Assembly (NCBI RefSeq): GCF_017592825.1
Contig: NZ_JAGFMD010000004.1
Coordinates: forward strand, 186,001-250,000
Direction of reading: 5' to 3'
DNA: 64,000 nt
Source of the DNA: Roseivirga sp. E12
GTDB lineage: Bacteria > Bacteroidota > Bacteroidia > Cytophagales > Cyclobacteriaceae
Position 1 is the stretch's first letter; each line of letters starts with the position of its first letter. A model generated the notes under the pieces. It was not told the DNA's origin. It did no database searches and worked only from the letters and a program-made list of their open reading frames with translations. The position numbers were made by a program, and so were the translations under genes. This document shows positions 1-64,000 of this stretch, piece by piece.

Positions 1-69
1 TCACTTTTTTAAAAGTCCGAGCAAAGATAAGCATTGGACTTGATCCCTTTTTAGGTTGGCAAGATTAAT

Positions 70-2274
70 ATGATAAGTGTAGAAGAAATCCGAGGAACTC
101 TCAAGAAAGTCTTCGGTTACGACAAGTTCAGAGGAAACCAAGAAAAAATCATCCAGAACATACTAGAGCGTAAAAATACCTTTGTCATTATGCCGACAGG
201 GGCTGGAAAGTCTATGTGCTATCAGATGCCTGCCATTATTCAAGAAGGTACAGCTATCGTTATTTCACCACTGATCGCCCTGATGAAAAATCAAGTAGAT
301 CAACTTAATGCATTTGGTATAAATGCGAGATTTTTAAATTCCACCCTTTCGAAGTCAGAGATAAACAGAATAAAGAAAGCAACTCTCGAAGGAGAAGTGA
401 AGCTCCTTTATGTGGCACCGGAATCTTTGACCAAAGAAGAGAATGTGGAATTCTTGAAGCAGGCCAATATTTCTTTTGTGGCCATCGATGAGGCCCACTG
501 TATTTCTGAGTGGGGTCATGACTTTAGGCCAGAGTACAGGAGAATTAAATCCATCATTGCTCAAATAGGCGATATACCAATCATCGCTTTGACCGCTACG
601 GCTACACCAAAGGTACAACTCGATATTCAGCGTAACTTGAATATGGAAGATGCCGATCTTTTCAAATCATCCTTTAACCGAGAAAACCTTTATTACGAGG
701 TTAGGCCAAAGAAGAATGTTAAAAAGCAACTTGTAAAATTCATTCGTGAGAATAGCGGAAAGTCAGGAATCATATACTGCTTAAGTAGAAAAAAAGTAGA
801 AGAGATAGCGGGCTTCCTACAAGTCAACGGTATTAAGGCAGCTCCTTACCACGCAGGTTTTGAGCCTTCAGTTAGAATGAAGAATCAAGATGACTTCCTC
901 AATGAGGAGGTTGATGTTATTGTAGCCACGATTGCCTTCGGTATGGGGATAGATAAGCCAGATGTGCGATTTGTAATTCACTATGATGTGCCGAAGTCGC
1001 TAGAGGGCTATTATCAAGAAACCGGTAGAGCGGGACGTGATGGATTGGAAGGACAATGCATTATGTTCTACAAGTATGAAGACATTCTGAAGCTTGAGAA
1101 ATTCAACAAGGATAAGCCAGTTACGGAAAGAGAAAATGCCAAAGTCCTTCTCGATGAGATGTCGTCTTATTCAGAATCTGCTGTTTGCCGAAGAAAGCAA
1201 CTCCTGCATTACTTTGGGGAAGAATATGACGATACCGCCTGCAGAGCATCAGGTTTATGTGATAACTGTCGCTACGAAAGGGAAAGCTTTGATGGAAAGG
1301 ACGAAATAGTCACGGTTATCAAAACTGTAAAACAAACAGGACAAAGGTTCGGAACTACTCATTTGGTCAGTGTTATCAGAGGCTCTCAAAATCAATATGT
1401 GAAGAGTTATGGTCACGATCAATTGGATGTTTATGGAGCAGGTAAAGATCAAGACGAGCACTATTGGAAATCGCTAGTCCGACAGACCTTATTGAATGAA
1501 TTTCTTCAAAAAGACATTGAGAATATTGGCGTATTGAAACTCACAAAAAGGGGAGAAGAGTTTATCAAAAATCCTTTCAGTGTTAATATTATAAAAGACC
1601 TTGACTTCAGTGATGTCGATAAGAAGGAAGATGAAAACAACGAATCTCAAGGTTCTTCACCTATTCATGTTGGGAATGCCTACGATAAAGTGCTCTTCGA
1701 ATTATTGAAGACTGAAAGAAAGAGAATAGCAAGAGATAGAGATTTACCTCCCTACGTGATTGTTCAGGACCCTTCTTTGCAAGAAATGGCTACTACCTAT
1801 CCGACAACGGCCGAAGCATTGGCCAATGTCAATGGTATAGGCATGGGTAAGGTGCAGAAGTTTGGCGAGAGTTTCCTTGAGCTCATTAAGCAATATGTGG
1901 AAGAGAATGACATAGGTATTGAAGATGTTGTTGTCATTAAAACCGCAGGCTCAAAATCAAAAAATAAGATTTATATCATCCAACAGATTGATCGTAAGAT
2001 TGATTTAGAGGAGGTAGCCGAAGGTCAAAGCTGGTCTCTCAATGAGTTGATTGATGAGATGGAAATTATCTGTTTTGCAGGCACCAAATTAAACATCGAC
2101 TACTATCTGGAACATATATTAGATGAGGACAGACAAGAGGATATAATGGACTATTTCCTCAACGCTGAATCAGACGATATAGATGAGGCCTTAGATGAAT
2201 TTGAAGATGAAGACATTGCCGAAGAAGATATGAGATTGATGCGTATTAAATTCATTTCTGAATACGCAAATTAG
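70..2274 (+). CDS. recQ: ATP-dependent DNA helicase RecQ
   Basis: This is a 3'-5' superfamily II DNA helicase acting in recombination repair and at stalled forks. The order is that of full-length RecQ: Walker A MPTGAGKS near residues 41-48, the DEAH box in AIDEAHC near 138, a second RecA-like lobe, the zinc-binding Cys set (CRRKQLL, then CRASGLCDNC near 390-400), a winged helix, and an HRDC-like helical domain near 530-610. After HRDC there is a C-terminal extension of about 120 residues with a helix-turn-helix-like stretch and an acidic tail, as in other Bacteroidota RecQ proteins and longer than E. coli RecQ (about 610 residues). The ATG fits the family N-terminus. purD follows 29 bp downstream in the same direction, so co-transcription is possible although the functions are unrelated. 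Confidence 0.97.
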   Translation: MISVEEIRGTLKKVFGYDKFRGNQEKIIQNILERKNTFVIMPTGAGKSMCYQMPAIIQEGTAIVISPLIALMKNQVDQLNAFGINARFLNSTLSKSEINRIKKATLEGEVKLLYVAPESLTKEENVEFLKQANISFVAIDEAHCISEWGHDFRPEYRRIKSIIAQIGDIPIIALTATATPKVQLDIQRNLNMEDADLFKSSFNRENLYYEVRPKKNVKKQLVKFIRENSGKSGIIYCLSRKKVEEIAGFLQVNGIKAAPYHAGFEPSVRMKNQDDFLNEEVDVIVATIAFGMGIDKPDVRFVIHYDVPKSLEGYYQETGRAGRDGLEGQCIMFYKYEDILKLEKFNKDKPVTERENAKVLLDEMSSYSESAVCRRKQLLHYFGEEYDDTACRASGLCDNCRYERESFDGKDEIVTVIKTVKQTGQRFGTTHLVSVIRGSQNQYVKSYGHDQLDVYGAGKDQDEHYWKSLVRQTLLNEFLQKDIENIGVLKLTKRGEEFIKNPFSVNIIKDLDFSDVDKKEDENNESQGSSPIHVGNAYDKVLFELLKTERKRIARDRDLPPYVIVQDPSLQEMATTYPTTAEALANVNGIGMGKVQKFGESFLELIKQYVEENDIGIEDVVVIKTAGSKSKNKIYIIQQIDRKIDLEEVAEGQSWSLNELIDEMEIICFAGTKLNIDYYLEHILDEDRQEDIMDYFLNAESDDIDEALDEFEDEDIAEEDMRLMRIKFISEYAN

Positions 2275-2303
2275 TTACCTTTATCCCTTAAATTTTTGAT
2301 TTC

Positions 2304-3593
2304 ATGAACATCCTGATTTTAGGAAGTGGAGGAAGAGAGCATGCTTTCAGCTGGAAGATTGCCCAGAGTCCACAATGTGATAAATTATATATAGCGCCTG
2401 GAAATGCAGGTACTGCGGCCATTGGCGAAAACGTAAACATCGGTGTCAATGACTTCGATGCCATTGGCGACTTTGTTAAGAACAACCAAGTAGATCTTGT
2501 AATAGTCGGACCTGAAGATCCTTTGGTAAACGGGATTAGTGATTATTTCAATGCTGACCCGACTTTATCAAATATTGGATTGGTAGGGCCTTCGAAAGCC
2601 GGTGCGGAACTGGAAGGAAGTAAAGACTTCTCCAAGAAATTCATGGAGAGGCATAATGTTCCAACTGCTCGATCAATGACTTTTACCAGAGAGACGCTTG
2701 AGGAAGGCTTGAATTATGTGTCGAGCCATCCGACTCCAGTGGTTTTAAAGGCCGATGGTTTAGCAGCTGGAAAGGGTGTTATCATTGCCGAGACACATGA
2801 ACATGCGCGCGAAACATTGAAAGAAATGTTGGTCGATGCGAAGTTCGGAGAAGCATCTAGCAGAGTAGTCATTGAGCAATTTTTGGAAGGCATCGAACTT
2901 TCTGTTTTCGTATTGACAGATGGTGAGAGTTATAAGATTCTTCCAGAGGCCAAGGACTATAAGCGTATTGGTGAGCAAGATAAAGGTCTTAACACAGGCG
3001 GAATGGGAGCCGTTTCTCCGGTAGTTTTTGCCAAAGGAGACTTTATGGAGAAGGTTGAGGAACGTGTTGTAAAACCGACTGTGGATGGATTGAAGAAAGA
3101 CAACATTGATTACAAAGGATTTATCTTCATTGGCCTTATGAATGTAGGTGGAGATCCTTACGTGATCGAGTACAATGTACGTATGGGTGACCCCGAAACT
3201 CAAGTCGTCCTTCCTCGCATCAAATCTGATTTAGTTGATCTGTTAAAGGCAACTGCTGAAGGAAAGCTAAGCACAACAGATTTTGAAGTTGATGCTGAAG
3301 CAGCAACCACTGTTGTAATGGTGGCCGGTGGCTACCCTGAGGCGTATGAGAAAGGTCATCCGATTGAAGGGATAGACACGGTTTCTGGAGCTACAGTATT
3401 TCATGCAGGAACTAAGTTGTCAGAGAGTGGCGAGGTAGTGACTAATGGTGGGCGTGTACTTGCCATTACCGGTAGAGGTGTTTCGGTAGCAAAAGCCCTT
3501 GAAAATTCTTATAATGGCATAGCGAATATTTCCTGGCAAGACGTATATCACAGAAGAGATATCGGACAGGATATTTTGCAATTGATTGATTAA
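2304..3593 (+). CDS. purD: phosphoribosylamine-glycine ligase
   Basis: PurD (GAR synthetase) catalyses the second step of de novo purine synthesis: phosphoribosylamine + glycine + ATP to glycinamide ribonucleotide. The 429-residue length is normal. The N-terminal domain starts with a glycine-rich signature (NILILGSGGREHAFSW), followed by an ATP-grasp domain with the usual KADGLAAGKGV motif near residue 150 and the metal-binding stretch around IEYNVRMGDPETQ near 290. The C-terminal barrel ends normally. It lies between recQ and ricT in a same-strand run with short gaps. No other pur gene is in the window, so purine genes are dispersed here. Cytoplasmic enzyme; assignment is secure. Confidence 0.97.
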   Translation: MNILILGSGGREHAFSWKIAQSPQCDKLYIAPGNAGTAAIGENVNIGVNDFDAIGDFVKNNQVDLVIVGPEDPLVNGISDYFNADPTLSNIGLVGPSKAGAELEGSKDFSKKFMERHNVPTARSMTFTRETLEEGLNYVSSHPTPVVLKADGLAAGKGVIIAETHEHARETLKEMLVDAKFGEASSRVVIEQFLEGIELSVFVLTDGESYKILPEAKDYKRIGEQDKGLNTGGMGAVSPVVFAKGDFMEKVEERVVKPTVDGLKKDNIDYKGFIFIGLMNVGGDPYVIEYNVRMGDPETQVVLPRIKSDLVDLLKATAEGKLSTTDFEVDAEAATTVVMVAGGYPEAYEKGHPIEGIDTVSGATVFHAGTKLSESGEVVTNGGRVLAITGRGVSVAKALENSYNGIANISWQDVYHRRDIGQDILQLID

Positions 3594-3628
3594 TAGACTC
3601 AAAGCCCTAATGGGCATTATATATACCT

Positions 3629-4900
3629 ATGAGCTGTAGCTGTGGCGTAAGTGCTGAAGGAAAAACAGCAGGTTGTAACAACAATGGTGGATGTTCCACG
3701 GGTGGTTGCAACAAACTCAACGTATTTGATTGGCTTTCGAATATGGACATCCCTGTCCAGGAGAAATTCGATATTGTTGAGGTACGGTTCAAAAATGGGC
3801 GTAAAGATTTCTATCGTAATATTTCCGATCTCGATTTAGTTACTGGTGAAGCGATTGTAGTTGATGTTCAAGGAGGACATCACATTGGCTATGTTTCCAT
3901 GCAAGGAGAATTGGTACGCCTTCAAATGAAGAAGAAGAGCATTGCCAATAATGATGAGATTCGGAAAATTTACCGCAAGGCAACACTCAATGATCTAGAG
4001 AAATTTGAGGAGGTAAGAAAAAGGGAGAACCCAGCACTTTACCGAACCAGAAATATAATTCTAGAGCAGAAATTGGCTATGAAACTCACCGACATCGAGT
4101 TTCAAGCAGATAACACTAAAGCTACTTTTTATTACTCGGCAGAAGAACGTGTTGACTTCCGAGAACTGATCAAGGTCTTAGCGGGCGAGTTCCGAATTCG
4201 GGTCGAAATGAGACAAATTAGTCTTAGGCAAGAAGCAAGTCGTTTAGGAGGGATAGGATCATGTGGAAGAGAATTATGCTGTTCTACCTGGCTCACTGAT
4301 TTCAAAAGCGTTTCCACTTCAGCTGCGCGTTACCAAAACCTTAGTCTTAATCCAAGCAAACTTTCTGGTCAATGCGGCCGATTGAAGTGTTGCTTAAATT
4401 ATGAGTTGGAGACCTATATGGATGCCCTTCAGCATATTCCTGAGGTTAAATTCTTAAAGACTAAGAACGGAGAAGCTCGTCTTCAGAAAACCGACATTTT
4501 CAGAAGACTTATGTGGTTCAGTTTTGAAAAAGACAATAACTGGCATCCCATCTCTACCGACCGAGTAAAGGAAATCATCGAGATGAACAAAGCCGGTGAG
4601 TTTCCAGAGAGCTTGACATTAGATACCATTGAAGTCACCATTGCCGATAATAAGATCAACCGAGATCTTGAGCAGATGGATGAAAAGTTCAGGAAGAAAG
4701 ATTCAGGATCTAAGAAGGGAAGGAATAACCGAAACCGTAATCGGAAGAAGAAATCTGGCAATCCTCAGGCGAAAAAGGCACAGCAGCCTCAGTCACAAGC
4801 TGGTAACCAGCAAAAGCCTCAAGAGGCAGGTGCCAACAAGGGTCAGAACAAGAGAAGAAAGAAAAGGCCGTTTAGAAATAAAAAGCCCAATAATGAATAG
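3629..4900 (+). CDS. ricT: PSP1-domain protein, RicT/YaaT-like
   Basis: This is a PSP1-domain protein of the RicT family. In Bacillus, RicT with RicA and RicF forms an Fe-S-containing complex that affects RNA processing, sporulation and competence; the role in Bacteroidota is not established. The PSP1 core (about residues 30-300) has the conserved cysteines (CGRELCC near 210, then CGRLKCC near 250) expected to bind a cluster. Two lineage features stand out: a Cys-rich N-terminus (MSCSCGV, CNNNGGC) and a C-terminal tail of about 75 residues made almost only of K, R, N, Q and G, probably disordered and nucleic-acid binding. The stop overlaps the gldH start by 8 bp, suggesting translational coupling. 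Confidence 0.9.
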   Translation: MSCSCGVSAEGKTAGCNNNGGCSTGGCNKLNVFDWLSNMDIPVQEKFDIVEVRFKNGRKDFYRNISDLDLVTGEAIVVDVQGGHHIGYVSMQGELVRLQMKKKSIANNDEIRKIYRKATLNDLEKFEEVRKRENPALYRTRNIILEQKLAMKLTDIEFQADNTKATFYYSAEERVDFRELIKVLAGEFRIRVEMRQISLRQEASRLGGIGSCGRELCCSTWLTDFKSVSTSAARYQNLSLNPSKLSGQCGRLKCCLNYELETYMDALQHIPEVKFLKTKNGEARLQKTDIFRRLMWFSFEKDNNWHPISTDRVKEIIEMNKAGEFPESLTLDTIEVTIADNKINRDLEQMDEKFRKKDSGSKKGRNNRNRNRKKKSGNPQAKKAQQPQSQAGNQQKPQEAGANKGQNKRRKKRPFRNKKPNNE

Positions 4901-5366
4901 GTCTTCAGTTATTCTCATAGCATTGATGGTGCTCTTTGTTATCAGTTGTGATAGTGGAAGGGTATATGAGTCTGATTATGATTTTGAAGATCAGAGCTGG
5001 AATATGGATGTAATGCCAAGCTTTGAGTTTCAAGTTGACGAGATATCAAATAATGACCTGATCCTTAAGATTAGAAACAGTCTTGATTTTCCGTTTAGGA
5101 ACTGTTACATGACTTACTATTTGGAAGACAGTATTGGCAATACATTGACTTCCGACTTGGTAAACTTCCAGTTATTTGATGAGACCACAGGCAAGCCGTT
5201 TGGTAAGGGTAACAGTGTCTTTCAGCACAGCGAAACGATTTTGTCTCAATACGATTTTCCAAGTCCCGGTATGTACAGACTTAAGGTTGCACAGTACATG
5301 AGGAAGACTGACCTAGAAGGTACTTACTCCGTTGGTTTACGCATTGAAAAGTCCGATCAGGATTGA
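4893..5366 (+). CDS. gldH: gliding motility lipoprotein GldH
   Basis: GldH is a lipoprotein first found through non-gliding mutants of Flavobacterium johnsoniae. The ATG at 4893 overlaps the end of ricT and gives a 157-residue protein with a lipoprotein signal (MNRSSVILIALMVLFVISC, lipid Cys near residue 19). An ORF in this frame is open further upstream, but that part lies inside ricT and would bury the signal peptide, so the internal start is preferred. The mature part (FEFQVDE, LDFPFRNCYMTYYLED, YRLKVAQYMR) matches the GldH beta-sandwich pattern as I know it. It implies a gliding or type IX secretion machinery elsewhere in the genome. Its 3' end overlaps the convergent helicase gene by 10 bp. 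Confidence 0.9.
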   Translation: MNRSSVILIALMVLFVISCDSGRVYESDYDFEDQSWNMDVMPSFEFQVDEISNNDLILKIRNSLDFPFRNCYMTYYLEDSIGNTLTSDLVNFQLFDETTGKPFGKGNSVFQHSETILSQYDFPSPGMYRLKVAQYMRKTDLEGTYSVGLRIEKSDQD

Positions 5367-8300
5367 TCACTGACCTGCTCAATAAACCTGTTGAGCTTGT
5401 CTTTAGCCTTATCTTGTTGCATCCAGTATTCTCTTGATAATATCATGTCTGAAGGCCAGTTTTTCGATTTCAGATGAGCAGGTCTGTAAACAAACACTTC
5501 CTTTGAAGAAAGGCTTTCATAGAAGTAGTCGTCATCGGTAAATAGCAAGCCAAGGTATTTGCTTTTCGATTTAATAGTGAGGTCAGCAAAGACGTCTTCA
5601 TATTCAAAATCAACAGGGAATTCATTTTCCCATCCTTGTAATTTCTTTTTTAAATACCAGTCTACCCCAAAGTCTGTCTTTGTAGGCAGATTAGGCTTGA
5701 AGTTGCCATTTGAGATATCAAAAGCGTATTGCAAATAGGACTTGAGTAGCTTAGGGCCATCATTTTTGACATGATCCACTTTCAGTTCTTCAGGTAGAAT
5801 TGATGTTACCACAATCACCTTCTCTTTGGCCCTTGTGACGGCCACATTCAGTCTGTTTTCTCCACCAATTTGATTTAAGCTTCCAAATTGTGCTGATAGC
5901 TTGCCCGAGGCATTCGGTGCATACGCTGTTGAAAAGATGATAATGTCCCTTTCATCGCCTTGAACATTCTCAATATTCTTGACAAATAGATCATTGGTTT
6001 GACCTAGCCCAGCTTCTTCTAATAAGTCTAAAATCAGCGCTTGCTGTGGTGCGTTGAAGGTCACAATACCAATGGATTTCTGCTCATCTTCAGCAGTGAA
6101 TCTCTTCACAAGCGCTACAATTCTATCAGCCTCAGCCTGGTTTTGTTGCTTTTCCCAGAGACCATCAACTTTGACGTACTCTATGGAGGCGTCTGTATTA
6201 TTGACACCCTTAAAGTCTGGCAATACTTTCAGTTTGCCTTTGTAGAAGTGCTGATTCGAAAAGTCTATTAAGGAGAGTGAATGACTTCTATAGTGTCCTT
6301 CAAGGTGTACTTGCATCAAATGATTATTTGCGAGTTCCAAGAGAGAATCAACCTCTAAATCCATCTCTTCCTGCTCGTCTTCCCACCTTACTCGGTAGAG
6401 ATCATTAGGTCTTAGTTGCTGACTATCACCAGCAATTACAACCTGCTTTCCTCTATAAATCGAGGGGACCCCTTTTTCAGTAAAACACTGACTCGCCTCA
6501 TCAAAAATGACCAAGTCAAAGAATGATTCCATTGGGAAGATTGCGGAAACCGCCTCAGGCGAAGCCAACCAACAAGGCACTAGGTTAAAGAGCTCATGTT
6601 CGAAGTTTGAGATCAGTCTTCTAAGTGGCCAGACCTTTCTCTTTTTCGTCACTTGATGTTTTAAATCTCGATAGGTTACCTGATTATTCAGTCGGTTGAA
6701 TTCAAGTCCCTCATAGGTCCGTTCTTTCGTTCTTTGCAGCAAAATTGAAGCGCTGGCCTCGGCTTTATCGAATACCGCTTGCTGGAGTTCGTCAATCATT
6801 GACTGAAACTTCAGGGTGGAGGCCTCAGCAAGGATGGGGTATTTGTTTTCGATATGGTTGATCCAGGCGAGCCTAACGCTATTGTCGAACAAGGCAATGG
6901 CTTCTTCCTTTTTGGCAACTCCAAAATCAATGATCTTATCGGTGGTAGCTGTTTGAGATTCATTGAAAGAAGCTCTGATCTTGTCCAGAACGATCAGTAC
7001 GTCAAAGTCTTTTCTGACACTTTTTTTGAGTGCTGTAGCATAATTGGCATCCACCAGCATGGTGTCAATCTGCCGAGGAAGCACATACTTGTTCCAGTTG
7101 GCGCGCTTGTCAGGAAGTACCTGAAGAATCCGACCGATCGCCTTCAACTTGTTGCCGAATATCTTAGCCGATGAATTTTTTAGCGGAAAGAACTCCTTAA
7201 AATTTGCAAAGGAATCGAAGAGGACTTTTGCCTTGATGGCTTTCTCCATCCGGTCGAGCCAGGCATTGATGATGTCTTGATCGGGAGATTGAGGAACCTC
7301 ATTAATCCAACCAACACCTCTCAGTTTGGTTAATTGATGCTGTAGGTTCAGTCGATTGTCGATGCGTGCCGTCAGTACTTTCAGCGCAGGCTTGTCATCC
7401 CTAAGGTTATTAGCTACCAGAATTCGAGCAAGCCGAAGTTTTTCTTTCGAAAACCTCCATTTTAATGATTTCCAAAAAGTATTCTTGGCATCACTTCGCT
7501 GCTTGAGTATGGTTTGAACCTCCCCGATTTCGGGAGCAGGAATACTCTTCTCTACACCATGATCGGCAAAACAAGTGTTGATGAGTTTACGTGTGTTCTG
7601 AAGCCATAAGAGTCCTGCATCTTCACTTCCAAAGACCACCATAGGGCGAAAAAGCTCAAAGGTGTCCTCTTCGTTAAGCAAGTCCTGAATTTCTCCTAAG
7701 CGATCTAGGTTTTCGCTGATGGTACGACAGTCGTCATAATCTACTTTTTCGCCAATAACCTCAGCAACCTCCTTCTTCAGGCGATTAGCTTCTTCGAGAA
7801 TCTCATCAATGAAGCTGAGGATTAATTGAAGATCAGCGGGACCAAAGTCGGCAAAACTCACACGATCAGACCATGGGTGTTCGTCAACGTTTAAATCCTT
7901 GGCATAATCAAAGTAAAGGCATAGGTCTTTTTTGAAAGACTTCATTTCACCGAAATGAAAATCACTGTATTCCTGAACAAGGGAAACAGAAGGTTCATCT
8001 GGACTCGATGTGAGATAGAGCTCTTTGATCGAAAGCCCACATTCATTGGTATCGAACAGGGCTTTTTTATACTCGTCCAGTGCTTCGGTAATGTCTTCAA
8101 TGCTTAGACTTGACTGCTTAAAGGCTCGATCGAGCTGTAATGCATCGAGACTCGTATTACTTCTTTTGTAGTCTTGAAGTTGCTCGATTTGATTTGCCAA
8201 CTGATCGTAGATAGCCTTTCTATCGGCTTTAAAGTCGTGGACCAGTGTGGCAAAGTCTTCGGCCTTGATGGATTTTAATCGCTCATAGACCACATCTAAG

Positions 8301-9364
8301 GCAGCACGTTTCTGGCTAACGACTAAGACCTTCTTGCCTCTGGCAATAAAGTCCGAAATGAGGTTACAAATCAATTGTGATTTGCCCGTTCCTGGTGGGC
8401 CTTGAACCACAATAGAATTACCCTTCTTTACAGCATTCAATGCGTTTTCCTGATAAGCGTCAAGCGCAAAAGGAGTGTAGGTCTCATACTCATTGACATT
8501 GCTGAGAAAGTGTCTCGTAGGATCAAAGTCAGCCGAATGAATATCTGGTTGATTGAGGCTCTTGCTTTCGAAGAATTGCTCCAGACTTTCCGCTTTTTCC
8601 TGGTCAAGCATAAAATCATAGTCAGGAACGAGATAGGAATCTGCTTGCGGAAAAATACCAAGGACTGCCTGCATCTTGATGCTGACTTCTCCCTCTTCTA
8701 ATCTCGATTCGAAACCCTCTTTGGTTTTTGCCCCAAATGATTCTAACTGACTTCCGTAAAACTCTCTACTAAACCGGAGGTCGATGGCACTTTCCCTCAG
8801 TTGCTCATAGAGCATGTTTTTAAATGCAGTGCTCTCCTTATCATAACTATCGAAAGTAAATTCTACCAGTTCATCAGCTAAGTCTATTTGATTGTAGTGG
8901 GCAAAAGCGAGTAAAAGACTTTTGTTGAAGCTGATGTTAACATCTTTTTTAGGACATAAAACCCAGTCTTTGCCAGTTTGATCTAGCGCTACCGGAAAGA
9001 AGCACAGAGGTGCCCGTAATGAGGTGCCATCATTGAATTTCCCCTCTACAAACGGCCAACCGACATAAAGATCTCGAGCACCACTTTCTTGAAAAATGAA
9101 CTGCTCTCTGCGTTGAAGCTTCTTCAGTCTGGCCGAGAGCTTATTGGACTTCTCATCTCTGGCATCGGTGATGGGAATGAGTTTTACTTTCGACTTACGA
9201 GCGATGATTTGATCAATGAGGTTCCAAGAAGGTTCGCCATTCACATGGTCTAGATCGTGAAGGTCTAGGAACTGTTCAGCATTCAGCCGAAGAAGTAGCA
9301 GGGAACGGTTGTTGCCCGATAGGTTGGTCAACCGTCTTTGATACGTCTTCAGAATCTGCTGCAT
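5357..9364 (-). CDS. large superfamily I (Upf1/DUF4011-type) helicase with nuclease-like C-terminus
   Basis: This 1335-residue protein is an Upf1-like superfamily I helicase/ATPase of the DUF4011 group. Walker A (VQGPPGTGKS) sits near residue 322; the Walker B equivalent VIFDEASQC is near 955, followed by VVIAGDSQQLRP; motifs V and VI (NVQGDERDIIIFSTAYAP and LNVAVTRAKEKVIVV) are near 1130-1170. About 600 residues, largely helical, separate the two RecA lobes. The last 110 residues line up with the restriction-endonuclease-like (Vsr/MTES_1575) domain of related helicases, but the usual acidic and lysine catalytic positions look substituted (YLGLLFTDDDYFYES). Related helicase-nuclease fusions occur in anti-phage loci, yet this gene sits among housekeeping genes. 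The role is therefore open: repair, RNA metabolism or defence. Confidence 0.85.
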   Translation of the reverse strand: MQQILKTYQRRLTNLSGNNRSLLLLRLNAEQFLDLHDLDHVNGEPSWNLIDQIIARKSKVKLIPITDARDEKSNKLSARLKKLQRREQFIFQESGARDLYVGWPFVEGKFNDGTSLRAPLCFFPVALDQTGKDWVLCPKKDVNISFNKSLLLAFAHYNQIDLADELVEFTFDSYDKESTAFKNMLYEQLRESAIDLRFSREFYGSQLESFGAKTKEGFESRLEEGEVSIKMQAVLGIFPQADSYLVPDYDFMLDQEKAESLEQFFESKSLNQPDIHSADFDPTRHFLSNVNEYETYTPFALDAYQENALNAVKKGNSIVVQGPPGTGKSQLICNLISDFIARGKKVLVVSQKRAALDVVYERLKSIKAEDFATLVHDFKADRKAIYDQLANQIEQLQDYKRSNTSLDALQLDRAFKQSSLSIEDITEALDEYKKALFDTNECGLSIKELYLTSSPDEPSVSLVQEYSDFHFGEMKSFKKDLCLYFDYAKDLNVDEHPWSDRVSFADFGPADLQLILSFIDEILEEANRLKKEVAEVIGEKVDYDDCRTISENLDRLGEIQDLLNEEDTFELFRPMVVFGSEDAGLLWLQNTRKLINTCFADHGVEKSIPAPEIGEVQTILKQRSDAKNTFWKSLKWRFSKEKLRLARILVANNLRDDKPALKVLTARIDNRLNLQHQLTKLRGVGWINEVPQSPDQDIINAWLDRMEKAIKAKVLFDSFANFKEFFPLKNSSAKIFGNKLKAIGRILQVLPDKRANWNKYVLPRQIDTMLVDANYATALKKSVRKDFDVLIVLDKIRASFNESQTATTDKIIDFGVAKKEEAIALFDNSVRLAWINHIENKYPILAEASTLKFQSMIDELQQAVFDKAEASASILLQRTKERTYEGLEFNRLNNQVTYRDLKHQVTKKRKVWPLRRLISNFEHELFNLVPCWLASPEAVSAIFPMESFFDLVIFDEASQCFTEKGVPSIYRGKQVVIAGDSQQLRPNDLYRVRWEDEQEEMDLEVDSLLELANNHLMQVHLEGHYRSHSLSLIDFSNQHFYKGKLKVLPDFKGVNNTDASIEYVKVDGLWEKQQNQAEADRIVALVKRFTAEDEQKSIGIVTFNAPQQALILDLLEEAGLGQTNDLFVKNIENVQGDERDIIIFSTAYAPNASGKLSAQFGSLNQIGGENRLNVAVTRAKEKVIVVTSILPEELKVDHVKNDGPKLLKSYLQYAFDISNGNFKPNLPTKTDFGVDWYLKKKLQGWENEFPVDFEYEDVFADLTIKSKSKYLGLLFTDDDYFYESLSSKEVFVYRPAHLKSKNWPSDMILSREYWMQQDKAKDKLNRFIEQVSDQS

Positions 9365-9374
9365 GTAGAAAAAT

Positions 9375-9468
9375 AGTGATTAGTTATCAGTTAATGGTAA
9401 ACAGTATTATGATTATTGGCTTTGCTGGTGATAATCTACTGTTTGCTAGTTTCCGATCACTGATTACT
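9375..9468. repeat. long imperfect inverted repeat between helicase and SDR genes
   Basis: Two arms of about 32 bp (9375-9406 and 9437-9468) are imperfect reverse complements; the innermost 8 bp (AAACAGTA / TACTGTTT) are exact. The right arm overlaps the SDR stop codon. Both flanking genes run on the minus strand, so the fold would form after the SDR stop and could be a weak terminator or mRNA-stabilising hairpin. There is no T-tract. Confidence 0.6.
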
Positions 9469-10276
9469 GCTTCTGAAAAGGAGAATCTGGTTCTTTGGCG
9501 AAGACGTTGAATACGATCTTATCCATTCTGCCAGGCATCCATTTATTTAAAAACACAGCCAGTTTGCCTTGGGTGGTGAAGACAATATCGCGCTTACGCT
9601 TTCGGATAGCTTTGATAATACCTTGCGCTACTTCTTCGGCTGTCATCATTTTGCCTTCATCGCGAGGAGACTCACCTTGTGAAGTACCATCGGCTGTTAA
9701 GGCTGCATTTCGAATGTTGGTGCCAGTAAAGCCCGGGCAAGCTACTAATACATGTACTCCGCGATGCATCACTTCTGTGCGAAGGGATTCAAAGAAGCCA
9801 TTCATTGCATATTTTGATGCTGTGTAAGCTGTTCTGGCCGGTGTGCCACGATAGCCATTGATAGAAGAAATACCGACTATGCTTCCCTTGGTTTTCAGGA
9901 TGTGAGGAAGACAACACTTTGTAGCATATAGTGTTCCGTTAAAATTGATTTCCATGACCTTTCGGAAGACATCCATCTCAATTTCTTCCAGTAATGCGCG
10001 CATTGAAATTCCCGCATTGTTGATCAGGATGTCGATTTTCCCAAAGGCTTCGAGGGTCTGGTTCACCAGACTTTCATTGTCACTTTCTTTTGCTACATCA
10101 AGCTTCAGGCAGAGATTAGGAGTATTTAGCGCATCCAGTGCCTTACTCACTTCTTTGAGTCTTTCCTCATTTCTGCCTGTGATAACCACCTTAGCACCCA
10201 GCTTACCGAACTCCAAAGCAAGGGCTTTGCCTATACCGGAAGAAGCTCCGGTGATGATGACGACTTTATCCTTCAT
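9464..10276 (-). CDS. SDR family oxidoreductase
   Basis: This is a classical short-chain dehydrogenase/reductase of 270 residues. The nucleotide-binding motif TGASSGIGKALA is near residues 9-20, NNAG near 88-91, a serine in the SSINGY stretch near 138 and the catalytic YTASK near 153. The NRLKEV-type region after beta-2 suggests NADP(H) preference (TGRNEERLKEV). The C-terminal extension (about 220-270) contains a hydrophobic, basic segment (KRDIVFTTQGKLAVFLNKWMPG) as in DHRS7/YqjQ-like SDRs that act on lipids or steroids at the membrane. The substrate cannot be named. It is divergent from thiL across 97 bp. Confidence 0.85.
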   Translation of the reverse strand: MKDKVVIITGASSGIGKALALEFGKLGAKVVITGRNEERLKEVSKALDALNTPNLCLKLDVAKESDNESLVNQTLEAFGKIDILINNAGISMRALLEEIEMDVFRKVMEINFNGTLYATKCCLPHILKTKGSIVGISSINGYRGTPARTAYTASKYAMNGFFESLRTEVMHRGVHVLVACPGFTGTNIRNAALTADGTSQGESPRDEGKMMTAEEVAQGIIKAIRKRKRDIVFTTQGKLAVFLNKWMPGRMDKIVFNVFAKEPDSPFQKQ

Positions 10277-10342
10277 TGGAACAAATTAAGTGAGAATTTT
10301 ATTGACTACCACATGTAGGAAGCCCAACTCAGAACTATCCAT

Positions 10343-10350
10343 TATCTTTG
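10343..10350 (+). promoter_or_regulatory. -7 element of the thiL promoter
   Basis: TATCTTTG fits the Bacteroidota -7 consensus TAnnTTTG exactly and lies 23 bp before the thiL start. No convincing -33 TTTG is seen at the usual spacing. Confidence 0.5.
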
Positions 10351-10373
10351 CCATCCAAAATCAGGAATAGGGC

Positions 10374-11411
10374 ATGTCCGAAAAAAGAACAGAGTTATCA
10401 GAGTTAGGAGAATTTGGTCTGATTGATAGGTTGACAGAAAGTTTCTCGCCTAAGCAGGCCAGCACGGTCTTGGGCGTTGGAGATGATGCAGCTGTAATCG
10501 ATCAAGGTGATGAGTACGGCTTAATTTCTACCGATATGTTAGTGGAAGGCGTTCACTTTGATCTGTCCTATGTTCCGCTTCAGCATCTAGGCTATAAGTC
10601 CATTGCTGTCAATGTATCTGACATTGCAGCGATGAATGGCATTCCACAACAAGTAGTGGTTTCTCTGGCGATGAGTAATCGTTTTTCTGTAGAAGCCATC
10701 GAGGCAATTTACTCTGGTATAAAGGCCGCGGCAGAAGATTTTAATATTGATTTAGTAGGTGGTGATACCACGGCTTCTCAAAGCGGACTCGTTATTTCTG
10801 TCTCTATTTTTGGAAAGACCTCTAAAGAATTAGTGACCTATAGAAAAGGCGCTGGTAATAGTGATATTTTATGTGCTACCGGGGACTTAGGTGGAGCATT
10901 TATTGGCTTGCAGGTGCTAGAGAGGGAAAAACAGACTTTTCTAGCCAATCCTAACATGCAACCACAGCTAGATAAATATCAGTATGTGGTGCAACGTCAG
11001 CTCAAACCTAGGGCCAGAATGGATGCTATCCATGAACTCAGAGAGATCGGTGTGGTGCCAACATCTATGATTGATATTTCTGACGGTCTGGCTTCTGAAA
11101 CTTTACACCTCTCTAAGCATTCAGGTGTGGGGTTCACACTTTATGAAGACCAACTACCGATCGATAATCAGACTTTTGAAACAGCAGTGGAATTCAATCT
11201 TGATCCAATGACTTCTGCGCTAAATGGGGGTGAAGATTACGAATTGCTTTTCACCATAAAGCAAGAGGATCACGCCAAGTTGGAAAAGCATGCCGACATT
11301 CATTTTATAGGACATGCGCAAGATTTGTCCAAAGGGAATTTCATTACGACCAAGAAGGGTAACCAAGTAGCGCTTTCTGCGCAAGGCTGGAATCATCTAA
11401 GCGAAAAATAG
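10374..11411 (+). CDS. thiL: thiamine-monophosphate kinase
   Basis: ThiL phosphorylates thiamine monophosphate to thiamine pyrophosphate, the active cofactor. The 345-residue protein has the N-terminal GDDAAVID metal/ATP motif near residues 36-43, STDMLVEGVHFDL near 53, VNVSDIAAMNG near 78, the VGGDTTAS motif near 128 and DISDGLASE near 237, in the AIR-synthase-like order. Cytoplasmic and ATP- and Mg-dependent. No other thi genes lie nearby. The 3' end overlaps the convergent J-domain gene by 15 bp. Confidence 0.95.
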   Translation: MSEKRTELSELGEFGLIDRLTESFSPKQASTVLGVGDDAAVIDQGDEYGLISTDMLVEGVHFDLSYVPLQHLGYKSIAVNVSDIAAMNGIPQQVVVSLAMSNRFSVEAIEAIYSGIKAAAEDFNIDLVGGDTTASQSGLVISVSIFGKTSKELVTYRKGAGNSDILCATGDLGGAFIGLQVLEREKQTFLANPNMQPQLDKYQYVVQRQLKPRARMDAIHELREIGVVPTSMIDISDGLASETLHLSKHSGVGFTLYEDQLPIDNQTFETAVEFNLDPMTSALNGGEDYELLFTIKQEDHAKLEKHADIHFIGHAQDLSKGNFITTKKGNQVALSAQGWNHLSEK

Positions 11412-12182
11412 ACTCAAGATCAGTATGACGCACAGAAAGCCTGAAATGATGGCAGCGTTAAACTGACGCTCTGCAGTCAGCAACTTAGAAAGCCCGAGTA
11501 TAGCTGCGACTATTGCCAAAATACTGATGAGCGTTACATAAGATCGATCGCTGAAATAAAGAAAATCAGTTTTTTGGCCGCCCTTAAAACCCCTCATCTT
11601 AGCAAATAGAAGACTTCTTTTATATTCGATGATATCACCAGCTTCTAGGTCATAATTGCCATCAGGACTTTTGAAGGTGATTCCTTCTGAACTAACATAG
11701 TTGAGTTCAGTGATGTACTCCCCATTGTGGAATGACCTTGTGCGATTCACCCTAACAATCTCTGTTTTCATGACAGGTTTGTAGAATGTCATGTCTGCTA
11801 AGAAAAGTAATGCTACCACCAGAAATACCAGATTGAATGTTTTTGAGTGCTTTGCGTTCGCCTCATAGTCTGTGGGTGGATAGATATTCCTTGACTCAAA
11901 TCGAAAGAAAGAATCGAACTCTTTACCCATGCTGCTAGAATTCATTGATTCAGCCGTCATACGCTGATGGAATGCAAGTAGGGCTAGATCATATTCTTTT
12001 CTAGACGCATTGTTAGAAAGAACGCCATAGGCCTCATTGATTTCTTGAATAGAAACCAGTGATTCATTGTCTCCATTAACATCGGGATGGGCGCTTTTAG
12101 CTTTTTCACGATATGCCTGTTTGATTTGCTTGGTGCTTGCAGTTTTTTTGACTCCCAGGATATGGTAATAATCTTTAGGCAT
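11397..12182 (-). CDS. membrane-anchored J-domain protein
   Basis: The first 65 residues are a J domain (DYYHILGVKKTAS, then the HPD loop in AKSAHPDVNG and INEAYGVLSN), which stimulates DnaK ATPase. It is not DnaJ: the G/F region and zinc domain are missing. Instead there is a linker, a TM helix near 120-137 (FNLVFLVVALLFLADMTFY), a beta-rich segment of about 80 residues, and two C-terminal TM helices. I chose the ATG at 12182; a TTG at 12218 would add 12 residues before the J domain, which is atypical. It probably recruits DnaK to the membrane. It is divergent from the aminotransferase gene by 43 bp. Confidence 0.85.
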   Translation of the reverse strand: MPKDYYHILGVKKTASTKQIKQAYREKAKSAHPDVNGDNESLVSIQEINEAYGVLSNNASRKEYDLALLAFHQRMTAESMNSSSMGKEFDSFFRFESRNIYPPTDYEANAKHSKTFNLVFLVVALLFLADMTFYKPVMKTEIVRVNRTRSFHNGEYITELNYVSSEGITFKSPDGNYDLEAGDIIEYKRSLLFAKMRGFKGGQKTDFLYFSDRSYVTLISILAIVAAILGLSKLLTAERQFNAAIISGFLCVILILSLFFA

Positions 12183-12225
12183 ATCTTTAGCAAGGTAATA
12201 AGAGCATGGGCAAACCAATACTAGG

Positions 12226-13074
12226 ATGAAAGAAACGGTTCACTACTTTAACGGCAACTTTGTGCCAAAGCGTCTAATTAATCTGTCAATTGATGACGTG
12301 GGCATTTTAAGAGGTTATGCCGTCTTTGATTTTTTTAAGGCTGTTGGTAAGGTTCCACTCTTTCTCGAAGACCACCTAGATAGGCTTGAAAATTCAGCGG
12401 CAAAACTAAATTTGACATTGCCTATTTCTAGAGGGGAGTTAGCGTCAACGATTAAAGAACTCATTGCTCGAAATCAATTTGAGTATAGCAGCTTTAAGAT
12501 TATTGTAACTGGAGGTGAGTCGACTGATGGCTTCAGTCCTGGTAAATCGCAAATCATTATTTTGAATAATCCATTTGCAGACCCAGCGCCAAAGCTCTAT
12601 GAGGATGGCATAAGCCTGATGCTTCACAAATACCATAGAGATTTCCCAGAGGTGAAGTCTACTTATTATGCCCAAGCGCTTTCATTGCAGAAACAATGGT
12701 TGACTGATGGTCATACGGATGTACTCTACCATGATGGCGCGCTTGTCTCAGAAGTGTCTAGAAGTAATGTCTTCTTTTTTGATGGTGATTTGCTGAGGAC
12801 AAACCAAGTAGGTGTTTTAAGTGGCGTTACACGAAAAAATGTACTCAAATGCGCTAAGTCTCTTTTCAAGATCAAGATTGCACCGATTGGTTTGGAAGAG
12901 TTGTTGGGAGCCGAAGAAGTCTTTATCACCAGCAGTACCAAGAAGATTATGCCAGTGGTTAAGCTTGACGATCGGCATATAGGAAATGGACTAGTAGGGG
13001 AAAGAACTAAAGGCTTGATGAAATCCTTTGAAGACTACATTGATCAATACGTGTCTGAAAGGACTGGGGCTTAG
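12226..13074 (+). CDS. class IV PLP-dependent aminotransferase
   Basis: This is a fold-type IV PLP enzyme (family of branched-chain aminotransferase, D-amino-acid transaminase and aminodeoxychorismate lyase) of 282 residues. Recognisable parts are RGYAVFDFFKAVGKVPLFLE near 28-47 with the HLDRLENSA motif, a lysine in VKSTYYAQAL near 145 as the likely PLP Schiff-base residue, and the cofactor-phosphate loop around SEVSRSNVFFF and GVLSGVTRKNVL. Sequence alone does not decide between an IlvE-like and a PabC-like activity; Bacteroidota genomes often hold this as an extra copy of unknown substrate. Its end overlaps the convergent small gene by 4 bp. Confidence 0.8.
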   Translation: MKETVHYFNGNFVPKRLINLSIDDVGILRGYAVFDFFKAVGKVPLFLEDHLDRLENSAAKLNLTLPISRGELASTIKELIARNQFEYSSFKIIVTGGESTDGFSPGKSQIIILNNPFADPAPKLYEDGISLMLHKYHRDFPEVKSTYYAQALSLQKQWLTDGHTDVLYHDGALVSEVSRSNVFFFDGDLLRTNQVGVLSGVTRKNVLKCAKSLFKIKIAPIGLEELLGAEEVFITSSTKKIMPVVKLDDRHIGNGLVGERTKGLMKSFEDYIDQYVSERTGA

Positions 13075-13364
13075 GCGTGGTCTAACTCGTATCCAATTAC
13101 ATCCAAAAGCATATCCATGATCTGAATTGGAATTCGTTTTTCAAGATCTTTGTACCGATAGTTGATGACATGACCATCTTCCAATTGGAAGGCGATGCGT
13201 CCGGTTTGTATTTTATTCTCAAAGATTTGAATCTCGAGCACGGTGTTATCTATACCATTGCTGTAGGTGTTATTAATTCTCCAGGTAATATTTTTACCTA
13301 CTTCTTCGAGCTTGCCCAGCAAGCTGCGCACCAATGTTTCGTTTTCTTGAGTTACCGCCTCCAT
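13071..13364 (-). CDS. conserved hypothetical protein, 97 aa
   Basis: I do not recognise a named family. The small soluble acidic protein has no signal peptide or TM segment. An N-terminal helix (LVRSLLGKLEEVGKNITWRI) is followed by alternating strands (TVLEIQIFENKIQTGRIAFQLE) and a C-terminal helix (PIQIMDMLLDVIGYEL), suggesting a compact alpha/beta fold. It is followed upstream by two more small minus-strand genes, and the three may form one unit with DUF3052. The start ATG at 13364 is the first in frame. Confidence 0.65.
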   Translation of the reverse strand: MEAVTQENETLVRSLLGKLEEVGKNITWRINNTYSNGIDNTVLEIQIFENKIQTGRIAFQLEDGHVINYRYKDLEKRIPIQIMDMLLDVIGYELDHA

Positions 13365-13403
13365 ATTGACTTTTATATGACAACGATTGGTAAACCGATT
13401 AGG

Positions 13404-13769
13404 TTATTCGTCTTCTGGGAATGGTACGAATAAAAAGTTTGTAAAGGTCTGGTCGACTACAAAGAGACAGCAGAATTCGTCCGGATTTTTATATGCTTGC
13501 TTAAAAGCATCTTCATCTTCAACCAATTTACGCTGCACAAATTCATCTAAATAGGTGATGTGGTAGTTCCACTCAGTACTAAGCTCGTTGCGACCGATCA
13601 ATAATTGTCCAATGGGAATATCGGTTTGAGAAATAGGGAATATTGGAAAATCAGAGAAGCCTCTTTTTCTGACTTGATAAGATGCCTCTTTCAAGGTATC
13701 GGCCACTACCACAAAATCCTTTGTGATGGAGCCGAGGTATTTGCCATTTAATTCCGGATCGTTTTGCAT
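13404..13769 (-). CDS. conserved hypothetical protein, 121 aa
   Basis: No named family is recognised. The protein is soluble, has no signal peptide, and contains DFVVVADTLKEASYQVRKRG and a C-terminal strand-rich part (CCLFVVDQTFTNFLFVPFPED), the pattern of small Bacteroidota cytosolic proteins. A promoter-like CAAAATTA (TAATTTTG on the minus strand, a TAnnTTTG match) lies at 13774-13781, only a few bases from the ATG, so the mRNA may be nearly leaderless or the true start may lie slightly downstream. It sits 39 bp upstream of the 97-residue gene on the same strand. Confidence 0.65.
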   Translation of the reverse strand: MQNDPELNGKYLGSITKDFVVVADTLKEASYQVRKRGFSDFPIFPISQTDIPIGQLLIGRNELSTEWNYHITYLDEFVQRKLVEDEDAFKQAYKNPDEFCCLFVVDQTFTNFLFVPFPEDE

Positions 13770-13861
13770 AGCGCAAAATTAGCATAGAATGATTTTCGGG
13801 TACTAATAAATCGGTTTGTTTTTTTGTCTCCTGCTGGGGGCTTGTATCTCACAGCTAGAAG

Positions 13862-14272
13862 CTACCTATCCTTCACTCGATACATAAACTTTAAACCCGA
13901 CCAGATATCATCAACGGCAGCCACTTTCACATCGACTAGTCCGATGCCCAGTCCAAAACTTCTAATCACATTGCCGTCCAGATCGGTCTTTAGTTTGGAA
14001 GCCTTTTTAGGCCAAGAAAGCCATAGCGTCCCATCCTTTTTTAAATAGTCTTTGACAGGGGGAATAAGCGACTTCATATCATCTTGCGACATCAAGAATA
14101 CATGGGCAAAGTCAATACTCTCGGGTTCAGGGGCCTCGATCGCTTCAATGTCTGGCATCGCCTCAAATAGATTGAAGTAATACTCCGGGACTTGTAAAAA
14201 GTGGCAGGCATAGTTGTCCTTTATACCTAGTTTTTTAGCTAAAGGAGTGCCTGAATAGCCGGCAGTTGTCAT
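13862..14272 (-). CDS. DUF3052 family protein
   Basis: The N-terminus TAGYSGTPLAKKLGIK is the hallmark of DUF3052 proteins, small cytosolic proteins of unknown function seen in many phyla. The 136-residue length fits. The central part (PESIDFAHVFLMSQDDMKSLIPPVKDY) and WLSWPKKASK near residues 88-97 are also typical. No catalytic residues can be named. It lies between the terminator of the permease gene and two small genes of unknown function, all on the minus strand. Confidence 0.8.
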   Translation of the reverse strand: MTTAGYSGTPLAKKLGIKDNYACHFLQVPEYYFNLFEAMPDIEAIEAPEPESIDFAHVFLMSQDDMKSLIPPVKDYLKKDGTLWLSWPKKASKLKTDLDGNVIRSFGLGIGLVDVKVAAVDDIWSGLKFMYRVKDR

Positions 14273-14322
14273 GGAATGAGTTTAAAAAGTGATCATATAA
14301 TATAATTACTTTTTAAGGCAGT

Positions 14323-14365
14323 AAAAAGGCCTCAAGCTGCTGAACTGCACATTGAGGCCTTTTTT
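14323..14365 (-). terminator. intrinsic terminator of permease gene 1
   Basis: Arms AAAAAGGCCTCAA (14323-14335) and its complement ending at 14365 form a 13-bp stem; on the minus strand the stem ends in a run of T. It lies 15 bp beyond the permease stop codon. Confidence 0.85.
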
Positions 14366-14380
14366 CTGATAAGTGGTTTT

Positions 14381-16957
14381 TTATTCCTCTTTCAGGTAAG
14401 TGATTGGGTTAGCCTTAAGTGCTCTGTATAATTGGGAAAATACCGTTAAGACGGCCACACTCAATACGGCTATAACGGCTGTGGCACCTATGGTCCAGCC
14501 AAAGTCAATTTTGTAGGTATAATTGTTGAGCCAATCGGTCATCACGCTGATGGCAATGGCCAAACCTACCACAGTGCCAATGAGCAACAGCCAGATATAC
14601 TTACTTAGGTAGAGGCCGAAAATTTGTTTACCACTGGCACCTACAACTTTTCTGACGCTTACATCCTTCATCTGTTGACGAATTTGATTGCCCACGAATC
14701 CCATTAAACCCAAGCATGAAAGGAAGATTGCTGCTGCTGAACCTACTTGTGCTATTTTTCTGATACTCGCCTCTAATGCATATCTATTGGCAATATCATC
14801 TTCCACAAACCTATAGCTGAAAGGATAGGGAGAAAAATATCGGTCATGAATCGCTTCAATTTCTGCTATCTTATCTTGATTGACGCCAGAAAACTTGATG
14901 TAAGTGTTGTAGGTTAACAGACGATCGCCCATCCACATCACCAAAGGGTCCACACCTGAGCGTAAAGACTCAAAATTGAAGTTTTTAACAACACCAACAA
15001 TAGTTGGTTTTTGGAACTCGCCATAGTTAAAGTATATCTGCTTGCCTATGGGGTTTTCTAGCTTTGTCTTCTCTATAAATGCTTCGTTCACTATAACTGC
15101 ACCAGTAATATCAGTCGATATTTCCTTGTCGAAGCTTCTACCCGCCACTAGTTCGATGCCCATGGTTTTAATATAGTCAGGATCTATTCTGGCATGACGG
15201 ACATCAACTCTTACATCATTCTGATCTTTATAGTTAGTGCCATTAAAGCCAGACGCGATGGTCACGTCTTCAACCCCTGAAATGGCTAATAAGTCATTTT
15301 TGAAGCTCTCTTTAGTTTGTGTATCCGTGATGGGTCTGAATACACGAACCACTTTTTCTCCCGAATAACCCAAGTCGTGATTTAGCAAGAAACTCAACTG
15401 ACCATTCATAGTGAGCATACCCGCTATTAGGAAGGCAGAGATAGCAAACTGAAGTGTGATCAGTCCCTTCGCTAGATAGTTTCTACCACCTAGTTTGGAT
15501 TTGCCCTTCAAACCATTAATGGTTTTGTAACGAGAGAGTAATAGCGCTGGATAGATACCCGAGAGCAGCGTAACAACCACAAGGATAAGTAAGCCACCAA
15601 AGAGCACCTCGCTATTAAAGATGATATCCAGAGTATAGGTCTTGTCAGCATATTCGGCAAAGCCAGGCAACATAAGTGCCATGAAAATGATGGACAGTAC
15701 AAAAGCAAGGAAGGCAGAGATAAATGCCTCAGCCACAAATTGTTTGAATACTGAGGTCTTTTCAGCTCCAAAAACCTTTCGAAGCGCGACTTCTTTCAAT
15801 CGAATAATATAGTTACCCACTGCAAAATTTGCATAGTTAACACAGGCGATCAGCAGGCAGAATATGCCTATGATAGTCACAATGGTAATCAGTTGATTGT
15901 CACCTCTGGCGGCTATACCGTTCCCAGTGCCGAACTCAGGGTTCAGGTGCATGTCGGTCAGTGGTTGAAGGCCTAAACGAACCTCAACTTCTTCCAATTC
16001 TGGATCTTCTGGAAAGACGTCATTCATCTTTTGTTCAACCACTTCAGCACTTGAATTTGGGTCGATTTGAAAGAAGGAATTCATGTTAATGTCGAACCAG
16101 ACTTTTGTTCTCCGCTCGTTTTCAGAGGCCCAACTAGAAAAAGGAAAGATGATCTGTGGCCTGACAGAGGTATTCAGTGGAAAATCCTTGTAGATGCCGA
16201 CTACTTTTAAAGTCTGATCTTCTTCTCCTGACGAGATGGTAATTTCTTGCTGACCACTAGCTTTTTCTATACCAAGGCGATCTGCAGTAGTTTCTGAAAC
16301 AACTATTGAGAGTGGATCAATAAAATCTCCGGGGTTGCCTATGATAAAGTCAACAGAGAACATTTCGAAGAAGTCGCGATCGGCATAATGGAAAGACTCT
16401 TGTTGGAAGGCATCTTTAACTTTCACCAAGGTGGATGCATTTTTGAACCGACTACTTTTGATGATCTCAGGAATCTGGCTGGGAAATTCTTCTCCCATGA
16501 TATAGGAAGAACCGGCAAAACGATCTGTACGATCTCCGCTGGACATGGTAGCCGTGGGTCTGTAAATGTGATCTCCATTGGCATAGAAGCCATCGAATGA
16601 ATTCTCATCTGAAACGAATATGTAGGCTAGCCAACAGATGGCGATCCCTAAGGCAAGGCCTAGTATATTGAGACTTGAGTAACCTCTGGTTTTCCAAAGG
16701 AATCGCATCCCTATCTTGAAATAATTTTTGATTAACATGACACTATTATTTTGAGTCTGAACTTTGATTCTAAAATATCTGAGGCACCTGAATACCTCGA
16801 AAATGTACTTTCTTCGGGCGTATGAGATGCCTTTTTCTGTAGTACGCCACTGAAAAGCTTCATACAAGTCCCCTTCCACTTCTTCGACCAGATCAGTGGG
16901 GCAGACATATTGTAAGAGGCGTAAGGCCCAATGTGGTGGGCTCTTAAATGAGGCCAT
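14381..16957 (-). CDS. FtsX-like ABC permease with N-terminal prefix domain (pair 1)
   Basis: This 858-residue MacB/FtsX-type permease has two FtsX units, each a large extracytoplasmic (MacB_PCD) domain plus TM helices. The first 75 residues are a cytoplasmic permease prefix domain (RLLQYVCPTDLVEEVEGDLY), found when such permeases are paired with PadR regulators. TM1 is near residues 97-118, the first TM bundle near 370-490, the second PCD near 510-720 and the last TM bundle near 735-850. Conserved FtsX signatures include EVALRKVFGAEKTSVFKQF and DVSVRKVVGASGKQIFGLY. No ATPase or membrane-fusion gene is adjacent, so the nucleotide-binding partner is elsewhere. It overlaps the PadR gene by 14 bp. 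Substrate unknown; lipid, peptide or antibiotic efflux or mechanotransmission are family options. Confidence 0.9.
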   Translation of the reverse strand: MASFKSPPHWALRLLQYVCPTDLVEEVEGDLYEAFQWRTTEKGISYARRKYIFEVFRCLRYFRIKVQTQNNSVMLIKNYFKIGMRFLWKTRGYSSLNILGLALGIAICWLAYIFVSDENSFDGFYANGDHIYRPTATMSSGDRTDRFAGSSYIMGEEFPSQIPEIIKSSRFKNASTLVKVKDAFQQESFHYADRDFFEMFSVDFIIGNPGDFIDPLSIVVSETTADRLGIEKASGQQEITISSGEEDQTLKVVGIYKDFPLNTSVRPQIIFPFSSWASENERRTKVWFDINMNSFFQIDPNSSAEVVEQKMNDVFPEDPELEEVEVRLGLQPLTDMHLNPEFGTGNGIAARGDNQLITIVTIIGIFCLLIACVNYANFAVGNYIIRLKEVALRKVFGAEKTSVFKQFVAEAFISAFLAFVLSIIFMALMLPGFAEYADKTYTLDIIFNSEVLFGGLLILVVVTLLSGIYPALLLSRYKTINGLKGKSKLGGRNYLAKGLITLQFAISAFLIAGMLTMNGQLSFLLNHDLGYSGEKVVRVFRPITDTQTKESFKNDLLAISGVEDVTIASGFNGTNYKDQNDVRVDVRHARIDPDYIKTMGIELVAGRSFDKEISTDITGAVIVNEAFIEKTKLENPIGKQIYFNYGEFQKPTIVGVVKNFNFESLRSGVDPLVMWMGDRLLTYNTYIKFSGVNQDKIAEIEAIHDRYFSPYPFSYRFVEDDIANRYALEASIRKIAQVGSAAAIFLSCLGLMGFVGNQIRQQMKDVSVRKVVGASGKQIFGLYLSKYIWLLLIGTVVGLAIAISVMTDWLNNYTYKIDFGWTIGATAVIAVLSVAVLTVFSQLYRALKANPITYLKEE

Positions 16958-17279
16958 ATTGTAAAGATGTTTTTGGTACCAGTGACCACATTTCTGACCT
17001 GCGTTCTTGGAGGGCGCGCGCTATGCGATAACCTGCAGGGGTTCCCTGATAATATTTTTTTCGCTTACCACCGCGTTCTGGAGTCGGTTCACCAAAGGCT
17101 GATTTGACTAGCCCTTTTTTCTCCAACCTTTTCAATACAATATGGATGGCGGGAATTGAAATGGTCTGTTCGTGATGTGCTTCATAGACCTTGGCGATCT
17201 CAACACCATAACTTTCTTCTTTCATCAGTACAATCACTAAAATGGTCTCTTCTAATGATCCAAGGGAATACTCACTCAT
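16944..17279 (-). CDS. PadR family transcriptional regulator (pair 1)
   Basis: This is a 111-residue PadR-type winged-helix regulator (LGSLEETILVIVLMKEESYGVEI, then IHIVLKRLEKKGLVKS and the GGKRKKYYQGTPAG wing). PadR proteins repress their target until an effector binds. The gene overlaps the permease start by 14 bp, so the two are translated together and probably autoregulated. The start codon directly abuts a TTAACAATTGTTTA box, which supports autorepression. A close relative stands in the same place in the second pair at 49.1 kb, and the two wings share the GG+RK pattern. Confidence 0.92.
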   Translation of the reverse strand: MSEYSLGSLEETILVIVLMKEESYGVEIAKVYEAHHEQTISIPAIHIVLKRLEKKGLVKSAFGEPTPERGGKRKKYYQGTPAGYRIARALQERRSEMWSLVPKTSLQYGLI

Positions 17280-17332
17280 ATAATTAACAATTGTTTATAA
17301 TATGATGACGAATATAATTAACATTTGTTAAT
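17280..17332. promoter_or_regulatory. twin PadR operator-like boxes, pair 1
   Basis: Two similar 19-bp boxes, ATAATTAACAATTGTTTAT (17280-17298) and ATAATTAACATTTGTTAAT (17314-17332), lie 34 bp apart just before the PadR start. TTAACATTTGTTAA is nearly self-complementary. The spacing of about three helical turns and the position suggest the binding sites of the adjacent PadR. Confidence 0.65.
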
Positions 17333-17380
17333 AAAATAAATTCAAAACTTAATCAGATTGATTGGATTGACATAAAAAGG

Positions 17381-18643
17381 CTATTCTGTAGAGACAGAAA
17401 CTTGATCAAGTGCCTGTTTTATGTCCCAGATCAAGTCTTCATAGTTTTCTACACCGATGGAAAGACGTACCAATTGCTCACTAATACCATATTTAACCCT
17501 TTCTTCTAATGGGACACCAGCATGCGTCATGGAGGCAGGGTGTTCTGCCAGAGATTCCGTGCTACCTAGAGACACGGCTAGCTTGATCAGTTTGAGGCTA
17601 TTGAGAAATTTGAAGGCCTCGGATTCTTGACCTTTGATTTCGAATGAAACCATGGCTCCTGTACCTTCACATTGTCTTTTGAAGATTTCTTTCTGACGAG
17701 GATTTTCTATATTTCCGAGGTAAAATACTTTGTCAACCGATGGGTGATCCTCTAGAAATTCGGCCACTCTCTTAGCGTTGAATTCTTGAATATTCATTCT
17801 TGCTTTGAGCGTTTCTAAGCTCCTCATTAACAACCAGCCTGTCCATGGACCGGCCATATTTCCAAGAAAAGTTCTCATTCCTTTGACCTGTTGTATGAGA
17901 CTTTTAGACCCTAGGCATGCACCTGCAATGACATCGCTATGGCCACCAATGTATTTTGTGGCAGAATAAAGTACCAAATCCGCACCATGGGCTAATGGAT
18001 GTTGCCAGATAGGGCCCATATATGTGTTGTCTACAGCAAAGAGTACTTCTTTATTTGGGGTACTAAATTGTGTTGCTATTTGTTTACACATTAAAAGATC
18101 GATCAAGGCATTGGTCGGGTTGGCAGGTGTTTCCGCATAGATCATTGCTAACTTAGCACTGAGACCACTCCGTTCTACCTTTTCAATAATATCTTCTTTG
18201 CTCATAGCCGCATCGAAAGGAATTATGTGAATACCAAAACGCGTTAGAATTTCTTCAATAAAGTGGCTTGTTCCGCCATATACTGGCTGGCTGAATAACA
18301 GTAAATCGCCAGGATTTAAAAATTGTAGAAATACTGTTGTGATAGCAGACATACCACTTTCAAACACCGCGCAGTCTTCAGCTTTATCCCATAGCGTTAG
18401 TCTGTTCTCGAGAATTTCTAAATCTGGATTGTTCAGTCGGCTGTAAATGAGGCCTAATTCTTCACTTTCTTCTTTTTCTCTTAAACCATAAGCTACTTCG
18501 AAAAATGCTTTTCCTTCTTCCGCAGTTTTGAAAACAAACGTGGAGGTTTGAAAGATTGGACATTTAATAGCCCCTTCTGAGAGTTCAGGTTTGTAGCCGT
18601 ATGACATCATAAGGCTTTCTGGTTTTAACATTTTCAAATCCAT
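17381..18643 (-). CDS. cystathionine gamma-synthase family PLP enzyme (methionine gamma-lyase-like)
   Basis: This is a fold-type I PLP enzyme of the Cys/Met metabolism family, 420 residues. Recognisable parts are the N-terminal SEGAIKCPIFQTSTFVF segment, the cofactor site SGMSAITTVFLQFL near 97, ETPANPTN near 165, AVDNTY near 200 and the PLP lysine in SATKYIGGHSDV near 228; SLGSTESLAEHPASMTH near 360 is the substrate-site loop. Family members include cystathionine gamma-synthase, cystathionine gamma-lyase and methionine gamma-lyase. The divergent Lrp/AsnC gene recalls the mdeA/mdeR arrangement and favours a catabolic lyase, but this is inference. Compared with classical enzymes there is an insertion near residues 50-60 (GLREKEESEELG). 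Confidence 0.85.
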   Translation of the reverse strand: MDLKMLKPESLMMSYGYKPELSEGAIKCPIFQTSTFVFKTAEEGKAFFEVAYGLREKEESEELGLIYSRLNNPDLEILENRLTLWDKAEDCAVFESGMSAITTVFLQFLNPGDLLLFSQPVYGGTSHFIEEILTRFGIHIIPFDAAMSKEDIIEKVERSGLSAKLAMIYAETPANPTNALIDLLMCKQIATQFSTPNKEVLFAVDNTYMGPIWQHPLAHGADLVLYSATKYIGGHSDVIAGACLGSKSLIQQVKGMRTFLGNMAGPWTGWLLMRSLETLKARMNIQEFNAKRVAEFLEDHPSVDKVFYLGNIENPRQKEIFKRQCEGTGAMVSFEIKGQESEAFKFLNSLKLIKLAVSLGSTESLAEHPASMTHAGVPLEERVKYGISEQLVRLSIGVENYEDLIWDIKQALDQVSVSTE

Positions 18644-18734
18644 GGCTTAAAATTTCGATAAAGTTACAATGGATAGAAATAAGTTCTTTTGAAGTATTAA
18701 AAAGAAGAAAATATATCTAAATTATGTCGATAGG

Positions 18735-18749
18735 TAGAATGAAATTCTA
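18735..18749. promoter_or_regulatory. palindrome in the lyase/Lrp divergent region
   Basis: TAGAATGAAATTCTA is a perfect inverted repeat (6-bp arms, 3-bp centre) 13 bp before the Lrp start. Position and symmetry suit an Lrp/AsnC operator. Directly after it, GGGAGG at 18752-18757 is a Shine-Dalgarno match 5 bp before the GTG at 18763. Confidence 0.5.
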
Positions 18750-18762
18750 ATGGGAGGCTATT

Positions 18763-19260
18763 GTGATACCGATAAAAGAAAAATATACTACGATGATTGA
18801 CAACGTTGACCTACAAATATTGACCCTACTGCAGCAAGACGGTAAAATTACTACCAAGGAGATAAGTGGTAAATTAGGTTTGACTATCACACCGGTTCAT
18901 GAAAGGATCAAACGATTGGAGAGAACGGGGTATATAGATCATTATACGGCAATTGTCAATAGGACTAAGGTCGGTCTGGACTTGCTTGTTTTCTGTTCGG
19001 TCTCTCTTAAGAATCATCAAAGAGCCGTGATAGAAAAGTTTGAAAATGATATTAAGAAGCTCCCAGCCGTAGTTGAGTGTTATCACATTGGAGGAATGTT
19101 CGATTATTTGCTAAAAGTGGTGTCAAGAGACATGAAAGAATATCAGTCATTCATCTCTACACAATTGGCTGGTTTAGATAACATCGGAAATGTGCAGAGC
19201 TCTTTTGTTATGTCAGAAATCAAATATTCTAGTCAATTGCCAACTACCAATTGGGTTTAG
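18763..19260 (+). CDS. Lrp/AsnC family transcriptional regulator
   Basis: An N-terminal helix-turn-helix (LQILTLLQQDGKITTKEISG, then LTITPVHERIKRLERTGYI) is followed by an Lrp ligand-binding RAM domain (VVECYHIGGMFDYLLKVV). Such regulators form octamers or dimers and sense amino acids. The GTG at 18763 has a good Shine-Dalgarno; the ATG at 18793 would give a protein starting MIDNVDLQI, closer to the family norm, so the start is not settled. Divergent placement 119 bp from the Cys/Met lyase suggests it controls that gene in response to an amino acid, probably methionine. Its 3' end overlaps the next gene by 17 bp. Confidence 0.9.
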   Translation: MIPIKEKYTTMIDNVDLQILTLLQQDGKITTKEISGKLGLTITPVHERIKRLERTGYIDHYTAIVNRTKVGLDLLVFCSVSLKNHQRAVIEKFENDIKKLPAVVECYHIGGMFDYLLKVVSRDMKEYQSFISTQLAGLDNIGNVQSSFVMSEIKYSSQLPTTNWV

Positions 19261-20566
19261 GGTTAGGGTCATAGCGATGCCATGGCACTTCGTTCAACCA
19301 GTGGAACCCTCGATTGGTGAGGTAGAGGTTTTTCAGGTCATAGGTCTTCAACCTCATTTGTAGGGTGTCCTGTTCCAGAATACCACTAAGCTTGAGACCA
19401 TCTTCTATCTTTTCGTAAGAGAAGGGATAGTCTTTTCTTAAAGAGTCACGACCAATGCTGTATGTGACGGTCATATTGACCGTATCAATCTCGCTTGTAT
19501 AATACCTCATGCGATCATCCATATACATGGTAATGGCCCTTGTAGGGGCATCAAAAATGACTCGTTGCCACCTGTCATCATCGGTGAGTAGTGGGGGGAG
19601 TGTATCTCCGTTTTGCACAAAGTCAATCACATCATAGAGGCCGAAGAGCGCGGATTTTGGCCTGAGCTCTCCGTATTGTTTGCGGCTTTTCAAATCCCGA
19701 CTGATTTGTGATTGGAAGAAATAGAAGATTAGGAGTACCTGAATCACCAATAGCGTGTATTTCTTCCAGGGCGTTTCAAACATGGGTGGCCATGGGGCAA
19801 TTTTTCCAGGCTTTTGAAATAGCAATAAGCCGAAAATGGCTTTTCTATCAATCATGGCAATATACAGCCCCATAAACATGAGCTGGGCTGAGAAGAGCTT
19901 TACAGGTACGTCATAGGCCATATTCAACATAAATACATTGAACATTACACCAAATGTCACTAGGCCGCCAAGGGTTCTGGTTCTTCTAAAAATAAGGAGG
20001 GTACCTGCAATTACTTCGCTGAGACCTGCATACATCGAATATGTTTTGGAGGCTCCCATAAAGGTCCAGAGTAGCCCCATAGGGCTTGATTGGCCATAAG
20101 TTCTTAAGAGTCTATCGATTCTTAGTTCGGGCATTTGCAGCCAAAAGACTTTGATAAAGCCATAGAGCAGCATATAAAAGACCAGGTAGTAGACCGTAAT
20201 TAACACGAACCATCTCCAAGGTCGGTAATAGTTTTTTCGTTTTTTGTCAATGGCAGACCATATGATGGTGCCGATAGCGCCTAGACTAAGGAATAACCCA
20301 TATTGTACCCAGTTGAAAGTCATATCTCCACTGCCAGTAGGAGCGCCAGAAAATTCCTCTAGGCCTAAGAGTTTGGTGCCAAATAATTCAGTTGCCCAAG
20401 TCCAGAAGTTTCCGAACTGAGTATCTAACCAAAATTCATTGAAGACATTTAAAGGAGTACTGAATGGAAAGGGTAGTATGAATAAAAGGAAAAAGATAAA
20501 AATGAATCTGAAGCCAATTTTCCTAAGAGTGCTCCATTCTTCGTGTGCGACTAGGGTAGTATCCAT
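19244..20566 (-). CDS. DoxX-like polytopic membrane protein, 440 aa
   Basis: Several TM helices occupy residues 15-310: one near 16-35, then near 88-105, 120-145, a region around 175-235 with the DoxX-like pattern (YAGLSEVIAGTLLIFRRTRTLGGLVTFGVM), and near 270-288 (YTLLVIQVLLIFYFF). The last 150 residues are a non-membrane domain (YGELRPKSALFGLYDVIDFV, then DDRWQRVIFDAPTRAI). This two-part architecture recurs in Bacteroidota under names such as DoxX family protein; its function is unknown. It is convergent with Lrp (17 bp overlap) and divergent from the DUF6090-like gene. Confidence 0.75.
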   Translation of the reverse strand: MDTTLVAHEEWSTLRKIGFRFIFIFFLLFILPFPFSTPLNVFNEFWLDTQFGNFWTWATELFGTKLLGLEEFSGAPTGSGDMTFNWVQYGLFLSLGAIGTIIWSAIDKKRKNYYRPWRWFVLITVYYLVFYMLLYGFIKVFWLQMPELRIDRLLRTYGQSSPMGLLWTFMGASKTYSMYAGLSEVIAGTLLIFRRTRTLGGLVTFGVMFNVFMLNMAYDVPVKLFSAQLMFMGLYIAMIDRKAIFGLLLFQKPGKIAPWPPMFETPWKKYTLLVIQVLLIFYFFQSQISRDLKSRKQYGELRPKSALFGLYDVIDFVQNGDTLPPLLTDDDRWQRVIFDAPTRAITMYMDDRMRYYTSEIDTVNMTVTYSIGRDSLRKDYPFSYEKIEDGLKLSGILEQDTLQMRLKTYDLKNLYLTNRGFHWLNEVPWHRYDPNPKPNW

Positions 20567-20664
20567 TGAAAAAATATTTGGGATTGAATTTAAGAGAATT
20601 GCGACAAGTTTTTAATACCGTTCACCATTATGGAGTGTGAAAATTGTTTTTTAGCTTTCTCATT

Positions 20665-21366
20665 ATGAACAAGAATAAGTCCTCACGAAACCTCAAATAC
20701 TTTCTCGCTGAGTTGATGATTTTGATCATTGGTATTTCTGTATCCTTTGTGTTGAACGAGTACCGACAGCAAAAAAGAGAGGAGAGTCAAGAAGTACAAT
20801 TGCTCCAAAGCTTCAAGGCAAACCTGATCAATGACAGCACCATTCTTTCTGGTGGTGCCAAGTTGATGGCGAGTCAGATAGAGTCTGCCGAAAGGTTAAT
20901 ACTGTTAAGCAAAGGCGCTCCCTTTACTGATAGCACCGCACTAGATGTGGTAACACTGCTAAGCTATATCCCTTTTAATTCAGAGGATATTACCTATCAG
21001 GAAATGAAGAGTCTGGGCATTAATCATATTATCCAAAACGACACTTTATCAAAAGAAATCATAGGGTTGTATGAGCGCTCCTATGAGAATATTCATGAGT
21101 GGACGGGAATAGATGCTAATCACGTAAAGGAGAAGCTTATCACTTATTCCATTGAACATTTTCCATTTGCACCAGGCCTTAATTTTAGCCTGATGAACGC
21201 TGCGAGCAAAAGAGAGTTCATGACTTTAATTCAAACCGATGAGTTCAAGCATCTGGTGCAATGGGGTATGATTTACAAAGTAAGCACTAAGGCACAGTTT
21301 GACATCGGTTTGACGAATATCAAGTCGATCATTCAAAAGATTGATGGCGAAGTAGGTACTAGTTAA
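20665..21366 (+). CDS. DUF6090-like single-TM protein
   Basis: The N-terminus NLKYFLAELMILIIGISVSF and the following NEYRQQKREESQE are the pattern of Bacteroidota DUF6090-type proteins: one N-terminal TM helix, then a long helical extracytoplasmic domain of about 190 residues. I start at the ATG at 20665 (233 residues); a TTG 21 bp upstream would add 7 hydrophobic residues. Function unknown. The 3' end overlaps the convergent DoxX gene by 8 bp. Confidence 0.75.
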   Translation: MNKNKSSRNLKYFLAELMILIIGISVSFVLNEYRQQKREESQEVQLLQSFKANLINDSTILSGGAKLMASQIESAERLILLSKGAPFTDSTALDVVTLLSYIPFNSEDITYQEMKSLGINHIIQNDTLSKEIIGLYERSYENIHEWTGIDANHVKEKLITYSIEHFPFAPGLNFSLMNAASKREFMTLIQTDEFKHLVQWGMIYKVSTKAQFDIGLTNIKSIIQKIDGEVGTS

Positions 21367-21766
21367 AAAGCTTCTGATCTAAGGAATACTTACCTGGGCC
21401 TGTGATAAACAAGAAGAGGTAAGACAATAGAAACAAAAATGCTTTTTCCTGCCCTCTGAACGGATCGTCAATATGTACCGTAGCAAGTGCTACTATCATA
21501 GTAAACATTAAAGGTACCAGAGCATAGCGTGTTGTCAGGCCTAGAATTAGCAGTATTGAGCAGACAAATTCTGCGAAAGCTGCTAGGATCAGAGAAGCCT
21601 CAGGTCCAATGCCAAGCGGGTCTCCAAATTGGAAGTTGCCATTAATAACCTTTAAGAACTTTGGATAGCCATGTGTGAACATCATAAGGCTCACTGCTAT
21701 TCTAAAAACCAATAGACCAAAGTTTGTCGGGAGGGGATTTTTGCCAGTTTTCAGTAGTCTTTTCAT
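21359..21766 (-). CDS. DoxX family membrane protein
   Basis: This 135-residue protein has four TM helices and the DoxX pattern: GLLVFRIAVSLMMFTHGYPK near residues 18-37, a GPEASLILAAFAEFVCSILL helix, and the C-terminal FLFITGPGKYSLD motif near 115-130. DoxX/DUF417-like proteins are linked to redox homeostasis at the membrane, but no reaction is proven for this type. It lies 37 bp upstream of the TPR lipoprotein gene in the same direction. Confidence 0.88.
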   Translation of the reverse strand: MKRLLKTGKNPLPTNFGLLVFRIAVSLMMFTHGYPKFLKVINGNFQFGDPLGIGPEASLILAAFAEFVCSILLILGLTTRYALVPLMFTMIVALATVHIDDPFRGQEKAFLFLLSYLFLFITGPGKYSLDQKLFN

Positions 21767-21803
21767 ATCAGATGAATTTTCTACAATAAAACGGGGAATC
21801 AGA

Positions 21804-22613
21804 TTATTTGCAATACTCGTCCATATAGGCGGTAGCTAGCTCGTCATCCAGGGCATCTCCTTTTCTGAAATCTGCACAAGCTGCGGCCACACCATGCCAA
21901 GAGGAGGCAAGTTTGGCCATTCCCCTTCGGGTGATGGCTTCCACATAACCGGGATTTTTTTCAATAGCAAGATCAAAATTTTCAATGGCCGCATCATAAT
22001 TCTCATAATTCAGAAAAACAGCTCCTTTGTTAAAATATGCTACTGGAAGATCTGGATTGATTTTTAGCGCTTTGTCAAAATCCTGGATCCCATAGACACC
22101 ATTACCCCCTCTTGTCCATGCGGCCCCTCGGCTTATCAGCGCCTGAACATCATCAGGCCTTTCGTTTAAGTACTTGCCCAAGTCTTCAATGGCATTGTTA
22201 ACATTGCCCAGCTTTACATGAGCCCTTCCTCGCAAAGACCTAGCTTCCAAATTGTCCGGATTGGCTCCTAATACAGCATTAGTGTCGAAAATCACTCCTT
22301 TGAAATTCTCGAGTTCGTAAGAACATCTGGCCCGACCGACCAGTGCCTTTCTGGTATTGAATCTTATTCTCAATAAGGTGCTGTAGTCATCGTAGGCCTT
22401 GTCAAACTCTTCAAGTTTTTCATTGGCCAAGGCGCGGTTGAATAAGGCGTATTTGTCTTCCGGTTCTAGCTTGATCACACGATCGTAAGCTGCCGCAGCT
22501 GCTTCAAAGTCACCGTTTTTCATGTGCTCGTCTGCTTCTTCACGAACAGCCGTCATGTCGCAAGAACAGAGTAGCGCTGCGAGTGCGAGTGTGGAAAGGA
22601 GGAATGTGCGCAT
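21804..22613 (-). CDS. tetratricopeptide-repeat lipoprotein
   Basis: A lipoprotein signal (MRTFLLSTLALAALLCSC, lipid Cys near residue 18-20) is followed by about six TPR units (AAAAAYDRVIKLEPEDKYA, EFDKAYDDYSTLLRI, VNNAIEDLGKYLNERPDD and so on). The ATG at 22613 is used; a TTG two codons upstream is less likely. TPR lipoproteins act as protein-protein scaffolds on the periplasmic side of a membrane; the partner is unknown. The gene may be co-transcribed with the VWA gene upstream (68 bp gap). Confidence 0.85.
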   Translation of the reverse strand: MRTFLLSTLALAALLCSCDMTAVREEADEHMKNGDFEAAAAAYDRVIKLEPEDKYALFNRALANEKLEEFDKAYDDYSTLLRIRFNTRKALVGRARCSYELENFKGVIFDTNAVLGANPDNLEARSLRGRAHVKLGNVNNAIEDLGKYLNERPDDVQALISRGAAWTRGGNGVYGIQDFDKALKINPDLPVAYFNKGAVFLNYENYDAAIENFDLAIEKNPGYVEAITRRGMAKLASSWHGVAAACADFRKGDALDDELATAYMDEYCK

Positions 22614-22681
22614 ACGCAAATAAACTAAAAGATTAGTTTAATATTGTTATTAATCGACTAAAAAGTAAGTTGATTTAACAA

Positions 22682-24769
22682 TTAATAACTGCCGTGGTAT
22701 TTTCGAGTAAACCACTCCACAGACAAGAGGGCCAAAAGGATCAATAGAATCCAAGGGTTATGAATGATTGGATTCAGCCTTTCATTGGATCTTGCTAGCG
22801 ACTTTGGGTTAAGTGCCTCTACAGCATTGACAGCTCTATCTGCTTGGCTAAAATCGAAGAATTGCCCACCGGAATTGTTGGAGATATTCCTAAGTAATTG
22901 AAAGTTAGCTGTCAGATCGATGTCTTCTAAGGCCAGTTTCTGAACTGCAAAACTGCCGCTGGCTACTTCGCGGTTTCCTGCAAGGCTTGTAGTGGCGGTA
23001 TATCGATATACCCCTGGCGCCAATCCATTGATCTGGTAGTTTTCCGTTGGCGTATTCACATAATTATACTCCACTGTTTCATTATCACTATTGGTCAACT
23101 TCAGGTCTATGTTATAATCATAAACCTTTTCGAAAAGCTCATTATAGACCTCGGTATTGAACTCGACAGGTTCGCTTTCAAAATAGCTTTCATCAGTAGT
23201 ATTGACCCTAAAGTTTCTCTTGTCATCCTTTGTAGCTAGGTATTGGATCAGCTTGCCGAAAAGCTCATTGAAAAGCTCAGGTGTTTCATAGAGTCCGCTT
23301 TCTTGGAGCTTCCATTTCCATATTCCACTGCCCGAAAGCACGGCAGACTTGCGCTCATCGCCATTGTAGATACTTAGTAAAGGGCGATTGGTTTGAACAC
23401 TGCCTATCTTCTGATAAAGGAATATGTTCGCATTATTTTTTAGTGTGAATTGACCGTAAGGAGCCCTAATAGGTGGATAGTCCCGGCCTCTGCTGAGGAG
23501 AGTCTCGTCAATTGAAAACAGCTCGAAGTTCGGATTTAAGTTGCCGCCCACCAGGTCCGACTGTCCGAAACTCTGATAGCTGATTACCGGATTGGTTTGG
23601 TTCATGGTATTAAGAGAACCAGTCCCCGTAATAAACCAAGTATTGGTCTTGTCAAGCCAGCTGTTCAGCCAGGCAGGAAGATCGGTAACCCCTGGTAACT
23701 GGTGCATTATCACCAGATCAAAAGGTCCGACAGGCGTAGTTTCGGTGATGCCATCAAGGTAGATTTGTACTTCAGTTCCTTCTTTGGACTCAATGAGGCT
23801 CTTCAAGGCTTTTACGTCAGGGTGGGGCGATGCGGCCGCAATAAGGATTTTCTGCTTGCTATCTACCGTTTCAATAAATGCCCTGCGTGTGTTGTTAATG
23901 GTCGAACTTTCACCGTCCTTCGGCACTATAACGATGCTATAAGCTTCTACACCAATGGTCTCAGCATCTAGTATAAACTCCAGACTATTGACCTCCTGAT
24001 CTCCATTCAGGCTTACGTTTTGAGAACTTACTAAAGCCCCCTGTTTTCTTATTTCAACACTGACATTTTCTCCCACATAGCCATTGTTGTAAATGTCGAC
24101 CACTAGTGGAAATTGATTGCCTTGGTAGACTACCTTGTTGTAGTTGATTCGCTTGATACTAAGATCTCTTGCAGGAATGGTGTCTCCGATACCAACACTA
24201 AAAACAGGATAATTCAAGTTAAGAAACTGTGGAGAGCTACCGTAGTTGTGGATACCATCACTTATCAGAATGGTGCCCACTAAATTTTGTTGTTCGAAGT
24301 CTTGCCGAACGCCTTTTAGTATGCCGTGTAAATTGGTCGCCTGTTGGTCAAACTGGATATCAGAGGCCTCGTCATAATAGTTTTGAACTCCTCTGATGCG
24401 TACGTCCAGATTGGCATCTTCCAACTGATCGGCAATTGCGGCCAGTTGATTTTTGACATTGATAAACTCAAGGGAGTCATAGCTATCTGGCAAGGAGGCC
24501 GAATCGTCCACTGCCAAAACCACGATCGGTTTTTCCTCAAAAAACTCGATTTGATTAAGGAGCGGTCCTAAAATCAAAAAGCACATCAAGCTGATGAGCA
24601 CAAAACGTAGGCCCCCAAGTAACCTATTGACCGATTTGCTCCATGGAGAGTTCTTCGTGTATAACAGCAAAGCATACCCTGCACCGATCAACAGACATAA
24701 TGGTATAAACCATGATGAGAACTCTGTCTGAAGCGAAATTTTGGAAAGGAGTGTTGGAAGGTTATACAA
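22682..24769 (-). CDS. VWA-like membrane protein, 695 aa
   Basis: Two N-terminal TM helices (about residues 18-36 and 52-72), a von Willebrand A-like domain with a D-x-S-x-S metal site (DDSAS at 88-92) and the LISDG strand near 163, beta-sandwich segments, a ThuA/glutamine-amidotransferase-like stretch near 330-420 and a C-terminal TM helix near 670-687 (WILLILLALLSVEWF). The layout is that of Bacteroidota proteins related to BatA/BatB. The only canonical start in frame is TTG at 24769, directly after an in-frame TAA; the N-terminus fits the family, so TTG is accepted. Role unknown, possibly envelope stress tolerance. Confidence 0.8.
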   Translation of the reverse strand: MYNLPTLLSKISLQTEFSSWFIPLCLLIGAGYALLLYTKNSPWSKSVNRLLGGLRFVLISLMCFLILGPLLNQIEFFEEKPIVVLAVDDSASLPDSYDSLEFINVKNQLAAIADQLEDANLDVRIRGVQNYYDEASDIQFDQQATNLHGILKGVRQDFEQQNLVGTILISDGIHNYGSSPQFLNLNYPVFSVGIGDTIPARDLSIKRINYNKVVYQGNQFPLVVDIYNNGYVGENVSVEIRKQGALVSSQNVSLNGDQEVNSLEFILDAETIGVEAYSIVIVPKDGESSTINNTRRAFIETVDSKQKILIAAASPHPDVKALKSLIESKEGTEVQIYLDGITETTPVGPFDLVIMHQLPGVTDLPAWLNSWLDKTNTWFITGTGSLNTMNQTNPVISYQSFGQSDLVGGNLNPNFELFSIDETLLSRGRDYPPIRAPYGQFTLKNNANIFLYQKIGSVQTNRPLLSIYNGDERKSAVLSGSGIWKWKLQESGLYETPELFNELFGKLIQYLATKDDKRNFRVNTTDESYFESEPVEFNTEVYNELFEKVYDYNIDLKLTNSDNETVEYNYVNTPTENYQINGLAPGVYRYTATTSLAGNREVASGSFAVQKLALEDIDLTANFQLLRNISNNSGGQFFDFSQADRAVNAVEALNPKSLARSNERLNPIIHNPWILLILLALLSVEWFTRKYHGSY

Positions 24770-24788
24770 TGCTTAGAAGACTAAGTAA

Positions 24789-24842
24789 AATCGGTTAATG
24801 ACAGTATAACGCATAACAACGTAAATAAGCCATTAACCGATT
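24789..24842 (-). terminator. 12-bp perfect inverted repeat after fabG
   Basis: AATCGGTTAATG (24789-24800) and CATTAACCGATT (24831-24842) are exact complements separated by 30 bp. On the minus strand the stem is followed by TTTT, so it may be a weak terminator of fabG; the long loop makes this uncertain. Confidence 0.5.
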
Positions 24843-24874
24843 CGAAAATTGTAAATGAATTTTATGAATGGTGC

Positions 24875-25621
24875 TTAAGTCATCATTCCGCCATCCACAA
24901 CAAGGGTTTGACCTGTCATGTAAGTCGACATATCTGAAGCTAAGAAAACGCAGGCATTAGCCACATCTTCTGGTGAACCACCACGCTTTAAAGGAATACC
25001 ATCTCTCCATCCCTGGACAGTCTTTTCATCCAATTGATCGGTCATCTCAGTTTCAATGAAACCTGGAGCGATCGCATTTGATCTAATGCCTCGTGATCCT
25101 AATTCTAGGGCCACTGATTTGGTGAAACCAATGATTCCTGCTTTAGAAGCCGCATAATTGGCCTGACCCGCATTTCCTTTAACACCTACCACAGAAGTGA
25201 TGTTGATGATTGATCCGGCACGCTGCTTCATCATTGTTCTTGTAGCTGCCTTCACGGTATTGAAGCATGATTTTAGGTTCACATTGATTACCTCGTCCCA
25301 CATTTCTTCTGACATTCTCATCAAGAGATTATCACGTGTGATTCCGGCATTGTTGACGATTACATCAAGCGATCCGAATTCTGCTACTACGTCATTCACT
25401 AGTTGCTCAGCCGCATCAAATTCAGCTGCATTGGAACGAAAACCTTTCACTTTAGTACCAAAGGCAGCAAGTTCGGCTTCTAACGCCTGTCCTCTTTCAA
25501 CACTTGAGAGGTAAGTAAAAGCCACATTTGCACCCTGCTGTGCATAAGCAGTTGCTATTGCTTTGCCAATGCCCTTTGAAGCACCAGTTACTAAAGCAGT
25601 TTTTCCATCTAAAAGACCCAT
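24875..25621 (-). CDS. fabG: 3-oxoacyl-[acyl-carrier-protein] reductase
   Basis: FabG is the NADPH-dependent ketoreductase of fatty-acid elongation. The ATG at 25621 gives 248 residues starting MGLLDGKTALVTGASKGIGK, the usual FabG length; an upstream in-frame extension of 21 residues is not typical. Catalytic residues are in the usual places: NNAGITRDNLLMRMSEE near 86, a serine in ITSVVG near 138, YAASK near 151, and the C-terminal IAPGFIETEMTD and MTGQTLVVDGGM. It is divergent from lpdA. No other fab genes are present. Confidence 0.93.
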   Translation of the reverse strand: MGLLDGKTALVTGASKGIGKAIATAYAQQGANVAFTYLSSVERGQALEAELAAFGTKVKGFRSNAAEFDAAEQLVNDVVAEFGSLDVIVNNAGITRDNLLMRMSEEMWDEVINVNLKSCFNTVKAATRTMMKQRAGSIINITSVVGVKGNAGQANYAASKAGIIGFTKSVALELGSRGIRSNAIAPGFIETEMTDQLDEKTVQGWRDGIPLKRGGSPEDVANACVFLASDMSTYMTGQTLVVDGGMMT

Positions 25622-25724
25622 ATAAATTGTTTTGAAGTCAAAAATTAAGCTTTCGGTTTTGTGCTCACCGAAATCAATGTTCAAATAAAACCAAAAGGAT
25701 TAACTCATACAATTCCAGTATTTT

Positions 25725-25751
25725 TTTGTCATTGGATTTGGCTTAACTTTG
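25725..25751 (+). promoter_or_regulatory. probable lpdA promoter
   Basis: TAACTTTG at 25744-25751 matches the Bacteroidota -7 element TAnnTTTG. TTTG at 25725-25728 could be the -33 element, though the spacing of 15 bp is short. The start codon is 35 bp downstream. Confidence 0.55.
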
Positions 25752-25785
25752 CGGCTCTTCAAAACGAGAAAAATCAAATAGAAAT

Positions 25786-27180
25786 ATGGCAACGAAATAC
25801 GATTTAATAGTCATTGGAAGTGGCCCTGGAGGATATGTGGCAGCGATTCGAGCTTCTCAGCTCGGAATGAAAGTAGGAGTGGTTGAACGCTCGGAGTTAG
25901 GCGGAATTTGCCTTAACTGGGGATGTATTCCTACCAAAGCACTTTTGAAGAGTGCTCAAGTATTTGAATATGTGCAGCATGCACAGGATTATGGAATCAA
26001 AATAGAAGGTGCGGAAGCCGATTTCGATGGTATGGTGAAAAGAAGCCGTGACGTTGCTGCTGGTATGAGCAAAGGCATTCAGTTTCTATTTAAGAAAAAT
26101 AAAATCGACCATATCGCTGGCTTTGGTAAGCTTAAAGCGGGTAAGAAAGTTGAAGTGACTGCTGAGGATGGTTCTAAAGTAGACTATTCTGCTGATCACA
26201 TCATCTTAGCAACAGGTGGTCGTTCAAGACAATTGCCTAACCTTCCGATCGATGGTAAAAAGATTATCGGCTATCGCGAAGCAATGGTATTGGACAAGCA
26301 GCCTGAATCAATGGTGATCGTTGGTTCTGGTGCTATCGGTGTTGAGTTCGCTTATTTCTACCACTCGATTGGTACAAAAGTGACCATCGTTGAATTTATG
26401 GATCGCATCGTTCCTGTAGAAGACGAAGAGGTTTCTAAGCAACTGGAAAGAACTTACAAGAAGTCTAAGATGAAAATCATGACTAGCTCTGAAGTAACTT
26501 CGGTTGATACTAAAGGTGCTAAGTGCAAGGTTCATGTAAAAACTAAGAAAGGCGAAGAAGTACTGGAAGCAGATGTAGTGCTTTCTGCAGTTGGTGTTTC
26601 TACCAATCTTGAGGGCATTGGCCTGGAAGACGTTGGCGTTGCTACGGACAAAGGCAAGGTGATCGTTGATGATTACTACAAAACAAATATCCCTGGCGTT
26701 TACGCGATTGGTGATATTGTTCATGGCCCGGCTTTGGCCCACGTTGCTTCAGCAGAAGGAATTATCTGTGTTGAGAAGATCTCAGGAATGAGTGTCGAGG
26801 CGCTAGATTACAATAACATCCCAGGTTGTACTTACTGTAGCCCAGAAGTTGCTTCTGTTGGTTATACTGAAAAGGCAGCGAAGGAAGCCGGTTACGATGT
26901 AAAAGTGGGTAAGTTCCCATTCTCAGCATCAGGTAAGGCTAAGGCAGCTGGCGCTAGCGATGGTTTTGTAAAAGTAATTTTCGATGCAAAGTATGGCGAG
27001 TGGTTAGGCGCGCACATGATTGGTGCGAATGTAACGGAGATGATTGCTGAAGTAGTAGCAGCCAGAAAGCTGGAAACTACCGGACACGAAATCATCAAAA
27101 CTGTTCACCCTCACCCGACTATGTCTGAGGCAGTGATGGAAGCTGCAGCTGCGGCTTACGATGAAGTGATTCACCTGTAA
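25786..27180 (+). CDS. lpdA: dihydrolipoyl dehydrogenase
   Basis: This is the E3 flavoprotein of pyruvate, 2-oxoglutarate and branched-chain 2-oxoacid dehydrogenase complexes; it reoxidises dihydrolipoamide with NAD. The 464 residues are full length. They show the FAD-binding GSGPGGYVAAIRA, the redox disulfide in GGICLNWGCIPT (Cys42 and Cys47), the NAD-binding VGSGAIGVEFA near 180, the second FAD motif YAIGDIVHGPALAHVA near 305 and the C-terminal His-Pro-His-Pro active site (TVHPHPTMSEAVMEAA near 440-455). It is not next to E1/E2 genes. The sigma factor gene follows in the same frame right after the stop. Confidence 0.97.
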   Translation: MATKYDLIVIGSGPGGYVAAIRASQLGMKVGVVERSELGGICLNWGCIPTKALLKSAQVFEYVQHAQDYGIKIEGAEADFDGMVKRSRDVAAGMSKGIQFLFKKNKIDHIAGFGKLKAGKKVEVTAEDGSKVDYSADHIILATGGRSRQLPNLPIDGKKIIGYREAMVLDKQPESMVIVGSGAIGVEFAYFYHSIGTKVTIVEFMDRIVPVEDEEVSKQLERTYKKSKMKIMTSSEVTSVDTKGAKCKVHVKTKKGEEVLEADVVLSAVGVSTNLEGIGLEDVGVATDKGKVIVDDYYKTNIPGVYAIGDIVHGPALAHVASAEGIICVEKISGMSVEALDYNNIPGCTYCSPEVASVGYTEKAAKEAGYDVKVGKFPFSASGKAKAAGASDGFVKVIFDAKYGEWLGAHMIGANVTEMIAEVVAARKLETTGHEIIKTVHPHPTMSEAVMEAAAAAYDEVIHL

Positions 27181-27213
27181 ACAACATTATATATTTCTCC
27201 TGTACCCAACCAT

Positions 27214-27741
27214 ATTGACGAGAACGAACTAGTTCTCCGGCTTAAAGGTCAGGACAAAGAGGCCCTGTCTTATCTCTATGATAAGTACGGGGCCGCTTTG
27301 TATGGTACTGTGGAGAGAATTGTCCAGAATGGGGAGGTTTCCACCGAAGTGGTGCAAGACATCTTTATGAAAATCTGGAATAAAATAGATCAATACGACC
27401 CTAAGAAGGGGCGTTTCTTTACCTGGATGCTCAATATGACCCGCAATGCGGCCATTGATAAGGTGAGGTCTAAAGAAATCAATCGATCGGCTAAAACTGA
27501 TTCCATTGATGACTACGTATATACCATTGATAATCAGAATCAAAGCGAAATCTCCATTGATGGCATTGGTATAAAAGAACTGATGAATGACTTGGCGGAA
27601 GAGCAACGTTTTGTTTTGCTTAAAGTATATTTCGAAGGTTTTACCCATTCAGAGGTCGCTGATGAGTTTGATATTCCATTGGGAACTGTCAAAACCAGAC
27701 TGAGATCTGCGTTAAAACATTTAAGAAAGCGACTAGAATAG
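27214..27741 (+). CDS. ECF RNA polymerase sigma factor, start codon not canonical
   Basis: This is a group IV sigma factor with region 2 (ELVLRLKGQDKEALSYLYDK, VVQDIFMKIWNKI, FTWMLNMTRNAAID) and region 4 (FVLLKVYFEGFTHSEVADE, then IPLGTVKTRLRSALKHLRK). Homology begins at once after the lpdA stop, yet in this frame there is no ATG, GTG or TTG before a TTG at 27298, which would delete about 28 residues of region 2. I place the start provisionally at an ATT (27214). A rare ATT start, a sequence error or translational coupling to lpdA are the alternatives. With the anti-sigma gene it forms an RskA-type signalling pair. Confidence 0.8.
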   Translation: MDENELVLRLKGQDKEALSYLYDKYGAALYGTVERIVQNGEVSTEVVQDIFMKIWNKIDQYDPKKGRFFTWMLNMTRNAAIDKVRSKEINRSAKTDSIDDYVYTIDNQNQSEISIDGIGIKELMNDLAEEQRFVLLKVYFEGFTHSEVADEFDIPLGTVKTRLRSALKHLRKRLE

Positions 27742-27742
27742 C

Positions 27743-28552
27743 TTGGATATAGAAAAGTACATATCGTCAGGAATATTAGAAGCCTATGTGCTCGACACCC
27801 TATCTGCTGAAGAGCGGAAAGGAGTGGAGGATATGGTGAATCAATACCCTGAGCTGCAAGCCGAACTAGAAGCTATTGAATTGTCATTGGAAGCAGTGGC
27901 AATGAGAACAGCTGTGACGCCACCTGCAGGTTTGAAAGACTCTATTCTATCGGCTGTCGAAGAAAGTACGCCTACGGAAGCCCCTGTTCAAGAAACTAAG
28001 GTGGTGACCATGGAACAGCCTTCCACTACTTGGAAGTATCTGGTGGCTGCTTCAATTGCCTTGGCTTTAATCAGTGGCTATATGGCCTTTGACTATCGTG
28101 CTAAATGGAAGTCTACCAATGAAGCTTATGCCGAGTTGGTGGGGAACAATACGCTGATGGCCGATCAATACAATAAGGTTAACCAAAGACTGGAAGGTAT
28201 TGAAAGGGACTTTGAAGTTGTGAGTAATACCGAGTTCCTAAGGGTGCCAATGGCGGGAACAGAGAATGCCCTCGAAGCCTCTGCCAGTGTGTTCTGGAAC
28301 AAGCGTACCGAAGAGCTCTTCTTGAATATACAAAACCTGAAAGACCTGTCTGAAGATCAGCAGTATCAGCTTTGGGCCATCATAGATGGTAAGCCAGTAG
28401 ATGCTGGGGTCTTTGACTTAGGCGCTGAAGGCCTGATCAAAATGAAAAATACTGCTTCCCAAGCAGTGGCCTTTGCCGTTACCATCGAACCTAAAGGCGG
28501 TAGCGAAGCACCACACCTGGAAACCATGCAGGTGATCGGGAATGTGGGGTAG
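27743..28552 (+). CDS. RskA-like anti-sigma factor
   Basis: This is a membrane-bound anti-sigma factor for the sigma encoded directly upstream. The N-terminal cytoplasmic part (residues 1-70, SGILEAYVLDTLSAEERKGV) is the zinc-less anti-sigma domain. One TM helix is near 94-113 (WKYLVAASIALALISGYMAF), and the periplasmic RskA C-terminal domain near 150-268 has ASVFWNKRTEELFLNIQNLK and YQLWAIIDGKPVDAGVFDL. It starts with TTG one base after the sigma stop, indicating tight coupling. Release usually needs regulated proteolysis triggered in the envelope. The regulon is unknown; the RskA/fasciclin link seen in other bacteria makes the fasciclin gene at 39.2 kb worth testing. Confidence 0.88.
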   Translation: MDIEKYISSGILEAYVLDTLSAEERKGVEDMVNQYPELQAELEAIELSLEAVAMRTAVTPPAGLKDSILSAVEESTPTEAPVQETKVVTMEQPSTTWKYLVAASIALALISGYMAFDYRAKWKSTNEAYAELVGNNTLMADQYNKVNQRLEGIERDFEVVSNTEFLRVPMAGTENALEASASVFWNKRTEELFLNIQNLKDLSEDQQYQLWAIIDGKPVDAGVFDLGAEGLIKMKNTASQAVAFAVTIEPKGGSEAPHLETMQVIGNVG

Positions 28553-28570
28553 TCTCAATTTTAACCCTAC

Positions 28571-28657
28571 GCTCTAGCGCGCACTTGTAGTGCGTGCTGA
28601 TCTTAAAAGCACTTCGATTAACGCAAGGTGAGTCCGCACTGCAAGTGCGAACCAGAG
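28571..28657 (+). repeat. REP-like palindromic element, copy A
   Basis: The element has two 15-nt hairpins: CGCACTTGTAGTGCG (28580-28594) and CGCACTGCAAGTGCG (28635-28649), which together form a larger inverted repeat. It lies just after the anti-sigma gene. Copies B and C share its order and orientation. Confidence 0.85.
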
Positions 28658-28739
28658 GCATGCGGGGTAGAGTACTATAGACCTACTTACCTATATTTAT
28701 TTTGTCAGGAGGCTATTAATGCTAGAAGTCGGTTTATGG

Positions 28740-29402
28740 TTATCTGGTTTGCCCTACATTCCTCTCTTTTTCGCGCTCATTGAGTCTCTTTATGATAAAA
28801 TAGTTCAAATAACCCGTTGTAAGGGCAATAGCATACACTATAATTATAGTGACACTTATCGCTAACATGAGGCTAGGAGAGGATTCATTATTTTTTTGTG
28901 TTTCCTCCATGATGGTGTTACTTGAAAAAACTGTTTCATAAAGTACTACTGAAATGGCAAACAAAAGGAGCTTTGGTGTAAAAGACTTGGCATTTTTTAG
29001 TACCCAATTGATTATTCTATTTTGTTCCCAAAAAGGTGCTTTCTCATGTCTTTTAATCAATTCACCCGTCAATCTTTCCAAGTCTATGCCACCCAGTTTT
29101 GGTAGATGATCTAGAAGCAGAATATCCTTGAGTGGATATACAGGCGGGGCTCTGAAAAGGTCTTTATCAGAATTCAAACGATATTTCAGGTCTATATAAA
29201 AGACAGCAAGCAAGGTAATGCATGAGATAAGAACAATTGCTGATCCTACAGTGGTAAGTTGAGTTTGAAAGAAGTATAATAGTATAGGTGTACCTAATAC
29301 TGTGATAACAAAGGCGAGGCGGTAAACAAGTTGCCTTAATCTTTTTCCCAAATTGAAAGTAGGAGCAATTTCGCTTTTAATCATTGTCTTCCTTTCTCTC
29401 AT
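28740..29402 (-). CDS. hypothetical membrane protein, 220 aa
   Basis: I do not recognise the family. Four TM helices are predicted by eye: near residues 25-48, 52-72, 142-162 and 180-203. Between the pairs is a cytoplasmic segment of about 65 residues with conserved-looking charged helices (IDLERLTGELIKRHEKAPFW), and a basic C-terminal tail follows. It overlaps the upstream 96-residue membrane gene by 26 bp, so the two form a translationally coupled pair. Both are bounded by co-oriented repeat copies A and B and have no neighbour of known role; an accessory module is likely. Confidence 0.65.
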   Translation of the reverse strand: MRERKTMIKSEIAPTFNLGKRLRQLVYRLAFVITVLGTPILLYFFQTQLTTVGSAIVLISCITLLAVFYIDLKYRLNSDKDLFRAPPVYPLKDILLLDHLPKLGGIDLERLTGELIKRHEKAPFWEQNRIINWVLKNAKSFTPKLLLFAISVVLYETVFSSNTIMEETQKNNESSPSLMLAISVTIIIVYAIALTTGYLNYFIIKRLNEREKERNVGQTR

Positions 29403-29667
29403 TAATTATTTTTCTCAAATCAAGAACATTGACAATGAGTTGTTTAACAATATCAAAAACAACAAACAGACCCACAGCGATTAAAGTAGAGTATTCAAGG
29501 ATATTGTAAATTGATCTAAAGTTTTGGTCATTGACTTCATTGAATTCCTCTCCCGTCACCATAACAAATAGTGCCCTCATGTAGTAAAGGACAAAGAGTA
29601 AAATGAAGCCTACCATCAGACTCCACAGCAAATTCATAAAGTTCCAGAAAATTACTTTTGTTCTCAA
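29377..29667 (-). CDS. hypothetical membrane protein, 96 aa
   Basis: This is a small protein with two TM helices (about residues 12-32, LLWSLMVGFILLFVLYYM, and 57-78, YSTLIAVGLFVVFDIVKQLI) and a charged C-terminal tail (LRKIINERKEDND). TTG at 29667 gives 96 residues; ATG at 29637 gives 86. Family unknown. It is the upstream partner of the 220-residue membrane protein (26 bp overlap), probably forming a complex with it. Confidence 0.6.
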   Translation of the reverse strand: MRTKVIFWNFMNLLWSLMVGFILLFVLYYMRALFVMVTGEEFNEVNDQNFRSIYNILEYSTLIAVGLFVVFDIVKQLIVNVLDLRKIINERKEDND

Positions 29668-29811
29668 TTGAAATTCATTTCTTCATCAAAAAGGTCATAA
29701 CTACTCATAGTTTGTCTTTACCAATGAATTGTGTGTTTATTGGAATCAATTTTAATGAAATATAATAAGATTATTTTTTGCCCTTCTATAGAATTGACGG
29801 ATAACTATTTC

Positions 29812-29888
29812 TCCTAGCCCTCACTTGCAGTGAGTGTCCATCTTTTAAACGTTTGCAAGATCGGTCCGCACTACAAGTGCGAACCAGG
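29812..29888 (+). repeat. REP-like palindromic element, copy B
   Basis: Hairpins CTCACTTGCAGTGAG (29820-29834) and CGCACTACAAGTGCG (29867-29881), with the TCCTAG lead-in and GAACCAG end also found in copy C. Compared with copy A the first stem has a paired base change (G-C to T-A), so pairing is preserved. Confidence 0.85.
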
Positions 29889-30008
29889 TTGAATGTTATA
29901 TGAAAGCTTGTTGAAAACTTGATTACAAAGTTGGGTATAACTTTTCCTCAAATTACTTGACAAGCCAAAAAAGACTCCCGACATTTAAATAGTTATAGAA
30001 ATGCCCAT

Positions 30009-30053
30009 AAAGGCCTTCTTACTCAGTCGAACACTGGTAGGAAGGCCTTTTTT
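30009..30053 (+). terminator. intrinsic terminator without an obvious gene upstream
   Basis: Arms AAAGGCCTTCTTAC (30009-30022) and GTAGGAAGGCCTTT (30037-30050) form a 14-bp stem with a T6 tract. No plus-strand ORF precedes it, so it may end a small RNA from the 29.9 kb region or insulate the structured locus downstream. Confidence 0.75.
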
Positions 30054-30089
30054 GATGGTTTTTGGCCGGAGTTGAATGTCATTAAACAG

Positions 30090-30237
30090 CAGCAAAAAAG
30101 CTGTCCTGTTTATTTACAGGACAAGTCTTGTGCTTTGCTGATAGGTGTTGGCCTCGGGCTGAAAACGCGTATTGTTTTAATCGCTAACTTGCATTTGCGG
30201 ACGCGATTAATCCAATAGGGGTTGATCGCGTTTTTTT
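30090..30237 (+). ncRNA. structured leader with terminator/antiterminator-like fold
   Basis: The region 29668-30401 holds no convincing gene. Here CAGCAAA (30090-30096) pairs with TTTGCTG (30134-30140) around an inner hairpin TGTCCTGT / ACAGGACA (30102-30123). Further down, CGCGATTAATCC (30202-30213) and GGTTGATCGCG (30220-30230) form a 12-bp stem followed by T7, an intrinsic terminator. TTAATCGC (30177-30184) is an exact complement of GCGATTAA (30203-30210) within that stem, so an antiterminator is possible. This is the logic of an attenuator or riboswitch upstream of the small ORF at 30402. The identity of the RNA is unknown and no promoter is recognised. Confidence 0.5.
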
Positions 30238-30401
30238 ATGCTCTTGGACCACGTCCTAAGAAATCAAAAAGTGGACTGATTAACTTATAATCAGGTAGTT
30301 AAGAAGCTGTCCTACGATGTGTGGAACGGAATGTATAGTTTGCCGAACAGGGTTGTCTTTTAGTGAGTGACGTTGACTGAAATAAAAAATAAAATAAGAA
30401 G

Positions 30402-30563
30402 ATGGAAACCATGATATGGGTGACAGTAACAGGATTACTCGGGCTAGTCATTAAACTCATCTGGAAGTATATAATCATAGCAAAAGTCCTTCAACAAGAT
30501 GGACCTGTTGAGATCGAAATGGGCTCTAAGAAGAACCCATTTAAGATCAAAAAAGACAAATGA
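30402..30563 (+). CDS. small membrane protein, 53 aa
   Basis: ATG at 30402 opens a 53-codon frame: an N-terminal hydrophobic helix (MIWVTVTGLLGLVIKLIWKY, residues 4-23) running into IIIAKVLQQ, then a polar part and a lysine-rich tail (GSKKNPFKIKKDK). The reading frame is clean and an A-rich stretch precedes it. The positively charged tail suggests an inner-membrane protein with a cytoplasmic C-terminus. It stands alone between structured sequence and repeat copy C. I do not recognise it; a small stress protein, regulator or toxin-like peptide are all possible. Confidence 0.5.
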   Translation: METMIWVTVTGLLGLVIKLIWKYIIIAKVLQQDGPVEIEMGSKKNPFKIKKDK

Positions 30564-30570
30564 AAACTCT

Positions 30571-30700
30571 TGAACCATTTACAGGTTCAGGAGCATTATT
30601 TACATCTAGCCGATGTAAAGAAAGACGTTCTTTGATTTTATGCTTTTGTGATGATGCATGCCTAGAAGAAAATGAGACTATCTCGATTAATTGAGATAGT
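30571..30700 (+). other. series of short perfect hairpins
   Basis: Three exact inverted repeats follow the small ORF: TGAACC/GGTTCA (30571-30589), TACATC/GATGTA (30601-30617) and ACTATCTC/GAGATAGT (30677-30700). None has a T-tract. They suggest a structured 3' UTR or remnant of a mobile sequence. Confidence 0.4.
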
Positions 30701-30730
30701 TATGCTCTCTTTGGGCTATCATTAGTATCT

Positions 30731-30823
30731 CTCCTAGAGCTCATCTGTCTGCGGACAGGCAGGCTTGTAGTGAGTGCTGATCTTAACCAATTAATATAGG
30801 TCCGCACTGCAAGTGCGAACCAG
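30731..30823 (+). repeat. REP-like palindromic element, copy C, with nested insertion
   Basis: This is the same element as copy B, but the first hairpin (CTCA at 30740-30743, CTTGTAGTGAG at 30764-30774) is split by a 20-nt insertion at 30744-30763 that itself contains CTGTC-TGCG-GACAG. The second hairpin CGCACTGCAAGTGCG is at 30803-30817. It ends 14 bp from the thioredoxin-like gene stop. Confidence 0.85.
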
Positions 30824-30837
30824 AAAAGTCAGGTCGC

Positions 30838-31305
30838 TCAAAGCATTTTTCTCAAGACCTTCTTCAATTGTTTTGCTGAAAGAAAACCATCATTTTGATA
30901 GAGTATCTCATACTGTTTATTGAGAAAGACAATGGTAGGATAGGAGACTACTCCGTCTTTGCCTCCTAATTGCTCGGCCAATTCATGAGTTCCTGTATTG
31001 GCTCCTGTGGGTTTGTACTTGAAGGTATTGCCCAGAAAAGTCACATCCTCTTTCGACTCGCCATCAAAACTAACAAAGTGAAAATCTTTGGTCAGTAGTT
31101 GCTTGATCGCCTCGTCTTGGAAGCTAGTCTGCTTCATGTTTTCACAGAAGTTGCACCAAGGCGCATGCAAAAAGACAATCACTGGTTTTGGGTCTTCCTT
31201 TTGCAGGGTTTCAAGTTTTTCGAAAGTCAAAGCATAGTCTTGTCCTTGGACAGTATTCAGTCCAAATGCCATAGTCAACAGAAAAATCGAGACAATCCTT
31301 ACCAT
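30838..31305 (-). CDS. secreted thioredoxin-fold protein
   Basis: A signal peptide (residues 1-21, ending VQGQ) precedes a thioredoxin-like domain with the redox motif WCNFC (Cys51, Cys54) and the cis-proline SYPT near residue 122. The family resembles DsbD-gamma or thioredoxin_7 proteins that reduce substrates in the periplasm. The ATG is 3 bp after the stop of the TonB receptor gene, so the two form an operon. The receptor has its own CxxC in the plug, and this protein could maintain those cysteines; that pairing is inference. Confidence 0.88.
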   Translation of the reverse strand: MVRIVSIFLLTMAFGLNTVQGQDYALTFEKLETLQKEDPKPVIVFLHAPWCNFCENMKQTSFQDEAIKQLLTKDFHFVSFDGESKEDVTFLGNTFKYKPTGANTGTHELAEQLGGKDGVVSYPTIVFLNKQYEILYQNDGFLSAKQLKKVLRKML

Positions 31306-31308
31306 AAC

Positions 31309-33591
31309 TTATTGAACAGTGAACCTTAAACCTAGAAAACCTCTAATGCCCTGATTCGAGGCATATACATAAGTGGGATCAAAAGTGAGTCCATTAGGAT
31401 TGTTTGGCGTTGGGATTACCTGTCCGTCATTTCCAAAAGTCACATTTCGATCAAAGGGGTCAAAAGCCCTCGCGATGCTGTTATCAGCTGGAGTGAAATT
31501 CAACAGGTTCTTAACGCCCCCATATACTTCCCACTTATTGCCAAATTTTTTGGTCAATTGAATGTTCTGAATGCTAAACCACGGAGATTCCGCAGGCCGA
31601 TCGTCAAGCTCTCCCAATAAAGGCAGTCGCATTGGGCCGTATAGATTCCCTGTATAGTCCACCTGAATCCCATTGCGAAACTTGTAACCGACACTCCAAA
31701 CACCTTGCACTGATTCGGTAAGAATTTGTCTTGTCCTCTCACCGTTTTCTTCAACGGTTACGTCCATCACAGTAAGTCCACCGTTGATCTTTAAACCACT
31801 TTCCCAAGACATATCCACGTTTAAAGAAATACCTCTGGAGATGGAGTTGCCGTCTAGATTACTGTAGATGATTTTGTTGGGATCAGTCTCATAATCGGGA
31901 AGAATGCGATTGGTAAAATAGGTATAGAAGGCAGTTGCATCTAAGCCAATGAAAGTGCTGTTACTCGTGTAGAATTTCTTCACAAAGTTGATGTTGGTGT
32001 TCCATGAGGTTTCTGGACTGAGCTCGCCAGCAAACTCTACAGTTCTTGCGCCTGAAAGTGCCGCGTGATCTTCCGTAAAGACATTGGCAACCCGATAACC
32101 ATTACCTGCACTGATGCGAAGTATATTCCTTTTATTGGCTGAATTCCATTTATAATTTACCCTCGGGGTTACTATGCTACCATGGATGCTGTTATAGTCA
32201 TAGCGTAAGCCAAGCAGAAGCTTGTTGTTGGGTTTCAAAGAGATTTCATCCTGAATAAATGCTCCCGGCAAATGAATTCGAGAGGGATTGTTTTCGTTGC
32301 TGTCGGTATTAAATGTAGCGGGTGTATTGTCATCGTAATAGGTGTAGCGATATACAGTCCCTGCGACAATATCATGATTGCCCATTGTTTTATTCCAGGT
32401 CAACTGGCCGAAGGCTACGTATTGATCGGCATCATAACTAGTATCTCCATAGAATGAATCTTGAACATGGCCATTGGCACTGAATTGGAAATTCAATAAT
32501 TCACTTGTTGGTAGTTGGTATATGCCGAAGGTTTCCCATCGGCTGGTGAATATACTTTCGCCATAAACATCTGTTCCTCCGCGGTTTTCAGAGTTCCATT
32601 GCATCTCACCTCCCCAACGGTCTTCGTATACATACCTTCCGGCAATCGAGAAAACGCGATTATCCTTACGCTGAAAGTTGATTTTATTGAAGATCGAAAT
32701 CCTATTCTGTAAGGTGAGGTCAGTGAAGTTATCACCGTTGTTGTCTATTGGATTTTGGTAGTTGAAATAGTTAATACCCAATAAGGACTGTGCTCTTTTA
32801 CCTAGGTTATATTTTAATCCAATGTCAGTATTCACTTCGCCCCAGTCCGTGGCGAAAATGTCTACAGAAGTTTGAGGCGCGTTACCCGGTTTTTTGGTGA
32901 TGATATTGATCAGTCCACCTACTGCTTCTGATCCGTAGAGGGTTGAAGCCGGTCCTTTTACAATTTCCACACGCTCAATCAAAGACTGTGGAATACCCGT
33001 TAGGCCATAGACGGTCGATAAACCACTGACAATGGGCATCCCATCAATCAGTACCATGGTATATGGGCCTTCAAGACCATTGATATGGATGTCTCCGGTA
33101 TTACAGACATTACAATTCAGCTGTGGACGAACGCCATTGACGTTTTGCAGTGATTCGAAAATAGAAGGAGTAGGGTTGGCCTTGAAGAATTTTTGAGTGT
33201 AAACCTCTACAGGAACAGGGCTCTCCAATTTAGACACTTCCTTTAAAGTACCCGAGACTACTACGTCTTCCAGGGCATTAACTTTTTCCTTAAGCTCAAA
33301 GTTTAGCGTTAAGTCTGGGTTGGAAGCACTGACTTGAATGGACTGACTAATCCTTTCAAAACCTACCATGGAAACCACCAGAGTGTAACGGCCAAAAGGC
33401 ACTTTTTGGATGCGGAATGCGCCATTTTCGTCAGCCACATCGCCATAAGGCGTATTGAGTAAACCCACATTTGCTGACACTATGGGCGAGCCATTGGAAG
33501 ACAAGGAACCTGAGATCGAACCATCCTGTGCCAATGCAGCATGGGACAATAAGGCAATGCAAATGCTGTATAGCAGCTTACTCAATTTCAT
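31309..33591 (-). CDS. TonB-dependent outer-membrane receptor with CxxC plug
   Basis: A signal peptide (1-22) is followed by a carboxypeptidase-regulatory-like domain (about 25-100), a plug near 105-240 and a 22-strand-type barrel to the C-terminus (RGFLGLRFTVQ). The plug carries an unusual LNCNVCNTGDIHINGLEG motif (Cys160, Cys163) before the conserved IDGMPIVSGLST and GPASTLYGSEAVGGLINIIT. The cysteines may bind a metal or form a disulfide. The transported ligand is unknown. It is the first gene of an operon with a thioredoxin-like protein; a DtxR/MntR-like palindrome 46 bp upstream suggests metal control, which would point to iron, manganese or heme. Confidence 0.92.
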   Translation of the reverse strand: MKLSKLLYSICIALLSHAALAQDGSISGSLSSNGSPIVSANVGLLNTPYGDVADENGAFRIQKVPFGRYTLVVSMVGFERISQSIQVSASNPDLTLNFELKEKVNALEDVVVSGTLKEVSKLESPVPVEVYTQKFFKANPTPSIFESLQNVNGVRPQLNCNVCNTGDIHINGLEGPYTMVLIDGMPIVSGLSTVYGLTGIPQSLIERVEIVKGPASTLYGSEAVGGLINIITKKPGNAPQTSVDIFATDWGEVNTDIGLKYNLGKRAQSLLGINYFNYQNPIDNNGDNFTDLTLQNRISIFNKINFQRKDNRVFSIAGRYVYEDRWGGEMQWNSENRGGTDVYGESIFTSRWETFGIYQLPTSELLNFQFSANGHVQDSFYGDTSYDADQYVAFGQLTWNKTMGNHDIVAGTVYRYTYYDDNTPATFNTDSNENNPSRIHLPGAFIQDEISLKPNNKLLLGLRYDYNSIHGSIVTPRVNYKWNSANKRNILRISAGNGYRVANVFTEDHAALSGARTVEFAGELSPETSWNTNINFVKKFYTSNSTFIGLDATAFYTYFTNRILPDYETDPNKIIYSNLDGNSISRGISLNVDMSWESGLKINGGLTVMDVTVEENGERTRQILTESVQGVWSVGYKFRNGIQVDYTGNLYGPMRLPLLGELDDRPAESPWFSIQNIQLTKKFGNKWEVYGGVKNLLNFTPADNSIARAFDPFDRNVTFGNDGQVIPTPNNPNGLTFDPTYVYASNQGIRGFLGLRFTVQ

Positions 33592-33637
33592 AATTAGAGT
33601 TGTCGATTATATTTTTTCGACACTCAAAATTAAATAA

Positions 33638-33651
33638 TTAGATTAGTCTAA
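33638..33651. promoter_or_regulatory. DtxR/MntR-like palindrome before the TonB receptor operon
   Basis: TTAGATTAGTCTAA differs from its own reverse complement at only two central positions and resembles the TTAGG-TTAG-CCTAA type boxes of the DtxR/MntR family. It lies 46 bp upstream of the receptor start in an AT-rich promoter region. Confidence 0.45.
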
Positions 33652-33696
33652 AAAAATAATTAGATGAATTTTATCGAGTAACGCTTAAGGAAGAAC

Positions 33697-33729
33697 AAAA
33701 AAAGGCCGCCCCGACTCCTCGGAACGACC
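33697..33729 (-). terminator. intrinsic terminator of the DUF4331/TonB receptor operon
   Basis: On the minus strand an 11-bp stem (GGTCGTTCCGA with TCGGGGCGGCC, some G-U pairs, loop GGAG) is followed by T7. It lies 24 bp after the receptor 2 stop. Confidence 0.8.
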
Positions 33730-33753
33730 CATCTCAACCAATTAATCAACAAC

Positions 33754-36003
33754 TCATAGCTTAATTCCCAGAGACAACCTTGCTTGAAAAGGTGTGCCTG
33801 GTGTAAAATGTATTTCGCTTGTAGGGCTACTTTCGGAAAATAGCCTCGATTCAGTTTCAAACTGAGCTTCTTTCCATTCCCTGTTCAACAAATTTTCAAT
33901 AGTCAGTCCGAATTCAAATCGGCCAAAGCGATAGTTCATGCTTATGTCTAATAAAAAATAACCATCAGCGATCAGTGACTTGTCTTCGTTGGCAGATCGG
34001 TCACCCAAAAGGCGGTAACTCAGACTGCCACTGAATCTTTTTTGTGTATCGTAAATCAGGCTTCCAATGCTCGTGAAAGTGGGTGCTAAAGGAATGTATT
34101 GCTGTCCTTCCGCTTCTTCAACCGCTTTTGGGTCTGTGTAGTTAACATCTGCACTGGCATAGAGAGTTGGTGTCAGCTGATAGCGTAAACCCAGTTCCAG
34201 TCCTTGTCTGGTGGTTTTCCCACCAGCTTCCACTATGCCCTCGTCACCTACATAGACAAATTCTTGATCGAGGTTCAACCTCCAGAAGGCCAGGTTCACT
34301 AATAGTTTCTCACTTGGCTTCCATATGGAACCAATGTCTAGTCCATAAGCCTTGGGTAAAATCTGCTCACCTGATCTTGCCACTACAACCCGTGAGTCGT
34401 TGGAATGAAAACCAATTCCGGATTTTAGAAATAGGTTGAGGTTAGGCTTTACCGCGTAACTCAATTTCAATTTAGGACTGAAAACCCCTTGGCTTACGCG
34501 AGGCTGTGACGGAGCTAGCTTATCCATGTACTGAAATCTAAACCAATCATACCTCAGGCCAGCGGTAAGTTCCAGCTTAGAATTTAGGCTTACTTGCTCT
34601 TTCGCAAACAAGTAGATGTTACTCTCTCGGATGTCTCCAAATGCGAGGTCTTCTAGGATTGTGTTCTTCTGAAACGTTCTAGACAGTCGGTTGTCATTGA
34701 TAAGGTCGTGCCTAAAGCCGATCCCTATCTCTGTGGAGGCATCAAGACCAAGCACTGACCAGTTGTTCCAATAACTGTGTTTGCTACCAAACATGGTTCT
34801 GCTTTCGGACTGTGTAATCTGGTCTCCGAAAACTGGGTCATTCAGAAAGAAAGTGAAGTTGGAAACCAGATTAAAGTCGTACTTCGATAGGAAGAATTGA
34901 TTTTCAATAAATGAGCCATCGTTGAACTCAGAGATTAACTGAGCATTGAAGTTATATCGACTCGTTTGACCACCTTCGGTATCATCGATGGCGCCAAATC
35001 TTGTGATCTCTCCACTGTCGATAGCTCTCTGTGGTATTTGTCCTGAGGCACTCCATCTACTTCTAAAGGCCGAAGCAGAGATTTCCAAAGTGCTTCGGTC
35101 ATCAAGGCGCTGATTATATTTCAGCAGTGCATTGAATCGGTTGAAATTTTGAGGGCTTTCAAAGTAACCATCACTGATCGCATATTCTGTTGCCAAATAG
35201 AGACTTGGATCGTACTTCCTATTTGATGGAGATAATAAGTTGAATAGACCAACACCACGGAAAGTATTGAACTGACCGCCTTCAACTTTGATCAGACTTT
35301 CATTGAGACGTTTTTTGGTAGAGAAGCTCGCAAAGCCGGCTGTATTTAAATTTCCTTTATCCGCATAGTAAGGCCCCTTATCAAAGTCGACTTTTTCGAT
35401 GGTCTCGGGTATCACAAAGTGTAAGTCCGAATAACCTTGGCCATGTGCGTGAGAAACCATGTTTACAGGCATTCCATCTACCGTTAGGGCTATGTCAGTA
35501 CCGTGATCAATATCGAACCCTCTTAAGAAGATCTGTTCTGCTTTACCACCACCCGCATGTTGGGCAATGAATAAACCAGGGACAATTTGAAGTACATCTT
35601 GTGAGGACTTAATAGGTCTTAAACTCACATCAATCGCGGAAATCTGGCTTTGGTTTTCTGCCAGACCAAGCCTCACCTCTACATCTTTCAGAGATAGATT
35701 AACTGGTGATAATGCCACATCAATTTCCGTTTTCTGTTGGTCATTGATGATGATTTCTTTCGTGTACTTTTCGAAACCGATGAAGCTTACCTGCAATTGG
35801 TACTTGCCACTATCGATGTTTTCTAGGTAGAACTTTCCCAACTTGTTGGTGGCACTGCCCTGAGATGCCTCTACTAGCAATACATTGGCTCCCATCAGTG
35901 GCTCTCCCGTTTCATCGACTATAGTTCCGGTGACTTGGCCACTTTGGGCAATTGCCTGAAAGCCAAGAAAAAGGAGCCCAAGAGTAAAGACAACATTTCT
36001 CAT
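33754..36003 (-). CDS. TonB-dependent outer-membrane receptor of the DUF4331 cluster
   Basis: A signal peptide, a carboxypeptidase-regulatory-like domain (GQVTGTIVDETGEPLMGANV, about 20-105), a plug near 110-240 and a beta-barrel ending in LSLGIKL. The plug is distinctive: AQHAGGGKAEQIFLRGFDID, then TVDGMPVNMVSHAHGQGYSD, with several histidines. I use the ATG at 36003 (749 residues); a TTG at 36012 overlapping the previous stop would add three residues. It is the last gene of a run with fasciclin, two DUF4331 proteins and a TPR lipoprotein, so it probably takes up or exposes whatever those bind. Ligand unknown. Confidence 0.9.
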   Translation of the reverse strand: MRNVVFTLGLLFLGFQAIAQSGQVTGTIVDETGEPLMGANVLLVEASQGSATNKLGKFYLENIDSGKYQLQVSFIGFEKYTKEIIINDQQKTEIDVALSPVNLSLKDVEVRLGLAENQSQISAIDVSLRPIKSSQDVLQIVPGLFIAQHAGGGKAEQIFLRGFDIDHGTDIALTVDGMPVNMVSHAHGQGYSDLHFVIPETIEKVDFDKGPYYADKGNLNTAGFASFSTKKRLNESLIKVEGGQFNTFRGVGLFNLLSPSNRKYDPSLYLATEYAISDGYFESPQNFNRFNALLKYNQRLDDRSTLEISASAFRSRWSASGQIPQRAIDSGEITRFGAIDDTEGGQTSRYNFNAQLISEFNDGSFIENQFFLSKYDFNLVSNFTFFLNDPVFGDQITQSESRTMFGSKHSYWNNWSVLGLDASTEIGIGFRHDLINDNRLSRTFQKNTILEDLAFGDIRESNIYLFAKEQVSLNSKLELTAGLRYDWFRFQYMDKLAPSQPRVSQGVFSPKLKLSYAVKPNLNLFLKSGIGFHSNDSRVVVARSGEQILPKAYGLDIGSIWKPSEKLLVNLAFWRLNLDQEFVYVGDEGIVEAGGKTTRQGLELGLRYQLTPTLYASADVNYTDPKAVEEAEGQQYIPLAPTFTSIGSLIYDTQKRFSGSLSYRLLGDRSANEDKSLIADGYFLLDISMNYRFGRFEFGLTIENLLNREWKEAQFETESRLFSESSPTSEIHFTPGTPFQARLSLGIKL

Positions 36004-36008
36004 TTTCT

Positions 36009-37295
36009 TCAACTTTTGAGATTCTCCTTGATGTGCTTGGTGGTCAGAGGTCCCAATTCATAGGCACTTTCTAATGCCTCTTTTAGGTACTTGTCACCTT
36101 TACCATCCTGTCCATTCATTTTGTAAATCACGCCCAGGTGATATAGTACCTCAGGTTCTGATGACTGACCTTCTACAAAGAGACTTGCCACTTTCAGCGC
36201 TTTCTCCATGTCACCATTTTGTAGGTAAGCCCATGCGAGCAAATCATACATTTGCGGAGTTGGTCGCTTCTCTTGTTCTCTTTCCGCATCTTCAATCGCC
36301 TGAGCCTTCATGCTCAAGTCTTCGGCCGCTAGTAAGATGAGATACTTGTTGTGCATGCCCATATATTTTGGAGAGGAGGCCTGCTCAAAAAAGGCTTGCT
36401 TTAGTTGCAGGCTCTCACTCCCCAAGCCTTCATAGTCGGCAATTTCTGCTAGCATAAGCTTCACTTGCGGATCGTTACCTAACTTTTCAATATGGCGGAG
36501 GATGCGCTTGGCTTCGCTGATGTTTTTATCGTGGGCAAAGTTGATCCAGGCCATGCCTTTCCATGAATGCCAGTGTTGTGGATCTGCCTCGAGAACTTTC
36601 AAATAGGCCTGATAAGAGTCTTCAATTCGGCCGGCATGCCCGTACATATCTCCGAGATTAGAAACACTCCAGCCCATAGTCGACTTGTCAAACTTTACCC
36701 GGTCATAGGCTTGTTCCATCAAGGCAATCGCCAGGTCCAGGTCACCTTGGTGATCTGCGAATTTTGAAGCTCTGGTGAGGTAGTCGAATGAGTTTTTACT
36801 CTTCTGGATATTCAAAATACCCTCGGCTGATTCAAACTCGCCCAATTCCATTAAGGCATCAAAGAGTATGTAATATGAAGCCGCCTTGTCTTCACCTTCG
36901 GCTAGTGCCTTGAGTGCATAGGACTTTGCCTGCTCAAATTCATGTTTGGTTACCGCATTGGCACTAAGCGATCGGAATGTAGCCGCCTTATTAAATGGGT
37001 TAAGGGCTAGTGATGCTAAGAATAGACTATCGGAAGTGTGAATGTCATCTATGAAGCCATCTGCTCTGAACCGCTTACTATAGAGGCCAGCAAGCTGTGA
37101 GTAGTTCATATAATTTTTTGGTGAGTTAAGGAGTCTTTCCTGCCAAAACTCAATATCTTCATTAAGGTCGCTGCTGGCCGTTTCTGTAGGTATCAGCAGG
37201 TTATTGTAATCAGATTTTTGCGCTACGGTCTTCGGTTGCTGTTGACAAGAAACCATGACCAAGCATGTGAATATGAGTATGAGAATTGATTTCAT
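36009..37295 (-). CDS. TPR lipoprotein of the DUF4331 cluster
   Basis: A lipoprotein signal (MKSILILIFTCLVMVSC, lipid Cys17) is followed by about nine TPR-like repeats through the whole 428 residues (AFEQAKSYALKALAEGEDKA-like, DLDLAIALMEQAYDRV, EDSYQAYLKVLEADPQHWH, DMEKALKVASLFVEGQS). It lies 5 bp before the TonB receptor ATG, so the two are co-translated. A periplasmic adaptor between surface DUF4331/fasciclin proteins and the receptor is a fair hypothesis. A hairpin without a T-tract separates it from the DUF4331 genes. Confidence 0.85.
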   Translation of the reverse strand: MKSILILIFTCLVMVSCQQQPKTVAQKSDYNNLLIPTETASSDLNEDIEFWQERLLNSPKNYMNYSQLAGLYSKRFRADGFIDDIHTSDSLFLASLALNPFNKAATFRSLSANAVTKHEFEQAKSYALKALAEGEDKAASYYILFDALMELGEFESAEGILNIQKSKNSFDYLTRASKFADHQGDLDLAIALMEQAYDRVKFDKSTMGWSVSNLGDMYGHAGRIEDSYQAYLKVLEADPQHWHSWKGMAWINFAHDKNISEAKRILRHIEKLGNDPQVKLMLAEIADYEGLGSESLQLKQAFFEQASSPKYMGMHNKYLILLAAEDLSMKAQAIEDAEREQEKRPTPQMYDLLAWAYLQNGDMEKALKVASLFVEGQSSEPEVLYHLGVIYKMNGQDGKGDKYLKEALESAYELGPLTTKHIKENLKS

Positions 37296-37313
37296 GATTG
37301 AGAGTTTTTTAGC

Positions 37314-37346
37314 GGCTCAGCACTTCCTTTGACGGAAGGCCGAGCC
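37314..37346 (-). promoter_or_regulatory. intercistronic hairpin in the DUF4331 operon
   Basis: GGCTC (37314-37318) pairs with GAGCC (37342-37346) and CTTCC with GGAAG inside it. There is no T-tract on the minus strand. It may protect the upstream DUF4331 mRNA 3' end, setting a higher level for these than for the TPR and receptor genes. Confidence 0.5.
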
Positions 37347-37372
37347 ACATATGATTGAATGAAAATTAGGTG

Positions 37373-37915
37373 CTACCAAGGGCTCGCCAGATAGGGGAAA
37401 GTGCTTAAGAAAGCCTTGTCATTACCATCTACATGGTCATCCGTCAGGCCGGGATTAGCGGTTCCATCAGGGCCACCAAAAATCAGTAATAGCTCAGTAG
37501 AGATTACGTCATCAGAAAGCGTTCTTCCCGTTAAGACATTGACTCCGTCAAAGAAAGTCGTGGTACCTGTCAGAGATACTGTCAATACATCCGTTGCTAA
37601 GACACCAGAGAAAGTGGCGGCATCCAATCCTAAAGCATTGGTTGTATAACCAGCGTTCAGTGCCAATAGTCTGTCCTGAATTTCCTGTCCGAAAGCAGCG
37701 CCCATCTGAGATGGGATGGTTACGTTAAAGACATCTTTTCGGGCACCCTGAACAAATACAGTATTGACTGCAGGGCGTCCCATTTGATCTTCTTGTGCGT
37801 AAACCGCATTTTGATCAGGTGTATTGTCATCGTCATTGTCACATGAAGTGAAACCAATGGTAAGCGCTCCAATAAATAGGAGGGCAGCGAGTTTGTTTAC
37901 TTTTATGAATTTCAT
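37373..37915 (-). CDS. DUF4331-like protein, C-terminal-half type
   Basis: This 180-residue lipoprotein-like protein (signal MKFIKVNKLAALLFIGALTI, then GFTSC with lipid Cys25) has an acidic linker DNDDDNTPDQ. The body matches the C-terminal half of DUF4331: QMGRPAVNTVFVQG near 44, then VLTGRTLSDDVISTELLLIF near 128 and the ending NDKAFLSTFPYLASPW. Full-length DUF4331 proteins combine this with the part encoded by the next gene upstream; here the halves are separate genes, each with its own export signal. Function unknown. It is 23 bp from its partner. Confidence 0.82.
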   Translation of the reverse strand: MKFIKVNKLAALLFIGALTIGFTSCDNDDDNTPDQNAVYAQEDQMGRPAVNTVFVQGARKDVFNVTIPSQMGAAFGQEIQDRLLALNAGYTTNALGLDAATFSGVLATDVLTVSLTGTTTFFDGVNVLTGRTLSDDVISTELLLIFGGPDGTANPGLTDDHVDGNDKAFLSTFPYLASPW

Positions 37916-37938
37916 TTTGATTCTTTTTGAAGTGAAGA

Positions 37939-38592
37939 TTATTGCTTGCGTTTAGTTTCTATCCAAGTGTTAATAGAGTCGCCAGTGCCTACCATAGATT
38001 TTGGTACTTCCACCACAACGGCTAAGACATTGGTTCCCTCAAAGGCATCCGTTCCCGGATCGTTAAATGATGTTGCACTTCCTCCTAGAATGGCACCGAA
38101 CTGAGTAAGGTCAAAGAAGAATGGATCATCTCTCGGGCCTGCGAAAACGCTGACACCGTTGCTTGATCCAACAATGGCATTGCTACCATAAGGCGTAATG
38201 CCTGCCTGTGCTAGTGGTGCATTGGTATCTATCGAACTGTTAAGTCCTGTAGTCATAGGAGCATAGGGGCCATAAGCATAAACTTGCCCGTCCTGAAAAA
38301 TGCACTGAATCACTAGGTCTTCGATGGCGTCTCCATCATTGTCGATATTGAACTCAATCATCACGTTTTCATCAAACTGAGCATTGGTAGTAGCACTAGG
38401 GCTAAGTAGTCCTTTCACCGTAGCGGCAAAAACCAGGTTATTGGAATTTTGCGGACTTTGATAGGCAAAGAGGTCAGCAATGTCAGACCCGGTGTCTTGT
38501 ACCCCGAGGGCTTCATTGTGGTCGGCAGCAATCAAGTAGATGCTGGTGGCAATGGCCAAAAGGGCCGTCAGAAATGTTATTTTTCGTTTCAT
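37939..38592 (-). CDS. DUF4331-like protein, N-terminal-half type
   Basis: A signal peptide (residues 1-22, ending LIAA) is followed by a DUF4331 N-terminal segment: DHNEALGVQDTGSDIADLFA near 23-43 and NLVFAATVKGLLSP near 53. Glycine- and aspartate-rich beta segments follow (VFAGPRDDPFFFDLTQFGAI near 150), then NVLAVVVEVPKSMVG near 190. There is no lipid Cys, so it is probably periplasmic or surface released. The C-terminal half of the family is encoded by the next gene. The aspartates (DIADLFAY, FNIDNDGDAIEDLVI) suggest calcium or other metal binding, but this is unproven. Confidence 0.82.
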   Translation of the reverse strand: MKRKITFLTALLAIATSIYLIAADHNEALGVQDTGSDIADLFAYQSPQNSNNLVFAATVKGLLSPSATTNAQFDENVMIEFNIDNDGDAIEDLVIQCIFQDGQVYAYGPYAPMTTGLNSSIDTNAPLAQAGITPYGSNAIVGSSNGVSVFAGPRDDPFFFDLTQFGAILGGSATSFNDPGTDAFEGTNVLAVVVEVPKSMVGTGDSINTWIETKRKQ

Positions 38593-38686
38593 TGTATTTG
38601 ATTTTTGGGTATAGTTTTTCTGTTCGCGAATTGTATCGCGTTAATTTTCAATGGGTTAAATAATTTGTATTTAAAAAGTGGGCAGG

Positions 38687-39244
38687 TTAGCCTGGCATCA
38701 CCACTGTGTCGATCACATGGATGACACCGTTAGACTGGTAGACATCATATAGAGAGATATTCGAGATGTTTCCTTTCTCATCTTTCAGTGTGATGTTCAT
38801 TGTTCCATTCATCATGGCGACTAGCTTGCCACCGCTGACCGTTTTGAGTTCGGCTTTTCCTTTACCTTTTTTGATTGCCTTCATCAACATCTTTGTATCC
38901 ATTTTTCCTGCTACCACATGGTAAGTAAGGATAGAAGCTAGCATCTGTTTGTTTTCAGGCTTGATCAACGTCTCTACTGTTCCTGCCGGTAATTTGTCAA
39001 AGGCAGCATTAGTAGGAGCAAAGACAGTGAAGGGGCCATCCCCTTGTAACGTTTCAACAAGACCAGCTGCTTTTACAGCGGCAACCAATGTGGTGTGGTC
39101 CTTAGATTGAACAGCGTTTTCAATAATGTTTTTTTTAGGGTACATCGTTTCCCCGCCCACCATCACAGTTCCCTGTGCGCGAGCCGACTGAAGACCTATT
39201 ACCATTAAGGCGATCAGTGCGAGTTGTGTGACTTTTGTTTTCAT
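38687..39244 (-). CDS. secreted fasciclin-domain protein
   Basis: The ATG at 39244 gives 185 residues with a signal peptide (MKTKVTQLALIALMVIGLQS, cleavage after ARAQ); an in-frame extension of 26 residues upstream is rejected because it would hide the signal. The rest is one fasciclin (FAS1) domain: DHTTLVAAVKAAGLVETLQG, the H1 motif GPFTVFAPTNAAFDKLPAG near 78, the YH region ILTYHVVAGKM near 113 and the H2-like GVIHVIDTVVMPG end. FAS1 domains mediate adhesion. It is the first gene of the DUF4331 cluster, 94 bp before its neighbour. Confidence 0.92.
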   Translation of the reverse strand: MKTKVTQLALIALMVIGLQSARAQGTVMVGGETMYPKKNIIENAVQSKDHTTLVAAVKAAGLVETLQGDGPFTVFAPTNAAFDKLPAGTVETLIKPENKQMLASILTYHVVAGKMDTKMLMKAIKKGKGKAELKTVSGGKLVAMMNGTMNITLKDEKGNISNISLYDVYQSNGVIHVIDTVVMPG

Positions 39245-39332
39245 ATGTCTGAATTTTGATTTCAGGCATACATACGGGACTGGTTTGCAGGTTGGATTTA
39301 GTAGGTTCAATTTTTTTCTCAATCTTTGCTAA

Positions 39333-39536
39333 ATGAGCGAAAAACAAGTGAACTCACTGTTTTGGATGGGACTGTTTTTAACAGCGGTAGGGGTAATGGC
39401 TTTGTATGTCTTAGACATGGACCTCTCAGAGATGGATATCTATTACACCAAAATTATCCTTTATCTATCCGGATTAAGCACCATCTATTTTGGATGGAAA
39501 AAGATTGAACATAAGTTTCCAGACAAAAGGAAATAA
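39333..39536 (+). CDS. small membrane protein, 67 aa
   Basis: Two predicted TM helices (about residues 8-27, SLFWMGLFLTAVGVMALYVL, and 37-54, YYTKIILYLSGLSTIYFG) and a basic C-terminus (KKIEHKFPDKRK). Family not recognised. It starts the plus-strand pair with the DUF2721 gene (5 bp gap) and is divergent from fasciclin across 88 bp. Confidence 0.6.
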   Translation: MSEKQVNSLFWMGLFLTAVGVMALYVLDMDLSEMDIYYTKIILYLSGLSTIYFGWKKIEHKFPDKRK

Positions 39537-39541
39537 GCGAT

Positions 39542-39952
39542 ATGGAAATAGATATTTCAACCCCGGCTCTACTTTTTCCTGCGATTACGCTGTTATTATT
39601 AGCATTCACCAATCGTTTTGTGGCACTGGCTACCCTGGCTAGGGGGCTAAGACAACGGTATAAAGATATGCCAGATATGCCCGAGACAGTTTTAGGGCAA
39701 ATCAAGAACCTGAAAACAAGACTCTTATTGATCCGCAATATGCAGGCCCTCGGTATTGGTAGTTTTTTCTGTTGTGTACTGAGTATGGTGTTGATGTATT
39801 TATCCAGACAAGTAGTAGCCGACTATATTTTCGGCCTGAGCCTGTTTTTGCTCCTAGGTTCTCTCACTTTGTCCTTTATTGAGACCCAAATTTCTACTCG
39901 TGCGCTTAATTTGGAGCTAAGCGATCTAGAATCTAGTTCTTCCGAAAAGTAA
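39542..39952 (+). CDS. DUF2721 family membrane protein
   Basis: This 136-residue protein has the DUF2721 pattern: an N-terminal helix (ALLFPAITLLLLAFTNRFV) followed by a cytoplasmic RGLRQRYKDMPD segment, then two close TM helices (IGSFFCCVLSMVLMYLSR and YIFGLSLFLLLGSLTLSFIE) near residues 75-120. Function unknown; the family is common in Proteobacteria and Bacteroidota. It follows the 67-residue gene after 5 bp. Confidence 0.8.
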   Translation: MEIDISTPALLFPAITLLLLAFTNRFVALATLARGLRQRYKDMPDMPETVLGQIKNLKTRLLLIRNMQALGIGSFFCCVLSMVLMYLSRQVVADYIFGLSLFLLLGSLTLSFIETQISTRALNLELSDLESSSSEK

Positions 39953-40056
39953 TATTTCCCTTCTTTTTTTATCGCTGGGCATCATTTTCAGGATGAATGC
40001 CTGATTGGCATATTCGCCCCTAAGATTTTTTGTTTTCTAAGTGTTAAAATTTTACC

Positions 40057-40082
40057 AAAAAACTTGTCTAGACAAGTTTTTT
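40057..40082. promoter_or_regulatory. perfect 26-bp palindrome before the marR-like gene
   Basis: The centre is ACTTGTCTAGACAAGT and both sides extend with A6/T6, giving 26 bp of exact symmetry 33 bp before the MarR start. This is the shape of a MarR-family autoregulatory operator. Confidence 0.75.
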
Positions 40083-40114
40083 GACCTACATTTCGACCTG
40101 ATTTACCACCAAAA

Positions 40115-40573
40115 ATGGAATTCGGTAAGGCTCTCTTTCATCTCAACAATAATCTCGGCTATAATCTATATCGCGCATACCTGTTATTTCACAGGGAGCT
40201 GATTAGAGGGCTAAAGAGCTATGGAGTTACTCCAGAGCAATGGCAGGTCTTGATTATTCTGTGGAACCATGGAAGTGTCACACCAACTCAAATCAGTGGG
40301 GTGACACTTCAGGATTTACCTTCTATCTCGCGAATGATCGTGAGAATGGAAAAGAATGGATGGATAGAAAGGGTTGTGAATGAGGAAGACGGTAGATCCT
40401 TTCATGTGGTGCTCACAGAGAAAGGAAGGAAGAGCAAGAATGAAATGATCATTAAGTTGGATAATCATTTTGCGGGCTACTTACAAGAAGTGCCGCGTGG
40501 TTTACATGATGAAATACGAGATGAGCTCCAACGTTTGAGGAGCCACTTAGGAGATTACACACCCATAAAGTGA
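40115..40573 (+). CDS. MarR family transcriptional regulator
   Basis: This 152-residue winged-helix regulator has the MarR layout: a dimerisation helix (NLGYNLYRAYLLFHRELIRG), the recognition HTH (TPTQISGVTLQDLPSISRMI) and the wing with DGRSFHVVLTEKGRK near 101-115. The family usually represses efflux or aromatic-compound genes and is released by small molecules. No target gene follows at once: downstream is a 188-bp gap and then the GDPD gene. The perfect palindrome upstream supports autoregulation. Confidence 0.9.
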   Translation: MEFGKALFHLNNNLGYNLYRAYLLFHRELIRGLKSYGVTPEQWQVLIILWNHGSVTPTQISGVTLQDLPSISRMIVRMEKNGWIERVVNEEDGRSFHVVLTEKGRKSKNEMIIKLDNHFAGYLQEVPRGLHDEIRDELQRLRSHLGDYTPIK

Positions 40574-40639
40574 CAGACGGTCCGGTCATTTTAGATGTTT
40601 GACATCTGATCTTCAATTGTTTAGGTTAAATGGAGATTA

Positions 40640-40672
40640 CCGGTGCGGTTGACATATGGTCTACCGCATCGG
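40640..40672 (+). other. 10-bp hairpin in the MarR-GDPD gap
   Basis: CCGGTGCGGT (40640-40649) pairs with ACCGCATCGG (40663-40672) with one G-U. No T-tract follows. It could be a weak terminator of the marR-like gene or a regulatory site. Confidence 0.4.
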
Positions 40673-40761
40673 GGATGACTTTCTCACCAATAGTCTTCGT
40701 TTATTCCCACTTCAGACTAACTTGCATACTCATGCATTTTTCCTAATTCTTCACTAGTCTG

Positions 40762-41706
40762 ATGCGTACGCTAAAGCACTTTTCACTTACACTTATTATT
40801 GCTTTTACACTTTGTAGCTGTGGTTCCAATACGGAGAAATCTGTTGAGGAAGACGGGCAAGGAATGGAGGCAATGGCCATGACCTTATATGGTGCTAAGG
40901 ACTTTTATTCCTGGACCGAAGATCGCGTGCCTATGGTAAGTGCCCACCGTGGAGGGCCTTATCCTGGTTATCCGGAAAACTCACTTCGAACCTTTGATTA
41001 TGTGCTCAGCTTTACGCCAGCGGTCATAGAATGTGATATTGCCATGACGGCTGACTCTGTTTTAGTAATGATGCATGACAATACACTTGACCGAACAACT
41101 AATGGTACGGGTAAGGTTGGAGACATACGTTGGGAAGACCTTAAATCTTTACGATTAGAGGACAATGAGGGGAATATTACCGAGGACGGTATCCCGACTT
41201 TGGAGGAAGTACTGCTTTGGGCAGATGGGAAAGCTCTTTTAACCCTTGATGTCAAACGGGGAGTGCCCTTAAAGATGGTAACAGACCTCGTTGAGGCTAC
41301 GCACACAGAAAACTATGCAGCCATTATTACTTACAATGCTAATGCGGCCAAGGCTGTTTATGAACTGAACCCTGATCTAATGATTTCTGTCGGAATTGGT
41401 AATATGAGTGCTTATGAGGCCCATAGGAACATTGGGATCCCAGATGAAAATATGATTGCCTTCACCGGGGTTTCGGAACCTGAGCCATCCTTGTATAAGT
41501 TTCTGCATGACAAGGGTATTTATGCTATTTTAGGTGTTCTGGGCAATCTGGACAAAATGGCAATAGCGAAAGGAGATAGTATCTATGCTGGTTTTGTCAA
41601 TCGTGGTGCTGATATATTGGCCACGGACCGACCTATAGAAGCAGCGAGAGTGTTGGAAAAGCTGAAGCCTAGTACTAGTTCAAAGTTTAAATATTTTAGA
41701 GAGTGA
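40762..41706 (+). CDS. glycerophosphodiester phosphodiesterase family lipoprotein
   Basis: GDPD hydrolyses glycerophosphodiesters to glycerol 3-phosphate and an alcohol. A lipoprotein signal (MRTLKHFSLTLIIAFTLCSC, lipid Cys20) is followed by the catalytic HRGG (His62) with PENS, then AVIECDIAMTADSVLVMMHD near 93-112 with the metal-binding E/D and second His. Full-length barrel to DILATDRPIEAAR. The periplasmic or outer-membrane position suggests phospholipid scavenging. The stop overlaps the threonine aldolase start (GTGA), so the two are coupled. Confidence 0.9.
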   Translation: MRTLKHFSLTLIIAFTLCSCGSNTEKSVEEDGQGMEAMAMTLYGAKDFYSWTEDRVPMVSAHRGGPYPGYPENSLRTFDYVLSFTPAVIECDIAMTADSVLVMMHDNTLDRTTNGTGKVGDIRWEDLKSLRLEDNEGNITEDGIPTLEEVLLWADGKALLTLDVKRGVPLKMVTDLVEATHTENYAAIITYNANAAKAVYELNPDLMISVGIGNMSAYEAHRNIGIPDENMIAFTGVSEPEPSLYKFLHDKGIYAILGVLGNLDKMAIAKGDSIYAGFVNRGADILATDRPIEAARVLEKLKPSTSSKFKYFRE

Positions 41707-42716
41707 TTGATTTAAGAAGCGATACGTTAACCAAGCCAACTCCGGGTATGCTAGAGGCCATGATGACTGCGGAAGTTGGTGATGACATGTTTGGTGAAGA
41801 CCCAACAGTAGCGGCTCTTGAACAGAGAGCGGCACGAATGTTTGGTATGGATGCAGCGCTTTATTGTGCTTCTGGTACTATGACCAACCAAATCGGTATT
41901 CGACTCCATACCACGTTGCAGGACGAAGTAATTTGCCATAAGCACTCACATATTTATTTGTATGAGAGTGGTGGACTTATGTCCAATTCAGGAGTTTCTG
42001 TTCGCTTGCTGGAAGGAGAGAGGGGATTGATTACTGCAGATGATGTTAAGGCGGCTATTCAGCCAGACGATATCCATGCTCCCGTTTCAAAGGTGGTCTC
42101 CTTAGAAAATACAATGAATAAGGGTGGGGGAAGTTGCTATGATCTCGAAGAGATATGGGCAATTCGCGAGACTTGTCATGAACATAATCTGTCCCTGCAT
42201 TTAGATGGTGCAAGACTTTTTAATGCCTTGGTAGCGACTGGTCAAAAGGCCAAAGCTTACGGTGAGGTATTCGATACCATATCGATTTGTCTGTCTAAAG
42301 GATTGGGTGCCCCAGTGGGTTCTCTATTGCTGGGTGGCCATGATGATATTAAGCGTGCCAAGCGCATCCGCAAAGTAATGGGAGGGGCTTGGAGACAGGC
42401 TGGTTATATCGCAGCGGCAGGACTGTATGCTTTGGATCACCATGTGAAGAGACTTTCGGAAGATCATAAAAAGGCTAAAGAGATTGGAAAGACACTTGAG
42501 GCCCTAGACTATGTAGAAGAGGTTTATCCCTGCGAGACGAACATCCTGATTTTTAAGCTTACTGATAAATACGATAACCAAACCTTCATTAAGAAGCTAG
42601 CCGATCATAAGGTACACGCTTTCGGTTTTGGTCCACAACTGATTCGTTTTGTTACCCATCTCGACTTCACAGATGACCATATGAATCAGTTAATCAAAGT
42701 TCTAAAAAGCCTCTAA
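41703..42716 (+). CDS. low-specificity L-threonine aldolase
   Basis: This fold-type I PLP enzyme cleaves threonine or allo-threonine to glycine and acetaldehyde. The GTG start overlaps the previous stop and gives MIDLRSDTLTKPTPGMLEAM, the classic aldolase N-terminus; 337 residues. Further motifs are GDDMFGEDPTV near 28, LHLDGARLFNALVA near 165 and the PLP lysine in SICLSKGLGAPVGS near 198. It is part of a three-gene run with GDPD and a lactonase-fold lipoprotein. Confidence 0.92.
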   Translation: MIDLRSDTLTKPTPGMLEAMMTAEVGDDMFGEDPTVAALEQRAARMFGMDAALYCASGTMTNQIGIRLHTTLQDEVICHKHSHIYLYESGGLMSNSGVSVRLLEGERGLITADDVKAAIQPDDIHAPVSKVVSLENTMNKGGGSCYDLEEIWAIRETCHEHNLSLHLDGARLFNALVATGQKAKAYGEVFDTISICLSKGLGAPVGSLLLGGHDDIKRAKRIRKVMGGAWRQAGYIAAAGLYALDHHVKRLSEDHKKAKEIGKTLEALDYVEEVYPCETNILIFKLTDKYDNQTFIKKLADHKVHAFGFGPQLIRFVTHLDFTDDHMNQLIKVLKSL

Positions 42717-42717
42717 C

Positions 42718-43884
42718 ATGAAGCAGTTTTTGCTGGCACTCGTCAGCTTATTCATATTCGCGAGTTGCCAACCCTCTAAAGAAGAAACGGTGAAGAAGTC
42801 TGACGATGTCGAAATTCTTTTCATTGGAACCTATACCCAGAAAGAAGGGCATGTGGATGGCAAAGGTGAGGGTGTTTATGTCTATGAAATGAATAAGAAA
42901 ACAGGTGCTTTGAAGTACCTGGCTACCTCTGATGCAGTGATCAGCCCATCCTATTTGGCGGTGCATGAGAATGGTAAATGGGTTTATGCGGTCAATGAAT
43001 TTAATGGTGGTGCAGATGAGTTTGCCGGGGTCACTGCATTTGAATACAACCCTGAAGACCATAGCTTAAACTATTTGAATGAGGTCAGCAGTATAGGCCA
43101 ATACCCTTGTTACGTCAGTATTGACAATACTGGGAAATTTGTAATGGCAGCAAACTACGTTGGAGGAAGTGTCGTGCTATTTCCGATCAATGAAGATGGA
43201 ATGCTAGAAGATTATACCTCTTATAAGAAGCACTCTGGTAGTTCAACCCATCCCCGACAAGACGCACCTCATGCACATCAGATCATCCAACACCCTACTC
43301 AGGATTGGGTGATTGCCGTTGACTTGGGTGCTGACAGGACCTATGAATATGAACTTGACACCCTTTCGCAAACGCTAAACTATGTGGGCGACTACCCTAA
43401 CTCACCAAGAATGTCTGGCCCTAGGCACTTGGCTTTTCATCCAAGTTTAGATGTTGCTTATATGCTGAATGAATTGATTGGCACGGTAGAAGTGAATTTG
43501 ACGGCTGACTCCATTCGGATGAGACGAACGACTCAGATGATCTCGACTCAGGAGGAAGGTGATACGAGAGATCCGGCCAGTGCGGCCATTAAAGTACACC
43601 CGAGTGGAAAGTTTCTCTATGCCTCTAATAGAGGAGAGTTGAATGAAATTGTAGTCTTCTCAATTGATGAAAAGGGTGGTTTGACACCGGTAGGCAGACA
43701 ATCGACTTTGGGTTTAACACCCAGAGATTTTGAGATCGATCCATCCGGTAGATTTCTCTTGGTCGCCAATCAAGATTCAGGCACCATCGTCACCTTTGCG
43801 ATTGATCAAGAGACCGGAATGCTGTCCGAAACGGGGTATGTTGCCGAGGTGCCAACTCCTGTTTGCTTGAAATTCCTAAAGTAA
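42718..43884 (+). CDS. lactonase-family beta-propeller lipoprotein
   Basis: A lipoprotein signal (MKQFLLALVSLFIFASC, lipid Cys17) is followed by a seven-bladed propeller of the 6-phosphogluconolactonase (YbhE/Pgl-like) family: EILFIGTYTQ, GKWVYAVNEFNGG, YPCYVSIDNTGKFVMAANY, DAPHAHQI, GPRHLAFHPS and RDFEIDPSGRFLLVANQDSG. Bacterial cytosolic Pgl has no lipid anchor, so this exported form probably acts on other sugar lactones or binds a ligand. One base after the threonine aldolase stop, hence the same operon. Confidence 0.88.
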   Translation: MKQFLLALVSLFIFASCQPSKEETVKKSDDVEILFIGTYTQKEGHVDGKGEGVYVYEMNKKTGALKYLATSDAVISPSYLAVHENGKWVYAVNEFNGGADEFAGVTAFEYNPEDHSLNYLNEVSSIGQYPCYVSIDNTGKFVMAANYVGGSVVLFPINEDGMLEDYTSYKKHSGSSTHPRQDAPHAHQIIQHPTQDWVIAVDLGADRTYEYELDTLSQTLNYVGDYPNSPRMSGPRHLAFHPSLDVAYMLNELIGTVEVNLTADSIRMRRTTQMISTQEEGDTRDPASAAIKVHPSGKFLYASNRGELNEIVVFSIDEKGGLTPVGRQSTLGLTPRDFEIDPSGRFLLVANQDSGTIVTFAIDQETGMLSETGYVAEVPTPVCLKFLK

Positions 43885-43901
43885 TCTAGAGTCGATTCAT
43901 T

Positions 43902-43933
43902 CCCCTCCTTGAAAGGAGGGGTTAGGGGTGGTC
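43902..43933. repeat. GC-rich palindromic repeat with TTAGGGGTGGT tail
   Basis: CCCCTCCTT (43902-43910) and AAGGAGGGG (43913-43921) form a perfect stem between two convergent genes, followed by TTAGGGGTGGT. This sequence type is, to my knowledge, widely dispersed between genes in Bacteroidota. It may serve as a terminator of both genes. Confidence 0.6.
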
Positions 43934-45029
43934 ATTTCAACTTCACCAACTTCCCAGTCTTGACGCTCTTCATTGCGGCTTCCAGGATTTCCATCACTAC
44001 CATATTGTTTTCCAGAGCTGACAGATCAGTTGGCAATGGCTTGATTTGGCCACGAACTACCGCGGCTAACAGACTGAAGGGGTCGTCCATCGGCTTTTCT
44101 TTCTTCAAGTTGGTGAGTGTGACTTCTTCGTGATCATCACCCAATTGATACCTAAGGGTTGACCCATTGTCTGCAATTACTTGGCCTTTGACACCATATA
44201 CCTCCATATCCTTTCGGCTGACAGGCCAATTCCATGAGGCCTGAATAATGACTTGTGTCTTTGGATACTTCAATACTATAGTCGCCTCGTCATCGACATT
44301 AGGATATAGGTCTGGTTTATTGGTTTGGGCCATGGCAAAAACGGATTCAGGTCTTTCGCCCTTCATGAGCCAGGTGGCTAGGTTGGCCCCATAACATCCG
44401 AAATCTGTGAGTGCTCCTGCACCATTCTGTTTAGGGTCGGTCAGCCACTCCAGAAATTCTTCATTAACACCAATCTCTTTCGGCCCAGGATGCCCGTCAT
44501 GAACAACAATCTTTCTAATGTCACCGATCTGCTTGGTTTCGTGTACCATTTCATAGGCTTTGAAATTGCTTCCGTACCACGTGGTTTCATAGTTAGTGAG
44601 CAAATGGATATTATGCTTTCGAGCCAGTGCCTGCATTTTCTTGGCATGGTCAAGACTCACGGCCAATGGTTTTTCTACCATTACATGAATTCCCTTTGGG
44701 GCAAAGAATTCAACCACCGAAAGGTGATCGTAGATTGTACCAAAAGCGGTTACAGCCTCCGGAGACTGGTTTTTCATTAGGTCCTCCATGGAGTCATAGA
44801 CAATGTCCATCGAGTAACCATGCTGTTTGGTATAGCGCTGTGCTAAGTCTTTGTTCGTCTCAATAATCCCAACGATTTCAATATCGCCCCTGTCCTCACG
44901 ACCCAGTATCCAATGCACATGTGTGTGAGTTAAGCCAATGACGGCCACTTGAAGTGGTTGTTGCTTTTCCTGACCTTGCATTTGTCCAAAAGAAAGTAGT
45001 GTGAGAAGGAGGGAGAGCAGTTTCTTCAT
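43932..45029 (-). CDS. Gfo/Idh/MocA family oxidoreductase, exported
   Basis: This NAD(P)-dependent sugar or sugar-like oxidoreductase has a signal peptide (MKKLLSLLLTLLSFGQMQGQ). The Rossmann part is QVAVIGLTHTHVHWILGRED near 27-46, with the conserved EKPLAVSLDHAKKM (catalytic Lys in EKP) near 120 and the substrate domain HDGHPGPKEIGVN near 180. Export is usual for Bacteroidota members that act on glycans in the periplasm. Substrate unknown. It is 7 bp from the DinB-like gene, so the two may be one operon. Confidence 0.87.
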   Translation of the reverse strand: MKKLLSLLLTLLSFGQMQGQEKQQPLQVAVIGLTHTHVHWILGREDRGDIEIVGIIETNKDLAQRYTKQHGYSMDIVYDSMEDLMKNQSPEAVTAFGTIYDHLSVVEFFAPKGIHVMVEKPLAVSLDHAKKMQALARKHNIHLLTNYETTWYGSNFKAYEMVHETKQIGDIRKIVVHDGHPGPKEIGVNEEFLEWLTDPKQNGAGALTDFGCYGANLATWLMKGERPESVFAMAQTNKPDLYPNVDDEATIVLKYPKTQVIIQASWNWPVSRKDMEVYGVKGQVIADNGSTLRYQLGDDHEEVTLTNLKKEKPMDDPFSLLAAVVRGQIKPLPTDLSALENNMVVMEILEAAMKSVKTGKLVKLK

Positions 45030-45036
45030 GATCGGT

Positions 45037-45567
45037 CTATACGCCTTTTAGATATCTGCGAATTAAACCATGATGGTGCTCGGCATGGTAAATAGTAAAG
45101 TACATCATTTCTCTCACCGTCAACTTACCCATGAGTGGATGCGGAAAGACATATTTATCCATGTCGGACCCTGACCAACCATCGAGCCGTTTGATCATTG
45201 TCTGAATGGCATCTTTTAGGTTGTTCACATTCTTTTTGGCGTTGACAAATTTCACTTTGCCAGGGCTATAGGCCGATGGCGCTGGACCATTAAAATCTGA
45301 CAGCTTGTTCTGATACTTCTCGACAAGTTCTCGATACTCCAAGCTGGGTCTGTTTGCCTTACCAAACTTGTAGCCAATCATCATTTTTGGTACTGTCAGC
45401 CCCGTGGTGACTGCCCTAACGCTTTTGCTCAGGTGTTCTGCCTGCTGTCCGGCATTCCACTTACCTTCGGGTGCATATTCGTACTCGTCTTGTGAAAGGT
45501 CTAGAAGAAAATCAGTCAATCGACCATACACCTCTTCTAACTTCCCTATGATTTCCGCCCTGTTCAT
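45037..45567 (-). CDS. DinB-like (DinB_2) protein
   Basis: A four-helix DinB/YfiT-like fold of 176 residues: a helix LEEVYGRLTDFLLDLSQDEY, then WNAGQQAEHLSKSVRAVTTG with His46-like metal ligand and the last metal ligands in TIYHAEHHHGLIRR near 157-170. Members bind metal and are often damage-inducible or thiol-S-transferase related, with no fixed reaction. Cytoplasmic. No clear link to the neighbours. Confidence 0.85.
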   Translation of the reverse strand: MNRAEIIGKLEEVYGRLTDFLLDLSQDEYEYAPEGKWNAGQQAEHLSKSVRAVTTGLTVPKMMIGYKFGKANRPSLEYRELVEKYQNKLSDFNGPAPSAYSPGKVKFVNAKKNVNNLKDAIQTMIKRLDGWSGSDMDKYVFPHPLMGKLTVREMMYFTIYHAEHHHGLIRRYLKGV

Positions 45568-45656
45568 AGCCGAAAATTAAAGTTTAAGGAAAAGCTTCCC
45601 AAGGAATTAAATGGATTAATATGACCGGATTTGTCGAAGTGGAATGTCGGACCTAA

Positions 45657-46115
45657 TTATTCGATCAGGGTGTCGTGAAAACCTGCCCTTTTCCACACCC
45701 CTTCTTCAAAAACCCAATAGTGTGAAACCCTCAGTTTACGATCGAATGCCTCGCTATAGTGATTGCCTTTGGTATGGACGACTCCTGTGACAAAAGCGGA
45801 ATTGGAATGGAGTTGGACTTCTATTTCGGTCATCTCATAGTTTTCGACCATAAGCACCCCATTGGTTAAATCCTTCTTTCGAGTTTTTAGATAATTGAAC
45901 CATGCCTCTTTACCGAAAGCTTTGCTAGAACTGTTGGTATGCCGATAGTCATCAGTGGTATGTTTATCGAGATAGTCTAAGTCTCCTTCGGCAAATGCGG
46001 TGTTGAAATATTCAAGCGTGGTCATAAGATCTTTCTCAGAACCCAGGACTGCAGGCTTCTGTTGACAGCTCAATGAGCAGATTATTAGTAGACCAAAAAG
46101 TGAAAAAGTTCTCAT
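45657..46115 (-). CDS. NTF2-like (SnoaL/DUF4440) lipoprotein
   Basis: A lipoprotein signal (MRTFSLFGLLIICSLSC, lipid Cys17) is followed by a 120-residue NTF2-like cone: LEYFNTAFAEGDLDYLDKHT, then VENYEMTEIEVQLHSNSAFV and RVSHYWVFEEGVWKRAGFHD. Such domains are scaffolds; the activity cannot be assigned. It lies 3 bp from the LytTR regulator gene in the same orientation, a likely co-transcribed unit. Confidence 0.82.
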   Translation of the reverse strand: MRTFSLFGLLIICSLSCQQKPAVLGSEKDLMTTLEYFNTAFAEGDLDYLDKHTTDDYRHTNSSSKAFGKEAWFNYLKTRKKDLTNGVLMVENYEMTEIEVQLHSNSAFVTGVVHTKGNHYSEAFDRKLRVSHYWVFEEGVWKRAGFHDTLIE

Positions 46116-46118
46116 TTA

Positions 46119-46838
46119 TTAGAAGCTCATTAGCTCTCTAAATTTAATACTTTGTCTTCGTGAAACTTCAATTTCCTCACCATCCTTTAGGTACACTTTT
46201 AGCGTACCGCTAAACCATGGCTCAATTCTTTCGATGTATTTAAGGTTAATGATTTGTTGCCTGTTCGCCCTAAAGAACACTTCCGGATCGAGCCGACCTT
46301 CCATATAGTTGAGCGACCTGGGGATCATTGGCTTTTGATCTTTGAAGTAAATGCGCGTATAACTCCCCAGAATTTCGAGCACTCGAATCTCTGCCAGACT
46401 CACAAACCAGCAGGCTTCACCATCTTTTACAAAGACCTGATTATTCAGTCCCAGCTGCTGGTTTTTTACCTCTTGCTCGGAGCGCAACTTGATGGTCTCT
46501 CTGGCTTTTTCGAGTGCTAATGACAACCGATCTTCTTTGACAGGTTTTTGAAGGTAGTCAAGTGCATTATGATCGAAGGCCTTCATGGCGTATTGGTCGA
46601 AGGCAGTGATAAAGATAATTTCCGGGACGTCTTCCAGTTGTGCTAAAAGCTCGAAGCCATCTTTGTCAGGCATTTGGATGTCAAGGAAAACCAGTGCTGG
46701 CTTCAATTCTTCAATAAGTTCTTTTGCCTGTTCGGCATTTTCTGCCTCACCCACAACTTGCACGTAGTCAAATGCCTTAAGTAGGTGCTTTAACTCTTGC
46801 CTAGCAAGGTGGGAATCGTCTACAATAATGGATCTCAT
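46119..46838 (-). CDS. LytTR-type response regulator
   Basis: This 239-residue regulator has an N-terminal receiver domain with the phospho-acceptor Asp53 (FLDIQMPDKDG) and conserved Lys near 101 (LQKPVKEDRL), followed by a LytTR DNA-binding domain (about 140-238: FFRANRQQIINLKYIERIEP, then VSRRQSIKFRELM). Its ATG overlaps the kinase stop (ATGA). It pairs with the LytS-like kinase upstream. Target genes are unknown; the neighbouring NTF2-like lipoprotein gene is a likely regulon member. Confidence 0.93.
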   Translation of the reverse strand: MRSIIVDDSHLARQELKHLLKAFDYVQVVGEAENAEQAKELIEELKPALVFLDIQMPDKDGFELLAQLEDVPEIIFITAFDQYAMKAFDHNALDYLQKPVKEDRLSLALEKARETIKLRSEQEVKNQQLGLNNQVFVKDGEACWFVSLAEIRVLEILGSYTRIYFKDQKPMIPRSLNYMEGRLDPEVFFRANRQQIINLKYIERIEPWFSGTLKVYLKDGEEIEVSRRQSIKFRELMSF

Positions 46839-47875
46839 TGAATAGGGATATTAAGGGTTGCCGTGACAGTATCTTTGGAAGAGTTTTCGAGGTTGAATTG
46901 AGCAAAAGGACCAAAAAGTATCTTCATACGCTCTACCAGATTTTTGATGCCAATTCCCTCACGCCCTTGTTTCTGCCCTAATTGACCTGTGTTGGTGACT
47001 TTAATTACCAAGGAATCCGATTCTCTGGTCGATTCTATTCTAATGAAACCTCCATTTTTTTGAATAGAGAGTCCATGTTTGATGCCATTTTCTACCAGTA
47101 ACTGTATGGCCATTGGTGGAATGCTCAGGTCTCGAGTATCGTCATCGATCTTCAGGACATAAGCCAGACGATCGTTGAACTGGATAGATTCCAGTTGTAG
47201 ATAATCCTGAACAATGTCCATTTCTTGAGAAAGGGTTACTTTTTCCGATGCGTTGAACTGAATAGAATAGCGCAAGAGTTCGGAAATATGGGTGACCATT
47301 TGACGGGCCCTTTCCTGATCTGAAAGGATCAGAGATCGAATATTATTCAGGGCATTGAATAGAAAGTGAGGGTTGATCTGATTTTTTAGAATCATTAGCT
47401 CAGCCTCCTGTAAGTCTGTTTTCAAGGCCAACTTCTCCATTTCGCTCTTGCGACTTTTCTCAGTGTTTTTGATAAAGAAGTAAATGGTTGACCAGAGTAT
47501 GAGTACTACATAAACACTGACGACATATCCTCCAAAGGCTAGCCAACTGAAGGGGGCTAGGTCCTTCATCTGAAGTATAAGGTAGATGATAATATGAATG
47601 GCCCCTTGAGCTGCAATGGCTACAACTAGGGCACCCAAAAGCACTCTAAGAGTTAGTTGAATGATCTTCAAATTGATCCACTTCTGCTTTTGGATATAGA
47701 GACGAAACAGGTGCGAGAAGAGCACGAGGTTGACAAAAATGATAAGCTGAAGCAGAAGGGCAGATTGGGTAAGGGCAGCAATGCCTCCAAAAACTGCAAT
47801 CATAGAAGTGGAGAAGGCTATATACAAAAGCCACCCTCCGATTTGACAAAGCCAGTAAACTAGATTCTTATTCAT
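46835..47875 (-). CDS. LytS-type sensor histidine kinase
   Basis: Four N-terminal TM helices (residues 1-150, for example QIGGWLLYIAFSTSMIAVFG and LLQLIIFVNLVLFSHLFRLY) form the sensor, followed by a coiled linker and the His_kinase domain with H-box NQINPHFLFNALNN near residue 183 and the N-box VENGIKHGL near 280, then GREGIGIKNLVERM. I start at the ATG at 47875, giving MNKNLVYWLCQIGG; an in-frame ATG at 47905 lies in the loop of a perfect hairpin and would add ten residues. The response regulator gene follows with a 4-bp overlap. Confidence 0.9.
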   Translation of the reverse strand: MNKNLVYWLCQIGGWLLYIAFSTSMIAVFGGIAALTQSALLLQLIIFVNLVLFSHLFRLYIQKQKWINLKIIQLTLRVLLGALVVAIAAQGAIHIIIYLILQMKDLAPFSWLAFGGYVVSVYVVLILWSTIYFFIKNTEKSRKSEMEKLALKTDLQEAELMILKNQINPHFLFNALNNIRSLILSDQERARQMVTHISELLRYSIQFNASEKVTLSQEMDIVQDYLQLESIQFNDRLAYVLKIDDDTRDLSIPPMAIQLLVENGIKHGLSIQKNGGFIRIESTRESDSLVIKVTNTGQLGQKQGREGIGIKNLVERMKILFGPFAQFNLENSSKDTVTATLNIPIQ

Positions 47876-47884
47876 ATCAAGAGA

Positions 47885-47921
47885 GAATGGTGGATAATTT
47901 AACATTTATCATCCACCATTC
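47885..47921. repeat. perfect 11-bp hairpin before the kinase gene
   Basis: GAATGGTGGAT (47885-47895) and ATCCACCATTC (47911-47921) are exact complements with a 15-nt loop. It lies between the hydrolase stop and the kinase start, both on the minus strand. No T-tract follows, so its role is unclear. Confidence 0.6.
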
Positions 47922-47933
47922 ATGAATTGTTAA

Positions 47934-48833
47934 TTAGAGGAATTTTTTCAACCAGCCGTAGAAGAACGCTGGATCATCCCACATAATAAAGTGGTTGCCG
48001 ATATCCGTCATATCTACTGTGACATTCGCCAATTTCTCATATTGACCTGTATACTGTGCTAAAGTGCTCTCTCTTGTGCTGCCGTAGGCTTGGTAGGCCA
48101 CCCAGGCGCCCAGTACCAGTGTAGGGACTTTAATTTTGTCGAGGTCATCACGGATATCAGTCGTATACATCTCATACATTGACTGCGCTATGGTATGCGT
48201 ATCGCTATCAGCTCCCCAGCCAGCCGCAATCTCGATTTTGTCCTTATCAATGATCATACTCTGAAGCATCTGCTTCTGGAAGGTCACCTTGTCTGCTCTG
48301 GGTTGATTTACACTGGACCGAATCATGTTTTTCATTTGATCTGCCATTTGTTTGACCTGCTCAGGGGTCTCAGCTTGTGGCATTTGAATTTTGGTGAGGT
48401 AGGGCAAAGAATCAACAATAACAAGTTTAGAAGGAAGATCAGGTCTCTTGATCGCTATGTTCAATGCCATAAAACCACCTAGACTGTGACCGATGATTAT
48501 TGGCTTTTCGATGTTGTTTTCATCGATGTAGTTCAAGACCATGGCTTCCACTTGCTTAAAAAAACCAGCTTCTAAGTCTTCCAGAGGCGCATTGCCCGCA
48601 AAGCCCGGTAGCGTCATTACATGGTACTGATATCCATTCCCCATTGCTTCAATGGTATCGTCCCACACAGCGCCATCACATGTAAGGCCAGGAATCATAA
48701 TCACGGGTTGACCTTTCCCTATAACTCTTGTTTTAATACCTGGTGCAACTGCGCCATATGACAGATGATTACCTATGGCTAGGGCCACACTAATAAGCGT
48801 GACAATGCTGAGTTTTAGAATTCGTTGTTTCAT
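47934..48833 (-). CDS. secreted alpha/beta hydrolase
   Basis: A signal peptide or N-terminal anchor (residues 1-30) is followed by an alpha/beta hydrolase fold: the oxyanion HG-like MIPGLTCDGAVWDD near 46, the nucleophile elbow GHSLGG (Ser117), a lid domain near 150-230 and the catalytic His in TDIGNHFIMWDDP near 283. Resembles pimeloyl-ester/haloperoxidase-type hydrolases. A -7 promoter match CAAACTTA (TAAGTTTG on the minus strand) is at 48857-48864. Substrate unknown. Confidence 0.87.
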   Translation of the reverse strand: MKQRILKLSIVTLISVALAIGNHLSYGAVAPGIKTRVIGKGQPVIMIPGLTCDGAVWDDTIEAMGNGYQYHVMTLPGFAGNAPLEDLEAGFFKQVEAMVLNYIDENNIEKPIIIGHSLGGFMALNIAIKRPDLPSKLVIVDSLPYLTKIQMPQAETPEQVKQMADQMKNMIRSSVNQPRADKVTFQKQMLQSMIIDKDKIEIAAGWGADSDTHTIAQSMYEMYTTDIRDDLDKIKVPTLVLGAWVAYQAYGSTRESTLAQYTGQYEKLANVTVDMTDIGNHFIMWDDPAFFYGWLKKFL

Positions 48834-49006
48834 GATATTTTGATTTTTTGTTCACTCAAACTTACGCTGACCTACCTGTAGGATGCACAGATTTTAAGGG
48901 AGCGGAAGAAATTCCTCGGGAGTGGCAATTGGTCTAAAACTCCTTTTATCGGCTGTATAGATAGTTTTTTGTCACGAAAGCCCAGTTTTGGAAGCATATC
49001 AACATC

Positions 49007-49067
49007 ATTACCTAAACAAATATTTACTTAATAGTTTTATTACCTAAACAAATGTTTTGTATACTTG
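49007..49067 (+). promoter_or_regulatory. twin PadR operator-like boxes and promoter, pair 2
   Basis: ATTACCTAAACAAATATTT (49007-49025) and ATTACCTAAACAAATGTTT (49039-49057) differ at one position and start 32 bp apart. The second ends just before TATACTTG (49060-49067), a one-mismatch -7 element, so a bound repressor would block the promoter of the PadR gene at 49094. Confidence 0.65.
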
Positions 49068-49093
49068 CGTTTAGGAAATAATAATTCGTAGGT

Positions 49094-49408
49094 ATGAACC
49101 AGACATTAGGAGCCCTAGAAGAATTGATTCTCTTGCTTGTACTAAGAGAAAGAGAGTCTTATGGTGCAGAGCTAGTCAAACTGTATGCTGAGCATACAAA
49201 CAAATCTATCACGCTTCCGGCAGTGGTGATGGTTTTGAAGAGGCTTGAGAAAAAGAAGATGTTGAAATCTTATACAGGAGACCCATCTGCTCAAAGAGGA
49301 GGTAGAAGAAAGGTGATGTATGAGGCCACAGAACTTGGTTACTATAGTGCCGAAGAAGCGGTAAAAACCAAAACTCAGATTTGGGATATGGTACCGAAAA
49401 TGTCTTAG
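49094..49408 (+). CDS. PadR family transcriptional regulator (pair 2)
   Basis: This 104-residue PadR winged helix (LGALEELILLLVLRERESYGAEL, then VVMVLKRLEKKKMLKSYTGD and the GGRRKVMYEATELGYYS wing) is a paralogue of the PadR at 17.3 kb. Its TAG stop shares its last base with the GTG of the permease gene, so the pair is translationally coupled. It is expected to repress its own operon through the twin boxes upstream. Confidence 0.92.
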   Translation: MNQTLGALEELILLLVLRERESYGAELVKLYAEHTNKSITLPAVVMVLKRLEKKKMLKSYTGDPSAQRGGRRKVMYEATELGYYSAEEAVKTKTQIWDMVPKMS

Positions 49409-52086
49409 TGGAAAACAATAAGCCCATAGCACCTCCAAAGTTTGCCGAATGGTTAGTAAAGCTGTTCTGTCGTAAGGACTATGCCGAAGAGGTATTGGGC
49501 GATGTACATGAGGTCTACTGCTGGAGAATAGAAGAGAAGGGTAAAACGGTCGCTAACCTTCGATATTTTTTAGATGCTTTTTCAGCCATTAGGCTACTCA
49601 AAATAGAAAACAAAACAACGGTCAAACTTAATTTTTTAGCAATGATTTCTTTAAAGGTCACACTGCGTACGTTTATGTGCAACAAATCTCAAACGGTCAC
49701 AAATCTCTTCGGCTTAGCCTGTGGGTTTATGGTCTTTCTCGCCATTTTTCAATACGTCTCTTTTGAGAAGAATTATGATGCTTTTATTCCTGATAATGAG
49801 AATCTGTTTCGTGTCAACAGCACACTAAAGCGTGATTCGCTGTTGGTCTTTGAAACAGCTGAGGCTGTCCCGGCCATAGGTCGTAATGCCTATGAACTTC
49901 TTCCACAAGTGGCGGATTACTTTAAGCTTTTTAATTCGGGCAGTGAGAACAATTGCGTTATCAGCCTTGACGAGCAAGGAAGAAACTCATTCAATGAATC
50001 TGGAATAATGCACGCCACAGCTCATGCCCCAAGTCTGCTTGGACTTAGAATGATTGAAGGCGATGCTGAATTTGTTTTAGATGAGCCTTTTGAGGTCATA
50101 ATTTCTAAATCACTTCAACTGAAGTACTTCCAAGGAGCATCGGCAGTTGGCAAAACCATCACTTTTGATGATGACGATGAGAATCATGAAGTACTCACTG
50201 TCAGCGGTGTGTTTGAAGATTTCCCTGGTGATTCTCATCTGGCTTTTGATATGCTCGTTTCGTTTAAAACACTTTATACTCGAGAGACCAAGAGAGGTGA
50301 AACTGCTAAGTATCGCTACGATGAAGACTGGGAGGGCGCACATGATTTTTTGACCTACTTAAAGTTATCTCCTGGTACTCCACATGAACCTATTGCCACG
50401 GTGCTTGAAGAAAATATGAATGCGCCAATCACTTATCCTGGTTATGCTTATCAGTTGAATTTAAAGCCAGTAAAGGCAATCCATACTTCGGCAGCTGTAC
50501 GGGAAGAAGTAAAGACTGTCGCTGATGTGCAAAAACTGAATACACTTCTGATACTGGGCGTCTTCGTACTTGTTTTGGCTTGGGTCAATTTCATCAACCT
50601 TACCACCGCCACTGCTCTTGGGAGAGCAAAGGAAACAGGCATGAGGAAGGTGCTTGGTGGTACAAGGAAGCAACTGATTTGGCAGTTTCTATTCGAATCT
50701 GTTTTGACAGGCTTCATTGCCTTTGCTGTTGGCATCCTCTTTTTCAGTTTGAGCTTTAACTATTTCAATGAATTTCTGCCAGTAACAGAAAAGTGGTACC
50801 TCTTCAATGAGTTCCACACTACTCTTTTAATCCTTGGAATCGTATTCGTTTGTGGCTTGGTCGCGGGTATCTATCCAGCCTTCGTTCTATCTGGATTCAA
50901 ACCTGTGACTGTTTTGAAAGGAGTTTTCAAGAATTCGGGCAATGGACTCTTGGTTAGGAAGGTGCTAGTGGTACTACAGGCAGGTATATCTATTTTTCTA
51001 ATAACAGGCCTGTTGGCCATTGTCAAGCAAGTCGATTACATGTTGAATAATGACTTGGGTATGGAGCCAGAACAAGTCTTGGTCATCGCTAAGCCTGGTA
51101 ACCTTAATAAGATCACCGATGAAGACAGGGATCACAAGAGCTTATTCAAGTCGCTTTTGTCCTCCAAATCTTTCGTGAAGGACTACGCAGTTACAGATGC
51201 TCTACCAGGTAGCGTTTTGAGGAAGGGGAAGGACATTAACCTGACCGAAGTCGAAGACAATGAGGTCAAATCGAGAGCCATTTTTGTTGAGTACGACTAC
51301 TTTAAGCTTTTGGATATTCCGTTTGTTGCTGGCAGAGATTTTAGGAATACTGTCGTGGATGAAAAGTCCGTAGTTCTTAATGAATCCGCGGTCAAGGCAT
51401 TGGGTTTTAGTGATCCGCAAGAAGTAGTAGATCAAAGACTGTATGAAGGAGATGAATGGGTAAATATTATTGGAGTTATTTCCGATTACCATCATACCAG
51501 TTTAAAGAATCAGGTTGTCCCAATGATTATCGGCACGCGAAGCTGGGGCTTAGACTATCATTTGATAAAAATCGATGGGGGATCAATTGAGAAGAGCTTA
51601 GCCGAAGTGGAAGAAGCTTTTAATACTGTCTTTCCTGGAAACCCTTTTGACTATTACTTTCTAGACGAGCATTTTGAACAGAATTATGCGGAAGAGCAGC
51701 AATTTGGTAGATCATTTGGCTTTTTTGCCTTAATCGCAATTTTGATCGCCAGTATTGGTCTTTACAGCCTATCATCTTTCATAACCATTTCTAGAAGTAA
51801 GGAGATAGGCATTAGAAAAGTGCTTGGTGCAAGATCATCTAGTATTGTCAATCACTTAAACAAAGACTTCCTCATTCTCATCCTATTGGCAGCATTTGTG
51901 GCAACACCACTGTCGTTGTGGGCAGTTGAGGGTTGGTTAGATTCTTTTCCATACAGAATCGGACTCGGGCTAATGTTTTTTGTAGTACCAGGTTTGGTGA
52001 TTCTTATGGTGAGTCTAACGAGTGTGAGCTTTAAGACAGTAGTAGCTTCTAGAGTGAATCCAATTAACCTGTTGCAGAGAGAGTAA
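49408..52086 (+). CDS. FtsX-like ABC permease with N-terminal prefix domain (pair 2)
   Basis: This 892-residue permease has the architecture of the 14.4 kb protein: prefix domain near residues 1-75 (EWLVKLFCRKDYAEEVLGDV), TM1 near 100-120, first PCD, TM bundle near 385-500 (KETGMRKVLGGTRKQLIWQF), second PCD, and a last TM bundle near 775-880 (SKEIGIRKVLGARSSSIVNH). I start at the GTG that overlaps the PadR stop by one base; a TTG at 49381 would overlap more and add nine residues. The next in-frame ATG would remove the prefix domain. No ATPase gene is adjacent. Substrate unknown. Confidence 0.88.
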   Translation: MENNKPIAPPKFAEWLVKLFCRKDYAEEVLGDVHEVYCWRIEEKGKTVANLRYFLDAFSAIRLLKIENKTTVKLNFLAMISLKVTLRTFMCNKSQTVTNLFGLACGFMVFLAIFQYVSFEKNYDAFIPDNENLFRVNSTLKRDSLLVFETAEAVPAIGRNAYELLPQVADYFKLFNSGSENNCVISLDEQGRNSFNESGIMHATAHAPSLLGLRMIEGDAEFVLDEPFEVIISKSLQLKYFQGASAVGKTITFDDDDENHEVLTVSGVFEDFPGDSHLAFDMLVSFKTLYTRETKRGETAKYRYDEDWEGAHDFLTYLKLSPGTPHEPIATVLEENMNAPITYPGYAYQLNLKPVKAIHTSAAVREEVKTVADVQKLNTLLILGVFVLVLAWVNFINLTTATALGRAKETGMRKVLGGTRKQLIWQFLFESVLTGFIAFAVGILFFSLSFNYFNEFLPVTEKWYLFNEFHTTLLILGIVFVCGLVAGIYPAFVLSGFKPVTVLKGVFKNSGNGLLVRKVLVVLQAGISIFLITGLLAIVKQVDYMLNNDLGMEPEQVLVIAKPGNLNKITDEDRDHKSLFKSLLSSKSFVKDYAVTDALPGSVLRKGKDINLTEVEDNEVKSRAIFVEYDYFKLLDIPFVAGRDFRNTVVDEKSVVLNESAVKALGFSDPQEVVDQRLYEGDEWVNIIGVISDYHHTSLKNQVVPMIIGTRSWGLDYHLIKIDGGSIEKSLAEVEEAFNTVFPGNPFDYYFLDEHFEQNYAEEQQFGRSFGFFALIAILIASIGLYSLSSFITISRSKEIGIRKVLGARSSSIVNHLNKDFLILILLAAFVATPLSLWAVEGWLDSFPYRIGLGLMFFVVPGLVILMVSLTSVSFKTVVASRVNPINLLQRE

Positions 52087-52093
52087 AGTTTTT

Positions 52094-52131
52094 AATGTTG
52101 AATGATGAATTGTTGTTTATCATTCAGCATT
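52094..52131. terminator. 13-bp hairpin between permease 2 and rarA
   Basis: AATGTTGAATGAT (52094-52106) pairs with ATCATTCAGCATT (52119-52131) with one G-U. Its arms resemble those of other intergenic hairpins in this window. It may end the permease transcript; only a short T run (TTTA) follows. Confidence 0.45.
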
Positions 52132-52159
52132 TACCAATCAACATTCCTAATTTCATGGA

Positions 52160-53428
52160 ATGAACTACGCTTCCAAACCGCTTGCCGAAAGAATAAGACC
52201 CCAGACCTTGGATGATCTTATCGGCCAAGAACATTTGGTAGGAAAGAATGGCGTGCTGAGAAGAGCGATCGAGTCGGGAAGTATCCCTTCCATGATCTTA
52301 TGGGGCCCACCAGGTGTGGGTAAAACAACCATTGCCAATATTATTGCGAATGCTGTTAAAGCACCATTCTTTACACTGAGTGCCATTAGTTCAGGTGTTA
52401 AAGAGGTGAGAGAGGTGATCCAAAGGGCAAAGTTCCAGACGAATACCATTCTGTTTATTGATGAGATTCACCGTTTTACTAAGTCGCAACAAGATGCCCT
52501 CTTAGGAGCTGTCGAGAAAGGAGATATCACCCTCATTGGAGCCACGACAGAGAACCCATCATTCGAGGTAAATTCTGCATTACTCTCACGCTCTCAAGTA
52601 TATACACTGAAGGCGCTTTCGAAAGAAGATTTAGAGCGTCTGGTTCAATTGGCACTAGAGAAAGATGAGATACTCAGTAAGAAGAAGGTAGAGTTAAAAG
52701 AAACACAAGCCTTGTTCAGCATTTCAGGAGGTGATGCACGAAAGCTTCTGAACCTATTAGACCTAGTGGTTGAAAATCTAGGAGGGGAAAAGATCAGTAT
52801 CACGGATGACATAGTGTTGGAAATTGCGCAGCAAAGGGTGGCCATTTATGATAAGTCTGGCGATCAGCACTACGATATTATATCGGCTTTCATAAAGTCC
52901 ATTAGAGGCAGCGACCCTAATGCTGCCGTTTACTATCTGGCTAGAATGATTGAAGGTGGTGAAGACATCAAGTTCATTGCTAGAAGGCTCGTCATTCTAG
53001 CTTCAGAAGATATTGGTAATGCCAACCCAACCGCTCTTGTTATAGCAACAAATGCTTTTCAGGCGGTGAATCTGATTGGTTATCCAGAAGGCCGAATAAT
53101 CCTTTCGCAAGCGGTGACCTATTTAGCCTCTTCACCCAAGAGTAATGCTGCATATATGGCGATCAATCAGGCACAGAGTATTGTCAGAAAAACGGGAGAC
53201 CTATCCGTGCCAATGCCCATCAGAAATGCACCGACTAAATTAATGAAGGAAGAGGGCTATGGTAAAGGCTACAAGTACTCTCATGATTTTCCAGGCAATT
53301 TTGTAGAGCAGGAATTTCTTCCTGATGAGATTAAGGGTACTAAGCTCTATGATCCGGGGAAGAATGCACGTGAAGAAGAAATGCGCAAACGCCTAAAAGC
53401 TATGTGGAAGGGGAAGTATGGATATTAA
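52160..53428 (+). CDS. rarA: replication-associated recombination protein A
   Basis: RarA (MgsA) is an AAA+ ATPase that acts at stalled replication forks, related to clamp-loader subunits. The 422 residues show Walker [11 protein letters not shown] near 50, the Walker [11 protein letters not shown] near 97, the sensor-1 region [12 protein letters not shown] near 125, and C-terminal tetramerisation parts ([20 protein letters not shown] and [14 protein letters not shown]). Cytoplasmic. Isolated gene, convergent with the next. Confidence 0.95.
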
Positions 53429-53458
53429 GCGCATTGAGTAGTGCGTATTGAGATTATC

Positions 53459-54214
53459 TCAGTGCTGTTTTTTTAAGTAAACTTTCATTGTTTCAGGGTC
53501 ACCCTTTTGAGTCCAGATCATTTGGTCATCTTTGAATGAGATTTCCCATTTAACATCTTGCTTTCCGCCCTCAGCCATAATGCTAAGTGTAGGCGAATGG
53601 GAATGAATATGCCAAATGCCCATCTCTGTTCTCTGATTGTTCTCATCGAATTTTCGATATTCTCTATCCCATCGGAAGAAATAGGCTCCGGGTCTCATAG
53701 AATACTCTGACTTGACTACCCCGGTTTCAGGGTCTAAGCCTTCGGCTTTCTCTATACTCCATCTGCCAACTATCTTGTCCCATGGTGCCAAAGGCTTTTT
53801 AGTGGCTCTCTTTAAGGTGACTTGTACCGCCTGACCATCTTCAACCCGTTGCCAGGTCATACCATTGTTGTTGAGGCTAACTTTGAAAGCTCCATACTCA
53901 TCAGCCTTACCCTGATTCGCTTGAAGTAGTTCTTTGGTATCTTGATCGTAGTTATAGCTTCCGGAAAAGTTTTGAAGCCAGCCATTTCCCGATGAGAGTG
54001 TTCCGTCTGGTAAGAACTTAAACCACTTGGCAGTAGGTGTCAAGGTCTCGTCACCAACGGTAACTTCGGTCACCTCCCAGAGACCTACCATAGGGGAAGG
54101 TTCCAGGCTATTATTGCCAGTTTTTTGGTTAGCAATGTCGGAATAACTCTGAGCGGAAACGGAGCCTAATGACAGGACCAAAACGAAACTCAATACAAAA
54201 TTGAAGCACTTCAT
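53459..54214 (-). CDS. secreted protein with two lipocalin-like units
   Basis: A signal peptide (MKCFNFVLSFVLVLSLGSVS) precedes a 230-residue body with two similar beta-rich units: one starting MVGLWEVTEVTVGDETLTPT near 42 and one starting IVGRWSIEKAEGLDPETG near 150. Each has the GxW-strand start typical of lipocalin-like domains. No catalytic residues are seen. Role unknown; a small hydrophobic-ligand carrier is possible. It is convergent with rarA and divergent from the M28 peptidase gene. Confidence 0.7.
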   Translation of the reverse strand: MKCFNFVLSFVLVLSLGSVSAQSYSDIANQKTGNNSLEPSPMVGLWEVTEVTVGDETLTPTAKWFKFLPDGTLSSGNGWLQNFSGSYNYDQDTKELLQANQGKADEYGAFKVSLNNNGMTWQRVEDGQAVQVTLKRATKKPLAPWDKIVGRWSIEKAEGLDPETGVVKSEYSMRPGAYFFRWDREYRKFDENNQRTEMGIWHIHSHSPTLSIMAEGGKQDVKWEISFKDDQMIWTQKGDPETMKVYLKKQH

Positions 54215-54285
54215 AGCATAAAACTAATCACCTAGTTCAACTAACCTAAATTAGCCACCAAAATTATTTATCTTCGACTCCCTTA

Positions 54286-55944
54286 ATGAATAGCATTATG
54301 AAGAATATCACACTCGGTTTATTTGCCATCTTGGTTTTGGTCGGTTGTCAATCGCAAGAGACTACTGAAATTCCAGAAGTGAACATTGACACACTTACCA
54401 TGGACAGGCATTTGTCAATCTTGGCTTCGGATGATTTTATGGGTAGAAAGCCTTTCACTGAAGGTGAAGAAAAGACCATCTACTATCTAGAGTCTGAGCT
54501 TAAAACCATGGGGGTTAAACCTGGCAATGGAGATAGCTATTTTCAAGAGGTGCCTCTGGTCGAAATTACGGGTACCCAGTCGGATGTAATGACGGTAAAA
54601 GGGAGTGGAAATACATTAGAATTTGAGACCGGGAATTCTGTTGTTGTTTACACCGAACGTGTTGAAGAGGATGTCTCTATCAAAGATTCAGAATTAGTGT
54701 ATGCTGGCTTTGGAATTGTGGCTCCAGAATATGGATGGAATGATTATGAAGGGCTGGATGTAAAAGGGAAGACCGTTGTGGTTTTGGTTAATGATCCAGG
54801 ATTTGGATCAGGCGATAGTACACTATTCAAAGGTGACCAAATGACCTATTATGGCAGATGGACATACAAGTATGAGGAAGCTGCCAGACAAGGTGCCGCA
54901 GGTGTGCTGATTGTTCATGAGACTGTTCCGGCCGGATATCCATGGTTGGTAGTAGAGAGTTCTTGGACTGGAGCCAAACTGAATCTAGACGATGCAAACC
55001 CGCCTTATAAATGCGCTATTCAAGGTTGGATTACCAGAAATACTGCCGTGGCTCTTTTTAGAGAAGCGGGTATTAAAGACTACTCAGATCTGGCAAAAAG
55101 TAAAGATTTTAAGCCTGTCTCCATGGGTTTGACAGCTAGTGTGGGTGTTAAAAATGCAATCAAAAAGGACATGTCGAGAAACGTGATCGGTATGGTCGAA
55201 GGAACCGAAAGGCCTGATGAGTATATCATCTATTCAGCCCATTGGGACCATTTAGGTGTTGGAGCACCTATAGATGGAGATTCTATTTATAACGGAGCAC
55301 ATGATAATGCTACGGGTATAACCGGAATGTTGGGTATTGCTGAAGCCTTCGCCAAACTAGAGACTAAACCGGAGCGATCGGTGGTTTTCCTATTTGTAAC
55401 TGCGGAGGAGCAGGGTTTACTAGGTTCGGCTTACTATGGTCAAAACCCAATTTTCCCACCTAACCAAACTGTCGCTAACATCAATATGGATGGCTTACCT
55501 GCCTATGGTGAGATGAAGGACCTAACGATTACAGGCTATGGTCAGTCCGAGCTAGATAAGTACGCTGCTGCGGAAGCCAAGAAACAGGGGAGGTACGTGA
55601 TTCCTGATCCTGACCCGGGAAAAGGATATTTCTTTAGATCAGATCATTTCAACTTTGCCAAGGTTGGAATACCTGCTTTGTATGCATCCGGTTCATTCGA
55701 ATCAATGGAAAAAGGCGTTGAGTTTACGGACAAGAAAACACAAGAATACCTAGCCATTCGATATCACCAACCACAGGACAACTACATTCCTGAAGAGTGG
55801 GACTTAAAAGGTATTGTTCAGGATGCCAAGCTGCTATTCAATGTTGGTTATCGTATTGCGAATGAGACTTACTTCCCGCAGTGGAATGAAGGCTCGGAGT
55901 TTAAGGCCAAGCGTGATGCTGACATGAGTTTGAGGAAGAGGTAA
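54286..55944 (+). CDS. M28 family metallopeptidase lipoprotein
   Basis: This is a zinc aminopeptidase-type protein of 552 residues. A lipoprotein signal (MKNITLGLFAILVLVGC, starting at an internal ATG at 54298; the upstream ATG adds four residues) is followed by a PA-like domain near 110-260 and the M28 core: SAHWDHLG near 318, then YNGAHDNATGITGMLGIAEA near 334 with a zinc Asp, VTAEEQGLLGS near 372 with the catalytic Glu, and FFRSDHFNFAKVGIPALYAS near 453 with the last zinc His. Digests extracellular peptides at the outer membrane. A terminator follows the stop. Confidence 0.93.
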   Translation: MNSIMKNITLGLFAILVLVGCQSQETTEIPEVNIDTLTMDRHLSILASDDFMGRKPFTEGEEKTIYYLESELKTMGVKPGNGDSYFQEVPLVEITGTQSDVMTVKGSGNTLEFETGNSVVVYTERVEEDVSIKDSELVYAGFGIVAPEYGWNDYEGLDVKGKTVVVLVNDPGFGSGDSTLFKGDQMTYYGRWTYKYEEAARQGAAGVLIVHETVPAGYPWLVVESSWTGAKLNLDDANPPYKCAIQGWITRNTAVALFREAGIKDYSDLAKSKDFKPVSMGLTASVGVKNAIKKDMSRNVIGMVEGTERPDEYIIYSAHWDHLGVGAPIDGDSIYNGAHDNATGITGMLGIAEAFAKLETKPERSVVFLFVTAEEQGLLGSAYYGQNPIFPPNQTVANINMDGLPAYGEMKDLTITGYGQSELDKYAAAEAKKQGRYVIPDPDPGKGYFFRSDHFNFAKVGIPALYASGSFESMEKGVEFTDKKTQEYLAIRYHQPQDNYIPEEWDLKGIVQDAKLLFNVGYRIANETYFPQWNEGSEFKAKRDADMSLRKR

Positions 55945-55988
55945 GTATTCAGCTTACTCAGTCAATGAATAACCTGAATACTTATTTT
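55943..55988 (+). terminator. terminator-like hairpin after the M28 gene
   Basis: AAGTATTCAG (55943-55952) pairs with CTGAATACTT (55974-55983) and is followed by ATTTT. The stem overlaps the stop codon. Confidence 0.6.
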
Positions 55989-55994
55989 AGAGGA

Positions 55995-56537
55995 TCAGTT
56001 TAAATCCTCTTGAGTGATTTGGCGGAAGGCAAACTTATATCCTTCGTAGACAGCAATCCCATAGAAAAGCACGTCCATTATATCAAAAGTTTCTATCATA
56101 ATGTCAATGACATCACCAAAACTGAGTACTGAGAACACTTCGAAAATTCCGACTTCGTAATAATCTGCGGCAAATCCTACTTGGCTAAACAGATTGCCTA
56201 AAAGACACCCTACAAGTGCATAGACGGCACCAAGTATTCCGAACTTCTGATCTATTCCTTTACCTGCATATCTTACAGTGTAGCCTACAGCAAATCCAAC
56301 ACCCAGGGCCATATAGCCTATCTGATAACCGGTGGTTGTCGTAATAACTGCCCAAAGAATTGCACATAGAATGGTAACTAAAGCCCCAACTCCTATCGCT
56401 AGATGAAAGTTCTGTTCATCTTTTAATCCGTCTTGTATTTCCGATAGTTGACTCTCACTGAGTGTGAGTCTTTGGTTCTGAGGTTCTGAAGGTTCAGTAC
56501 TGACTGATTTCTCTTCAGGTGTTTCTTGATTTTCCAA
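55995..56537 (-). CDS. hypothetical membrane protein, 180 aa
   Basis: A hydrophilic N-terminus (about 45 residues) is followed by four TM helices (about 46-66, 72-90, 97-115 and 150-166). The repeated GYQIGYMALGVGFAVGYTVR and GAVYALVGCLLGNLF patterns recur in Bacteroidota proteins of unknown function. The only canonical start is TTG at 56537. It lies 28 bp from the next gene in the same direction. Confidence 0.65.
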   Translation of the reverse strand: MENQETPEEKSVSTEPSEPQNQRLTLSESQLSEIQDGLKDEQNFHLAIGVGALVTILCAILWAVITTTTGYQIGYMALGVGFAVGYTVRYAGKGIDQKFGILGAVYALVGCLLGNLFSQVGFAADYYEVGIFEVFSVLSFGDVIDIMIETFDIMDVLFYGIAVYEGYKFAFRQITQEDLN

Positions 56538-56565
56538 TATTGAGATTTTTAAGGTTGGTTTGAGG

Positions 56566-57246
56566 TTATTTAATTTTGATCACCACTGACATATCTTTTT
56601 TGTCATTGCCGTCTTTGAATGGATATAATATCCAGCTAATGGTGTTATCATCTTTGCGGGTATACTCTTGATTTGAGAAGGATTTGATCTTTTTGGCGGT
56701 TACTATTTCAGTGGCAAAATGTAAGTCGCCAAACATCATCTTCATCATACCCATATCGAGTTCTTGGTCTTCAGATCCTTCGTTTAACCCTTCCTCAAAA
56801 GACTCCAGGATACGATTAAGTCCAGTTCTTGAAATGGTCTTTTTCTTCATACTAAAGAACTCGAACATCTCGATTTCAGACTTTGTGGAATCGGCCATAT
56901 AGGTACTCATGCCAGTATTGAGTGCTTCGATACTAGTAAAATCGAAAGCCATGGTCACGGTGAAGTTCTCATCGTCAAACTCTGTTCTTACATTATTGAC
57001 ACCCTCGATGGCTTCTAGCTTCTGGATCATTTTGTTTTCATCCATATTCATTTCACTCATCATTTTCTCTGATGAGAACTCTTCTCCACTCAATTCGGCA
57101 AGAGATCTTAATTGGCTCATGTCAACGGAAAAGCTGTATTCACCGCTGCCATTGGCATTGAAGAAAACCCTTTCAAGAAAGTTCATGCAGGAGCTTGTAC
57201 TGAGGGAAACAAAAAGGATTAAGAGAATAGTGATGAACTTTTTCAT
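56566..57246 (-). CDS. hypothetical lipoprotein, 226 aa
   Basis: A lipoprotein signal (MKKFITILLILFVSLSTSSC, lipid Cys20) is followed by an alpha/beta periplasmic domain with no named family: NGSGEYSFSVDMSQLRSLAE near 31, then EGVNNVRTEFDDENFTVTMA near 80 and SFSNQEYTRKDDNTISWILY near 185. The ATG at 57246 is chosen over a TTG at 57270, which precedes the signal. It may be co-transcribed with the nitroreductase (32 bp gap). Confidence 0.65.
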   Translation of the reverse strand: MKKFITILLILFVSLSTSSCMNFLERVFFNANGSGEYSFSVDMSQLRSLAELSGEEFSSEKMMSEMNMDENKMIQKLEAIEGVNNVRTEFDDENFTVTMAFDFTSIEALNTGMSTYMADSTKSEIEMFEFFSMKKKTISRTGLNRILESFEEGLNEGSEDQELDMGMMKMMFGDLHFATEIVTAKKIKSFSNQEYTRKDDNTISWILYPFKDGNDKKDMSVVIKIK

Positions 57247-57278
57247 AGCTAAGTGTTGGTTGTTAATCAATATAAAAA

Positions 57279-58007
57279 TTAAACTTCAAAAATCACTTCT
57301 TCATTTGGAACCCTGAAGCGTTTCGAATAGATGCCTTTTTCGGAGCCCGGTCCACAACCAATTACCATATTGATTTCTGCTTTTCGAGGCAAACCAAGTA
57401 ACTTCTTAATGCGCTTGGAGTCCATGCCTTCCATTGGGCAAGTGTCGTAGCCTTCGGCTTTCATACTCATCATAAAGTTTTGTGCAGCAAGCGCAGCACT
57501 CTTATGGACAGAGATTCTGATGTCGGCACGATTGCCGTGTCTGACCATCGGCCTAGACAGTCCTACAAAGAAGTAAATGAGTTTTTTAATGATGCCCCAG
57601 ATGTCCAGAGGATCGCTGTAATAGTATTTTGGGATTAAGTTTTTATAGTAGCCTATTGCTCGTTTGGCCCCTTTATCATCCTTTCCTTCATAAACACCCT
57701 CAATTTCTTTCAACAGGGCTCGTTGCCTTTGACGCCATAAGTCTCTTCTGGTTACGATGACGACTAGTTCTCTGGCGGTTTTGGCAGCTTTTTGGTTCAT
57801 GCACATCCATGCTACTTTTTTCAAGGCCTCAGGAGATTTTATTCTATAGAACTCCCATAACTGCATGTTGCTGCTATTAGGTGCTAGAATGGCCCGATCG
57901 ATACTGCGTTTTACGGCACCTTCATCGAATTCAGCATCGGCATCATAAATCCTAACAGATCGTCTTTCATTTACTAGTTGATCGAAAATTACTGCTGATT
58001 CTTTCAT
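57279..58007 (-). CDS. nitroreductase family protein
   Basis: An FMN-dependent oxidoreductase-type protein of 242 residues. The N-terminus RRSVRIYDADAEFDEGAVKR is the nitroreductase signature, followed by ILAPNSSNMQLWEFYRIKS near 38, the KSAALAAQNFMMSMKAEGYD stretch near 168 and CPMEGMDSKRIKKLLGLP near 188. Substrates (quinones, nitro compounds, flavins) cannot be predicted. It follows the SLC13 carrier gene after 1 bp and is probably in its operon. Confidence 0.9.
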   Translation of the reverse strand: MKESAVIFDQLVNERRSVRIYDADAEFDEGAVKRSIDRAILAPNSSNMQLWEFYRIKSPEALKKVAWMCMNQKAAKTARELVVIVTRRDLWRQRQRALLKEIEGVYEGKDDKGAKRAIGYYKNLIPKYYYSDPLDIWGIIKKLIYFFVGLSRPMVRHGNRADIRISVHKSAALAAQNFMMSMKAEGYDTCPMEGMDSKRIKKLLGLPRKAEINMVIGCGPGSEKGIYSKRFRVPNEEVIFEV

Positions 58008-58008
58008 A

Positions 58009-59457
58009 TTAGTAAATAGCTGGGATGAGCGTTTGTGATAGGATCACAAGCAAGATGATAGCAATGACGTTTAAGAAAATACCTGCGCGCATCATGTCTT
58101 TAATCCGTATCATTCCACTAGAGAAGACAATGGCGTTTGGCGGGGTTGAGATGGGCATCATAAAGGCATAACTGGCTGCCAGTGTAACAGGCATAGTTAA
58201 ATACATAGGGTTGATATTCAGACTGACCGAAATGCCAATGACCACTGGTACAAAGATGACGGTTAGGGCTACATTGCTCATTAGTTCGGTCATAAAGAGC
58301 ATAAATGCTGTGAGTCCTGCAATCAATAATATTGGAGAGATATCCCCATTGCCAGCAATAGTTTCGCCTACCACCTGAACGATATTTGACTTCTCCATTG
58401 CCTTGGCAAGGGTCAGCCCCCCTCCAAAAAGTAACAGTATACCCCAAGGTAGTCTTGATGTATATTCCCATTCTAAAAGGAATTTGGTTTTCTTGATTTC
58501 AAGGGGAGTGATAAACATAAGTATACCTCCCGCAATGGCTATGATCGAATCATTGAGAAGGTTGGTATCAAACCAGTTGTTAATGCTTCCACGTAAGATC
58601 CAGGTAAGGGCAGTCGCTACAAAGATGACAGCTACTCTCTTTTCTGCCTTACTAATCTTGCCAAGTTCCGACAGCTGATCGTCAATCACTTGTGCTGATT
58701 CAGAGAGCTTGGCAATACCACTTGGGTAAAGGATTCTGGTAATCAGTAAATAAGTAACCGTAAGCATGATGAGGCAAATGGGCAAGCCTACACTCAAGTA
58801 CTTAGCAAAGGTGACTTCAGTATTAAGCATATCGCTCATAAACCCAACCCAGGCCACATTTGGAGGGGTGCCTATGATGGTCGCTGTACCGCCTATGTTG
58901 GCAGCATATGCAATGCCAAGCATCAAAGACAACGCAAAGCGCTTCTTACCTTTCTCTGAGGCCTGATCAATCCCCAATAAGTTGATGATGGATAGGCCAA
59001 TGGGTAGCATCATCACTGTAGTGGCAGTATTGCTGATCCACATGGAGATAAATGCCGTGGTTAGCATGAAGCCCAGTATTATACCGTTGGGGTTTGTGCC
59101 TGTAAGCTTGATTAGGTTCAGTGCTATTCGTTTATGCAGATTGTGACGTTCCATGGCGAGCCCTAGCATAAATCCGCCCATAAAAAGGAAGATGATCTTG
59201 TTGGCATAGGGTGCTGTGGCTTCATCGACCGTAAAAATTCCAGTCAAGGGGAACAAGACGATCGGTAGAAGGGCGGTGACGGCAATGGGCGCTGCCTCGG
59301 TAATCCACCAAACGACCATCCATGCTGCAACTGCGATAACCTTCCAGGCATCAGGACTCAGTGAAGAAGATGGGCTCCAGAGAATGATTATTGCAAAAAG
59401 TGCTGGGCCGGCTATTAAACCGAAGATTTTAGCACCGTGAAATTCAGGCTGTCTCAA
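58009..59457 (-). CDS. SLC13/DASS-family sodium:anion symporter
   Basis: This is a 482-residue carrier of the divalent-anion:Na+ symporter family, which includes dicarboxylate carriers. About 11-12 TM helices are visible. The two signature SNT-type loops are present: MWISNTATTVMMLPIGLSI near 135-155 and MSNVALTVIFVPVVIGIS near 395. GIAYAANIGGTATIIGTPPN near 180 and SYAFMMPISTPPNAIVFSSG near 425 also fit. The only canonical start is TTG at 59457. Substrate probably succinate- or citrate-like, or sulfate; unproven. Confidence 0.92.
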   Translation of the reverse strand: MRQPEFHGAKIFGLIAGPALFAIIILWSPSSSLSPDAWKVIAVAAWMVVWWITEAAPIAVTALLPIVLFPLTGIFTVDEATAPYANKIIFLFMGGFMLGLAMERHNLHKRIALNLIKLTGTNPNGIILGFMLTTAFISMWISNTATTVMMLPIGLSIINLLGIDQASEKGKKRFALSLMLGIAYAANIGGTATIIGTPPNVAWVGFMSDMLNTEVTFAKYLSVGLPICLIMLTVTYLLITRILYPSGIAKLSESAQVIDDQLSELGKISKAEKRVAVIFVATALTWILRGSINNWFDTNLLNDSIIAIAGGILMFITPLEIKKTKFLLEWEYTSRLPWGILLLFGGGLTLAKAMEKSNIVQVVGETIAGNGDISPILLIAGLTAFMLFMTELMSNVALTVIFVPVVIGISVSLNINPMYLTMPVTLAASYAFMMPISTPPNAIVFSSGMIRIKDMMRAGIFLNVIAIILLVILSQTLIPAIY

Positions 59458-59937
59458 TATTATAGGTTTTGCAATAGCTCAGTAATGGAAGAAGGTGACG
59501 ATCTCGATTACTGGAACTTCTAATTTGTGACAAAAGATAAAGGAATGAATAGAATTATCATATGACCACTTGTCCCAATGGCAGCGCTTAAGTCGGAGGA
59601 GAAATGACTAGGCTCAATAATAGTTAACAAATACTTGAAGAATCTGAGTTGGAAATAAATAGAAAGAGCCCCGATATATCGGGGCCCTCTCATCTTCAAC
59701 CTTAAAATACTAAAAACTAACTAACTATGTTTAAATCGCTCTCTCATAGAATTTAATTCTGATCTCGCTTCACTTACCTATCAATTTTAGAATTAACTTC
59801 TGCAATATAGACGCTGGCTTGCTTCAAATAGTTTCAATAAGTTGCTCCTTTTTTTAGTTAAAAAGCGTTAAACGGAATACGACCCATTTTATGGGTGCAT
59901 CTTCCAGATTAAAGGGAGTTTCTTGAGAGATATTCTC
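59458..59937. other. gene-free region with a perfect palindrome
   Basis: No gene is supported here. It holds GCCCCGATATATCGGGGC (59668-59685), an exact 18-bp palindrome. On the minus strand it is followed by a pyrimidine-rich stretch (TCTTTCTATTTATTTCC), so it could end a small RNA from the region to its right. A smaller hairpin ACCCAT/ATGGGT lies at 59882-59896. The SLC13 promoter is not clear. Confidence 0.45.
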
Positions 59938-59968
59938 TTTGGTCAAGCCATATTATATTCTATTTTTG
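59938..59968 (+). promoter_or_regulatory. sucD promoter
   Basis: TTTG (59938-59941) and TATTTTTG (59961-59968) match the Bacteroidota -33 and -7 elements with a 19-bp spacer, exactly the consensus arrangement. The start codon is 22 bp downstream. Confidence 0.8.
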
Positions 59969-59990
59969 CGTCAAAATTAAACCCACTGCG

Positions 59991-60866
59991 ATGAGCGTTT
60001 TAGTGAATAATGATTCGAAAGTGATTGTACAAGGATTTACAGGTTCTGAAGGTACATTTCACGCAGGTCAAATGATTGAATATGGTACCAATGTAGTTGG
60101 TGGAGTGACTCCAGGAAAAGGTGGTCAAACTCACTTAGAAAAGCCTGTTTTCAACACTGTTGAAGACGCTGTAACTGACACAGGTGCCAATGTATCGATA
60201 ATCTTTGTGCCTCCTGCTTTTGCTGCAGATGCTATTATGGAAGCTGCGGATGCTGGCATTAAAGTTATCATCGCTATTACAGAAGGTATTCCTGTAAAGG
60301 ATATGGTTTACGCCAAGGAATACATCCAAGGAAAAGACGTTACGCTTGTTGGACCTAACTGCCCTGGAGTTATCACCCCTGGCGAAGCGAAAGTGGGTAT
60401 TATGCCAGGTTTTGTTTTCAAGAAAGGAAGAGTAGGCTTGGTTTCTAAGTCAGGTACCTTGACTTACGAAGCAGCTGATCAATTGGCTAAAGCTGGATTG
60501 GGTATTTCTACTGCTATTGGTATTGGTGGTGACCCAATCATTGGAACACCTACTAAGAATGCGGTTGAAATGTTGATGGAAGATCCAGAGACTGATGCAA
60601 TAGTGATGATAGGTGAGATTGGTGGTAATTATGAAGCTCTAGCAGCTGAGTACATTCAGAGCACGGGTAACAAGAAACCAGTGGTTGGATTCATCGCTGG
60701 TCAGACAGCACCTCCAGGTAGAAGAATGGGACATGCCGGTGCGATTATCGGTGGAGCAGAAGATACTGCAGAAGCTAAAATGAGAATTATGGAAGCTTGT
60801 GGCATTCACGTTGCCAAATCACCTGCTGATATTGGTGAAACAATGGCAAAAGTCTTGAAAGGTTAA
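59991..60866 (+). CDS. sucD: succinate-CoA ligase subunit alpha
   Basis: SucD is the phosphohistidine-forming subunit of succinyl-CoA synthetase in the TCA cycle. The 291 residues show the CoA-binding [20 protein letters not shown] near 15, [20 protein letters not shown] near 121, [14 protein letters not shown] near 152 and the phosphohistidine loop GHAGAIIGG near 247 before APPGRRM. The beta subunit gene sucC is not adjacent, as in several Bacteroidota. It has its own clear promoter and a strong terminator. Confidence 0.97.
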
Positions 60867-60883
60867 TAGAAAAAGAATTTATG

Positions 60884-60918
60884 AAAAAGCCTTCCGATTA
60901 GTCGGAAGGCTTTTTTTT
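60884..60918. terminator. bidirectional intrinsic terminator
   Basis: AAAAAGCCTTCCGA and TCGGAAGGC flank a 4-nt loop (stem 60889-60910), with T8 on the plus strand and T5 on the minus strand. It ends sucD and the small minus-strand gene that lies 7 bp to the right. Confidence 0.92.
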
Positions 60919-60924
60919 ATGCAC

Positions 60925-61017
60925 TTAGAATAATAAGATCAAACTTATGACCACCAACAAGAGCAATAATTCGAATTGCTTAGATACCTGTTGAACAGCC
61001 TTGGCTAAAATGTTCAT
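60925..61017 (-). CDS. 30-aa hydrophobic peptide
   Basis: ATG at 61017 opens a 30-codon frame: a polar N-terminal half (MNILAKAVQQVSKQFE) and a fully hydrophobic C-terminal half (LLLLLVVISLILLF). The stop is followed at once by the shared terminator, and a promoter-like pair lies upstream (61165-61195). The shape is that of small inner-membrane peptides such as type I toxins or stress peptides. I do not recognise it; conservation would decide. Confidence 0.45.
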   Translation of the reverse strand: MNILAKAVQQVSKQFELLLLLVVISLILLF

Positions 61018-61089
61018 GATTACATGGTTTTGGTTGATTATTCAATTAAACAAGTGCGTGTGTGTTCGATTGGCCATTGTGTAAGAGGA

Positions 61090-61110
61090 GGGGTCACCTT
61101 CCGTGACCCC
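61090..61110 (-). other. leader hairpin of the 30-aa peptide unit
   Basis: GGGGTCAC (61090-61097) pairs with GTGACCCC (61103-61110), an exact 8-bp stem with a 5-nt loop, in the presumed 5' leader of the minus-strand 30-codon gene. It has no T-tract. Confidence 0.5.
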
Positions 61111-61164
61111 GAATCCAAGAGACTCAACTAAATCAGACTACTATTGAATCTTTACTGACTATAT

Positions 61165-61195
61165 CAAAGTTGATGTTTTCAATGAGGCAGGACAA
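61165..61195 (-). promoter_or_regulatory. promoter-like site for the 30-aa peptide unit
   Basis: On the minus strand TTG (61195-61193) and CAACTTTG (61172-61165) are 20 bp apart. The second matches the -7 element except for its first base. Transcription would begin near 61158 and give a leader of about 140 nt. Confidence 0.4.
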
Positions 61196-61240
61196 TACCT
61201 AGTTTTGGGTATTTTTAATTTGACCCTTGAATGGCCGCAT

Positions 61241-61279
61241 AAAAAAAGTCGAATAGAGCGATCACTCTATTCGACTTTT
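61241..61279 (-). terminator. intrinsic terminator of rny
   Basis: AAAAGTCGAATAGAG (61244-61258) and CTCTATTCGACTTTT (61265-61279) form a 15-bp stem with a 6-nt loop and T7 on the minus strand, 24 bp after the rny stop. Confidence 0.93.
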
Positions 61280-61302
61280 AGTCTCCTAAGTTTTAGAAAC
61301 GT

Positions 61303-62868
61303 CTATTTCGCGTAGTTAACTGCACGCATCTCGCGTATTACAGTTACTTTAATTTGACCTGGGTACTGCATCTCTTTTTCGATCTTCTGAGAGATATCAA
61401 ATGACAACTGGCCAGCCAATGTATCGGTCACTGATTCCGCATCTACCATTACCCTCAATTCTCGACCTGCTTGAATAGCATAGCATTTATTAACACCGTC
61501 AAAACCGAGAGCAAGTGCTTCCAAGTCTTTAAGGCGTTTGATGTATGACTCCATTACCTCTCTTCTGGCCCCAGGTCTAGCACCAGAGATTGCATCACAG
61601 GCTTGTACCAAAGGAGAAATCATCGATGTCATTTCTACCTCATCATGGTGGGCGCCAATGGCATTACACACTTCGGGATGCTCTTTGTACTTTTTGGCTA
61701 GCTCCATTCCTAAAATTGCGTGTGGCAATTCAGGTTCTTCTGGCCATACTTTGCCAATGTCATGTAATAGTCCAGCACGCTTGGCGCGCTTAGTATTCAA
61801 TCCTAATTCTGAGGCCATTGTAGCGCAGAGGTTGGCTACCTCTCTAGAGTGCTGTAAAAGGTTTTGCCCATACGATGATCTAAATCGCATGCGACCGACC
61901 ATTTTAATCAATTCTGGGTGGAGGCCATGAATGCCAAGGTCTATGACAGTTCTCTCACCAATTTCTGAGATCTCTTCTTCAATGTTTTTTGTGGTCTTAG
62001 CCACAACCTCCTCAATACGTGCAGGGTGTATTCTGCCATCAGTTACTAGCCTATGTAAGGATAGTCTTGCAATTTCACGTCTTACTGGGTCAAAGCCAGA
62101 GATGATGATCGCTTCTGGAGTATCATCAACAATGATCTCTACACCAGTTGCTGCTTCCAGAGCTCGAATGTTTCTTCCTTCTCGGCCAATGATTTTACCT
62201 TTGATATCATCACTTTCAATATTGAAAATAGAAACACAGTTTTCAATGGCATGCTCAGTAGCTGTTCTTTGAATAGACTCGATAACGATCTTCTTAGCCT
62301 CTTTTGCACCAGAGAGTTTCGCTTCATCAATTATATCTTTAACGAGTGCGGAAGCCTTTGATTCAGCCTCGTCTTTCAGCGTCTCGATCAATTGTTCTCG
62401 TGCATCATCAGCAGAAAGGTTAGCCACCTTTTCTAAGGCTTTTACTTTAGCCTCTACTTTACTTTCTAACTCTTCCTTGCGCTTCTTGACAATTTCTAAC
62501 TGAGCCTCGACATTCTCTTTCATGCTATCGAGTTCAGCCTCTTTTCGGCTGATGTTTTCTTGCAGGCTTGATATTTTGGACTCTCGCTGCTTTAACTTAT
62601 TCTCGTTAGTGATGATTTGATTTTTCTTGCGATTGGCTTCTTCTTCGAAGTCGGCCTTTATCTTAAGGTACTTTTCGCGCGCTTCGAGTATTTTGTCTTT
62701 TTTGATGCTTTCAGCCGTTATCTGAGCCTCTTTGATCAATAATTTACTTTTCTCCTCTATTTCTGAAACGGCCTTCTTGTTGGCTTTTTGCAAAGCAACA
62801 CGTCCCAGAAAAAGCCCGATAGCCAATGCTCCAATGGCTATTAGTACTATTGTAAGTGTATCTCCCAT
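61303..62868 (-). CDS. rny: ribonuclease Y
   Basis: RNase Y is a membrane-anchored endoribonuclease that starts mRNA decay. An N-terminal TM helix ([17 protein letters not shown]), a long coiled coil near 30-200, a KH domain near 215-275 ([20 protein letters not shown]) and an HD domain with [20 protein letters not shown] near 335 and LLHDIGKV near 366 are all present; 521 residues is normal. It lies 49 bp downstream of zapA in the usual Bacteroidota order. Confidence 0.97.
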
Positions 62869-62917
62869 AGGTATTTATAGTCTATACAGGAGAAGAAATG
62901 TAGAGTTGAAATTGAGC

Positions 62918-63205
62918 CTAAGAGATGGCGTCTTTGATCATTTGATTTAGCGATTGAATCTTGTCTTCTGCGGTGCTATCGATTGCACCCGAGGACTCTT
63001 CAGTTTTCAATTTGGCAACCATACAGTCAAATGCGACCATGGCTAACAAATCCTCTTTATCGTCAATACCGAACTTTTCTCGGTAAGATTTTAATTGATC
63101 ATTGATGTATTTACCAGCAGTACGTACCCGTTCTTCTTCGTCCGGTTTCACCTTCATGGGGTACTCACGGTCTCCTATTTTTAATCTTACTGATAGAAGA
63201 TCCAT
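62918..63205 (-). CDS. zapA: cell division protein ZapA
   Basis: ZapA promotes FtsZ bundling at midcell. The 95-residue protein has the family layout: an N-terminal strand pair (LLSVRLKIGDREYPMKVKPD), EERVRTAGKYINDQLKSYRE and a C-terminal coiled-coil helix (LLAMVAFDCMVAKLKTEESS). It lies between the coiled-coil gene (13 bp) and rny. Confidence 0.93.
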   Translation of the reverse strand: MDLLSVRLKIGDREYPMKVKPDEEERVRTAGKYINDQLKSYREKFGIDDKEDLLAMVAFDCMVAKLKTEESSGAIDSTAEDKIQSLNQMIKDAIS

Positions 63206-63218
63206 CTATTTATGTGGC

Positions 63219-63512
63219 TTAGCTCAGATGCGAAATGCATCTGTCTATCTCTTTAATGTACTCGTTTAACTTCAGTTTCAACTCAGCAGATTCTTCCTTC
63301 TCTACTGTAGTGCTTGATACAATTTTAGCGATTTTATCCTGATTTTGAAAATCAGATAACTGTGCCTTCAAATGCTCAACTTCGGCTTGAAGCTGACTAT
63401 TTTTCTGTTGCAATTGATCCTTAGCTTCTCTCTCTTTTTGTTGTGAATTAATCAGTGACTTGAGATTGTTCTCAAGCTGATTAAGCTTTTGGTCAATTGA
63501 TTCAGTGGCCAT
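63219..63512 (-). CDS. small coiled-coil protein upstream of zapA
   Basis: This 97-residue protein is almost entirely coiled coil (LNQLENNLKSLINSQQKERE, then LQQKNSQLQAEVEHLKAQLS). Its ATG overlaps the pheT stop by one base, and zapA follows after 13 bp. By position and shape it resembles ZapB-like division proteins, but no direct homology can be claimed. Confidence 0.78.
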   Translation of the reverse strand: MATESIDQKLNQLENNLKSLINSQQKEREAKDQLQQKNSQLQAEVEHLKAQLSDFQNQDKIAKIVSSTTVEKEESAELKLKLNEYIKEIDRCISHLS

Positions 63513-64000
63513 TATTTTCTAATTATTGCACCTAGTTCTCTTTCAAATCCTTGCATGAGGCGGCTCATCGTTTTATCAATGACTTTGTCATTCAAGGTCT
63601 TTTCTTGGTCTTGTAAAAAGAAGCTTATTGCATAAGCTTTTTGATTCTCACCAATTTTATCGCCTTCATAAACGTCAAAAACACTCGTTCTTGTAATGAG
63701 TTGTCTTTCGAGTTTTAAGGCAAGTTTCCTAATCTGGTCAAAATTTATCGCTTTGTCAACAACTAATGATAAGTCTCTTTTAACTTCTGGGAACTTCGAG
63801 ATAGGCTTGAAGTCGACTCCCAGCGGATACAATGACTTAAGGAAGTCCCAATCAATGTCAGCCATGAATACTTCTTGCTTAACATCACACTGCTTGGTCA
63901 GCTTAGTATTGACCTTGCCCATAGATAACAATGGTTTCTTGCGGGTAGAAACTGTAAGGCCGTAAGCAAACAGATCGCTGTCGGTTTCTGCCGTTTCGTA
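63512..64000 (-). CDS. pheT: phenylalanyl-tRNA synthetase beta subunit, 3' part
   Basis: The frame is open to the right edge of the window, so this is only the C-terminal part (about 162 codons) of PheT. It contains the end of the catalytic-like domain (FAYGLTVSTRKKPL, then CDVKQEVFMADIDWDFL) and the ferredoxin-fold anticodon-binding domain FDX-ACB (ISKFPEVKRDLSLVVDKAIN near the start, RLMQGFERELGAIIRK at the end). The apparent TTG start at 63931 is inside the gene. Charges tRNA-Phe with the alpha subunit. Confidence 0.92.
   Translation of the reverse strand, partial: YETAETDSDLFAYGLTVSTRKKPLLSMGKVNTKLTKQCDVKQEVFMADIDWDFLKSLYPLGVDFKPISKFPEVKRDLSLVVDKAINFDQIRKLALKLERQLITRTSVFDVYEGDKIGENQKAYAISFFLQDQEKTLNDKVIDKTMSRLMQGFERELGAIIRK

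Follow-up and report, generated by a model that had tools for sequence, protein, structure and literature searches.

The DUF4331 locus of Roseivirga sp. E12

The window analysed here, a stretch of 64,000 nucleotides from Roseivirga sp. E12, carries on its minus strand genes for a FAS1 (fasciclin) protein, the N- and C-terminal halves of a DUF4331 protein, a TPR lipoprotein and a TonB-dependent receptor (TBDR1), in that order by reading of the open reading frames (ORFs). A preliminary description made from the sequence had proposed five genes running in one direction with short gaps at this place, all of which was borne out; its gene identities agreed with the Pfam matches, and the NMVSHAHGQG plug motif that it had noticed in the receptor was present. 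The intergenic gaps were 94 bases (FAS1/N-half), 23 bases (N-half/C-half) and 77 bases (C-half/TPR), while the TPR and TBDR1 ORFs share 4 bases with a TTG start. The FAS1 start at 39244 is an internal ATG of a mechanical ORF that opens at 39322. The features are as follows.

38687..39244, minus strand: FAS1 (fasciclin) secreted protein (Pfam PF02469, E 9.6e-31), an optional local addition
37939..38592, minus strand: DUF4331 N-half, soluble exported protein (Pfam PF14224), predicted mature start Ala-Asp-His
38518..38526, minus strand: codons of the predicted mature N-terminus A-D-H (ATCUN-type X-X-His; -3/-1 rule)
37373..37915, minus strand: DUF4331 C-half, lipoprotein with an acidic C-D-N-D-D-D start, a surface-lipoprotein-type signal (Pfam PF14224; lipobox)
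37312..37348, minus strand: intercistronic stem-loop in the C-half/TPR gap (-28.3 kcal/mol for an 83-base stretch)
36009..37295, minus strand: TPR lipoprotein without an acidic surface signal (Pfam TPR families)
33754..36012, minus strand: TonB-dependent receptor TBDR1 (Pfam Plug, beta-barrel and CarbopepD_reg_2)
35434..35451, minus strand: HAHGQG plug motif of TBDR1 (residues 188-193)
33703..33730, minus strand: terminator-like site 3' of TBDR1 (12 pairs, then T6)
27298..27741, plus strand: ECF sigma factor ORF, candidate regulator (Sigma70_r2 and r4 above cut-off; the open frame extends upstream)
27743..28552, plus strand: RskA-type anti-sigma factor, candidate regulator (PF10099; NF052375 above cut-off)

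Because of the terminator-like site 3' of TBDR1, a second receptor (TBDR2, 31309-33591) and a thioredoxin (30838-31305) downstream look like a separate unit, although this site is weak on its own, as the whole scan gave 9 such sites compared to 8.6 in shuffles. Both genes were rejected as cluster members. DUF4331 occurred in 4 of 27 genomes with a TBDR2 relative (118 genomes), TBDR2 adjoined it in the window's genome only and lay far off in the other three, and none of 80 named DUF4331 loci had a TBDR2 match above 300 bits; a thioredoxin relative was found in 1 of these 80.

One DUF4331 protein divided between two export routes

The PF14224 profile matched both halves above its cut-off of 27 bits, the N-half at 90.6 bits (E 1.7e-25; two stretches, best 132-238 of 421) and the C-half at 47.4 bits (E 2.2e-12; two stretches, best 368-421). 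No single chain spans the whole profile, which is shared by two proteins in different frames, and each half has its own export signal, of the signal-peptidase-I (SPI) type in the N-half and a lipobox (FTSC) in the C-half, as the preliminary description had supposed in treating them as separately exported proteins. The split form was found in 16 of the 27 DUF4331-bearing genomes of a 198-genome sample and in the 80 named loci, which are the best 80 of at least 517 confirmed split-form matches and come mostly from Flavobacteriaceae. The different frames, the separate export signals and the recurrence in 15 other sample genomes argue against a sequencing error; the split is real and inherited. 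The counts below cover 98 N-halves and 96 split loci, the latter with the window counted in; one N-half is a duplicate, and two loci (L083 and L108) end within the cluster. This is a natural case of one putative surface protein divided between two export routes.

Homology between the N-half and the C-half through internal duplication was rejected (hhalign probability 15.7%). The AlphaFold2 (AF2) model of the N-half had a mean pLDDT of 83.8 and a pTM of 0.80, and the C-half folded poorly alone (pLDDT 61.9). Alignments for structure prediction used the window and 51 of the 80 named loci, retained after thinning at 82% identity, with stretches taken from the predicted mature start or near it. Sequence searches with DUF4331 for PDB relatives gave nothing significant (sole match E 0.67), and fold searches gave nothing at E ≤ 0.001, the C-half search being uninformative given its low-confidence model. 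DUF4331 spans at least four bacterial phyla; no full-length copy was confirmed in viral contigs, and no paper naming DUF4331 or PF14224 was found among the open-access papers searched.

The sequence ADH directly follows A (93) or S (5) in all 98 N-halves, and X-X-His follows an SPI-like site in 98/98 split proteins and in all 29 full-length ones, which come from four phyla. The -3/-1 rule permits the cut that exposes X-X-His in 84 of 98 split and all 29 full-length proteins, and other cuts are also permitted in many: one residue later (Asp-His, X-His) the simple rule is satisfied in 72 of 98 split proteins, and just before His, leaving His first, in 28 of 29 full-length proteins. Cut as first predicted, the mature protein would display the ATCUN pattern that binds Cu(II)/Ni(II), for which proteins such as serum albumin provide the comparison (PMC7701195). 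The likeness lies in X-X-His at a predicted free N-terminus, whereas DUF4331 is a bacterial surface protein with a putative metal site. Conservation runs on past His as x-D/E-A-P, and X-X-His may therefore be structural. AF2 pLDDT was below 50 for N-half residues 1-9.

A permissive lipobox was present in 94 of 96 C-halves and 78 of 93 TPR proteins. Following the Cys, C-halves continue with an acidic S/N-N/D-D-D-D stretch resembling LES, the Bacteroidota surface-lipoprotein export signal as given in PMC5080379, whereas the TPR lipoprotein has no LES-like start; mean D/E content at +2 to +7 was 2.7 in C-halves versus 0.69 in the 78 lipobox-bearing TPR proteins. By its signal pattern, a putative surface lipoprotein is encoded near the receptor. 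T9SS sorting tails were found in 9 of 13 full-length Bacteroidota proteins. No surface signal was seen in the N-half, and the two halves might therefore sit on opposite sides of the membrane.

Two co-evolving gene pairs separated by a stem-loop

A C-half followed the N-half in 96 of 98 cases, with a TPR gene next in 94 and TBDR1 after that in 55; contig ends account for some of the 43 sets in which TBDR1 was not the next gene. Partial distance correlations across 58 loci were 0.69 for the N- and C-halves and 0.77 for TPR and TBDR1, compared to -0.05 to 0.31 for the other four pairs. TPR matches (E ≤ 1e-15) occurred in 20 of 198 genomes, in all 20 within ~3 kb of DUF4331, making the TPR lipoprotein a strict DUF4331 partner within this sample. 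TBDR1 was found in 30 of the 198 genomes (E ≤ 1e-60), in 17 of the 27 with DUF4331 versus 13 of the 171 without. Of the 17 genomes having both, 12 carried it no more than ~3 kb from DUF4331, while 19 of 31 sample matches were away from DUF4331. No shared partner was found for the latter receptors in 18 of these 19 loci, barring one loose six-locus cluster of mixed sizes. The receptor often accompanies DUF4331 without being obligatory, and it is also found by itself.

Hairpin z-scores, calculated only for gaps of 40-260 bases between neighbouring ORFs, fell below -2 in 72 of 78 gaps between C-half and TPR, compared to 66 of 200 gaps drawn from 382 other co-directional ones and 5 of 23 gaps between N- and C-halves. 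This value was missed by 1 of 9 full-length Bacteroidota gaps and by 1 of the 4 named plasmid gaps, the latter chosen for a directly following TPR gene. A laxer hairpin count (67 of 82 versus a mean of 32.7 in shuffles) was weak, and we therefore relied on the z-scores. The cluster consists of two modules, the co-evolving N- and C-halves and the co-evolving TPR/receptor pair, with the stem-loop between them; the conserved RNA and the marks of co-evolution show where one module stops and the next starts.

These counts partly supported the earlier interpretation of the cluster. A dedicated system of surface or uptake type gained support from gene order and from the enrichment of TBDR1 in DUF4331-bearing genomes, but neither the five genes as one unit nor FAS1 as a core part held, given the receptors that lie elsewhere and the position of FAS1 directly upstream of the N-half in only 4 of 98 split pairs, namely those of the window, of Roseivirga seohaensis and of two MAGs, one from Cytophagales and one from Cyclobacteriaceae. 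The reservation attached to it, that the five might rarely co-occur in other genomes, proved true of FAS1 and untrue of the other four genes.

Plug (PF07715) and beta-barrel (PF00593) matches above cut-off identify TBDR1 as a TonB-dependent receptor. The HxHGQG motif was found in 28 of 30 receptors and HGQGY in all 30, and HAHGQG aligns to a BtuB plug loop. Thirteen NCBIfam families matched TBDR1, all below their cut-offs (best 105.1 versus 223.5 bits).

A candidate surface system for transition metals

We consider it possible, with a probability of about 0.42, that the cluster encodes a system of two linked modules that captures a metal at the cell surface and takes it up (or buffers it). The soluble N-half and the surface-type lipoprotein C-half would most likely reassemble on the outside of the outer membrane, where the free N-terminal X-X-His would hold a divalent transition metal, most likely Cu(II) or Ni(II), or a small complex of it. 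The putative direction of transfer is from DUF4331 to the receptor by way of the His-containing plug loop, with the periplasm-facing TPR lipoprotein acting as the receptor's periplasmic partner. Transcription would be governed by the ECF sigma/anti-sigma pair, and the stem-loop may set stoichiometry by keeping DUF4331 high and the receptor low. In favour of this reading stand the gene order, the co-evolving pairs, the poor fold of the C-half alone beside the good one of the N-half, the LES-like start and T9SS tails, the conserved X-X-His, the stem-loop and the permease genes that accompany DUF4331 at full-length loci. Against it, the X-X-His start has the alternative cuts and the possible structural role given above, the two halves might be on opposite sides of the membrane, HupE/NicO permeases are absent from nearly all split loci, and the receptor is missing beside many of them and also occurs away from DUF4331. 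Nor did the regions upstream of N-halves and of sigma genes share a usable sigma-factor promoter motif, the matches there being AT-rich or rare. The proposal turns DUF4331 from an orphan domain into a concrete, testable case in which the mature N-terminus would bind Cu(II)/Ni(II) and the halves would reassemble.

In mycobacteria, RskA-type pairs control FAS1 proteins. This precedent is consistent with a response to envelope stress, or metal buffering, in which the sigma/RskA pair would activate DUF4331, and at times FAS1 or glutathione peroxidase, so that copper is sequestered or oxidative damage is limited; the receptor would then be auxiliary and uptake not the purpose. Sigma and anti-sigma relatives lay near 68 and 66 of 96 split loci (~70%) versus none of 18 loci where the receptor lies apart from DUF4331, a Pseudoalteromonas plasmid has such a pair immediately upstream of DUF4331, and a glutathione peroxidase relative was found in 11 of 80 named split loci. 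We nevertheless regard this explanation as rather unlikely, since the receptor co-evolves with the TPR protein and is close to DUF4331 in most sampled genomes having both (the 12 of 17 above), and only 2 of 11 full-length Bacteroidota loci had a sigma relative nearby. Even less probable is an extracellular structural layer for adhesion or matrix formation, with the receptor a mere neighbour. It would accommodate FAS1 upstream in the window, two full-length relatives of which one has CHRD domains plus a T9SS tail and the other a C-type lectin domain, and the sortase and fasciclin genes that adjoin DUF4331 in Streptomyces anulatus, but FAS1 precedes so few N-halves, the TPR-receptor and permease links would be left unexplained, and DUF4331 had no significant sequence or fold match.

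We consider it improbable that the cluster works like BtuG-BtuB and captures an organic cofactor or a metallophore. This reading is suggested by the surface-type lipoprotein gene adjoining a TonB receptor gene, and by the weak plug-level PDB matches of TBDR1, among which BtuB ranks behind a TonB-linked receptor with an unnamed ligand and a SusC homologue; against it, TBDR1 scored 36 bits with the B12-receptor family (cut-off 600). BtuG is described in PMC10404256 as a surface lipoprotein lid on the TonB-dependent transporter BtuB. The present cluster differs in that its lipoprotein is a DUF4331 half, with no other Pfam match and a separate soluble half, and in having a TPR lipoprotein and an ECF sigma pair. 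It likewise resembles SusC-SusD in pairing a CarboxypepD_reg-plug-barrel receptor with an adjoining surface-type lipoprotein gene, but TBDR1 scored only 70.3 bits against SusC/RagA (TIGR04056, cut-off 368.25) and the lipoprotein matches only DUF4331.

Full-length DUF4331 loci suggest a wider, more doubtful extension of the metal-capture proposal. We opened 15 of 33 plasmid records, one of which had no annotation; in 7 of the remaining 14, the genes following full-length DUF4331 encode a TPR-like protein and a nickel/cobalt permease of the HupE/NicO type, with all seven permeases Pfam-confirmed and all in records outside Bacteroidota. To our knowledge, nickel transport has not been demonstrated for every HupE/UreJ protein. 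These clusters (Pseudomonadota, Actinomycetota, Cyanobacteriota) resemble the window in the DUF4331 family, the TPR-like partner and the X-X-His start, and differ in being unsplit and in having a permease in place of the TonB receptor. DUF4331 might, tentatively, found an undescribed cross-phylum surface system for transition metals, built of an exported protein that would hold Cu(II) or Ni(II) with its free N-terminal X-X-His, a TPR partner and a transporter, which would be a HupE/NicO permease elsewhere and a TonB receptor in Bacteroidota. In Bacteroidota, a split of the capture protein at the interdomain linker would have given a surface lipoprotein and a soluble half. A search for HupE-type permeases (PF13795) found none in the window cluster, the single match of the Roseivirga sp. 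E12 genome sitting on another contig; HupE was present in 2 of 96 split loci and adjoined 4 of 11 full-length Bacteroidota loci.

Split DUF4331 cluster and its distribution

ORF reading of the window gave five co-directional minus-strand genes (39244 to 33754) with these Pfam domains: Fasciclin (FAS1), DUF4331 on two adjacent proteins (N-half and C-half), TPR repeats, and Plug plus beta-barrel in the receptor. The five-gene cluster claimed in the preliminary description stands. The features discussed are:

33754–39244, minus strand: FAS1, DUF4331 N-half, DUF4331 C-half, TPR lipoprotein, TonB-dependent receptor
33754–36012, minus strand: the receptor itself (TBDR1)
31309–33591: second receptor (TBDR2), with a CxxC (NCNVCN) in its plug
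30838–31305: thioredoxin-like protein with WCNFC, after TBDR2
27298–28552, convergent with TBDR1 and ~5 kb past it: ECF sigma and RskA-type anti-sigma pair

Successive cluster genes are separated by gaps of 94, 23 and 77 bases, and the TPR ORF overlaps that of the receptor. The DUF4331 halves lie in different reading frames, with a signal-peptidase-I type start on the N-half and a lipobox on the C-half. A whole-genome search placed DUF4331 of the Bacteroidota bacterium Roseivirga sp. E12 in this cluster alone; the closest named N-half among the matches listed was from Roseivirga seohaensis (61%).

Among 198 Bacteroidota genomes, 27 carried DUF4331 (E ≤ 0.001), and the neighbourhoods of all 27 showed the split pair in 16 genomes and a full-length protein in 11, in three of these in tandem. 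A wider scan confirmed at least 517 N-half relatives, the best 80 of which were mostly from Flavobacteriaceae and also included Cytophagales, Saprospiraceae, a Sphingobacteriales MAG and a Balneola MAG. The DUF4331 split is real and old. Against the full-length profile, the N-half aligned with the first part and the C-half started at the 'VQVSRLGMP' segment, so the cut lies between these two segments; alignment of the halves rejected the idea that they are copies of each other. DUF4331 also occurred on plasmids of Pseudomonadota, Actinomycetota and Cyanobacteriota, mostly covering the full-length query (≥ 80% in 23/33 records), and the full-length form is therefore probably ancestral. In one protein of 1526 aa (L033:9423-14003), DUF4331 was accompanied by four CHRD stretches plus a T9SS tail. 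Two clusters (L106 and L138) each held two N-C pairs, with HupE and TPR genes between the pairs of L138.

The mature N-half was predicted as a beta-rich domain (pLDDT 83.8, pTM 0.80; residues 1–9 below 50), and the C-half alone was predicted poorly (pLDDT 61.9, pTM 0.57). The latter fits a C-half that may need its partner; a shallow alignment could also be the cause. Fold searches of the PDB reached E ≤ 0.001 with neither model, and the open-access papers searched, to which most subscription journals do not belong, yielded no mention of DUF4331, PF14224 or the motif SSHREAP.

Conserved partners and two modules

The 96 split loci (16 sampled genomes, the window included, plus 80 named loci) contained 98 N-halves, as two loci had two pairs, with one duplicate. 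The C-half came next in 96/98 and the TPR gene then in 94, with the receptor after it in 55/98 sets. The better half of the preliminary interpretation was a dedicated surface or uptake system; FAS1, which preceded 4/98 N-halves, falls outside the core. TPR relatives (E ≤ 1e-15) occurred in 20/198 genomes, every one within ~3 kb of DUF4331. The receptor (E ≤ 1e-60) was present in 30/198, namely 17/27 with DUF4331 and 13/171 without; it lay within ~3 kb of DUF4331 in 12 of the 17 having both, sometimes with 1–3 intervening ORFs. The receptor stood apart from DUF4331 at 19 loci; inspection of 18 of them revealed no constant neighbour. TBDR2 relatives were found in 27/118 genomes, beside DUF4331 only in the window's own genome.

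Pairwise distances were compared across 58 loci having all four proteins, partialling out the other two for each pair, which removes shared ancestry only in part. Partial correlations were 0.69 for N-C (reached by 0/500 permutations) and 0.77 for TPR-receptor; cross pairs gave 0.31 (N-TPR), 0.15 (N-receptor) and about -0.05 (C-TPR and C-receptor). The cluster is two modules, N-half with C-half and TPR with receptor. The median C-TPR gap was 79 bases, compared to 26.5 for N-C and 10 for TPR-TBDR1. It held a strong stem-loop (z < -2 against dinucleotide-preserving shuffles) in 72/78 cases, relative to 66/200 other co-directional gaps and 5/23 N-C gaps. Stem-loops also occurred in 8/9 full-length Bacteroidota gaps and 3/4 named plasmid gaps, and gap sequences from ten loci looked unrelated across genera. 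We infer a partial terminator or 3'-end stabiliser, which would let DUF4331 outnumber the receptor.

Several further neighbours were observed. A divergent ~390-aa gene with a LETM1-like domain lay upstream of one N-half (L044:10676-11842), and many named split loci had a divergent ORF there, similar in size and orientation. A glutathione peroxidase relative appeared in 11/80 named split loci, mostly directly 3' of the receptor (e.g. L046:14000-14713). In a group of six sampled genomes that lacked the receptor, a divergent MMPL-family membrane protein adjoined the N-half (L053:6621-8921, with five related loci).

Predicted surface delivery and a possible metal site

A permissive pattern found a lipobox in 94/96 C-halves, most followed by S/N-N/D-D-D-D; acidic residues at +2 to +7 averaged 2.7, with none in 8. 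A lipobox was present in 78/93 TPR proteins, and these 78 averaged 0.69. The acidic C-half start resembles the Bacteroidetes lipoprotein export signal, whose described forms include SDDDD, SDDFE and QKDDE (PMC5080379). T9SS sorting tails were present on 9/13 full-length Bacteroidota proteins, type II secretion genes lay beside full-length DUF4331 in 4/4 Rhodobacterales plasmid records inspected (L161, L165, L166, L169), and a sortase gene lay beside DUF4331 in two Streptomycetaceae records. Thus surface delivery, as predicted from sequence and neighbours, is a recurring theme reached through different routes.

The receptor motif HxHGQG, conserved in 28/30, sits in a plug stretch aligning with a BtuB loop that presumably contacts ligand. 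At the signal-peptide boundary, 98/98 split N-halves had [A/S]-A-D-H and 29/29 full-length proteins (14 sampled Bacteroidota, 15 named) S-S-H or S-D-H. The -3/-1 rule permits a cut yielding X-X-His in 84/98 and 29/29, respectively; because it also permits cuts one residue later (72/98 split) or just before His (28/29 full-length), X-X-His is a candidate mature start. A free N-terminal X-X-His is the pattern described for ATCUN sites, which bind Cu(II)/Ni(II) (PMC7701195, PMC12509749). We offer the metal reading of DUF4331 as a testable proposal, not a result.

Permeases and candidate regulators

In 7/14 annotated plasmid records inspected, two genes came after DUF4331, one TPR-like and the other encoding a permease of HupE/UreJ or NicO type, in three records with an extra gene in between. 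All seven permeases reached the Pfam cut-off for HupE_UreJ_2 or NicO, and five of the seven TPR-like genes reached the TPR cut-off (L167 and L170 did not). The Miltoncostaea and Adhaeribacter records had a TPR gene and no permease, the Pseudoalteromonas record (among the other seven) had a weakly TPR-like gene, and by annotation four Rhodobacterales records had neither. HupE adjoined 4/11 full-length loci in sampled Bacteroidota and was present in 2/96 split loci. HupE/UreJ members are described as including nickel and cobalt transporters (PMC2667541, PMC4284471). The sole HupE_UreJ_2 match of the Roseivirga sp. E12 genome was on another contig (L174:7986-8570), flanked by genes for 173-aa and 778-aa proteins.

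The sigma/anti-sigma pair directly follows the receptor in R. seohaensis and R. spongicola. No promoter motif for sigma regulation was found. Sigma genes accompanied 68/96 split and 2/11 full-length loci, anti-sigma genes 66/96 and 1/11, and the pair 0/18 receptor loci away from DUF4331. On the Pseudoalteromonas plasmid such a pair lay directly upstream of DUF4331.
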